Shown: in pieces, positions 1 to 37,204 of the stretch
Layout: each line of letters begins with the position of its first letter
Numbering within the stretch: the stretch's first letter is position 1
Source of the DNA: Candidatus Saccharimonadota bacterium
GTDB taxonomy: Bacteria > Patescibacteriota > Saccharimonadia > Saccharimonadales > Saccharimonadaceae
Direction: 5' to 3'
NCBI GenBank assembly: GCA_017431745.1
Contig: JAFRKK010000006.1
Coordinates: 1 to 37,204, forward strand
DNA length: 37,204 nt
Position numbers and translations under genes: made by a program
The notes under the pieces: generated by a model
Databases searched by the model: none
What the model was told of the DNA's origin: nothing
Seen by the model: the letters and a program-made list of their open reading frames with translations, nothing else

Positions 1-55
1 AAATAGCGAATAGAACGGTTTGATGTTTGATATGAAATTGGTGCTTTGTTGTCAT
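1..55 (-). CDS. Start of a leftward gene, probably a third FISUMP-type surface protein (partial)
   Basis: Only the first 18 codons are inside the window (reads MTTKHQFHIKHQTVLFAI); the gene continues off the left edge. The start is supported by an AGTGAGGTAA ribosome-binding site at 61-70, the same GTGAGGTAA found before both complete FISUMP genes (12447 and 24349), and by an upstream leader with the same fold as theirs. The N-terminus resembles that of the 24349 protein (MKHQKHQLFNYL, a short polar stretch before a hydrophobic signal segment). What I see is the start and its leader. That the product is an exported FISUMP-domain protein is inferred from the leader alone. Confidence 0.55.
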   Translation of the reverse strand, partial: MTTKHQFHIKHQTVLFAI

Positions 56-368
56 TAGATTACCTCACTTATTAGCTTGCTCCCAGCGGTACCATTTAGC
101 GTATAATGAAGCACAATGAGGCTATACAAAAATGGCACCGCTAGGTGCAACAGTCTGACATATTAGCTGAACTCAACTAAACGCAAACATCCTAACGATG
201 CCATTTTATGCGTCTAGTTTAGTTTCAACATAAAATACGTTGGGCCTTAAACTAATATTTCAAACTGTTGCACTTTAATTGTATCACGCTAATGTGGTGG
301 TGCGCAAGATTGTTTTTTGGAAAAAATATGTTGTAATAATTCTTTCGAAAGATTTCTGGGGGTGGGGG
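56..368 (-). promoter_or_regulatory. Structured 5' leader RNA, copy 1 (A/B/C switch-like leader)
   Basis: This 5' leader of about 310 nt runs from the leftward promoter at 370-398 to the start codon at 55. Plus-strand coordinates of paired parts: P1 145-166 with 252-273 (22 positions, one clear mismatch); P2 hairpin 226-242; P3 175-184 with 210-219. Segment A (191-207) lies in the P3 loop, B is 129-145 and C is 82-97. B can pair with A over 17 nt using G-U wobbles, or with C over 16 nt, but not with both. C lies about 12 nt before the ribosome-binding site. No U-run follows C, so a simple terminator is unlikely. The same architecture recurs at 12448-12750 and 24350-24580. Confidence 0.7.
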
Positions 369-369
369 G

Positions 370-467
370 ATTGTAGCATAGGTGTCAAGGTTTTACAACC
401 CCCCACTAAAAATATGAATACTTATAATTCAGTAGGGGGTTGACATTTATTTTCACTATGATAGAAA
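370..467. promoter_or_regulatory. Divergent promoter pair, copy 1
   Basis: Leftward: -35 TTGTAA (393-398 on the complement), 17 bp spacer, -10 TACAAT (370-375), driving the leader of the gene at 55. Rightward: -35 TTGACA (440-445), 16 bp spacer, TAGAAA (462-467), driving the tiny ORF at 611. Both -35 boxes are preceded by a GGGGGTTG run, so CAACCCCCCACT and AGTAGGGGGTTG form an inverted repeat around an AT-rich centre. The leftward spacer contains TTGACACCTATGC, which is identical in the second copy at 12753-12781. Confidence 0.6.
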
Positions 468-469
468 GA

Positions 470-610
470 TGTTGGGTTGGCTGCGGAGTTTAGTGGTTGA
501 TAAAATGACCGAGGTAGCCACAAGCGCAAGATGATTTGCTTGTGGGGCAGGAGGCAATCATTAAACGATTGATCTAGGCAATTAGGTTGCCGGGAAGGAG
601 GAAAGATAAA
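470..610 (+). promoter_or_regulatory. Structured leader of the tiny ORF at 611
   Basis: Between the rightward promoter and the small ORF I see three short hairpins: CCACAAGC pairing with GCTTGTGG near 518-546, CAATC with GATTG near 556-573, and GGCAA with TTGCC near 577-592. A 9-codon ORF starts at 504 (MTEVATSAR, stop TGA), inside GATAAAATGACC, a 12-mer repeated exactly at the start of the 611 ORF. A GGAAGGAGG ribosome-binding site lies just before 611. The function is unknown; it could be a leader peptide plus attenuator. Confidence 0.35.
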
Positions 611-685
611 ATGACCATAGAGATTAATCTCCTATGTATCATCCTTCGTCAGCGGAAGCGCCGCCACAGTAAAAAATCTAACTAG
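611..685 (+). CDS. Tiny basic peptide, 24 aa, unknown function
   Basis: The ORF begins after a strong ribosome-binding site (AAGGAGG, about 10 nt upstream) and ends at TAG inside a hairpin arm. The peptide starts MTIEINLLCIIL and continues with a strongly basic tail (RQRKRRHSKKSN), so it has a short hydrophobic start and a cationic end. A comparable ORF at 13029 occupies the same place relative to the second FISUMP gene: divergent promoter, structured leader, strong ribosome-binding site, MxIE start, basic core, and a stop inside a hairpin. Shared context is the best argument that it is translated. No family is recognised. It could be a toxin-like or regulatory peptide, or a chance ORF in a noncoding RNA. 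Confidence 0.4.
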   Translation: MTIEINLLCIILRQRKRRHSKKSN

Positions 686-737
686 CAACGCTAGTTAGAT
701 AACAACCCTCGATAAGCATCACCTAGAGGTGCTTATC
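676..737 (+). terminator. Tandem hairpins ending the tiny-ORF transcript
   Basis: The first hairpin has perfect 11 bp arms (676-686 and 690-700, loop AAC) and contains the stop codon of the 611 ORF. The second hairpin is at 711-737 (GATAAG, CACC, loop TAGA, GGTG, CTTATC, with a CAT bulge) and is followed by a T-rich stretch (CTTTATGTTTT), as expected for an intrinsic terminator. Confidence 0.65.
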
Positions 738-799
738 TTTATGTTTTAATTATAACACGGGACATCAAAAAGTGCAATCCAAAAAACAAAGAAGTTATT

Positions 800-3517
<2,718 letters not shown>

Positions 3518-3520
3518 GAA

Positions 3521-3549
3521 TTGACATTTTAGCGTAAGTATGATATAAT
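3521..3549 (+). promoter_or_regulatory. Consensus promoter for uvrC (leaderless)
   Basis: TTGACA (3521-3526), 17 bp spacer, TATAAT (3544-3549), then only 6 nt (TAGATT) to the ATG at 3556. Transcription would start at or next to the start codon. This is the clearest full sigma-70-type promoter in the window and the model for the TATAAT-N6/7-ATG pattern seen at about ten genes. Confidence 0.8.
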
Positions 3550-3555
3550 TAGATT

Positions 3556-4902
3556 ATGGACGAGCGTTTGAAACAAAAACTCAGTAAACTCCCGGCCCAA
3601 CCGGGGGTTTATTTTCATAAAAACGCTAGGGGGGAAATTATTTATGTAGGCAAAGCTGCGGTTTTGAAAAGCAGAGTACGGCAGTATTTTCAAAAATCCC
3701 AAAAAGACCCGAAAACTGAGGCCTTAGTAAAAGAAATTGCAGATACGGATTGGTTGGTGGTAGATACGGAAATGGACGCACTGTTTCTAGAATCCGAAAT
3801 GATTAAGCGATATAAGCCAAAGTGGAACATTTTGCTGAGGGATGATAAAACAGTATCATTTGTGCGAATTGATATGAAATCCGAAGTACCCTACGTATCG
3901 TTTACACGGACGCCGATGGACGATAAGGCGATATATGTCGGGCCATTTTATGGGAAAAAGGCGGTGGAGCAATCGCTCAGAATACTTCGACGAGTTTTTC
4001 CATATTATGTAAAACCTTACACTGGCAGCAAAACCCTAGATACCGACCTAGGTTTAACGCCGGGAATCGAAATCGGCAAAAGTTCGACGAAGGATTATAA
4101 ACGAAATCTACGTAAATTAATTCGATACTTAGAAGGTGGACGTGAAAAATTGTTGCACGACCTAGAAAGAACTATGAAAAAAGCATCGGCGGCAGGGAAT
4201 TATGAACTAGCGGCTGAAGCAAGAGACCAACTATTTGGCTTGAAGGAGCTAAAAAAGAAAATCGTTTTTTCGGACAAAGAGTTTTTGGATATTTCGTCGG
4301 ACCAAGCTTTGAAGGAACTGCAAAAACTATTAGATTTGCCTAAACCACCACGGCGAATTGAAGGTTATGATATATCGCATCAATCGGGTTCGGATACAGT
4401 CGGGAGCATGGTAGTATTTATTAACGGTGCGTCGGCGCGCGATGAATATCGTAAATTTAAGATTCGGACTTCGAAAAACGATGACCTTAAAAGTATGGTA
4501 GAAGTGATTACACGGCGGCTAAAACATCAGGAATGGGATTATCCGGATTTGATTATTTTAGATGGTGGGAAAACTCAGGTGAATGCTGTGTTGCCGTTGG
4601 TCCAACCGCTGGGGATTCCGGTGATCGGCCGCGATAAATCGGGCAATCATTCGCGTAATGCTAAAGTGTGTTTGGTGATTCCAGATAATCAAATTTCGGG
4701 GTCGCGTCGCTCGCGCCCGTCGCCACGGGGCGAGCGCGCTAATTCTCGCGCTGCCGCGCTCCGAAATACCCCGAAATCAGATTATCTGGAATACCCTAAC
4801 AATTCACACATTGCACGATTAATCGCGCGGATTGACGAGGAGGCTCACCGGTTTGCGATTACTTACCATACTTTACTGAAAAGAAAAAGTATGCTAAAAT
4901 AA
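3556..4902 (+). CDS. uvrC: Excinuclease ABC subunit C, short form with a palindromic insertion
   Basis: Makes the dual incisions of nucleotide excision repair with UvrAB. The GIY-YIG endonuclease domain is at about residues 14-95 (GVYFH...IIYVGKA). A UVR-like helical segment follows near 195-235 (AAGNYELAAEARDQ). The RNase H-like nuclease domain has its landmarks: EGYDISH, LIILDGGKTQ and the closing EEAHRFAITYH. The protein is 448 aa and ends right after that motif, so the C-terminal tandem helix-hairpin-helix DNA-binding domain of ordinary UvrC (about 600 aa) is absent. A low-complexity insert rich in R, S, P and G lies between VIPDNQ and SHIARLI; it is encoded by the palindrome at 4678-4792. 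uvrB further along carries a comparable insertion. The gene's end overlaps a secG promoter. Confidence 0.93.
   Translation: MDERLKQKLSKLPAQPGVYFHKNARGEIIYVGKAAVLKSRVRQYFQKSQKDPKTEALVKEIADTDWLVVDTEMDALFLESEMIKRYKPKWNILLRDDKTVSFVRIDMKSEVPYVSFTRTPMDDKAIYVGPFYGKKAVEQSLRILRRVFPYYVKPYTGSKTLDTDLGLTPGIEIGKSSTKDYKRNLRKLIRYLEGGREKLLHDLERTMKKASAAGNYELAAEARDQLFGLKELKKKIVFSDKEFLDISSDQALKELQKLLDLPKPPRRIEGYDISHQSGSDTVGSMVVFINGASARDEYRKFKIRTSKNDDLKSMVEVITRRLKHQEWDYPDLIILDGGKTQVNAVLPLVQPLGIPVIGRDKSGNHSRNAKVCLVIPDNQISGSRRSRPSPRGERANSRAAALRNTPKSDYLEYPNNSHIARLIARIDEEAHRFAITYHTLLKRKSMLK
4678..4792. repeat. In-frame palindromic insertion in uvrC
   Basis: Arms 4678-4702 and 4768-4792 are inverted copies of one another over 25 bp with two mismatches. 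The interior is GC-rich and contains CCCGT-CGCC-ACGGG with flanking CGCTCG and CGAGCG. It keeps the reading frame and adds about 35 residues between the catalytic motifs of the RNase H-like domain. Four other genes here carry similar elements with different arms. Confidence 0.85.
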
Positions 4903-4922
4903 GATTGCACAGGAGTTATTTT

Positions 4923-5150
4923 ATGCAAATCGGCAATATTCTAGAAATTACGACATTTATTTCAGCGATTTTGACTATTATATTGATTTTATTGCAACAA
5001 CGCGGCGCGTCGCTAGGAGCTGGGTTTGGCAGCTCGGGGGAGCTTTACACTACACGACGTGGCCTAGAAAAATCACTTTTTGTAACAACGATTGTGTTTG
5101 CAGTAATTTTCGTACTATCAATTATAGGGCTACTAATAATTCCATCATAA
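4923..5150 (+). CDS. secG: Preprotein translocase subunit SecG
   Basis: Small accessory subunit of the SecYEG channel that exports unfolded proteins, in the cytoplasmic membrane. From ATG at 4923 it is 75 aa with two transmembrane helices (about residues 5-25 and 50-73) and the connecting SecG signature LLQQRGASLGAGFG followed by LEKS. The 4923 start follows AGGAG (4910-4914); an in-frame TTG at 4905 would place that ribosome-binding site inside the gene and is rejected. An extended -10-like TATGCTAAAAT within the last codons of uvrC probably drives it. The gene ends 1 bp before the next ATG, so it is cotranscribed with the substrate-binding protein. Export is clearly needed for the many secreted proteins nearby. 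Confidence 0.9.
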   Translation: MQIGNILEITTFISAILTIILILLQQRGASLGAGFGSSGELYTTRRGLEKSLFVTTIVFAVIFVLSIIGLLIIPS

Positions 5151-5151
5151 T

Positions 5152-6882
5152 ATGAAAAATTCTATTCAAAAGCGTGGGCAAAGGTTTGTAAGACGGTTCT
5201 CGCGAGCTTCGGTAAAAGCAAGTGAGGAGAGCAAAGAGCATATCAAGGAAAACTTGGTTGAACGAATTTCGCATATTGCGAATATCCGGCTGCTTATTCT
5301 GGAATGGTCACTTCTGATTATGGCTTTGATTATGCTCGCGGTAGCGCAAGCTTTTTGGTTTGGTAATTCGTATGCAGAAAATGTCTTTGTAGATGGCGGA
5401 GCTTACACCGAAGCGACTTTAGGCGAAGTGAAGTCGATGAACCCACTCTTTGCCACGACGAGTAGTGAAAAAACTTTAAGTCGCTTGATGTTCGCAACGA
5501 TTTCCGCAATTGATTATTCGGGTCATGCGGGAGCAGGTTTGGCTGAATCAATTAGAGCGGATGAGAGCGGAAAAATTTGGACGGTAAAATTGCGCGATGG
5601 ATTAAAATGGTCAGACGGAGAACCTATTACGAACGAAGACGTAATTTTTACAGCGGGATTAATTAAAAATCCGGCGGTGAGTTCGATATACGATTCAAGT
5701 TTATCCAACGTAAAAGTGGGAGAAAACGAAAATGGCGAAATTGTGTTCGAGCTACCAGTAAGTTACGCTGATTTTATTACGGCGCTAAATTTCCCAGTAG
5801 TGCCAAAACATATTTTGGGTGAGGCCGACCCAAAAACTTTAATTGAAAATAACTTTTCTAATGCGCCGGTGACGTCAGGAGCGTTTAGTTATAACGCGAC
5901 GCAGGTTTCGGCTGATAATGAAAAAGTTTATTATTTGTCGGCGAATCCAAATTATTATGGTGGACGGATAATGCTAAATAGTTTTGCGGCGCACACTTTT
6001 AACACCAAGGAGGGAATTGTGAATGCGGTAAATGCCGGCTCGGTGAGCGGCACGGCGGAATTGACTGAAGCTGAAGCAAGCAAAGTAAAGACTGGGCAAT
6101 TTTTGGTAAAAAACTCGAAGTTGAATTCTGGAGCGTTTATTTTCTTTAATACAGCACGCGACTCGCTAAGCGCCGTTGAAATGCGATCAACAATTCGGCA
6201 AGGAATCGATATGGGAAAAATTCGCGCAGCGGCGCCAGATGCAACCCCACTGGATTATCCTTTATTAAAATCGCAAATTGAGCTGACAAACTATCCAGCA
6301 ATTCCAGAACAAAACTCCGAAGCGGCAAGAGCGAAAATCCTTGAGCTAGCCGGGGATGTAACTTTACATTTAGATGTTGCTACGGTGAATTCTGGATATC
6401 TACCTGGCGTGGCTGAAGCGATAAAAACCGAGCTTGAAGGGTTAGGGTTTGAAGTTAATTTAACAGTTTACGAGGAGAATCAAGATTTTATCAACAATGT
6501 GGTGTCAAAGCGCAATTATGATGTGTTGGTTTATGAAGTAGAGCTTGGTACGGACCCGGATTTGCTACCTTATTATCACTCTTCACAGGTAAATAACTCT
6601 GGGCTAAACTTGTCGAATTACCGAGATGTGTTTGTGGATGATTTGTTGCTTGGTGCGCGCGATGCGATGAACGATGAAGTACGCGTGAAAAAATACGAGA
6701 TGTTCTTAGAGCGCTGGGTAGCTGGGGTGCCGGCGATTGGATTGTATCAGCCAAATTTGACTTATTATTATAACAAAAACGTCAGGACATTCAATGATGT
6801 GCAACTAGTGACAGCACTAGATAGATTTTCAGATATTGATGAGTGGGCGGTCAATAAAAGCACAAAAAATAAAACGCCATAG
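5152..6882 (+). CDS. Membrane-anchored extracellular solute-binding protein, family 5 (oligopeptide type)
   Basis: 576 aa, of the family-5 substrate-binding proteins that deliver peptides or similar ligands to ABC importers. Residues 1-45 are basic and cytoplasmic, one transmembrane segment lies at about 47-70 (LLILEWSLLIMALIMLAV), and the rest faces outside. Family signs are MNPLFATT near the start of the binding domain, then LAESIRADESGKIWTVKLRDGLKWSDGEPIT and DVIFT, the usual SBP_bac_5 core. There is no lipobox cysteine, so it is held by an uncleaved helix rather than lipid, as is common in Patescibacteria. No permease or ATPase gene is adjacent. It starts 1 bp after secG stops and may rely on translational coupling, because no ribosome-binding site is obvious. 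Confidence 0.87.
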   Translation: MKNSIQKRGQRFVRRFSRASVKASEESKEHIKENLVERISHIANIRLLILEWSLLIMALIMLAVAQAFWFGNSYAENVFVDGGAYTEATLGEVKSMNPLFATTSSEKTLSRLMFATISAIDYSGHAGAGLAESIRADESGKIWTVKLRDGLKWSDGEPITNEDVIFTAGLIKNPAVSSIYDSSLSNVKVGENENGEIVFELPVSYADFITALNFPVVPKHILGEADPKTLIENNFSNAPVTSGAFSYNATQVSADNEKVYYLSANPNYYGGRIMLNSFAAHTFNTKEGIVNAVNAGSVSGTAELTEAEASKVKTGQFLVKNSKLNSGAFIFFNTARDSLSAVEMRSTIRQGIDMGKIRAAAPDATPLDYPLLKSQIELTNYPAIPEQNSEAARAKILELAGDVTLHLDVATVNSGYLPGVAEAIKTELEGLGFEVNLTVYEENQDFINNVVSKRNYDVLVYEVELGTDPDLLPYYHSSQVNNSGLNLSNYRDVFVDDLLLGARDAMNDEVRVKKYEMFLERWVAGVPAIGLYQPNLTYYYNKNVRTFNDVQLVTALDRFSDIDEWAVNKSTKNKTP

Positions 6883-6924
6883 TTTTCGTGGTAGTTTGGT
6901 GAAAGTGTGATATAATTGTTTTAT

Positions 6925-7015
6925 GCGCCTGTGGTGGAATTGGTAGACACGCTACCTTGAGGTGGTAGTGGCCAGATTCACGGCTGTGCTTGTTCGAGTC
7001 AAGTCAGGCGCACCA
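6925..7015 (+). tRNA. tRNA-Leu (anticodon GAG), CCA encoded
   Basis: Acceptor stem GCGCCTG (6925-6931) pairs with CAGGCGC (7005-7011), then discriminator A and an encoded CCA (7013-7015). The anticodon stem CTACC/GGTAG encloses loop TTGAGGT, giving anticodon GAG, which reads CUC and CUU leucine codons. A long variable arm, as in type II tRNAs, lies between the anticodon stem and the T arm (TTCGAGTC loop). A -10 box TATAAT is at 6911-6916. No terminator separates it from the gene at 7042, so the tRNA may be processed from a longer transcript. Confidence 0.95.
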
Positions 7016-7041
7016 ATCACAGAAATTTAAGTGGAGGTAAC

Positions 7042-8046
7042 ATGAAGAAAATAACCTATAAATTACTGTCGCTCGCGCTAGTTTTGGGATTTGGCGTGGG
7101 TTTTTTGAGTGCTCTTCCGGTATGGGCCGAGGACAGCGAAGAGAATAGTGAGGCTGTAGGCACTAGTATTAGCCTGTCACCAGTGAGTAAAGTTTTAGAG
7201 CTTTCCTCAAAATCCACTTATGATGATTCAGTGCAAATAAAAAATGATGGTAAAAATGATTTGGATGTTGAAGTTTATGCCGCTCCATATTCATATGTTT
7301 ACTCCGAAGATGATGATGTTTATAAACTTGGGTTTAACAAGGAAAATAGTTTTACCCAAATCACTCGTTGGATTACTTTTAAGGATTCGGGCGGTAGCTG
7401 GGTAAACAAAGCTACTTTTACGCTCAAACCTGGAGAAACCACCGATGTAGCCTATAGAGTATCTACCCCGGATAATATTCCGGCTGGTGGACAGTATGCA
7501 GTAATTTTTGCGCATACTTTATCTGGCGAAACTACAGCTAGTGGCATCAAGACTGAAGCAAGTCCAGGGATGATTATTTATGGTCGGTCAACCGAAGGGG
7601 AGACCATAGTTGCGGCTGAGATTTCTAACATGAACGTTGAGCGCAAGATAAACGAAGAGTCAAAGCAAGAGAATTTCTTTGCTTCGGCAAAGGTTAAGAA
7701 CACCGGAAACGTAGATTTTAGCGCGGTAGGAGTTTTGAAAGTGGATGCGATTATTGGCACAGGGAGCTATGAAACTACTGGGACTGATAACAATGCGAGG
7801 ATTTCCGTGATCCCTGAGTCTGAATTGGTAGTATCGGACGAGTGGAAAGATTCACCGAGTTTCGGGATTTACAAAGTAACCTGGACCGTAACTGCGGGAG
7901 AGGAAACCGAGACTGTGGAAAAGATCGTGTTTGTAAACCCAGTTCCGTTCATAATTTTTAGCATAATCCTATTGACAATTATAATTGTAGTTGTTATAAT
8001 TGAGGTTAGGAAGCGTAAAGAGCGCCGTTCTAGATTGGCTGTCTAG
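7042..8046 (+). CDS. Secreted, C-terminally membrane-anchored surface protein (DUF916/WxL-interacting-like)
   Basis: 334 aa. The signal peptide is at about residues 1-29 (KKITYKLLSLALVLGFGVG..., likely cleavage after VWA). Two beta-sandwich regions follow. Features such as ISLSPVSKVLELSS..., SVQIKNDGKNDLDVEVYA, FTLKPGETTDVAYRVSTPDNIPAGGQYAVIF and AKVKNTGNVDFSAVGV match proteins of the DUF916/WxL-interacting type in general layout. A C-terminal transmembrane helix (about 303-323) and a basic tail (RKRKERRSR) anchor it outside-in. The ribosome-binding site GGAGG lies 5 nt before ATG. It follows the tRNA without a terminator and precedes another exported protein, so the two probably form a cell-surface pair. 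The family assignment comes from motif pattern only. Confidence 0.78.
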   Translation: MKKITYKLLSLALVLGFGVGFLSALPVWAEDSEENSEAVGTSISLSPVSKVLELSSKSTYDDSVQIKNDGKNDLDVEVYAAPYSYVYSEDDDVYKLGFNKENSFTQITRWITFKDSGGSWVNKATFTLKPGETTDVAYRVSTPDNIPAGGQYAVIFAHTLSGETTASGIKTEASPGMIIYGRSTEGETIVAAEISNMNVERKINEESKQENFFASAKVKNTGNVDFSAVGVLKVDAIIGTGSYETTGTDNNARISVIPESELVVSDEWKDSPSFGIYKVTWTVTAGEETETVEKIVFVNPVPFIIFSIILLTIIIVVVIIEVRKRKERRSRLAV

Positions 8047-8053
8047 ATGGGCG

Positions 8054-8073
8054 ACCTATAAGCGAGTATAGGT
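8054..8073 (+). other. Small hairpin between two surface-protein genes
   Basis: ACCTATA (8054-8060) pairs with TATAGGT (8067-8073) around loop AGCGAG, eight bases after the upstream stop codon. No U-run follows, so it is more likely an mRNA-processing or stability hairpin, or a weak attenuator, than an intrinsic terminator. Confidence 0.35.
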
Positions 8074-8126
8074 GATCTTTACAAAACCAAAATAAAAATA
8101 TCAACATAAACAAGAGAGTGTAGAGT

Positions 8127-9131
8127 ATGAAAAAGACACACAAAAAAATATTTGGTCTTTTTGGCCTAGTATTGGTAGTTGCCGTGACTGTTTTTGCGGC
8201 ATTTTTACCGGCGCCAAAAACACAGGCCGCAGACACCACTACCGTGACTGATACTATATCGGTGCGGGTAGTTGGCTCAACTCCGGTAGTTAATTTATCG
8301 GGTATTACTTCGGGGGCAGTGGTAACTTCTGGTAGCCAGGAAGTTAGCATTACCTACGAAAATATCGAGAACTTGCTGGCTGTCTTAAAATTTACTGATG
8401 TAAATGGGAACGTTTACGAAAAAACTTTAATAGATAGCTCGATAGGCGATAAACCAGTGAATTATGTAGCGGGAACTTCAGATATTAGCCTAGACCTTGC
8501 GAATGGGACTTATAGCTATACTTATCAATATTATGTAGATGGCGGTGGAACTGCGACGGCAACTGGTGGTGGTGATTTGTTGGGGTACGGTTATGGACAG
8601 TATGTGCTTACGGCTTCGGGAGATAGTGTTGAAGGTGTACCAGCAGAATCTAGCGTAAATTTCTCCTATGTGCCAGTAGCTGCGAGCGTAACACAAGATG
8701 GAAGTAAGGTATCGATTGATCTTGATTACGATGAAACTGGCGGTACGGGAACTGGGCAAGTTGATAAGGTAGTAATTAATATTTATGATGAAAACGGCAA
8801 CCCAGTAGGGCCTTCACCGGTTACGATGACACCGCTAAACGCGAATTATACATTTGATATGAGTGATTATGGCTTGCCTTCTGGGACTTATACGGTATCG
8901 GTGCAGGCTTACGACGTGAATGGAGTAAAGCTTTATAAACCATTTGAAGTACAATTCTACTATGAAGCAAGACAGACCCCAGTGCCAGACACGGGTGGAA
9001 TTATGGGCGATTTGAATATTTCAAAGACGGATTACATTATTACTGGACTGATAATCTTCTCGGTGGTCGGAATTAGTGGAGCAGTGTTTATCTCAAGGCA
9101 TGACAAAAAGACGGGGAATCGAAGGAAATAA
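8127..9131 (+). CDS. Secreted Ig-like surface protein with PDTG sorting-like C-terminus
   Basis: 334 aa. The N-terminal signal peptide is at about residues 1-35 (GLFGLVLVVAVTVFAAFLPAPKTQA). The body is Thr/Gly/Val-rich beta-sandwich material with repeated strands such as NGTYSYTYQYYVDGGG and SGTYTVSVQAYDVNG, typical of Ig-like adhesin domains. The C-terminus has the order VPDTGG, a hydrophobic helix (about 306-324), then a basic tail (RHDKKTGNRRK), which resembles an LPxTG sortase signal with PDTG as the core. A sortase is not visible in the window. The ribosome-binding site is weak (GAGAGTG). A terminator hairpin follows at 9163. It is probably co-expressed with the preceding surface protein. 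Confidence 0.75.
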   Translation: MKKTHKKIFGLFGLVLVVAVTVFAAFLPAPKTQAADTTTVTDTISVRVVGSTPVVNLSGITSGAVVTSGSQEVSITYENIENLLAVLKFTDVNGNVYEKTLIDSSIGDKPVNYVAGTSDISLDLANGTYSYTYQYYVDGGGTATATGGGDLLGYGYGQYVLTASGDSVEGVPAESSVNFSYVPVAASVTQDGSKVSIDLDYDETGGTGTGQVDKVVINIYDENGNPVGPSPVTMTPLNANYTFDMSDYGLPSGTYTVSVQAYDVNGVKLYKPFEVQFYYEARQTPVPDTGGIMGDLNISKTDYIITGLIIFSVVGISGAVFISRHDKKTGNRRK

Positions 9132-9162
9132 GATAGACTAAATTATACTCTACGCGCACGAA

Positions 9163-9197
9163 AAATCGGGCACGCCTACTGCGAGGGTGCCCGATTT
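9163..9197 (+). terminator. Terminator-like hairpin after the surface-protein gene
   Basis: AAATCGGGCAC (9163-9173) pairs with GTGCCCGATTT (9187-9197). A short TTTAAA run follows, so the U-tract is weak. It lies 32 bp after the stop codon of the rightward gene. Confidence 0.6.
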
Positions 9198-9201
9198 AAA
9201 G

Positions 9202-9229
9202 TGGACTTTCTTTTTAAAAAGAAAGTCCA
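9202..9229. repeat. Perfect 28-bp palindrome, first part of a repeated double-hairpin element
   Basis: TGGACTTTCTTTTT pairs perfectly with AAAAAGAAAGTCCA and is followed by CAAAGAAAAC and then a GGAAGTGAATTCC hairpin (9251-9283). The same order (CTTTC palindrome, CAAA(A)GAAA, GGAARTGAATTCC hairpin) occurs at 36031-36114 before fusA. Confidence 0.7.
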
Positions 9230-9250
9230 GCAAAGAAAACTTTAGTGTTA

Positions 9251-9283
9251 AAAATAAACCGGAAGTGAATTCCGGTTTATTTT
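9251..9283 (-). terminator. Terminator of the rpsB-tsf operon
   Basis: AAAATAAACCGGAA and TTCCGGTTTATTTT form a 14 bp stem with a 5 nt loop, 7 bp beyond the tsf stop codon. In the leftward direction it is followed by a T-rich stretch. It could also work rightward (TTTTTCG follows). Confidence 0.75.
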
Positions 9284-9290
9284 TCGATTA

Positions 9291-9887
9291 TTACTCTGTG
9301 ACGCCAAGCTCAATGCGTTTGAATTGGCGAATTGTAATATTTTCGCCAGTCTTAGCGATGGCTTCTTTGATGAATTGCTCTACAGTTTTGGAGTCATCCA
9401 AGATGAATGGTTGATTCATGAGCACCTTGTCGGCGAAGGCTTTTTTCATTTGACCTTCTAAGATTTGGTCTTTCATGTTCTCTGGGCCTTTGAAGTTGGC
9501 TTCGAGTTCCTTTTTCTTAGCTTCCTTATCGGCTTCAGGGATGTCGGCTTCGGAAACGTAAAGCGGATTCATCGAAGCAATCTGCATAGCCATTTGATGG
9601 GCAAGAGTTTTGAATTCGTCGGTTTTGGCGACAAAGCTGGTTTCGCAGTTCACTTCCACAATCGCGCCGAGGCGGCCATCGTGAATGTAAGCATCAACTA
9701 GGCCTTCGCGAGTTTCGCGGTCGCCGCGTTTTTCGGCTTTGGTTAAACCTTTCTTGCGCATTGCTTCGAGAGCTTTGTCAAAGTCGCCTTTGGCTTCGAC
9801 TAGGGCTTGCTTGGCGTCAGTTAAACCGGCACCTGATAATTCTTTTAGTTTTTTGATGTCTTCAATTGATATTTCTGATTTTGCCAT
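9291..9887 (-). CDS. tsf: Elongation factor Ts
   Basis: Guanine-nucleotide exchange factor that reloads EF-Tu with GTP. 198 aa, the short form (E. coli Ts has 283). It begins with the UBA-like domain (ISIEDIKKLKELSGAGLTDAKQALVEAKGDFDKALEAMRKKG), followed by the KAEKRGDRETREGLV segment and the core motif VNCETSFVAKTDEF. The subunit-binding core is shortened, as in Thermus and many CPR bacteria. ATG at 9887 follows AGGAGGC. It lies 8 bp downstream of rpsB, the standard rpsB-tsf operon order, and a terminator follows. Confidence 0.95.
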   Translation of the reverse strand: MAKSEISIEDIKKLKELSGAGLTDAKQALVEAKGDFDKALEAMRKKGLTKAEKRGDRETREGLVDAYIHDGRLGAIVEVNCETSFVAKTDEFKTLAHQMAMQIASMNPLYVSEADIPEADKEAKKKELEANFKGPENMKDQILEGQMKKAFADKVLMNQPFILDDSKTVEQFIKEAIAKTGENITIRQFKRIELGVTE

Positions 9888-9895
9888 TTTGCCTC

Positions 9896-10585
9896 CTAAT
9901 TATTTTTACCTTCTTTGATTGCATCTTCAAGGTAGCTTAAAATTAATTTCGTTGCCTTGATTGAATCGTCATTTGCCGGGATAACATAGTCGATGTTGCT
10001 TGGGTCGACGTTGCTATCGGTAATCGCAAATACTGGAATTTTTAGCACGTTGGCTTCTTTAATCGCGTTCTTGTCTTCAATCGCATCGACGACGATGATT
10101 GCGGCTGGTTGCTCGGTCATATCCTTAATGCCGCCGTAGCGTTCGTTTAGCATATCGATTTCTTCTTGAAATCTTTGGACTTCCAATTTGCTGTAGCGAT
10201 TCTCGAGTTCGCCAGAGGCCATGCGGCGCTCTAGGTCTTTAAGTTTTTTGATTTGGCGATTGACCGTCTCGACGTTGGTTAAAGTACCACCAACCCAACG
10301 CACAGTAACGTAAGGCATTTCGACCGCTTCAGCGGCTTCCTTTACGGTATCTTTCATTTGCTTTTTAGTGCCAACGAAGAGGATTTTTTTGCCATTTTTG
10401 GTGATTTCAGTGAGTTTTGGCAAAGCCTTTTCTAGACCATCGACGGTTTTTTCAAGGTTGATAATGTGGGCGCCTTGGCGCTTGCTATGAATATATGGCG
10501 CCATCTTGGGGTGCCAGCGACTGGTTTTGTGCCCAAAGTGGGCACCAGCTTCCAGCAAAGCTTTCATATCGACATCTACTGTCAT
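9896..10585 (-). CDS. rpsB: 30S ribosomal protein S2
   Basis: Small-subunit ribosomal protein at the head-body junction. From ATG at 10585 it has 229 aa, begins MTVDVDMKALLEAGAHFGHK, and contains HIINLEKTV, FVGTKKQ, TVRWVGGTLTN and IVVDAIEDKNAIKEA, all S2 landmarks. An open frame continues upstream to 10747, but its extra residues are unlike S2. Also, AAAGGA precedes 10585 and the promoter sits inside the extension at 10689-10694, so the longer start is rejected. It is first in the rpsB-tsf operon, with a structured leader of roughly 95 nt. Confidence 0.96.
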   Translation of the reverse strand: MTVDVDMKALLEAGAHFGHKTSRWHPKMAPYIHSKRQGAHIINLEKTVDGLEKALPKLTEITKNGKKILFVGTKKQMKDTVKEAAEAVEMPYVTVRWVGGTLTNVETVNRQIKKLKDLERRMASGELENRYSKLEVQRFQEEIDMLNERYGGIKDMTEQPAAIIVVDAIEDKNAIKEANVLKIPVFAITDSNVDPSNIDYVIPANDDSIKATKLILSYLEDAIKEGKNN

Positions 10586-10605
10586 ATATGATTTCCTTTC
10601 TCTTT

Positions 10606-10694
10606 GTTTACTGGGCTGTATTATCTTTGGCATGTTTGCCACAGGAAATCTCCCAATAAACTGTTTCGTTAAATTAATATATGGTTTTATTATA
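10606..10694 (-). promoter_or_regulatory. rpsB promoter and structured 5' leader
   Basis: The -10 TATAAT (complement of 10689-10694) is part of an extended TATGCTATAAT. The leader folds as P1 (10652-10661 with 10606-10615, 10 bp with one G-U), P2 (CTGT with ACAG) and P3 (GGC with GCC, loop 6 nt). A compact leader before rpsB is the usual place for S2 autoregulation. That use is inference. Confidence 0.5.
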
Positions 10695-10775
10695 GCATAG
10701 GTTGTGGAAAAATACAAGGGTCGGCAGTAGGGAATTCTCAAACCCATTTAATTCTTGGCAATAGACTTGACTGAT

Positions 10776-11024
10776 AAGAACTCCAATCACCTACTTTTCA
10801 AAACTGGACTTGGGCAGTTGATAATCTTTACAATATATCGTCAGGCGCTCGCGTCTTATGCTGACCTACATTTGTTTCTATAATATCTTACTGGCTCTTA
10901 CCCATAATATGTGCGAATGAACTATTTGCCTACTCAGGATGGACGCTCACGCACTGGAATATTGTAAAGATTACAACGGGCCAAATCTATTTAATGTTTT
11001 GAAAAGTAGTGATGTGGAGTTCTT
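10776..11024. repeat. 249-bp long imperfect hairpin element downstream of FISUMP gene 2
   Basis: Outer arms of 29 bp (10776-10804 and 10996-11024) are near-perfect inverted copies. A second stem is 10818-10838 with 10959-10976. A third, 10845-10855 with 10942-10952, has tandem G-A mismatches in the leftward RNA. An apical region of about 86 nt has no clear ORF. The last bases contain the FISUMP stop codon TAA. The noncoding stretch 10586-11022 otherwise holds only the rpsB leader. It could be a MITE-like element, a structured RNA or a 3' cruciform. Confidence 0.65.
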
Positions 11025-12447
11025 AAGATGACTTAAGGCAACGGACGCTAAACCCGCCCCGGCGATAGTAGTTGCCCGCGGAATAGACGTACGTAGAATT
11101 GAAGTCGAGGCCGCGGGCGCCAGTACTTGAGCCAGAAGTAGAAGACCAGTAGTACCCGCGGCCTCCGCCATCGTAGAACGTACTACCGCGGTAGTAGCCA
11201 GCACGCAAGAAACTGAGCGGGGTGCCAGAGAGGTCGTTGAAGATAGTGGCCCCAGTAGGTGTGGTGGTGGAATCGTAGGTTTGAATAGCTGAGCTACCGC
11301 CTAGGAGAATCATGAGTTTCCTAAAGTCTGAAGTATCATTGGTGCCACTCCTAGTGTTGGGTAGGTGCCATCCTTTCGGACAAATGCTAGCTGCAGTATC
11401 GGTATTATCAGCAGTTACGGCAGTACTGCCGTCGCTAGCTTTACCACCAAGCGTAGCTGCTAGCCATGAGTAATAGGAGAAGCAACCTGGAGCTGAACAA
11501 CCAGAATCGCTAGTGGCTGTTCTGCCCGAGTTATAGACGAAGGCCTTAGTATCATCATCAAAGCCGGTAGTAGACGAGGCTGGGAGGACTATAGTGTTAC
11601 CTTCTTTGGTCAGGTTACCGCCGGTAGTGAAACCTTCGATGTAGGTGTCTGTAACGTCTGTATCAGCCGAAGATAACCTTGTCCCGCCAGGTAGATCTAA
11701 GTTCTTCGTCATCCAGCATTGTCCATTTTCTAGTAAGGCTGTAGTGTAGATGGTATTATCTCTACTATCTACCATATCCTTACCACAATCAGCCAGAGTG
11801 GCGTTTTGCATGTAGACAATGGGTGGGTTAGGGTTGGCTACGCCTATGAAGTTAATGACGTTAGTATATTCACCTGCTATTTGGTTAGTAGTAGTTCTAG
11901 CACCTATTTTGAATAGGACTGAACTAGAACCTGAAGTAGTAGAGTTAATGAGTTTGATAGAGCTAGATGAAGTATAGAGTGGTAGGCCGTTATAGCCTGT
12001 GGCTGGAGTACCGGTGATGTCTCCACTTTGCCAGGTGGTACCTGAATCGGTAGAATAGGAATAGCCCCAAGTATTGGTACTATCATCAAAGTTAGACAAA
12101 GAGGCTTTATTGGTTGTAATGCTACTGAACTTATTAGTAGTATCTACTCCATCTTTTCTGAGTTCAGTAGATGTATTAGTACTACTACCTACTGTACTAC
12201 TTAGACTATAGCCTGCTATGCTATTACTATTAGCTGTGACTGTAATACTATTACTATCCTTATAGTCGCCTGGAGTGAGATTAGCGATAGTGAGATCTCC
12301 ACTTACTGTAACTGAAATGCTAGGGTTGAGAGTGAAGGAGATGCCCTGGGAGGATTCGTAGGAGAGAGCGGAAGTGATATGATTAAAGAATAAAAATGGG
12401 GAGAGTAGGGCTCCCAGGATTATAATCTTTTTATCTATTATCTTCAT
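11023..12447 (-). CDS. Secreted FISUMP-domain surface protein 2
   Basis: 474 aa. The signal peptide is at about residues 1-27 (KKIIILGALLSPFLFFNHITSA). Residues 30-205 are Ser/Thr/Asn-rich beta material (ISVTVSGDLTIANLTPGDYKD..., NSITVTANSNSIAGYSLS). The FISUMP domain (TIGR02145-like) spans about 210-474: VDSRDNTIYTTALLENGQCWMTKNLDLP, then SICPKGWHLPNTRSG and the closing YYWSST...GFSVRCL. FISUMP is a C-type-lectin-like fold, so a binding role at the cell surface is likely. GAGTGAGGTAA precedes the start. The leader at 12448-12750 has the three-copy fold. The last 60 codons are visibly more GC-rich and richer in C-ending codons than the rest of the gene. The protein ends at the edge of a long hairpin. 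Confidence 0.85.
   Translation of the reverse strand: MKIIDKKIIILGALLSPFLFFNHITSALSYESSQGISFTLNPSISVTVSGDLTIANLTPGDYKDSNSITVTANSNSIAGYSLSSTVGSSTNTSTELRKDGVDTTNKFSSITTNKASLSNFDDSTNTWGYSYSTDSGTTWQSGDITGTPATGYNGLPLYTSSSSIKLINSTTSGSSSVLFKIGARTTTNQIAGEYTNVINFIGVANPNPPIVYMQNATLADCGKDMVDSRDNTIYTTALLENGQCWMTKNLDLPGGTRLSSADTDVTDTYIEGFTTGGNLTKEGNTIVLPASSTTGFDDDTKAFVYNSGRTATSDSGCSAPGCFSYYSWLAATLGGKASDGSTAVTADNTDTAASICPKGWHLPNTRSGTNDTSDFRKLMILLGGSSAIQTYDSTTTPTGATIFNDLSGTPLSFLRAGYYRGSTFYDGGGRGYYWSSTSGSSTGARGLDFNSTYVYSAGNYYRRGGFSVRCLKSS
11026..11205 (-). other. Variable-region-like 3' end of FISUMP gene 2
   Basis: The segment from RAGYYRG to the end lines up with the FISUMP end of protein 3 at WS.T, the Tyr/Arg/Gly-rich loop and GF.VRC. 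Many codons are NNC (TAC, CGC, GGC, TTC, GAC, CTC, GTC, TCC), the set reachable from AAC by adenine mutagenesis, as in diversity-generating retroelement targets. No template repeat or reverse transcriptase is in the window. Confidence 0.35.
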
Positions 12448-12750
12448 TATTTTACCTCACTCGCCTTTAGTTTGCCTTTGATCTCCCCTGGCGGTGCCAT
12501 ATTTTACAAAAGGCGTACATAAAAATGGCACCACCTGGGGTGCAACGTCTAAACATTTAACAATCAGGATTGCTAACACGCTTCGACAACCAAGTGGCGC
12601 CATTTTACGTGCTAACACCCGCATATATAAAATATACTGATTGTTTTTACTGAGTATTTAGACGTTGCACTTTCATTGTACCATGCATAAGAATTTCTTG
12701 TCAACTGTTGTAGTTTTTACAACAATAAGTGAAGATATCTGGGGGTGGGG
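12448..12750 (-). promoter_or_regulatory. Structured 5' leader RNA, copy 2 (A/B/C switch-like leader)
   Basis: Leader of FISUMP gene 2. P1 is 12540-12553 with 12657-12670 (14 bp), extended by 12561-12567 with 12637-12643. P3 is 12572-12580 with 12608-12616 and has segment A (12590-12606) in its loop. A small AT hairpin follows around 12621-12636. B (12521-12540) pairs either with A or with C (12485-12500). C ends before GAGTGAGGTAA. Helix order and spacing match copies 1 and 3, although the sequences outside ATGGCNCC differ. Confidence 0.7.
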
Positions 12751-12752
12751 GG

Positions 12753-12840
12753 TAGTGTAGCATAGGTGTCAATAGATTTCAACCCCCTACTAAACTTTGT
12801 GGACGTCAGGGGTTGACTTCTGTTTTTTGCTATGCTACAA
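12753..12840. promoter_or_regulatory. Divergent promoter pair, copy 2
   Basis: Leftward: TTGAAA (complement of 12776-12781), 17 bp spacer containing TTGACACCTATGC, TACACT (12753-12758). Rightward: TTGACT (12812-12817), 17 bp spacer, TACAAA (12835-12840), preceded by TGCTATGC. Both -35 boxes follow a GGGG(G)TTG run, as in copy 1. Confidence 0.6.
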
Positions 12841-13028
12841 AAGTGGCGGGTTGGAGAAAGTTTTTATTTTATGAAACTAGATTCCCCTTCCGGAGGGGCG
12901 GATTGCTGACATTTAGGTGCGGTGGATCCGCCCCATAATGGGGGGATTTAAAATCATTGATGATTCTAGATAAGTCTTGGTTGCCGTCCTCCCAATGGGT
13001 GTGAAAACAAACAGAAAGGAGGTGCGCC

Positions 13029-13115
13029 ATGGAAATAGAATGTTGCTTTTATTTCAGATTAAAGCGCAAGCCAAAAAATAAAAAAGTTACTGTCGTCGTT
13101 GAAGACGAACAGTAA
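13029..13115 (+). CDS. Tiny basic peptide, 28 aa, unknown function (second copy of the module)
   Basis: A very strong ribosome-binding site (AAAGGAGGTG) lies 5 nt before ATG. The peptide starts MEIECCFYFRLKRKPKNKK and ends VTVVVEDEQ: aromatic/cysteine start, basic middle, acidic end. A long leader (12850-13020) holds hairpins, notably GGGGCGGAT with ATCCGCCCC (about 12894-12947) and AATCAT with ATGATT near 12954. The stop codon lies in the right arm of a hairpin (13086-13116). Layout and start (MxIE) mirror the ORF at 611, so the pair is the best evidence that both are genes. No family is recognised. Confidence 0.5.
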   Translation: MEIECCFYFRLKRKPKNKKVTVVVEDEQ

Positions 13116-13178
13116 CTCCCAACCAAAGTAGGTTTCTAGGGCCTACTCCCTACCATTATTGTAGCAATAATGGTAGGG
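13086..13178 (+). terminator. Two hairpins at the end of the tiny-ORF transcript
   Basis: Hairpin 1 (13086-13116): GTTACTGT with ACAGTAAC, extended by CGTC/GACG with one bulge; it overlaps the peptide stop. Hairpin 2 (13148-13178): perfect 14 bp arms around loop TAG. No U-tract follows hairpin 2, so termination may be weak or it may act as a barrier. The order matches 676-737 in copy 1. Confidence 0.5.
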
Positions 13179-13283
13179 TCCGTCAAGATGGAAATGCCTA
13201 TGCTTGCGGGGAGGAGGAGGGTTAAGATATAATTTAGAGCAGACAGTTATTTAGAATAGTACTTTAAAAAGGGAGGTGGAGCT

Positions 13284-13973
13284 ATGTTTGGTTTTTCGCG
13301 GAGAGGCTCAAACCGTGGATTTGCCGTGAACGCAACTTGTGACATAGGTGAACTAAGGCGGTTAGAAGATATCGAGAAACGAAGACTGCGCCTTTATGGC
13401 GAAATTACGCAAACAGACATCGTAGCGAGTTTTTCTGCTGGTGTTTCGGTTTGCACTGATTTGGCACAAAGTATCCTAGAATATAACGAAGAGGACCGGG
13501 GCTTAAAGGTAGAAGAGCGTCAGCCGATTTGGCTGTTTATTGACTCGCCCGGAGGTGATCCGACGGCGGGATTTAAGCTGATAGATGCAATCCGACTCAG
13601 CAAGACGCCGGTTCTGACGGTCAATATGGGGCAGTGTAGCTCCATGGCTTTCTTGATTGCAATATCTGGACATGCACGTTTTTCGTTACCGATGTCGACA
13701 TTCTTGATGCATGATGGCTCAATCTTCGTATACGGCACTACCAACAAAGTTAAGGACCAAGTTGCTTTCGAACTAAGGGTTGAGGAGGAGAAAATAAAAC
13801 CTCTTGTGCTAAAACGTAGCAAAATGTCGGAGGAGGATTATAAGAAAGTTTGTATGAACGAATTTTATATGATGCCCGAAGATGCTTTAAGACTAGGATT
13901 CATTGATGGAATTATTGATGACATTGATGTTTTCGCGAATGAAGTAACTGTTAAACTCGTGGCGGACAAGTAG
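13284..13973 (+). CDS. ClpP-family serine protease
   Basis: 229 aa. The catalytic triad positions of the ClpP/crotonase-like fold are visible: the oxyanion/strand motif FIDSPGGDPTAGFKLIDAI, the nucleophile in GQCSSMAFLIA, the histidine in FLMHDGS and the acidic residue near GFIDGIIDD. ClpP works as a barrel with an unfoldase such as ClpX, none of which is adjacent. The N-terminal roughly 40 residues (FGFSRRGSNRGFAVNATCDIGE...) differ from ordinary ClpP, and GQCSS replaces the usual GxAAS, so it may be a divergent or specialised ClpP. GGGAGGTGG lies 5 nt before ATG, and a TATAAT box is seen near 13234. The stop codon lies within its terminator. Confidence 0.82.
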   Translation: MFGFSRRGSNRGFAVNATCDIGELRRLEDIEKRRLRLYGEITQTDIVASFSAGVSVCTDLAQSILEYNEEDRGLKVEERQPIWLFIDSPGGDPTAGFKLIDAIRLSKTPVLTVNMGQCSSMAFLIAISGHARFSLPMSTFLMHDGSIFVYGTTNKVKDQVAFELRVEEEKIKPLVLKRSKMSEEDYKKVCMNEFYMMPEDALRLGFIDGIIDDIDVFANEVTVKLVADK

Positions 13974-13984
13974 TCCGCCTTTTT
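13961..13984 (+). terminator. Intrinsic terminator overlapping the ClpP stop codon
   Basis: GGCGGAC (13961-13967) pairs with GTCCGCC (13973-13979) around AAGTA, followed directly by TTTTTC. The stem contains the last codons and stop of the protease gene. Confidence 0.8.
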
Positions 13985-14025
13985 CTTTACATTTTTAAAG
14001 TTTTCTGATATAATGGGGTGCAGTT

Positions 14026-14379
14026 ATGAGTAAAAAAGAATTACATCCTAAAGATTACCGTTTTGTCGTGTTTTCTGATGAGGCGGCGGGCTTTTCGTTT
14101 TTGACTAAGTCCACAGCAAAAAGCGAAGAGACCATCAAGTGGGAAGATGGCAACGAATACCCTTTGGTGAAAGTGCAGATTTCTTCAGCTTCGCATCCGT
14201 TCTTTACCGGCGAGGAAAAGATTATCGATACCGAAGGTCGCGTGGATCGCTTTAAGGCAAGAGCAGCGAAAGCGGCTAAGATGAAAGCGGCGCTCGAAAA
14301 CAAGGCGAAAAAGGCCAAGAAGGAAGCCGAGAAAAAAGCCAAGGCTGACGAAGCTATCGAGGCAAAAGCGGAAAAATAA
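14026..14379 (+). CDS. rpmE2: 50S ribosomal protein L31 type B, with Lys/Ala-rich tail
   Basis: bL31 binds the central protuberance and bridges the subunits. Residues 1-75 match the type B (zinc-free) form: [67 protein letters not shown]. No CxxC zinc ligands are present. The last 40 residues are a helix of K, A and E ([16 protein letters not shown]), longer than in typical L31 and probably an rRNA-contacting or disordered tail. A -10 TATAAT lies at 14009-14014, 11 nt before ATG, so the leader is very short. A terminator follows at 14381. The family assignment is firm; the tail's role is unknown. Confidence 0.93.
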
Positions 14380-14380
14380 T

Positions 14381-14412
14381 AAAATCTGGCTTGTAAAGAG
14401 CCAGATTTTTTA
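14381..14412 (+). terminator. Intrinsic terminator after rpmE2
   Basis: AAAATCTGGCT (14381-14391) and AGCCAGATTTT (14399-14409), loop 7 nt, then a T-run. A frr promoter follows immediately (extended -10 TATGCTATAAT at 14411-14421). Confidence 0.85.
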
Positions 14413-14444
14413 TGCTATAATTAAAGTATAATAAAGGAGTTATT

Positions 14445-14990
14445 ATGTTTGACACTAACGAAGATCGCAAAAAAATGGAGGGGGCATTAGAACGATTTAA
14501 AGATGAAATGAAAAAAGTGCGAACCGGTAGAGCACATCCGGATATGCTGGCAGGCATCAAGGTGGAGGCTTACGGACAATATATGCCGCTAAACCAAGTA
14601 GCGAACGTGACGGTGGCAGATGCGACTTTGCTAGTGGTGACACCATTTGACCCGACAAATATCCAAGCAATTGCAACAGCGATTCGAGCAGACCAAGCTC
14701 TAGGTTTAAACCCTTCGGATGATGGGCGAGTAGTGAGAGTGCCAATCCCGGCTTTGACCGAGGAGCGACGGAAAGAAATCGTCAAAACCGCTTCGACTAA
14801 AGTGGAGGACGCGAAAGTGGCTATCCGCAACGCTCGGGAAGATGCCAGGAAAGCAATCAAGGCGGCGGCAGACCTCAGCGAGGACGTGAAAAAGCGCGCC
14901 GAGAAGGAAATTGATGATTTAACCAAAGAATTTAACGACAAGATTGATGCCGAATTTAAGGTGAAATCTGATGAGATAATGAAGATATGA
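14445..14990 (+). CDS. frr: Ribosome recycling factor
   Basis: Splits post-termination ribosomes together with EF-G. 181 aa, the normal length. KKVRTGRAHPDMLAGIKVEAYG, VVTPFDPTNIQAIATAI and the GRVVRVPIPALTEERRKEIVK motif are all typical of RRF. The ribosome-binding site AAAGGAG lies 6 nt before ATG, and the promoter directly follows the rpmE2 terminator. Its last 4 bases (ATGA) overlap the uppS start, so the two are translationally coupled. frr-uppS is a widely conserved pair; cdsA and dxr, which often follow, are missing here and rseP comes next. Confidence 0.96.
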   Translation: MFDTNEDRKKMEGALERFKDEMKKVRTGRAHPDMLAGIKVEAYGQYMPLNQVANVTVADATLLVVTPFDPTNIQAIATAIRADQALGLNPSDDGRVVRVPIPALTEERRKEIVKTASTKVEDAKVAIRNAREDARKAIKAAADLSEDVKKRAEKEIDDLTKEFNDKIDAEFKVKSDEIMKI

Positions 14991-15655
14991 GTTTAAAACA
15001 TTTAGGAGTTATTGCTGATGGGAACCGCCGCTGGGCGAAAGCGCAAGGGTTGCCGAGCATTGAAGGGCATAAAAAGGGACTTGATGTCATTAAAACATTG
15101 GTGGAGAGCGCCGCGAAGGCCGGAATCGAGTATATTACTTTTTACGTTTTTAGCACCGAAAACTGGGGGCGGAGTGAAAAAGAAGTTTCGTATATCATGA
15201 AACTGGCGGAAACACGAATTGTAAAATATGCGGAAAAACTGAAGAGTAATAACGCAAAATTAGCGATACTTGGTTCTAAGAAAAAAGTTTCGCCAAAACT
15301 GGCGAGTTTGATGAAAAAAGCCGAGGAAATTACAGCTGACTCAACTGGAATTACGGTAGGTTTTTGTTTTAATTATGGTGGAGAAGTAGAGATCGCGGAC
15401 GCGGCAACGATTGCGGCCTCGGAAGGGGAGATTACACCGGAAACTATCCGGAAACACCTGTATCACCCAGGAATTCCGGATGTGGATATGGTGGTCAGGA
15501 CTTCGGGGGAAGAGCGAATTTCTGGTTTTATGCTGTGGAGAGCGAGCTACGCAGAGTTTATGTTCATAGAAAAGTACTTCCCAGAAATGGGGGCGGAAGA
15601 CATTGATGACATCATAAAAGAATACGAATCTCGTTCGCGGCGCTTCGGAAAGTGA
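14987..15655 (+). CDS. uppS: Polyprenyl (undecaprenyl) diphosphate synthase
   Basis: cis-Prenyltransferase that builds the lipid carrier for peptidoglycan and other cell-surface glycans from isopentenyl diphosphate. 222 aa. HLGVIADGNRRWAK holds the catalytic aspartate and diphosphate-binding motif (canonical form HVAIIMDGNGRWA). ITFYVFSTENW, FNYGGEVEIADA and the closing RTSGEERISGFMLWRASYAEFMF are conserved. It overlaps frr by ATGA and ends with TGA, which is followed immediately by the rseP -10 box. Since Saccharibacteria lack much of lipid synthesis, the substrate may be host-derived; that is inference. Confidence 0.94.
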   Translation: MSLKHLGVIADGNRRWAKAQGLPSIEGHKKGLDVIKTLVESAAKAGIEYITFYVFSTENWGRSEKEVSYIMKLAETRIVKYAEKLKSNNAKLAILGSKKKVSPKLASLMKKAEEITADSTGITVGFCFNYGGEVEIADAATIAASEGEITPETIRKHLYHPGIPDVDMVVRTSGEERISGFMLWRASYAEFMFIEKYFPEMGAEDIDDIIKEYESRSRRFGK

Positions 15656-15661
15656 TATAAT
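15656..15661 (+). promoter_or_regulatory. -10 box for a leaderless rseP transcript
   Basis: TATAAT begins at the base after the uppS stop codon and lies 7 nt before the rseP ATG (15669). No ribosome-binding site is present, consistent with a leaderless start. Confidence 0.55.
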
Positions 15662-15668
15662 AGTTGTT

Positions 15669-16943
15669 ATGGATATATTTTTAGGTGTAATTGTTGGTCT
15701 TTTGGTTTTAATGTTCCTCGTGACAGCACATGAGTTTGGGCATTTTTTGGCGGCTAGGCGAAATGGAGTGAACGTATTGGAATTTGGAATTGGTTTTCCC
15801 CCGCGAGCGATTGCGTGGATAAAGGACCCAAAAACTGGCAAATGGCGAAGGTTGCCGCGCAAAGAATGGGAGCGAGAAAAAAACACTAAGGTAGTGGTGG
15901 CAGATAGTAAGAAGAATAATTCACGAATTTCGGCTGATGATAAGAGGCTGTTCCAGCGAGGGATGGTTTTTAGCTTGAACTGGTTGCCGATTGGGGGATT
16001 TTGCCAAATGGATGGAGAATCAGATGCGGACACTAGAAAGGGGACTTTTGGTGCGGCAAAATACTGGAGTAAAACGAAGATTTTGTTCGCGGGAGTGGCG
16101 GCAAACTGGTTGGTGGCGTTTGTGATTTTTACGATTCTGGCGTGGGTAGGGATGCCAGCATTTTTAGAGGGACAATTTACGGTAGAGGCGGATACGCGGG
16201 TTGAGCGGGCGCCAGTACAAATCACCTCAGTGATTGAAGGCTCACCAGCGGAAGCAGCCGGAATTCAGACGGATGATTATATTTTGGCAATTGACGGAAC
16301 AGAAGTATGGAACTCGAGCGAGATCTCGGAAAACAACAAAGAGCACGCCGACGGAACGGTAAAGTATAAATTGCGCCGTGGTGAGACGGAATATGAAACG
16401 GAAGTAAATCTAAACCCGGAAGATGCTGAGTATTTACTGGGTGTAACGATGGCTTCGTCGCAAGCATTGTCTTATTCGACATGGTCGGCACCGATTGTGG
16501 GGGCGGGATTAACCGTACAAATTACTGGTGAAACTTTCAAAGGGCTTGGGATTATGCTTTGGAATTTGGTTTCGGGAGTAGGGTCGCTATTTAGCCCAGA
16601 CGCTAGCGTACGACAAAGTGGACAAGAGGCGATTTCGTCAGTGGGAGATTCAGTGTCGGGGCCGGTAGGAATTATTGGTGTATTATTCCCGGCTTTTACT
16701 TCGGCAGGGCCGGCCAATTTGGCGTTTCTGACTGCGCTAATTTCAGTGTCGCTAGCGTGTATGAATGTGCTGCCGATTCCGGCGCTAGACGGAGGAAGGT
16801 GGCTACTAATTACTGTTTATAAACTTCGCAAGAAGAAATTAACAAAAGAAACGGAAGAAAAAATCGTCTCGCGGGCGATGATGATACTTTTAGCTTTAAT
16901 TGCGATTGTAACGGTACTTGATATTGTGAGGATTGCGAGTTAA
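15669..16943 (+). CDS. rseP: Site-2 intramembrane zinc metalloprotease, RseP family
   Basis: 424 aa. The zinc motif HEFGH sits in the first transmembrane segment (TAHEFGHFLAARR), with the second motif NVLPIPALDGGRW near the C-terminus. A PDZ domain (about residues 175-255: VIEGSPAEAAGIQTDDYILAIDGTEV) lies between. An insert rich in charged residues (about 50-95: DPKTGKWRRLPRKEWERE...) precedes the RGMVFSLNWLPIGGFCQMDGE segment. Four transmembrane helices can be seen. RseP cleaves membrane-bound regulators or leftover signal peptides. It overlaps the CPBP protease by 1 bp (TAATG), so two membrane proteases are coexpressed. The gene is complete and of usual length. Confidence 0.93.
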   Translation: MDIFLGVIVGLLVLMFLVTAHEFGHFLAARRNGVNVLEFGIGFPPRAIAWIKDPKTGKWRRLPRKEWEREKNTKVVVADSKKNNSRISADDKRLFQRGMVFSLNWLPIGGFCQMDGESDADTRKGTFGAAKYWSKTKILFAGVAANWLVAFVIFTILAWVGMPAFLEGQFTVEADTRVERAPVQITSVIEGSPAEAAGIQTDDYILAIDGTEVWNSSEISENNKEHADGTVKYKLRRGETEYETEVNLNPEDAEYLLGVTMASSQALSYSTWSAPIVGAGLTVQITGETFKGLGIMLWNLVSGVGSLFSPDASVRQSGQEAISSVGDSVSGPVGIIGVLFPAFTSAGPANLAFLTALISVSLACMNVLPIPALDGGRWLLITVYKLRKKKLTKETEEKIVSRAMMILLALIAIVTVLDIVRIAS

Positions 16944-17752
16944 TGACTAAGGAATTAAAGAAGAAGAAAACGAAGCAGGCGCCTAAGGATTTGCCGAAAA
17001 AACAGGGGTGGAAAGTGGTTTGGGAGATTTTCCTACTTTTGGTTTGGGTGGGAGTAGCAGTAGTGGCTTCACAGTTCATAGTGGGGATTTTGATAGCCTT
17101 AGTAGCAGGGACGGAAGCGTTTGATAAGCCAGTAGTGACGGCGGTTTTTTCGGCGGTTTCTTATAGTTTGGCGATGTTTTTGGTGATTTTTGTGCCACCG
17201 AGACTGCTCGCAAAATGGCGTGGGATGGGCAGCGGAACGATTAGTCGCGAAGAGTTAGGACTAAAAGGTTGGCCGACTTGGACGGATGTGGGCTTAGCTC
17301 CGGTAGGCTTTGTAGTGTATTTGTTGCTAGCGGCGGGACTGGTGGCGCTGTTTAGTCTATTCCCATGGTTTGACGCAAGCGAAGCTCAAGACGTAGGTTT
17401 TAAAACCTTCATTTTTGGCTTTGACCGGCTACTAGCGTTTTTTACGCTGGTAGTGATTGCGCCGATAGCGGAAGAGGTAATTTTTCGGGGATGGTTATAT
17501 CAAAAAATCCGCTCTAAACTATGGAATGAGGTAGCGCATCCTGCAGCGATTATCATAACAACCCTGCTGGTTTCGGTACTGTTTGGTTTAATCCATGCGC
17601 AGTGGAATGTGGGAGTAAATGTGTTCGCGATGTCGCTAGTACTTTGTGCTTTGCGTGAAATAACGGGGACAATTTATGCTGGGATACTGCTACATATGCT
17701 AAAAAATGGAGTGGCTTTTTACCTGTTATATGTGCTGGGAATGGGCGCCTAA
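16943..17752 (+). CDS. CPBP (CAAX-type) intramembrane metalloprotease
   Basis: 269 aa polytopic membrane protein in the Abi/CPBP family (Rce1-like). Catalytic motifs: EEVIFRGWLY (EExxxR), FGLIHAQWN (FxxxH) and LHMLKNGVAF (HxxxN). A basic N-terminus (KELKKKKTKQAPKDLPKK) precedes about seven hydrophobic segments. Family members process lipid-modified or bacteriocin-like peptides or act as immunity proteins; the substrate here is unknown. Translation probably couples to rseP through the TAATG overlap. No terminator follows, and the greA promoter is only 8 bp downstream. Confidence 0.88.
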   Translation: MTKELKKKKTKQAPKDLPKKQGWKVVWEIFLLLVWVGVAVVASQFIVGILIALVAGTEAFDKPVVTAVFSAVSYSLAMFLVIFVPPRLLAKWRGMGSGTISREELGLKGWPTWTDVGLAPVGFVVYLLLAAGLVALFSLFPWFDASEAQDVGFKTFIFGFDRLLAFFTLVVIAPIAEEVIFRGWLYQKIRSKLWNEVAHPAAIIITTLLVSVLFGLIHAQWNVGVNVFAMSLVLCALREITGTIYAGILLHMLKNGVAFYLLYVLGMGA

Positions 17753-17759
17753 AAAAGTA

Positions 17760-17788
17760 TTGACTTGAGGGCGGTTTTCGTGTAAACT
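17760..17788 (+). promoter_or_regulatory. greA promoter
   Basis: TTGACT (17760-17765), 17 bp spacer, TAAACT (17783-17788), with a 25 nt leader carrying GGAAAG before the ATG at 17814. Confidence 0.65.
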
Positions 17789-17813
17789 AGGGTAGGTAAA
17801 ACTTGGAAAGACT

Positions 17814-18260
17814 ATGATTAAGAAAAGTATTAGTTTAACTGCAGAAGGGAAAAAAGAGTTAGAGGCTGAATTGAAGACTCTGATTGCTGAGCGACCTAAA
17901 ATCGCTGAGCGAATTGCGACGGCTAGGTCATTTGGAGATTTATCAGAGAACGAAGAGTATAGTTCAGCGCGCAATGAGCAGAAGGTAGCTGAGGGAAGGA
18001 TTTTGGAGATCCAGGATATTTTGAAAAATGCAAAGGTGATTCGCGGCGGGAAGAAGAGTAAAGTTGACCTTGGAGCCTATGTATCTTTGAGTATGAGCGG
18101 GAAAAAGATGGAATATACCTTAGTTGGGCCGACAGAGGCGAACCCACTTGAGGGTAAAATTTCCAATGAATCGCCGATTGGCAAAGCGCTTTTGGGGCAT
18201 AAAGCTGGTGAATCTTTTGATTTTAATGGCAAAAAAGTTAAGATTATAAATATTAAATAA
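17814..18260 (+). CDS. greA: Transcription elongation factor GreA
   Basis: Rescues backtracked RNA polymerase by stimulating transcript cleavage. 148 aa, slightly shorter than usual (about 158). The N-terminal coiled coil is present: ISLTAEGKKELEAELKTLIAERPKIAERIATARSFGDLSENEEYSSARNEQ, with the acidic DLSENEEY tip that inserts into the polymerase channel. The C-terminal FKBP-like domain follows (YTLVGPTEANPLEGKISNESPIGKALLGHKAGES). Leader, ribosome-binding site and promoter are visible. The stop codon TAA lies in the left arm of a perfect 22 bp palindrome arm pair, so the 3' end of the mRNA would be a very stable hairpin. Confidence 0.95.
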   Translation: MIKKSISLTAEGKKELEAELKTLIAERPKIAERIATARSFGDLSENEEYSSARNEQKVAEGRILEIQDILKNAKVIRGGKKSKVDLGAYVSLSMSGKKMEYTLVGPTEANPLEGKISNESPIGKALLGHKAGESFDFNGKKVKIINIK

Positions 18261-18397
18261 ACACTTTTCTAAGCTTGCCAGAGGTAAAAATCTGAAAAAA
18301 TAATCTGATGGAATCCTTCCGGTATTTCAGTACCGGCTTTCCATCACTATTTTTTCAGATTTTCAGCCTAGAAACGGCAAGCTTAGAAAAGTGTTTA
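18258..18397. repeat. 140-bp multi-stem palindrome between greA and lysS
   Basis: Arms 18258-18279 and 18376-18397 are perfect 22 bp inverted copies. Inside are 18287-18302 with 18348-18363 (16 bp perfect), 18306-18313 with 18339-18346 (8 bp) and CCGGTA with TACCGG (18319-18324, 18331-18336) around loop TTTCAG. The left arm contains the greA stop, and the right arm ends 8 bp before the lysS -10 box. It may serve as the greA terminator or processing site. The size and regularity suggest an inserted palindromic element. Confidence 0.8.
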
Positions 18398-18405
18398 TTA
18401 TATGA

Positions 18406-18411
18406 TATAAT
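18406..18411 (+). promoter_or_regulatory. -10 box for a leaderless lysS transcript
   Basis: TATAAT ends 7 nt before ATG at 18419, with no ribosome-binding site between. It supports that start over an upstream in-frame ATG at 18308, which lies inside the palindrome. Confidence 0.6.
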
Positions 18412-18418
18412 ATATCTT

Positions 18419-19963
18419 ATGATACTTGATGACTATAGAAACGAAAGACTTAGAAAATTAGAGGAAATTCGGGCGCGGGGCATAGAGCCGTATCCGTCCA
18501 AATCGGAGCGGAACACGCGAATTTTTGATGTAGTAAACCATTTTGACGAGAAACAGGGTCAGGAAGTGTGTATTGCGGGGCGAATTGTAGCGATTCGGTC
18601 GTTTGGGAAATTGGTTTTTATTAAACTGCGTGATTATTCGGGCGAAGTGCAGATTTTTATGAAGCAATTAGATAATTCTGACCACTCCGCTCCCCTCGGA
18701 CACACTCAAGGCCGTTCGGCCGAGCCTACGGTCCTCGGGGAGGGAGTGGCTCAGAATTATATTGGCATCAAGGATATCAAGCTCTTAGACGTCGGGGATT
18801 TTATTGAAGCTAAAGGGGTCGTTGACAAGTCTCAGACAGGCGAAATCTCGGTATTCACCGATCATGTTCGATTGCTCACTAAATCGCTTCGGCCTTTACC
18901 GGAAAAGTTTACCAACAAAGAAGAGCGCTACCGTCGACGCTATGTAGATATGAACGTGAACCCGGAAGTACGTGAAAGGCTGGTGAGAAGATCAAAATTC
19001 TGGCAGGCGACGCGTGATTTTATGAATAAACATGGGTTTATCGAAATTAATATTCCAGTTTTAGAGCACACCACTGGTGGTGCGGACGCAAATCCATTCG
19101 TGACTCATATGGACGCTTTGGATGAAGATTTTTATTTACGGATTTCGCATGAGTTGCCTTTGAAGCGTCTGCTCGGTGGTGGATTTGAGAAGGTTTATGA
19201 TATTGGGCCGAGGTTCCGCAACGAAGGCGTTGACGACGAACATTTGCCAGAGCATATCGCGTTTGAGGCCTATGCGGCATACGAAAACTATGAGGATGGC
19301 ATGAAGTTTTATGAGGAGATGATGAAGTACGTGGCCAAGGAAACTTGGGGAACTTTGAAATTTAATGTGGGTGGGTTCGAAATTGATTTGGACCAAGAGT
19401 GGCCGCGCTATAAATATGCGGATTTGCTCAAGGATAAGTTCGGCGTCGATGTGTTTAATCCGGACCGGGAACAACTAATCAAGATTTTGCTGGAAAATTG
19501 GGACGCTAAGGATTTGAAACGGGAGGATTTCGTCAAAAAATTAGAAAACACTACCACGCCACACTTGATTGATGATGTTTGGAAGTTGATTCGCAAAACT
19601 TCGGCGGGACCGTATTGGGTGATTGAAGAGCCGCTGAGTTTGTCACCGCTAGCTAAAAAATCAGCCGACAATCCGCTGGTGACAGAAAGATTCCATCCAG
19701 TGATTGCCGGGACAGAGATGGGAAATGGGTTTTCGGAATTGAATGATCCGTTGGACCAATTAGGACGTTTCGAAGAGCAACAGGCCGCGCGGGACGCAGG
19801 CGACGAAGAAGCTCAGATGATGGACATGGATTTTGTAGAAATGCTAGAATACGGTATGCCACCAGCCTGTGGGTGGGGGAATAGTGAGCGGAACTTTTGG
19901 CTGCTTGAGGGTGTGTCGGGGCGTGAAGCGGTACCATTCCCAACAATGCGAAAAATTGATTAA
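18419..19963 (+). CDS. lysS: Lysyl-tRNA synthetase, class II, with a palindromic insertion
   Basis: Charges tRNA-Lys. 514 aa from ATG 18419. The N-terminal OB fold has IAGRIVAIRSFGKLVFIKLRDYSGEVQIF, then GDFIEAKGVV and LTKSLRPLPEKF. The catalytic core shows motif 1 around FMNKHGFIEINIPVLEHTTGGADANPFVTH and motif 2 FRNEGVDDEHLPEHIAFEAY. Motif 3 reads GWGNSERNFWLLEGVSGREAVPFPTMR, which keeps the arginine but differs from the common GLGIGIDR. About 30 residues (SDHSAPLGHTQGRSAEPTVL) are inserted in the OB fold after QLDN, encoded by the palindrome at 18672-18760. Its stop codon overlaps the convergent DUF167 gene's stop (shared TTAA). Confidence 0.93.
   Translation: MILDDYRNERLRKLEEIRARGIEPYPSKSERNTRIFDVVNHFDEKQGQEVCIAGRIVAIRSFGKLVFIKLRDYSGEVQIFMKQLDNSDHSAPLGHTQGRSAEPTVLGEGVAQNYIGIKDIKLLDVGDFIEAKGVVDKSQTGEISVFTDHVRLLTKSLRPLPEKFTNKEERYRRRYVDMNVNPEVRERLVRRSKFWQATRDFMNKHGFIEINIPVLEHTTGGADANPFVTHMDALDEDFYLRISHELPLKRLLGGGFEKVYDIGPRFRNEGVDDEHLPEHIAFEAYAAYENYEDGMKFYEEMMKYVAKETWGTLKFNVGGFEIDLDQEWPRYKYADLLKDKFGVDVFNPDREQLIKILLENWDAKDLKREDFVKKLENTTTPHLIDDVWKLIRKTSAGPYWVIEEPLSLSPLAKKSADNPLVTERFHPVIAGTEMGNGFSELNDPLDQLGRFEEQQAARDAGDEEAQMMDMDFVEMLEYGMPPACGWGNSERNFWLLEGVSGREAVPFPTMRKID
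18672..18760. repeat. In-frame palindromic insertion in lysS
   Basis: Arms 18672-18688 and 18743-18760 are inverted copies (17 bp, one extra base). Inner complementary tracts are CTCCCC with GGGGAG, and there is a GGCCGTTCGGCC core. Unlike the other four intragenic elements it lacks the CCCGT-N4-ACGGG core, so it may be a second type or a diverged one. Confidence 0.75.
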
Positions 19964-20175
19964 TATTCAACTGTTTTGGTTCTTGATTTGGCGCCACGGG
20001 TGATTTTGATGGTGGTCTTAGGAACGTTAAAGTGCTTAGAGAGCAGTTTGATCAAGGCAGCATTGGCTTCGCCATCGTGAGGCTTGGCACGGAGATAAAT
20101 GGTGAGTTCGCCAGGGGCGGTTTCGACGATTTTTTCTTGCGATGAGCCAGGCTTAACGGTGATTTGATATTTCAT
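19960..20175 (-). CDS. DUF167 (YggU-family) protein
   Basis: 71 aa. [18 protein letters not shown], then [48 protein letters not shown], is a textbook DUF167/YggU sequence. The small alpha/beta fold is widespread in bacteria, archaea and eukaryotes, but its molecular role is not established. The start at 20175 is chosen because TATAAT lies 6 nt upstream (complement of 20182-20187, leaderless) and the family N-terminus begins here. An open frame continues upstream to 20370, overlapping uvrB, and is rejected. The gene is convergent with lysS, with stop codons overlapping, and divergent from uvrB. Confidence 0.9.
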
Positions 20176-20215
20176 AATTATATTATACAATAATTTTAAT
20201 GATATAATAATAGAT

Positions 20216-22309
20216 ATGGCTAAGTTCAAGTTAGTGTCAAAATACCAGCCCACGGGCGACCAGCCTTCGGCAATTAAAAAATTGACGGAGGGGATTTTGA
20301 ATGGCGAACATGAGCAAACCTTGCTTGGCGTAACTGGCTCGGGTAAAACTTTTACGATGGCTAATATCATCGCGAATGTACAGAAGCCGACTTTGGTGCT
20401 GGCGCATAATAAAACTTTGGCGGCGCAGCTTTATTCCGAATTTCGGGAGTTTTTCCCGAAGAACCAAGTACACTATTTTGTGTCATATTTTGATTACTAT
20501 CAACCGGAGGCGTATATTGCCTCGACCGATACTTATATCGAGAAGGATTCGGCGATTAATGATGAAATTGACCGGTTGCGTCATGCGGCGACGGAAGCAT
20601 TGCTGAGCCGGCGGGATGTGATCGTGGTGGCGTCGGTGTCGTGTATTTACGGCATTGGCTCGCCAGAGCATTACCTTGAGATGTCATTGCCACTAGTGCG
20701 GGAAAAAGATGGCTGGGTGATTAGTAATAAAGATTTTGAGGGGCTTTCGGAGGTCACGACCGAGAATGAGGGCGCGAGCCCCGTGACGACGGGAGCGAGC
20801 GACCCGTCCCCGAAAAACTTTATTACTAATCACCCATCCCAGCCTTCGTTCATTCGGCAGCTAGTGGCGATGCAATATCATCGGAATGATTTGGCGTTCG
20901 AGCGGGGGAATTTTCGGGTGATGGGCGATACGATTGATTTGTACCCGGCGAATGGGGAATATGCGTATAGGTTTGAGTTTGGCTTTGACACGCTAGAAGA
21001 GGTGAAGATCGTGGAGCCTTTGACGTTTGAAGTACGCGAGAAACCAGACCAGTTACATATCTTCCCAAGCACGCATTATGCGACGCCGGAGGATTCTTTG
21101 GAGGGGGCGCTAGTCGCGATTCGGAAAGAATATGAGGAACGGTTGAAGTATTTTGAAAGGCATGAAAAGTTTTTGGAGGCACAGAGGCTGTCGCAACGCA
21201 CGAAATATGACCTCGAGATGTTAAAAGAAACTGGGTTCGTGAAGGGGATTGAGAATTATTCTAGACACCTGGAAGGACGCAAGGCAGGGGAACCGCCGTA
21301 TACACTGCTAGATTTCTTCCCGAAAGATTATCTTTTGATTGTAGATGAGTCGCATATGACTTTGCCGCAGGTGAGGGGAATGTATAATGGTGACCATGCT
21401 AGAAAATTGGCTTTGGTAGATTATGGATTTCGCTTGCCCTCGGCGCTGGATAACCGGCCGCTGACTTATGGTGAATTCCAGAAGCGAATTAATCAGGCGA
21501 TATATGTGTCGGCGACGCCAGGTGAATACGAACTAGAGGTGTCCGATGAGGTAGCTGAGCAAGTAATCCGCCCGACAGGACTACTGGATCCGGAGATTGA
21601 AGTGCGCTCTTCGGACGGACAAATTGATAACTTGATGGAAGAAATTGACCGGCGCATCGCAAAGGGGCAAAGGACGTTGATTACGACCCTGACGAAACGG
21701 ATGGCAGAGGATTTGACGGACCATTTGAAGGAGCGGGGGGTGAAGACGGCGTATATTCATTCAGATATTGATACATTGGAGCGGGGCGATATCTTGAGAG
21801 ATTTGCGCGAGGGAGTATATGACGTGCTAGTGGGGATTAATCTATTGCGGGAAGGATTGGATTTGCCGGAAGTATCGCTGGTGGCGATACTGGATGCGGA
21901 TAAGGAAGGGTTTTTGCGCTCCGAGTCAGCGCTGATTCAAACGATTGGCCGGGCGGCCAGGCACGTTGAAGGTAAAGTAATCATGTATGCAGATTATATT
22001 ACCGAGAGCATGGAAAAAGCCATCTCGGAAACCAACCGGCGGCGCGAGATTCAGAAGGAATATAATGCTAAAAATGGAATTACTCCGCAATCAATCACGA
22101 AAGAGGTCGGAAAGGGGTTACGCGCGATTATTCCGGAGAAGGAAAAAGTTGATAAACTGGATATCAAACGGATCCCGAAGGATGAGTTACCCGGGTTGAT
22201 TAAGTCACTAACTGGCGAAATGCAACTTGCGGCAGCGAATTTGGAGTTTGAAAAAGCGGCAGCACTGCGGGATGAAATTCAGCGAATTAAGGAGTTTGCG
22301 GAGAAATAA
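20216..22309 (+). CDS. uvrB: Excinuclease ABC subunit B, with a palindromic insertion
   Basis: DNA-damage-verifying helicase of nucleotide excision repair that recruits UvrC. 697 aa. Walker A is GVTGSGKT, preceded by [11 protein letters not shown]. The beta-hairpin region has [27 protein letters not shown]-like motif DESHMT, helicase motif SATPGEYE and [31 protein letters not shown] follow. The UVR domain ends the protein ([27 protein letters not shown]). About 40 residues (from VISNKDF to FITNHPSQ) are inserted between SLPLV and [13 protein letters not shown], encoded by the palindrome at 20711-20844. TATAAT at 20203-20208, 7 nt before ATG, suggests a leaderless mRNA. Its last codons recur in a fragment at 22847-22894. 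Confidence 0.96.
20711..20844. repeat. In-frame palindromic insertion in uvrB
   Basis: Arms 20711-20737 and 20813-20844 are inverted copies apart from a few bases. The core (20738-20812) includes CCCGT-GACG-ACGGG and is nearly identical, over about 75 bp, to the reverse complement of the gatB core (35187-35263). The element is thus inserted in opposite orientations in two genes, and both remain open. Confidence 0.88.
22284..22303 (+). repeat. 20-bp direct repeat, copy at the true uvrB 3' end
   Basis: This 20-mer (GAATTAAGGAGTTTGCGGAG) recurs exactly at 22863-22882, 579 bp further on, and CGGGATGA upstream of it recurs at the same distance (22268 and 22847). It flanks the nuclease gene. Confidence 0.8.
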
Positions 22310-22328
22310 TAACCAGGGTAAGGTAACA

Positions 22329-22377
22329 CAAAAAAAGAAACCTTGCGGTAGGTACCTTCGGCGCCGTGCAAAGTTTC
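22329..22377 (-). terminator. Terminator of the CdiA-CT-like nuclease gene
   Basis: In the leftward direction GAAACTTTGC (complement of 22368-22377) pairs with GCAAGGTTTC (complement of 22337-22346) using two G-U pairs, followed by seven T. It lies 16 bp after the nuclease stop codon. The interval 22310-22392 holds nothing else. Confidence 0.75.
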
Positions 22378-22392
22378 AATACTTGTATTATA

Positions 22393-22782
22393 CTAAACTA
22401 GCTTACGAATGTCAATAACTTCATGACGCTTATTGACGAAAAGTATATTCTTTATTGCTTTTCGCTTTTTAATTTGAGATACGAGGAAACGCTGAATTAT
22501 TTCATCATGAGCACCTTTAAGACGAAGCGAATCGAATATAATATTTGGGCACCTCTTCTTATACAAGGCATCCTTGATTAGCTGCTCCATAGAATTTGTT
22601 TTATGCGATTTTGGTGATTTCATTTCATACATTATGCCATCAAGAAGAATATCTGGCGAACTAGAGCTCCTAGGTAAAAACTCAACATAGTGCCCAACTC
22701 TCGCCAAAATATCTGCTGTACGCTCTTCGTGTGGCCACGGATCCGTATTTGAAGGTTTAACAACTCTGCCTACTTTTTTCAT
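22393..22782 (-). CDS. Stand-alone nuclease resembling the CdiA C-terminal tRNase domain
   Basis: 129 aa. HEERTADILARVGHYVEFLP, then SPDILLDGIMYEMKSPKS, LIKDALYKKRCPNIIFDSLRLKG and ILFVNKRHEVIDI match the general pattern of the CdiA-CT tRNA nuclease domain, a PD-(D/E)xK-like fold, with candidate catalytic D (PDI) and ExK (YEMKSPK). In contact-dependent inhibition this domain is the toxic tip of a large exoprotein; here it stands alone with its own start and no immunity gene next to it. It could be a cargo toxin, a remnant or a host-directed nuclease. It uses a GGGGGTTG-type promoter like the FISUMP leaders and sits between direct repeats of the uvrB tail. It has no signal peptide. Confidence 0.68.
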   Translation of the reverse strand: MKKVGRVVKPSNTDPWPHEERTADILARVGHYVEFLPRSSSSPDILLDGIMYEMKSPKSHKTNSMEQLIKDALYKKRCPNIIFDSLRLKGAHDEIIQRFLVSQIKKRKAIKNILFVNKRHEVIDIRKLV

Positions 22783-22791
22783 CTTCCGTCT

Positions 22792-22819
22792 ACCCTAGCA
22801 TATATTTGGGGTTTTACAA
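22792..22819 (-). promoter_or_regulatory. Putative nuclease promoter of the GGGGGTTG type
   Basis: Leftward GGGGGGTTGTAAAACC, then TATGCTAGGGT. The -35 TTGTAA (complement of 22814-22819) and upstream G-run are identical to the copy 1 leader promoter. The -10 (TAGGGT, 16 bp spacer) is poor but is preceded by the shared TATGC. The -35 region can itself fold (GGGGTT with AACCCC). Confidence 0.45.
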
Positions 22820-22846
22820 CCCCCCACATCCTAGATTAAGCCTAGG

Positions 22847-22894
22847 CGGGATGAGGTGGCCAGAATTAAGGAGTTTGCGGAGGGGAAGAAATAG
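22847..22894 (+). pseudogene. Duplicated 3' fragment of uvrB
   Basis: In frame it reads RDEVARIKEFAEGKK then TAG, against [13 protein letters not shown] then TAA at the end of intact uvrB. No start or upstream coding survives. The intact uvrB tail and this fragment bracket the nuclease gene, as when an element integrates in a gene's 3' end and supplies a replacement tail. Confidence 0.7.
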
Positions 22895-22906
22895 GGGCGG
22901 ATGGGG

Positions 22907-24349
22907 CTAGGAATTAGCCACGCAACGGACTGCGAATCCGTAGTACTTGCGGTAGTTGTTCGAAGGGTAGACACCGGTAGTATACATGCTCAGAAGGTAT
23001 CCGTGCTGAGCAGAATTCGCAGTACGCGACCAGTAGCTGCCGTCGGAGCCGAGATCGTTGGCTCCACCAGTGTAGTAGAAGCCGCTAAGCAGGAAGCCAG
23101 GAGTGTTTGTGACTTGGCCTACAGTCGGAGTATTTTCCTTCGTGGTAGTTGGGTTTGCTACTTCCATTTGAGCTGCCGATGGGTATTGGTTATAGAGAGC
23201 TTGGAATTGGCCACCACTACCGCTAGTTGGAAGAGTCCAGCCAGTAGGACAGATGCTGTTATTGACGTTCTGACCCTGAGTTGCTATGTAGGTAGTACCG
23301 GTGCCAGCAGTAGCAGTATACCAGTTATAATAGCAGGATTCCCAGTCAGATGCAGTGCCATCACCAGTACAGTAATACTCAGTGCTGTTGTTTTGGTACT
23401 GGACGCCATCAATCGTGTAGGAATGGAATTTACCTGGGGAAGGGAGTTTATTGTTTAATACATAGTTGCTGCCTACGTCAGAATTGGTAGGGGTTAGCGT
23501 AAGAGTGGAGGTGCTACGGCCGAGTTTTAAGTTCTGGAGCATCCAACAGTTGCCGTCTTTTAACTTAGCGACACGGTATTTTTGGTTGTCACGACTATCG
23601 GTTAACTCGTAGACCATACCGGTGGTGAGAGAAGCTGGACATTCACCTACTTCCTGCATATAGGTGGCATTAGAGATATTTTTAGTGGATGGAGCAGCAG
23701 CATTGTTTGGATGAACCATAGTGTACTTTACTTTACCAGTATAGGTACCAGCAGTTTGGCCACTGCTAATATAGACATTGTATTTAACTTGAGCCTGGGC
23801 ACCAGTAGATGAGGAGCTGGTAGTAGATGATTCGTATTTAGCGATTTGGGTGTAGGTTTGTGGTACTACATGATAGTTATTGAAGTTATTCATGATGGTA
23901 GGGTTATTACCTGAGACTGGGTTAATCTTCATAGCCCACCAAGAAGCACTGGTACCACTAGTACCAGTATTGATGTTACCAATACCACCACTTCCTATCA
24001 TTTGAGTATTGGTTGGAGTAGTATAAGCATCGTTACTATAGCCGATAGCATAGAGTGAATAGCCATTAGGATCATTACAAATGGTAGTGAGTTTGCTACC
24101 ATTAATTTCAGCTGAGGTACCTGGGTCTATGGTAGCACTGTAAATACTACTGCCACTAGTATCTGTGCCATTTGGACCACCATAGAGAGTACAGGCAGAA
24201 TTAACCGTGACTGAGACGTTGCTGGTTTCGGTCTTTTGGCTATCGGCCTTGACTGTTGAATTGGTTAATATAGTACCTGTTAATATTGTTAAGAGCAGGG
24301 GCGTGCCCACCGCTAGATAATTAAATAGTTGATGCTTCTGATGCTTCAT
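22907..24349 (-). CDS. Secreted FISUMP-domain surface protein 3
   Basis: 480 aa. The signal peptide is at about residues 1-35 (LFNYLAVGTPLLLTILTGTILTNSTVKA). A Ser/Thr/Asn-rich beta region follows (NVSVTVNSACTLYGG to about 225). The FISUMP domain spans about 228-480: YMQEVGECPASL, YELTDSRDNQKYRVAKLKDGNCWMLQNLKL, NSICPTGWTLPTSG and the final YWSRTANSAQHGYLLSMY...YYGFAVRCV. The general plan and anchor-free C-terminus match protein 2, though the N-terminal domains differ. The start follows GTGAGGTAAC, and the leader at 24350-24580 has the conserved A/B/C fold. The gene ends 13 bp from the uvrB-tail fragment. A cell-surface binding or adhesion role is inferred from the lectin-like fold. Confidence 0.85.
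   Translation of the reverse strand: MKHQKHQLFNYLAVGTPLLLTILTGTILTNSTVKADSQKTETSNVSVTVNSACTLYGGPNGTDTSGSSIYSATIDPGTSAEINGSKLTTICNDPNGYSLYAIGYSNDAYTTPTNTQMIGSGGIGNINTGTSGTSASWWAMKINPVSGNNPTIMNNFNNYHVVPQTYTQIAKYESSTTSSSSTGAQAQVKYNVYISSGQTAGTYTGKVKYTMVHPNNAAAPSTKNISNATYMQEVGECPASLTTGMVYELTDSRDNQKYRVAKLKDGNCWMLQNLKLGRSTSTLTLTPTNSDVGSNYVLNNKLPSPGKFHSYTIDGVQYQNNSTEYYCTGDGTASDWESCYYNWYTATAGTGTTYIATQGQNVNNSICPTGWTLPTSGSGGQFQALYNQYPSAAQMEVANPTTTKENTPTVGQVTNTPGFLLSGFYYTGGANDLGSDGSYWSRTANSAQHGYLLSMYTTGVYPSNNYRKYYGFAVRCVANS
22910..23086 (-). other. Variable-region-like 3' end of FISUMP gene 3
   Basis: From SGFYYTGG to the end, many codons are NNC (TTC, TAC, AAC, CTC, GGC, TCC, GAC, AGC, CGC). Alignment to protein 2 keeps YWS.T and GF.VRC and differs at the loop residues between. 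The two genes share GTCCGTTGC near the end, where a DGR would have its initiation-of-homing sequence. Interpretation only. Confidence 0.35.
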
Positions 24350-24586
24350 TGTTACCTCACTTAGTTTATTTGCTCCCCCTTACGGCACCATCTTTACTCC
24401 TACATGAAGCATATTGTGAGGGTATAAAAATGGCACCGCAAGGGGTGTCATATTCAATCATTCACGCTAGTATTTCATAACACGAACGAATGGGACCCTT
24501 ACGATGCCATTTTAATTCGCGTTATGAAAACTTTATGAAAAGTGCTAGCGTTAACTTGAATGATTAAATATGACTCTTTTATTATA
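24350..24586 (-). promoter_or_regulatory. Structured 5' leader RNA, copy 3, with its promoter
   Basis: P1 is 24447-24470 with 24545-24550 plus 24557-24574 (24 pairs with a 6 nt bulge). P3 is 24473-24486 with 24516-24529 (14 bp, one G-U) and has segment A (24495-24513) in its loop. A small hairpin (ACTTT with AAAGT) occupies the P2 position near 24529-24542. B (24426-24445) pairs with A over 18 nt or with C (24376-24391) over 16 nt including a tandem G-U/U-G. The -10 TATAAT is the complement of 24581-24586, preceded by TATGC. The helices are the most regular of the three copies. Confidence 0.72.
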
Positions 24587-24607
24587 GCATAATTATTTAG
24601 ATTTTGG

Positions 24608-24674
24608 AAAAAAATCATAACCTGGCAAGAAAAAATCATAATCTGCGATTTAACAGGGGAGAGAAAAATCATAA
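24608..24674 (+). repeat. Three direct repeats of AAAAATCATAA before the phosphoketolase gene
   Basis: TCATAA ends each repeat, at 24615-24620, 24636-24641 and 24669-24674, spaced 21 and 33 bp, about two and three helical turns. They precede TATAAT at 24691-24696. They could be operator sites for a regulator of the pathway. They create an artificial in-frame N-terminal extension (KNHNL repeats) that I reject. Confidence 0.5.
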
Positions 24675-24702
24675 TTTTGGTGTTTTATGTTATAATTGTG
24701 AT

Positions 24703-25635
24703 ATGAATGCGGTGGGCATTAAAGAAATTGAAGAGATTAAAAAGCGCGTGCGGCTGTGCGATTATTTGGTAGTGGCGCAGCTTTTTTTGCAGGATAATTT
24801 TTTGCTGGAGAGGGCGCTGACTTTTGATGATATTAAGGCGCGGCTGCTTGGTCACTGGGGGACGTGCCACGGAATTAATGTCGCATATGCAAATTTGAAA
24901 GAATATTTTAAAGATGATACGGGATTTAGTTTTGTGCTGGGGCCAGGGCATGGTTTTCCGGCTTTGCAGGCGAATTTGTGGCTAGACGGGGAACTGGAAA
25001 AAGTTAACCCGCAGGCCACGCGGAACGTGGATGGGCTAGAATATATTTGTAAGAGTTTTTCTTGGCCGGATGGATTTCCCTCGCACGCTAGCCCTTTTAC
25101 GCCGGGCGTAATTACAGAAGGCGGAGAGCTGGGTTATGCGCTGGCGAATGCTTATGGCGTAGCGCTAGGGCATCCGGAAAAGACTTTGGCGGTGCTAATC
25201 GGGGACGGAGAATTAGAAACCGCGACAGCAATTGATTCGTTGAATCTCCGAAATTTGTTGACGGCGCCTGGGAATGGGCGAATTTTGCCAATTTTGCATT
25301 TGAATGGCTATAAGATTTCCGGCCCGACCATCTACGGGCGAAAATCGGGAAGAGAACTTTTTGAATTAATCCGTGGGTTTGGATTTACGCCGGTTTTGAT
25401 TGATGGCGATGAGCCGGAAACGTTCCAGGAGGCCTTAAGAGAGCAAGTGGATTCGCCATTTTATATCCTAAAAACCGAGAAAGGTGAGGGCGGACCAAAT
25501 CGCCACCAGGATGCGCACCAAATCCCCTTAAAAAACCCGAAGACCGATGAAGAGGAACTAAGTGTATTAGAAGAGTGGCTAAGATCATATGAAATTGGTG
25601 AACTATTTAGTCGTGAGGAGGGAGTGCTGATATGA
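24703..25635 (+). CDS. Phosphoketolase, N-terminal (thiamine-diphosphate) half
   Basis: 310 aa, matching the N-terminal domain of xylulose-5-phosphate/fructose-6-phosphate phosphoketolase: LLGHWGTCHGINVAYANL, LGPGHGFPALQANLWLDGEL, FPSHASPFTPGVITEGGELGYALANAYG, IGDGELETATAIDS and ILPILHLNGYKISGPTIYGR. The enzyme cleaves xylulose 5-phosphate with phosphate to acetyl phosphate and glyceraldehyde 3-phosphate, feeding fermentation. The start at 24703 follows TATAAT by 6 nt (leaderless). The usual enzyme is one chain of about 790 aa. Here it ends with TGA overlapping the next gene's ATG (ATGA), so the halves are translated together. Confidence 0.87.
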   Translation: MNAVGIKEIEEIKKRVRLCDYLVVAQLFLQDNFLLERALTFDDIKARLLGHWGTCHGINVAYANLKEYFKDDTGFSFVLGPGHGFPALQANLWLDGELEKVNPQATRNVDGLEYICKSFSWPDGFPSHASPFTPGVITEGGELGYALANAYGVALGHPEKTLAVLIGDGELETATAIDSLNLRNLLTAPGNGRILPILHLNGYKISGPTIYGRKSGRELFELIRGFGFTPVLIDGDEPETFQEALREQVDSPFYILKTEKGEGGPNRHQDAHQIPLKNPKTDEEELSVLEEWLRSYEIGELFSREEGVLI

Positions 25636-26804
25636 TTGAGCGAGTAGAAAACCCGGGCACAGAATTGTATTCGCCGGCGCGGCGGATTGGGGAAATGCTG
25701 ACTGAGGAATTTAAAAAGAATCCAAAGTTTTACTTTTTCTCGCCGGATGAAACGACGTCGAATAAGTTGGATGAGATTTTTGAGGTAGAAAAACGAGCGT
25801 GGGGTGATATGCCAGTGAAAACTTGGGATTTGCCGGAGGCGGCAAATGGACGCATCGTGGAAATGCTGTCGGAAAATGTGTTGTTTTCTGTGATGACTGG
25901 GCATTTGATGAATGGAGAGTCGGCGATGATGGCGAGCTATGAAGCGTTTTTCCCGATTATTACGGCGCAAGTGTTGCAGCAAATGAAGTTTATGAAGCAG
26001 AGCAAATTAGTGTCGTGGCGGGAAGCGCTACCGGCAGTGAATTTGCTATCTACTTCGACTTGTTGGCGGCAAGACCATAATGGATTTACGCATCAATCGC
26101 CGGCGTTGATTAGTACCTTGCTGGCGGTACCATCCAACCTCGCTAACTGTATCTTTCCGATTGATGATGTGGCGGCGGCGGAAGCGTATAAATTTATGAT
26201 GGAAACGACTAATGTTGTAAATCTTACAACATTTGATAAAAATGAGCGGCCGCGCTATATTGATTCGCACCACGCAAAATATCAATATGATAATGGGGGG
26301 GCATCGGTGTTTGAATTTGCTTCGGACGCGGAGCCAGACGTTGTGCTAACAGCAGCGGGAGATATTGTGGCGCACGAAACTTTGGAAGCGATGAAGATTA
26401 TACGTGAGGATATGCCAGAGTTGAAGCTACGATTTTTGGGAATTAATGCTTTGTCGTATCGGGCGATTGGCACGACAGAGAATAAGCTCAGCAAAGTAAA
26501 GTTTGAAGAACTATTTACGGCCGAGAAACCAATTATTGCGAATTTCCATGGTTATCCGGAAACTTTGGAAACAATTTTAGAAAATTATACTTACCGAGCG
26601 AGACTGCGGGTACACGGATTTAACGAAGAAGGTTCAACCACGACGCCGTTTGAAATGCTAAGGCGGAATGCGGCATCGAGATACGATATCGCGATAGATG
26701 TGGCTAGGCTCATGAAGCGTGAAGATTTGGTAGGTAAATACGAGGCAGTGCTAGAACAGAACCATTTACATGCTGTTAATTTTGGCGAAGATTTGATAAA
26801 ATAA
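25632..26804 (+). CDS. Phosphoketolase, middle and C-terminal half
   Basis: 390 aa, covering the rest of phosphoketolase. FFSPDETTSNKLDEIFEV, then GRIVEMLSENVLFSVMTGHLMNGESAMMASYEAFFPI, STSTCWRQDHNGFTHQSPALI and the C-terminal HGYPETLETILENYTYRARLRVHGFNEEGSTTTPFEMLRRN are family motifs. The junction lies in the linker between the first and second domains; the conserved linker of about 50 residues is reduced to VENPGTELYSPARRIGEML. Total length of both halves is 700 aa. Because all core motifs are present in both, I read a genuine two-subunit enzyme, not a frameshift; the one-base difference needed to fuse them is not seen. Confidence 0.87.
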   Translation: MIERVENPGTELYSPARRIGEMLTEEFKKNPKFYFFSPDETTSNKLDEIFEVEKRAWGDMPVKTWDLPEAANGRIVEMLSENVLFSVMTGHLMNGESAMMASYEAFFPIITAQVLQQMKFMKQSKLVSWREALPAVNLLSTSTCWRQDHNGFTHQSPALISTLLAVPSNLANCIFPIDDVAAAEAYKFMMETTNVVNLTTFDKNERPRYIDSHHAKYQYDNGGASVFEFASDAEPDVVLTAAGDIVAHETLEAMKIIREDMPELKLRFLGINALSYRAIGTTENKLSKVKFEELFTAEKPIIANFHGYPETLETILENYTYRARLRVHGFNEEGSTTTPFEMLRRNAASRYDIAIDVARLMKREDLVGKYEAVLEQNHLHAVNFGEDLIK

Positions 26805-26809
26805 CTGGT

Positions 26810-27502
26810 ATGGATTTATTTGTTTTAATTATTACGCTAGCGATACTGGCGGAAACCACGGTGTTGGTGGCGCGAAAGGGCAAGCCGATGCGAACCGGCG
26901 CGCGGAAAATATATGTGGATACATCGGTGCTGATTGACGGACGAATTATCAATATCGCGCGAACTGGGTTTATTGACGGGGATTTGATTATACTCCGAAG
27001 CGTGTTAAGGGAGTTGCAACTGCTCGCAGACAACAGGGACAATGAGCGACGAAACCTAGGGCGACTAGGGTTAGATAACGTGGCGGAACTAGAACGAGTG
27101 GTGGAAGTGAACACCGAAATTTACGATGATGGCGAAGGAAAGAAAAAGGTGGATGAAGAACTGCTAAAATTTGCAAAGGAAAATAAGGGGGCGGTGATGA
27201 CGATTGATTTTAATTTAATTAAAGTGGCGGAGGCGGAAAAAATCCCAACACTGAACCTTAATGACTTGGCGTTGGCAGTGAGGACGGAGTTTATGCCGGG
27301 TGAAAAAATGAAACTGAAGATTGCCGAAAAGGGAGCAAATCGCGAACAAGGTGTAGGGCATTTACCGAACGGTACAATGGTGGTGGTAGAGGGGGCCGCT
27401 AACAAGATTGGTAAGGAAGTAGAAGTAGAATTCGTGCGTTTTCATGAAACTTCGGCCGGAAAAATGATTTTTGCAAGAATTGTAAAGAAGCGAAAAAAAT
27501 AG
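26810..27502 (+). CDS. Membrane-anchored PIN-TRAM domain protein (YacL-like)
   Basis: 230 aa. One N-terminal transmembrane segment (about 2-20) is followed by a PIN ribonuclease domain: YVDTSVLIDGRI, LRSVLRELQLLAD and MTIDFNLIKVAEAEKIPTLNLNDLA carry the acidic catalytic residues. A C-terminal TRAM domain (about 170-228) follows, with MKLKIAEKGANREQGVGHLPNGTMVVVEGA typical of RNA-binding TRAM. Related Firmicutes proteins (YacL) have more transmembrane helices; this one has a single helix. The -10-like TAAAAT lies 7 nt before ATG (leaderless). The RNA target is unknown. A shared terminator separates it from the convergent PBP gene. Confidence 0.88.
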   Translation: MDLFVLIITLAILAETTVLVARKGKPMRTGARKIYVDTSVLIDGRIINIARTGFIDGDLIILRSVLRELQLLADNRDNERRNLGRLGLDNVAELERVVEVNTEIYDDGEGKKKVDEELLKFAKENKGAVMTIDFNLIKVAEAEKIPTLNLNDLALAVRTEFMPGEKMKLKIAEKGANREQGVGHLPNGTMVVVEGAANKIGKEVEVEFVRFHETSAGKMIFARIVKKRKK

Positions 27503-27514
27503 AGCTGGTGCGGT

Positions 27515-27547
27515 AAAAAACTAGGCGCTTTTTAGCGCCTAGTTTTT
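27515..27547. terminator. Bidirectional terminator between the PIN-TRAM and PBP genes
   Basis: AAAAAACTAGGCGCT pairs with AGCGCCTAGTTTTT around TTTT. T-runs are present in both directions, so it can end both convergent transcripts. Confidence 0.88.
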
Positions 27548-27553
27548 GGCTGT

Positions 27554-30280
27554 TTAGGGGTTAGATGGTGGGTCTTCTTTCTTGCAGCTGTCTGAGTTTA
27601 TCTTGATTTCGCCAGATGAGACATAGCCTGCGGTATCAGACACATCGAGCCTAGCGGAAGTTTCGGAACCGGTCAAGGTGTAGATTGAGCCACCGCCGAG
27701 TGAGACGCCGCCCTTCTCAACGCCATTGATGTAGAGAGTGGCTCCGGCGATGTCGGAAGAGCCGCGGCCGACACTGGCGTAAAGTTTACAATCGCTGGTA
27801 GAAAGGGTAACTTGCGGTGGTCGATAATCACAAGTATCACTGACATCACGGTTGTATGGTTCAGGAACGTTATAAACACTGTTGCCGGTCATCGGGTCAG
27901 TGGTTTTGGTGACCTCAATTTCAATCTTATATTCTTCTGGCGTACAAGCTGCAGCTAGCAAATGGTTGTAGCGGTTGAAGGTGAGTTTTTCCTTCGCGAC
28001 ACCGGAGTTTTTGGCGGAGTTGTACCAGCTTGGCCAAATGTCGGTCTTACCATTAACGGTGAGGGTTTGGATGCCGGCTGGTTTGGCTGGCTGATCGCCT
28101 GGCTTCCAGCGACCGTCAGGCTGGTAGACCTCGGTGTGAACACGTCCCATATATTCCGCAACTGTAAAACGAGCGATATCGTGAGTATTGGAAGTAAGAC
28201 CGGAGCCGTCGTGATTACCATTCCAGACTAGGGTAGATACAGCGGTGGAATAGCTCTCCATCAAAGAGTCCTTGGTGACGGCAGAGTTTGCCGTAGTGGT
28301 GGTACCTGTTTTGGTAGCAGTCCAAACACCCGGAATGACATAGCCGGCGCTTTGTGAACCACCAGGAGCATAAATGCCGAAGCGGGCTGAGCCATCGGCT
28401 AGGATGTTGGAAATCATATAAGCAACTTGTTCGTCAACCACTGGAGTAGCTTCGGGATCTTTCCAGGATTCAACAACTTCGCCGGAGGAGTTTTTGAGTT
28501 CCATGACATAGGCAAGATCCTTATAGGAACCACCGCGGGCGATTGAAGCGTAGGCATTGGCGTGTTCGACCATGCGGACGTTACAACCAGAACCGATGGC
28601 GATAGAAAGGCCGTAGCCTTCGCGGCCGTCACAATAAGTTTTGTCACCTAGAGCGTGGGCGATTTCAAGAGAATTGTCGATGCCGTTAATATAAAGAGCT
28701 TTAACGGCGGCGATATTCAAAGAGTGACCAAGCGAGAAACGAATCGTAACGTCGCCATAGAACGAACCGGTGGCGTTAGTCAAAGAACAACTGCCAGAAT
28801 AACCAGCACAGTATAATTTGTTGATATTTTCATCCTTTAAGATAGAGCCCGGACCATAGTTAATACCTTCGCGTTGCATAAAGAGCGGTGCGTAATCGAG
28901 GATTGGCTTAATTGAAGAGCCTGGCTCGATGAGGGAATCAGTGGTGGCGTTAACTTCGCCGAAAGAACCATTAAAGAAATCGGTAGAACCAACCATGGCG
29001 ACAACCTGTGAAGTTTCCACGTCGACGGAAACTAGACCAATGTCATCTGAGTGGTTTTTGTACATGTGGCTAGCGCCGACGCGAACGGCGTCTTCGGCGA
29101 TTCTTTGAGCGCGAAGATCCAAAGTGGTTTTAATCGTCCAGCCACCAGAACGCATAGTTTGAATGCCGTATTTTTCTTCGAGTTGTTTTTTGACTTCGAG
29201 CACAAAGTGCGGAGCGAGCATATCGGCATACTGAGTGGACTCAGGTTTGATGGTATCTAGAATAGCGATTTCTTTGGCTTCGCCTGCTTCTTGCTCGGTA
29301 ATATAGCCCATGGAAACCATATCATCTAGCACTTTATGTTGGCGTTCAATCAACATTTCGTGGCCATATTCATTATATGGGTTTAATACGCCAGGGTTAT
29401 TTGGGATGGCAGCGAGCAAAGATGATTCAGCTAAATTTAATTCTTTGGCGTGTTTACCAAAATAAGTTTGCGCGGCAGATTCTACACCGTTACGTCGACC
29501 ACCATAAGGCGACTGGTTCAAGTACATGGTAAGGATTTGATCCTTGTTGTACATTTTTTCAAGTTCCAGAGCTAGGATAAGCTCTTTGATTTTACGAGTA
29601 AGGCCACCACGGTTAGCCGAGGCCGCTTCATCGGAGAAATAAACTTGCTTGATTAACTGCTGGGTCAAAGTGGAACCACCTTGTACACCGCCGCCACCAA
29701 GCGTAGAGAAGGTGGCGCGAATCAAAGCGCCAAAATCTACACCAGCGTGATTGTAGAAATTCTTGTCCTCGATCGCGACGGTGGCTTTGTACATATAGTC
29801 GGAAATCTCGTCGGCATCGACTACGAGGCGGTAATCTTCGTTGCCGGTATCCTTCCAAAGTAATTCGCCGTTACGGTCTAGGTAGGTATTGACGGTTTCG
29901 GAAATGGTCATTTCGTCGAGGCGAATTTCGTCGAGGTCTTTTTTGTAGTAAAGGAATAGGCCGCCAATAAAAATGATAAAAATCAGGACTGCCGCGGCGC
30001 AGAATTTAAGAATGGTTTTTTGACCACGCTTAGAGAACCACCATTTAGCTACCCGTTTTGGGTGAAGCCGGGCAAAGAAGCGCTTGACTGGCTCCTTCGG
30101 GAGTTTAGCTAAATCTTCGGCGCGACGACGGGCGTCGGCTTCTTTTTTAGCGTGATGTTTATAACTCAAGCTTGAGTACAAATTCATATTTTTCGCAGTT
30201 TTTTTGGATGATTTGCGGGTCAATTTCTTTTTGATGTTAGACTTTGACGGCAAAATCACCACTGATTTCTTTTTTGCCAT
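27554..30280 (-). CDS. Penicillin-binding protein 1A family (bifunctional peptidoglycan synthase)
   Basis: 908 aa from ATG 30280 (TATAAT 6 nt upstream, leaderless; an ATG 15 nt earlier is rejected). The basic N-terminus is cytoplasmic, and a transmembrane helix lies near residues 88-110 (FCAAAVLIFIIFIGGLFLYY). The glycosyltransferase (GT51) domain shows EDKNFYNHAGVD, GGSTLTQQLIKQ and YLNQSPYGGRRNGVESAAQTYFGK. The transpeptidase domain shows the SxxK nucleophile in PGSSIKPILDYAP, an SxN-like GHSLNIAA and the KTGT motif in ATKTGTTTT. The C-terminal tail (about 770-908) is an Ig-like or cell-wall-binding region with cysteines. It polymerises and cross-links peptidoglycan at the outer face of the membrane. 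It sits divergently next to murJ, the lipid II flippase. Confidence 0.93.
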   Translation of the reverse strand: MAKKKSVVILPSKSNIKKKLTRKSSKKTAKNMNLYSSLSYKHHAKKEADARRRAEDLAKLPKEPVKRFFARLHPKRVAKWWFSKRGQKTILKFCAAAVLIFIIFIGGLFLYYKKDLDEIRLDEMTISETVNTYLDRNGELLWKDTGNEDYRLVVDADEISDYMYKATVAIEDKNFYNHAGVDFGALIRATFSTLGGGGVQGGSTLTQQLIKQVYFSDEAASANRGGLTRKIKELILALELEKMYNKDQILTMYLNQSPYGGRRNGVESAAQTYFGKHAKELNLAESSLLAAIPNNPGVLNPYNEYGHEMLIERQHKVLDDMVSMGYITEQEAGEAKEIAILDTIKPESTQYADMLAPHFVLEVKKQLEEKYGIQTMRSGGWTIKTTLDLRAQRIAEDAVRVGASHMYKNHSDDIGLVSVDVETSQVVAMVGSTDFFNGSFGEVNATTDSLIEPGSSIKPILDYAPLFMQREGINYGPGSILKDENINKLYCAGYSGSCSLTNATGSFYGDVTIRFSLGHSLNIAAVKALYINGIDNSLEIAHALGDKTYCDGREGYGLSIAIGSGCNVRMVEHANAYASIARGGSYKDLAYVMELKNSSGEVVESWKDPEATPVVDEQVAYMISNILADGSARFGIYAPGGSQSAGYVIPGVWTATKTGTTTTANSAVTKDSLMESYSTAVSTLVWNGNHDGSGLTSNTHDIARFTVAEYMGRVHTEVYQPDGRWKPGDQPAKPAGIQTLTVNGKTDIWPSWYNSAKNSGVAKEKLTFNRYNHLLAAACTPEEYKIEIEVTKTTDPMTGNSVYNVPEPYNRDVSDTCDYRPPQVTLSTSDCKLYASVGRGSSDIAGATLYINGVEKGGVSLGGGSIYTLTGSETSARLDVSDTAGYVSSGEIKINSDSCKKEDPPSNP

Positions 30281-30286
30281 ATACTT

Positions 30287-30292
30287 ATTATA
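30287..30292 (-). promoter_or_regulatory. -10 box for leaderless PBP mRNA
   Basis: Complement of 30287-30292 is TATAAT, 6 nt before the ATG at 30280. It decides the start codon. Confidence 0.55.
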
Positions 30293-30355
30293 CACTAAAC
30301 TTTAACTTTTTGTATTGAATTTTTATGAAAATTTCGTGTTACAATATATTATAGA

Positions 30356-32005
30356 ATGCGAAAGTTAAGGAAGTTTAAGTTTAAGTCGGTGGTGGCGTTA
30401 GCACAGATGCGATTGTCGGTAAAATCGGCAGCGATTGTTTTGGCTTCTTCGACGTTGTTATCGGCACTGCTTGGGCTATTTCGCGATCGGTTGTTGAATT
30501 CGTACTATTTAGGAACTTACCCAACCGGGATTGATGCTTATACGGCGGCGTTTACGATTCCGGATTTTATGTTCTTTATTTTGACTTCGGGGGCTTTGTC
30601 GGTATCGTTTATTCCGGTGTTTAATCAGCGACTAGCGGCGGGAAATAAAAAATCAGCATGGGAGTTGTCTTCTTCAACGATTAATCTTCTGGCGATTTTG
30701 ACTTTGATTTCTTCAGTTTTGATTATGGTTTTTGCGGATCCTTTGATTCGGTATGTGGTTTCACCAGGGCTAGATGAAAGTGGGATGATTCTAGCAATTA
30801 ATATGACGCGAGTGATTGCGATTAACCCGTTCCTCTTTTCAATTGCAACGGTAGTAACGTCGATTCAGCAAGCGGTGGGGCGGTTTGTGTTCTATGCGTT
30901 CGCACCAGCAATTTATAATATCGGAATTATTATTGGGATTACCTGGTTTACTGGTGGGATTAATTTATTTGGTGTACAAATTTTTGAAGGTGGGATTATG
31001 GGAGTGGCGCTAGGCGTGATACTGGGAGCAGTGATGCAGCTCGTTGTGGCTTTGATTGGGTTATTTGGCCTGGGGATGGATTACGATTTTAAAATCCACT
31101 GGAAAAATCAAGGGTTTCGGTCGATTTTGCGCTTGTTACCGGCCAGGTCAATGGACCAGGGAATTGATTACGTAAATGGTATCGTAAACACCAACCTGTC
31201 ATCGCGAATGGGCGCTGGAGCGGTGAGGTCGTTCAACCAGGCTTCAGCCTTGCATCAGATGCCAGTAAATTTGATTGGGGTGGCGATTTCGACGGCGTTT
31301 TTCCCGAAATTGACAGAGGAATTAGGCAATGGTGACAAAAAGGAGTTTAACGAAACTTTCCGACAAGCGCTTCGCACCATTACTTGGATTGCGCTACCGG
31401 TATCGGTGATTGCGTTCTTTGGACGAGGTTACGTGACGAGTTTTATTTCAAATATCGGCAACAACGACAGTAACGGGACAATCGCGTCAATACTTGGAAC
31501 GCTGTGTTTGGCGATTTTTGCGCGGTCGGTGTTTCATATTGCCTCGCGCGGATTTTATGCTTATCAGGATACCAAAACGCCGTTTATCGTGTCAATTTTT
31601 GCGATTGGACTAACCATTGGTTTATCGGTGTGGTTCTATTTACTTGGGCTAAGCGTGGAAGGACTGGGCTGGGCGCAATCGGTGGGTGCGATGGTGGAAA
31701 TCGTGATACTAATGTATATTTTACAACGACGGTCTGGGGGGGTTTTGCTGAACCAGAGTTACTGGCGAGCAACATTTCGAATGATTTTTGCGACGGCGAT
31801 TGCTGGCTGCGTGGCATTTTCGATGACGAAATTCGTGCCGCTCATGGCAACGGATACCTCACTCGTGATTACGATTCCAAAATTCTTGCTGATTGCTGGG
31901 GTGTCGTTTATTGCATATCTCATTGCCAGCTATTTCTTGAACTTGAAAGAGGCGGGGCCGATTTTCCGATATTTTAAGAAAATTCTATTTAGAAACGTGA
32001 AATAG
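30356..32005 (+). CDS. murJ: Lipid II flippase MurJ (MviN)
   Basis: 549 aa integral membrane protein of the MOP superfamily that moves lipid-linked peptidoglycan precursor across the membrane. N-terminal: SAAIVLASSTLLSALLGLFRDRLLNSYYLG, then AYTAAFTIPDFMFFILTSGALSVSFIPVFNQRL. About 13-14 hydrophobic segments follow, including the typical RMGAGAVRSFNQASALHQMPVNLIGVAISTAFFPKLTEE. A TACAAT-like -10 lies about 10 nt before ATG, so the mRNA is nearly leaderless. The extended basic N-terminus (RKLRKFKFKSV) is cytoplasmic. Divergent from PBP1A: the two supply and polymerise the same substrate. Confidence 0.93.
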   Translation: MRKLRKFKFKSVVALAQMRLSVKSAAIVLASSTLLSALLGLFRDRLLNSYYLGTYPTGIDAYTAAFTIPDFMFFILTSGALSVSFIPVFNQRLAAGNKKSAWELSSSTINLLAILTLISSVLIMVFADPLIRYVVSPGLDESGMILAINMTRVIAINPFLFSIATVVTSIQQAVGRFVFYAFAPAIYNIGIIIGITWFTGGINLFGVQIFEGGIMGVALGVILGAVMQLVVALIGLFGLGMDYDFKIHWKNQGFRSILRLLPARSMDQGIDYVNGIVNTNLSSRMGAGAVRSFNQASALHQMPVNLIGVAISTAFFPKLTEELGNGDKKEFNETFRQALRTITWIALPVSVIAFFGRGYVTSFISNIGNNDSNGTIASILGTLCLAIFARSVFHIASRGFYAYQDTKTPFIVSIFAIGLTIGLSVWFYLLGLSVEGLGWAQSVGAMVEIVILMYILQRRSGGVLLNQSYWRATFRMIFATAIAGCVAFSMTKFVPLMATDTSLVITIPKFLLIAGVSFIAYLIASYFLNLKEAGPIFRYFKKILFRNVK

Positions 32006-32008
32006 TGG

Positions 32009-32014
32009 TATAAT
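32009..32014 (+). promoter_or_regulatory. -10 box for the leaderless gatC-gatA operon
   Basis: TATAAT ends 7 nt before ATG at 32022, just after the murJ stop (32005). No ribosome-binding site is seen. Confidence 0.6.
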
Positions 32015-32021
32015 TATTGCT

Positions 32022-32309
32022 ATGGATATAAAACGCGAGGATATCAAGCACTTGGCTGAGCTGTCGGAATTTTCTTTGAGCGACGCGGAAATTGATTCGC
32101 TGCAAGGAGATTTACAAGGGATCATTGGCTATATTTCGCAACTAGACGAGCTAGATACTGACAACGTGGAGCCAACTTATCAAGTCTTTGAAATGGAAAA
32201 TGTGTGGCGAGAAGATGAGATTTTGCCACAGGAAGCGGACAGGGAAGCATTGCTCGCTTTGACTAAAGAAACCAAAGATAATCAAATAAAGGTGCCGAAA
32301 GTACTATGA
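32022..32309 (+). CDS. gatC: Aspartyl/glutamyl-tRNA amidotransferase subunit C
   Basis: Small subunit that wraps GatA and GatB. 95 aa, with the family start IKREDIKHLAELSEFSLSDAEIDSLQGDLQGIIGYISQLDELDTDNVEPTYQ and the downstream VWREDE. It is first in the gatCA-x-gatB operon and overlaps gatA by ATGA, a coupled arrangement. Its presence implies that Gln-tRNA(Gln), and perhaps Asn-tRNA(Asn), is made by transamidation. Confidence 0.94.
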   Translation: MDIKREDIKHLAELSEFSLSDAEIDSLQGDLQGIIGYISQLDELDTDNVEPTYQVFEMENVWREDEILPQEADREALLALTKETKDNQIKVPKVL

Positions 32310-33772
32310 AAATAGCAAACAAAAAAGTAACTGCCGAAAGATTGGTTAAGGATGCTTTAGCGAAGGCAAAGCATTTTGAAGATTATCACATTTTTACGTT
32401 TATTGATGAAGAAGGGGCGTTGGAGCGAGCGCGAGAGATTGATAAACGAATTGCCGCTGGTGAGAAAGTGGGGCGGTTGGCGGGTGTGCCATATGCGCTT
32501 AAAGATAATTTCTTGTCGCCGCGTGGCGAAACTACAGCTTCAGCGCATATTTTGGAAGGATTTACAGCACCAGTTACAGCGACTGCGGTGAAGCGGCTAG
32601 AGGACGAGGGGGCGATTATGATTGGACGAACAAATCTAGATGCGTTCGCGCATGGTTCATCCACGGAAAATTCATACTTTGGCCCGACTTTGAACTCGCA
32701 TGACCGTGAACGGGTGGCTGGAGGGTCTTCTGGTGGTTCGGCGGTAGCGGTGGCACTAGATATTGTGGAGTTTGCTACTGGGACGGATACTGGCGGTTCG
32801 ATTCGGCAGCCAGCATCATTTAATGGTATTTATGGCTTAAAGCCGACTTATGGGACTGTTTCGCGTTACGGAGTAGTGGCGATGGCATCTTCTACAGATT
32901 GTATCGGATTCTTTACTAAAACTCCGGATGATATGGACCTTCTGATGTCGGTGGCTGCGGGGCGAGACCCGAAAGATATGACTACGTTGCCGGATTATTA
33001 TAATGAGGACGATTCGCAAACAGATCTTTCCTCGACCTCGCTCACTCGCTCCCGTCTTTACGGGGCTCGTTCGCTTCGGACGGCTAGCGAGCCGTCCGGG
33101 ACACGGTCTCGAAAAGACTGTTTGCGAATCGGAATCATTAAGGAGTTCGACAACGAGTCAGTGCATCCGGAGATACGAAGAGCGCTGAAGGAGAAGTGTG
33201 AGCTTTTGAAGAAAAAGGGCCATGAGATTGTGGAGCTTGAAATGCCAGCTTTGAAATATGGCCTCGCGGCATATTATATTCTAGTGCCAGCGGAAGTGGC
33301 TTCGAATCTATCACGACATGATGGAGTGAGGTATGGGTTCCGTTCGGAAAAGGCCGTGGACATGGATTCGATGTATGGTGAAACCAGAAGCGAAGGATTT
33401 ATGCCAGAAAACAAGCGCCGAATTATGATTGGAAACTTTGTTTTGTCGTCTGGCTTTTATGATGCGTATTTCCTAAAAGCTGCCAAGGCTAGGACTTTGA
33501 TTGTGGAGGAGTATGCAAAAGCCTTTGAAAAATGTGATTTTATCTTGACACCGGTATCGCCAAATCCAGCATTTAAGCTGGGAGAAAAAGTGAATGACCC
33601 GGTGGCAATGTATTTAGAAGACGTGATGAGCGTGTCATTGAATCTTGCTGGAGTACCAGGGCTGGCTATTCCGGCCGGTGAGACTCCGGAAGGGATTTCG
33701 CTTGGTTTACAATTGGTTGGACCACGCCGGAGCGACAAGGCACTACTCGAATTTGCAAAGGAGCTTGAATAA
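32306..33772 (+). CDS. gatA: Aspartyl/glutamyl-tRNA amidotransferase subunit A, with a palindromic insertion
   Basis: The amidase subunit that releases ammonia from glutamine. 488 aa. Amidase signature: the catalytic lysine in GVPYALKDNFLS, then GGSSGGSAVAVALDIVEFATGTDTGGSIRQPASFNGIYGLKPTYG with the two catalytic serines. An insert of about 35 residues (SQTDLSSTSLTRSRLYGARSL...) lies between LPDYYNED and LRIGIIKEFDN, encoded by the palindrome at 33011-33130. The C-terminus reaches VPGLAIPAGETPEGISLGLQLVGPRRSDKALLEFA. It couples to gatC by ATGA and overlaps the next start by one base (TAATG). Confidence 0.94.
   Translation: MKIANKKVTAERLVKDALAKAKHFEDYHIFTFIDEEGALERAREIDKRIAAGEKVGRLAGVPYALKDNFLSPRGETTASAHILEGFTAPVTATAVKRLEDEGAIMIGRTNLDAFAHGSSTENSYFGPTLNSHDRERVAGGSSGGSAVAVALDIVEFATGTDTGGSIRQPASFNGIYGLKPTYGTVSRYGVVAMASSTDCIGFFTKTPDDMDLLMSVAAGRDPKDMTTLPDYYNEDDSQTDLSSTSLTRSRLYGARSLRTASEPSGTRSRKDCLRIGIIKEFDNESVHPEIRRALKEKCELLKKKGHEIVELEMPALKYGLAAYYILVPAEVASNLSRHDGVRYGFRSEKAVDMDSMYGETRSEGFMPENKRRIMIGNFVLSSGFYDAYFLKAAKARTLIVEEYAKAFEKCDFILTPVSPNPAFKLGEKVNDPVAMYLEDVMSVSLNLAGVPGLAIPAGETPEGISLGLQLVGPRRSDKALLEFAKELE
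33011..33130. repeat. In-frame palindromic insertion in gatA
   Basis: Arms 33011-33037 and 33105-33130 are inverted copies with few changes. The core carries CCCGT-CTTT-ACGGG and a second hairpin, CGGACGGCT with AGCCGTCCG. The inserted codons are Ser/Arg/Thr-rich and open throughout. Confidence 0.85.
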
Positions 33773-34191
33773 TGGATGGTGGTGTAATTACATTTATCGT
33801 AGCAATCCTGATTGTGGCGGTGCTGGTATTTATAGCGATACTTTTGACTGGCAAACGCGGTTATACGTTTAACAAAGAAGTTTACCAAGCAAAGTTTTTG
33901 GAAATTGAGAACAAGTTTAAAAAAGAAAATCCAGCCTCGTACGTGACGACAGTAATAAATGGCGACAAGTTGTTAGACAAGGCGATGATGGAAATGGGGG
34001 TGCCGGGTAAAACGATGGGGGAACGATTGAAACGCTGCGGAGATAAATTCACAAATTTGAACGGAGTGTGGCAGGCGCATAAATTACGTAATGCGATAGC
34101 CCACGAAACAGATGTAGAAGTAAGTTATAAACGAGCTTATAATGCGCTGGCGATTTATAAGCAAGCATTAAAGGATTTAGGAGCAATATGA
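33772..34191 (+). CDS. Membrane protein with HEPN-like cytoplasmic part, in the gat operon
   Basis: 139 aa, unknown function. One N-terminal transmembrane segment (about 4-27, VITFIVAILIVAVLVFIAILL) is followed by an alpha-helical domain: YQAKFLEIENKFKKENPASY, KLLDKAMMEMGVPGKTMGERLKR, then HKLRNAIAHETDVEVSYKRAYNALAIYKQALKDLG. RNAIAH fits the Rx4-6H motif of HEPN ribonuclease-like domains, and the helix arrangement agrees, but the family is not certain. It is embedded between gatA (TAATG overlap) and gatB (ATGA overlap), so it is made together with the amidotransferase; no known role for such a protein there is recognised. Confidence 0.6.
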   Translation: MDGGVITFIVAILIVAVLVFIAILLTGKRGYTFNKEVYQAKFLEIENKFKKENPASYVTTVINGDKLLDKAMMEMGVPGKTMGERLKRCGDKFTNLNGVWQAHKLRNAIAHETDVEVSYKRAYNALAIYKQALKDLGAI

Positions 34192-35702
34192 AATATACAC
34201 CGACGATTGGGATTGAATGTCACGTACAGCTATGCACGAAAACGAAATTGTTTTCTGAAGTAGATAATGATGCGCGTGGCAAAGAGCCGAATTCTTGTGT
34301 ATCGCCAGTGGACTATGCGATGCCGGGGATGTTACCACGATTAAACGGCGAAGCGATTAAGTTCGCAATTCGAGCAGGCCGCGCGATGAATTGCGAAATT
34401 AATGCATATTCGCGGTTTGATAGGAAACATTATTTTTACCCAGATTCGCCGAAGGGATATCAGATTTCGCAGTTTTATCATCCAATTATTGGGGCGGGGT
34501 ATGTGGAACTTCCGTCGAGCACGAAAGTGCGAATTGAACATGCGCACCTTGAGGGTGATGCAGGGAAATTGACACATTTTGACACTTATTCACTTGTGGA
34601 TTTAAACCGTGTCGATACGCCGCTGATTGAAATTGTGTCAATGCCGGATATTCACTCGTCAAAAGATGTACACGATTATTGTAAAGAACTTTGGCGCTTG
34701 ATGTGCTATGCTGGGGTGACTTATGGAGATCTTTATAACGGAAATATGCGGTTTGATGTAAACGTATCGGTGGCGCCGGAAGGGTCATCGGAGTCAGGTA
34801 CGCGCGCGGAAGTGAAGAATTTAAATTCGTTTAGATCAGCTGAAAGAGCAGCGGAATACGAAATTAAGAGGCAGACTAAGCTTCTTGAAAAAGGTGAAAA
34901 AGTTGTTCAGGAAACTAGAGGGTGGAATGATGCTACTGGCGTAACGACTGGACAGAGATCTAAGGAGGAAGCGAAGGACTATCGCTATATGCCGGAGCCG
35001 GATATTCCACCGATTCATCTTTCGTCAGAGTTTATTGATGAAGAGTCGGCAAAGTTGCCGTTGATGCCGGCGGATTATCGCAAGCTGTTTGATGGTGTCA
35101 TTAAATCAGATATACTGGAGGTCTTGCTCGACTATCCGCAACTAATGAACAGTCTTCGAGAACTAAGCACTAGAGAAGATGGCTTTCTCGGGGACGGGTC
35201 GCTCGCGCCCGTCGTCACGGGGCTCGCGCCCTCATCCTCGGTCGTAACCTCCGGAAGCCCCTCAAAAGCATCTTCTCTAGTGCTTTTGATTTCTAATCTG
35301 TTCGCTTCGGTGCTGCTTGCGGAGGAGAAGTCGGCAGAGTATTTGAATGATTTGCCGACAGCAGCTGAACTTAACGAGTTAGCGGAAATGAATATCAAGA
35401 AAGAATTGTCTTCGACTGCGACCAAGGAAGTGTTCCTAAGGCTATTTGATCCACAGATGAAAGGTCGCGGCGCAAAGCAAATTGCGAAGGAGCTAGGGTT
35501 AATTCAGGAAAATGATTTGGGGGCTTTGGAAAAGATAGTAGATGCAGTGCTAGCGAAGCCAGAAACCCAGAAAGCTCAAGCCGATTTTAAGGCAGGTGAG
35601 GAAAAAGTAATTGGTTTTCTGGTAGGACAAGTGATGAAGGAGTCTAAAGGTAAGGCGAACCCTTCAGCCGTACAGGACATTTTGCGAAAGAAATTGGCTT
35701 AG
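34188..35702 (+). CDS. gatB: Aspartyl/glutamyl-tRNA amidotransferase subunit B, with a palindromic insertion
   Basis: Binds and phosphorylates the mischarged tRNA. 504 aa. N-terminal: TPTIGIECHVQLCTKTKLFSE, then NSCVSPVDYAMPGMLPRLN and FDRKHYFYPDSPKGYQISQFYHPI, the GatB/PET112 signature. The tail domain has DLGALEKIVDAVLAKPETQKAQADFKAGEEKVIGFLVGQVMKESKGKANP, the YqeY-like region. An insert of about 35 residues ([20 protein letters not shown]...) lies in the helical middle, between ELSTRED and LVLLISNL, from the palindrome 35165-35285. The last overlap in the operon is ATGA with the HEPN-like gene. No terminator is seen, but a new promoter starts 8 bp downstream. Confidence 0.94.
   Translation: MKYTPTIGIECHVQLCTKTKLFSEVDNDARGKEPNSCVSPVDYAMPGMLPRLNGEAIKFAIRAGRAMNCEINAYSRFDRKHYFYPDSPKGYQISQFYHPIIGAGYVELPSSTKVRIEHAHLEGDAGKLTHFDTYSLVDLNRVDTPLIEIVSMPDIHSSKDVHDYCKELWRLMCYAGVTYGDLYNGNMRFDVNVSVAPEGSSESGTRAEVKNLNSFRSAERAAEYEIKRQTKLLEKGEKVVQETRGWNDATGVTTGQRSKEEAKDYRYMPEPDIPPIHLSSEFIDEESAKLPLMPADYRKLFDGVIKSDILEVLLDYPQLMNSLRELSTREDGFLGDGSLAPVVTGLAPSSSVVTSGSPSKASSLVLLISNLFASVLLAEEKSAEYLNDLPTAAELNELAEMNIKKELSSTATKEVFLRLFDPQMKGRGAKQIAKELGLIQENDLGALEKIVDAVLAKPETQKAQADFKAGEEKVIGFLVGQVMKESKGKANPSAVQDILRKKLA
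35165..35285. repeat. In-frame palindromic insertion in gatB
   Basis: Arms 35165-35186 and 35264-35285 are inverted copies (one base out of register). The core 35187-35263 contains CCCGT-CGTC-ACGGG and is the near-identical reverse complement of the uvrB core. On both strands it is free of stops in the frame used. Confidence 0.88.
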
Positions 35703-35709
35703 GATTTAG

Positions 35710-35738
35710 TTGACAAAATAGCTATTCTATGATAGAAT
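35710..35738 (+). promoter_or_regulatory. Promoter of the 35745 RNA gene
   Basis: TTGACA (35710-35715), 17 bp spacer, TAGAAT (35733-35738). A strong consensus with no ORF downstream until fusA. Confidence 0.75.
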
Positions 35739-35744
35739 TGGAGT

Positions 35745-36029
35745 GTTCAACCGTTTTTGCTTTTGCGGTTGTTGGCTTAATTTGTCCGCAAATACTAATT
35801 TATGGTATTTGCGGACAAGCTCCTTAAAATAGAAAGAAGTACACAAGAAATGAGAAATAACGTTAATTTGGGCCGACGGGTCCAAAAAGCAATAAGTATA
35901 GCTATGATTTAAATATTCTCATACACCTTTTGAATAAGTAACTGTTCATTAATATTCAAAAACCCTCTAGCTTGTCGTACTTCTATCTATACAGGCCGGT
36001 TGCTCATTTGCACCGGCCATTTTTTTAGT
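35745..36029 (+). ncRNA. Structured noncoding RNA gene of about 280 nt, unassigned
   Basis: A strong promoter and an intrinsic terminator bracket about 280 nt without a credible ORF. Visible helices: CAACCG with CGGTTG (35748-35771); perfect 14 bp 35782-35795 with 35805-35818; a closing stem 35835-35847 with 35971-35984; inside it ATGAGAA with TTCTCAT (35850-35856, 35916-35922) and TTTGGGCC-GACG-GGTCCAAA (35867-35886). I checked by eye for the landmark sequences of SRP RNA (GGAAGC), RNase P (GAGGAAAGUCC), tmRNA and T-box (AGGGTGG) and found none. It may be a 6S-like or new RNA, or a leader that terminates before fusA. Confidence 0.65.
35994..36027 (+). terminator. Intrinsic terminator of the 35745 RNA
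   Basis: GGCCGGT (35994-36000) and ACCGGCC (36012-36018), loop 11 nt, followed by ATTTTTTT. A textbook terminator. Confidence 0.88.
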
Positions 36030-36030
36030 C

Positions 36031-36114
36031 TGGGGTTTTCTTTCGGGAAAGAAAACCCCAACAAAAGAAAGCCAGTTCTAAATTTGAAATGGAAATGAAT
36101 TCCATTTCAAATTT
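36031..36114. repeat. Second copy of the palindrome plus GGAARTGAATTCC double hairpin
   Basis: TGGGGTTTTCTTTC pairs with GAAAGAAAACCCCA (36031-36060). Then comes CAAAAGAAA, then a hairpin with 15 bp arms 36080-36094 and 36100-36114 whose centre is GGAAATGAATTCC. Order and spacing match 9202-9283. Confidence 0.7.
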
Positions 36115-36126
36115 TGATTTTTATGG

Positions 36127-36200
36127 TATAATACTCTTAATGAGTCTTTTTTGAGCGTGGAAATCTTAAATTAGACAATTAATAATAAATTATAAAGGAG
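36127..36200 (+). promoter_or_regulatory. fusA promoter and leader
   Basis: TATAAT at 36127-36132, then a leader of roughly 65 nt with ACTC..GAGT (hairpin near 36133-36145) and ribosome-binding site AAGGAG (36195-36200), 3 nt before ATG 36204. Confidence 0.6.
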
Positions 36201-36203
36201 CAT

Positions 36204-37204
36204 ATGGCTGACATAAAAGATTTAAGCAAGCTGCGAAATATCGGGATTATTGCTCATATTGACGCTGGCAAAACTACGACTTCAGAAGCGATTTTGTATC
36301 GTACTGGTCTGAAGCACAAAATTGACCTTGTGAAAGGTGGTACTGGTGGTGCTGACACCGACTGGATGGAGCAGGAAAAGGAGCGTGGTATTACGATTAC
36401 TTCCGCTGCGGTGACTGTTTATTGGAAGAATCATCAAATTAACATTATTGATACCCCGGGGCACATCGACTTTACCGCTGAGGTAGAGCGCTCACTGCGT
36501 GTACTTGACGGTGCTGTGGTGGTGTTTGATGGTAAGATGGGTGTAGAAGCGCAGTCTGAAACTGTGTGGCGCCAGGCTACTAAATACGGTGTGCCGCGGA
36601 TTTGTTTTGTGAACAAAATTAACCAAATTGGTGGCGATTTTTACAAATCGCTCGATTCGATTCACAAACGTCTTTCTAAGAATGCGGTAGCGATTCATCT
36701 ACCTATTGGTTTCGAAAAAGATATTTGCGGTGTAGTTGACCTCATCGATATGAAAGCTTACACCTACAAAGATTATGCTGACCATGAATTAACTGTGGGT
36801 GAAATTCCAGCCGATATGGTAGAAAAAGCCAAAAATGCTCGTTCGATGTTGATTGAGGAAGCCGTACAAGCTGACGAAAAATTGATGGAAAAATTCTTCA
36901 ACGAAGGTGAGGACGCAATTACTGAAGCTGAGCTTAAAGCTGCTCTTCGTAAGCGCGTGCTTGACGGTGACTTCTTCCTAGTTACCGGTGGTGATGGCCG
37001 TGGGGTGATCGTGGAGAAGGTGCTTGACCTGATGACCGACTATTTGCCTTCGCCGCTTGATCGTGACCAGGGCCAAACAGTGGGAGTAGACCCAAAGACC
37101 GGTGACCAAATCGTGCGTAAGGCCGACAACTCTGAGCCTTTGACTGCTTTGGCATTTAAGATTGCAACTGACCCATTTGTGGGTAAGTTAATCTTTATCC
37201 GCGT
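36204..37204 (+). CDS. fusA: Elongation factor G (partial, runs off the right edge)
   Basis: Translocase GTPase that moves tRNAs and mRNA through the ribosome and helps RRF split it. About 333 N-terminal residues are visible. It starts ADIKDLSKLRNIGIIAHIDA; the P-loop is AHIDAGKTT and the switch I region is EQEKERGITITSAA. DTPGHIDF follows, and the NKIN motif is VFCVNKIN-like (ICFVNKINQIGGDF), where the usual asparagine-lysine-x-aspartate is NKIN. Domain G' follows, with FNEGEDAITEAELKAALRKRV. Last visible is the LDLMTDYLPSPLD segment before domain II. AAGGAG and a promoter are visible upstream. The NKIN form departs from the common NKMD. Confidence 0.95.
   Translation, partial: MADIKDLSKLRNIGIIAHIDAGKTTTSEAILYRTGLKHKIDLVKGGTGGADTDWMEQEKERGITITSAAVTVYWKNHQINIIDTPGHIDFTAEVERSLRVLDGAVVVFDGKMGVEAQSETVWRQATKYGVPRICFVNKINQIGGDFYKSLDSIHKRLSKNAVAIHLPIGFEKDICGVVDLIDMKAYTYKDYADHELTVGEIPADMVEKAKNARSMLIEEAVQADEKLMEKFFNEGEDAITEAELKAALRKRVLDGDFFLVTGGDGRGVIVEKVLDLMTDYLPSPLDRDQGQTVGVDPKTGDQIVRKADNSEPLTALAFKIATDPFVGKLIFIR

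Follow-up and report, generated by a model that had tools for sequence, protein, structure and literature searches.

Diversity-generating retroelements (DGRs) of CPR/Patescibacteria form clade 2 of Roux et al. 2021 (PMC8144416), and they are like the system described here in host group and in cellular setting; that survey, by its own statement, could not see remote targets. A DGR in which one template serves dispersed targets is that of Treponema denticola (PMC4891356), which is also like the present system in having variable regions (VRs) left from another template type; in T. denticola SP32 a leftover VR of a lost template has been described. That DGR is unlike ours in host, in reverse transcriptase (RT) and in target scaffold.

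The DNA analysed here, which we call the window, is the whole of contig C10 (37,204 bp) in a 13-contig, 744-kb draft genome of a Candidatus Saccharimonadota bacterium (97% complete, contamination 0.43%). Saccharibacteria are tiny, parasitic-type bacteria that live on other bacteria. Wherever a relative of this genome's RTs comes from a named genome, that genome is of Candidatus Saccharibacteria, and several are from the ruminant gut. The window contains two FISUMP genes, both of which exceed the curated cut-offs of PF09603 and TIGR02145. Our analysis makes it highly probable that the C-terminus of the second gene is a remote target of a DGR on contig C6. The tail of its paralog, the first gene, may have been diversified by a template that is now missing. 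The features that bear on this reading, in the window and on C6, are the following.

11023..12447, minus strand: paralogous FISUMP gene P0001 (474 aa), an ORF matching PF09603 at 45.9 bits
11026..11205, minus strand: putative variable region VR_A, an NNC-rich variable C-terminus and possible relic
22907..24349, minus strand: FISUMP target gene P0002 (480 aa, N-terminal hydrophobic segment), an ORF matching PF09603 at 46.7 bits and TIGR02145 at 58.1 bits
22919..23104, minus strand: variable region VR_B (186 bp), matched to the C6 template
22922..22930, minus strand: GTCCGTTGC, candidate homing-initiation end at the 3' edge of template identity
C6:31318-32772: cis target of template TR2
C6:33698-34840: RT, adjoining TR2
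C6:~34893-35127, minus strand: template TR2, beside the RT

A variable tail in the window and its template on another contig

The original prediction took the C-terminal ends of both FISUMP genes for DGR variable regions on the strength of their NNC codons. That habit is real and moderate: 30/60 codons are NNC at the C-terminal end of the second gene against 128/420 (30%) elsewhere in it (p=0.003), and 30/60 against 132/414 (32%) in the first gene (Fisher p=0.008), and most of the genome's FISUMP paralogs share it. The original prediction saw no RT in the window, and an RVT_1 profile had no matches within it and two in the genome, on contigs C1 and C6; an Rfam search of the window also returned no matches. 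When the genome was searched, as had been proposed, for a copy beside an RT that differs only at adenines, TR2 was found for 22910-23086 and nothing for 11026-11205. The variable-region claim stands for the second gene; for the first, neither a template, in the assembled genome or in 174 genomes of the genus, nor a partner VR was found.

VR_B comprises the last ~60 codons of gene 22907-24349 and is 91% identical to TR2 by BLASTN. All 16 mismatches in the 186 bp fall among the 52 template adenines and none among the 134 other positions (p=2e-10). Between VR_B and cisVR2, third codon positions are 0.93 identical and first and second positions 0.79 and 0.81 (another comparison with the cis target gave 0.96-1.00 for third positions, with first and second varying), whereas the gene bodies show the reverse. 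Because the C6 template differs at adenines only and adjoins a DGR reverse transcriptase, we conclude that the tail of the second gene is rewritten in trans; the suggestion that a retroelement acts from elsewhere was correct for this gene, with both template and RT on C6. Contig coordinates place VR_B at least ~46 kb from the template, and since the two lie on separate contigs of a draft genome, their residence in the same cell rests on binning together with the adenine-only match.

The variable tails could in principle have arisen with no retroelement, through positive selection or through gene conversion between FISUMP paralogs, an explanation favoured by the observations that FISUMP families are large with or without this RT family (across 17 genomes of the genus, FISUMP count and presence of this RT were not associated) and that the variable columns are identical in genomes without a detected RT. 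For the second gene, the adenine-only changes (16/16) and the frozen third codon positions rule out protein selection. The genomes without a detected RT are, moreover, not clean negatives, because VR groups bearing the DGR codon signature occur in them (L171, L172 and L174 in G191; L188 and L189 in G150), with no RT of this family detected; these groups may represent lost DGRs or, alternatively, the work of a different RT. We regard an origin by selection or conversion as very improbable.

There is a small chance that the second gene's tail was instead pasted once, by recombination, from the template or the cis target and is no longer rewritten. A single genome of the species was compared, and the residues C-terminal of the VR in gene 22907-24349 differ from those of the cis target, both of which leave room for a one-time event. 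Against it, the three TR2-derived VRs each depart from TR2 at their own set of adenines, the replacement bases including C, G and T, as expected of independent mutagenic homing events. We favor remote rewriting from C6; the adenine bias of VR_B shows it to be at least recent, and it may be ongoing.

The edges of template identity suggest where homing may begin and end. Identity begins at ACTCCTGG in both the cis target and gene 22907-24349. In both remote genes it stops immediately after GTCCGTTGC or GTCCGTTGCGTG, GTCCGTTGC(GTG) directly preceding the loss of identity in the trans targets, whereas in the cis target on C6 it extends beyond the stop codon. The reverse complement of GTCCGTTGC is present near both window gene ends (11038-11046 and 22922-22930), as originally reported. 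Its proposed position as a homing site agrees with the second gene, where it marks the 3' edge of template identity; its being common to both genes partly reflects protein conservation, since it codes for the near-invariant V-R-C motif of the FISUMP family. We consider GTCCGTTGC a putative homing end. Hairpins 3' of the window VRs or of TR2 were no stronger than those of shuffled sequences, and a strong hairpin follows cisVR1 on C1 only (z -2.95).

In the mechanism we propose, which draws on DGR biology, the RT would copy the C6 template RNA, inserting random bases wherever it meets an adenine, and the resulting mutated cDNA would replace the last ~186 bp of gene 22907-24349, with its 5' edge at ACTCCTGG and its 3' edge at GTCCGTTGC. 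This replacement would alter the residues that face the ligand in a C-type-lectin-like surface domain, which, if displayed and able to bind as presumed, probably serves contact with the host cell.

The two cassettes, their accessory protein and the target fold

The cassettes on C1 and C6 share one order: target gene, accessory gene and RT, followed by a template repeat that lies on the other strand. On C6, TR2 differs from its cis target (C6:31318-32772) by 18 changes at A within a 205-bp stretch, with one non-A change just outside. The third gene rewritten from TR2, C1:59389-59569, carries 21 A-site changes over 153 bp, again with one non-A change just outside. On C1, TR1 differs from its cis target by 19 changes in 214 bp, all among 62 adenines (p=6e-12). 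Translated, TR1 has many asparagines (AAC codons), as DGR templates usually do. The best match of the RT profile among solved structures was the BPP-1 DGR RT (8ub7, E=5e-27), the next having E=3e-6, and the motifs IGNLSSQ and YVDDF can be read in the RT sequence.

Counting those of relatives with the genome's own, 20 non-redundant cassettes contain an adenine-biased TR/VR pair, and the template is antisense to the RT in 17 of these. One broad survey (PMC6642488) reports inverted cassettes as a minority among the patterns it describes. A distant relative, L157 (G170:C8), has the canonical VR-TR-RT order on the same strand (VR + 3595-3768, TR + 4402-4575, RT + 4633-5607), unlike the close relatives, which have an antisense template.

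The accessory genes lie at L033 4912-5715 and L034 6214-7131, and a homolog is found upstream of the RT at 18 of 28 loci, two of which are duplicates of others. The accessory protein, P0005, belongs to no family recognised in Pfam, NCBIfam, PHROG or PADLOC searches. Its predicted structure (pLDDT 88.5) consists of an N-terminal alpha/beta domain and a C-terminal four-helix bundle, and in this model the C-terminal domain matches Avd (4dwl, 8ub7 and 8ub8; Z ~14, TMt ~0.84). In this predicted structure P0005 is an Avd fold to which an extra N-terminal domain is fused. That domain, by the motif FYKMxGxSAxIY, recalls what we take to be MutS domain I; no MutS was among the Pfam hits of A2 members, and no MutS_I was found in the genome.

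The original prediction also assigned the targets a C-type-lectin-like fold, for which the domain of the second gene provides support. Foldseek returned no significant matches for the FISUMP domain model of this gene (mean pLDDT 73). In a second-look structure comparison the top Z scores were those of Lcl (8.1), CarF (7.8), Bd2740 (7.3), EgtB (6.5) and Mtd (6.0), single values below 8 being weak, and 4EPS was also among the matches. We take Lcl, CarF, Bd2740, EgtB and Mtd all to be C-type-lectin-like folds. PF09603 has been linked to DGR targets, and the fold of its relative DUF1566 has been likened to 4EPS/TvpA (PMC4159848). Given the uniformity of the matches and these published links, the modelled FISUMP domain is likely C-type-lectin-like.

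The first gene and the wider FISUMP families

For VR_A, BLASTN against the 97%-complete genome identified no template. A pattern in which each base is either itself or A, searched in this genome and in 174 genomes of the genus, retrieved only the gene itself; the same pattern built from VR_B would by construction retrieve TR2. Among the VRs of the genome, none had third bases frozen in common with VR_A. These results stand against the view that 11026-11205 is still diversified, or once was, from a DGR template that has either been lost or fallen into a gap of the assembly. Other observations favor that view. Where VR_A aligns with template AAC codons its third base is C in 11 of 13 cases, against 17 of 44 elsewhere, and its third positions match a trio of VRs from a sister species (0.62-0.67) better than they match those of its close paralogs (0.32-0.41). 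T. denticola SP32 has VRs left behind by lost templates (PMC4891356), and the assembly is 97% complete. On balance we lean slightly toward a lost or unassembled template.

The variable columns of VR_A coincide with template AAY codons. We dropped this coincidence as proof of a DGR origin, because the same columns vary in FISUMPs where the genome has no detected RT, which makes the test non-diagnostic. In favour of selection or conversion in this gene, the pair of paralogs closest to it (85% and 79% amino acid identity) diverge from it across the entire FISUMP domain, beyond the tail, which makes domain exchange a rival explanation for 11023-12447. The NNC habit of 11026-11205 is suggestive only as a sign of a DGR, and the segment may have been left behind by a template since lost.

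Two further elements were observed in the window. An inverted-repeat element of ~250 bp (10775..11025, strand unassigned) is MITE-like, and one of its arms takes in the stop codon of 11023-12447; a 90% identical copy lies downstream of paralog C1:7773-9188 (L020 1210-1461). We treat this element only as context. Separately, a 37-bp stretch (22267-22303) at the end of the plus-strand gene 20216-22309, which is probably uvrB, recurs at 81% identity 579 bp downstream (22846-22882). The repeats flank a stretch with a 129-aa minus-strand ORF (22393-22782), an arrangement that suggests an insertion accompanied by partial duplication.

The genome has ~27 FISUMP genes, 26 from the search (with split matches merged and the template removed) and one on C13. 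Two groups of VRs in these genes are template-less, with third bases frozen and first and second bases varied: one on C7, C2, C7 and C11 (L005, L007, L008 and L009) and one formed by L029 (C3) and C13:12378 (L133). Because a genome search with the VRs of ten genes yielded only TR1 and TR2 as templates, those of both groups are lost or unassembled. The six FISUMP genes of these groups carry codon patterns suggesting template turnover. We tentatively propose, as a possibility we rate somewhat below even, a multi-template network of trans-diversification acting on ~27 lectin-like surface proteins, with two cassettes, at least two templates lost or replaced, and an Avd bearing an undescribed N-terminal domain. 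If such a network exists, template turnover would be a way of switching whole sets of surface binders.

Comparison with known systems

A lectin-like family rewritten from a shared, remote template provides concrete candidates for the proteins by which Saccharibacteria hold their hosts. Surveys of short contigs overlook remote DGR targets, and a codon habit in a window that has no RT can point to them.

Our data place this system close to the BPP-1 DGR (bRT, Avd, Mtd), with which it shares the RT family, the four-helix fold of Avd, differences between template and VR at adenines only, and a VR at the 3' end of a C-type-lectin gene. Unlike BPP-1, the Saccharibacteria DGR is chromosomal, its template is antisense to and downstream of the RT, its Avd has an extra N-terminal alpha/beta domain, and it has several targets, some of them remote. 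Human-microbiome DGR targets with Fib_succ_major or DUF1566 (PMC4159848) are like ours in the PF09603 target domain and unlike them in coming from human-microbiome metagenome contigs, where a remote template is not their setting. There is precedent for remote targets, for DGRs in CPR bacteria and for FISUMP targets, and the present system is a well-supported addition to them. What is distinctive of it is the N-terminal domain fused to Avd and a template that is usually antisense.
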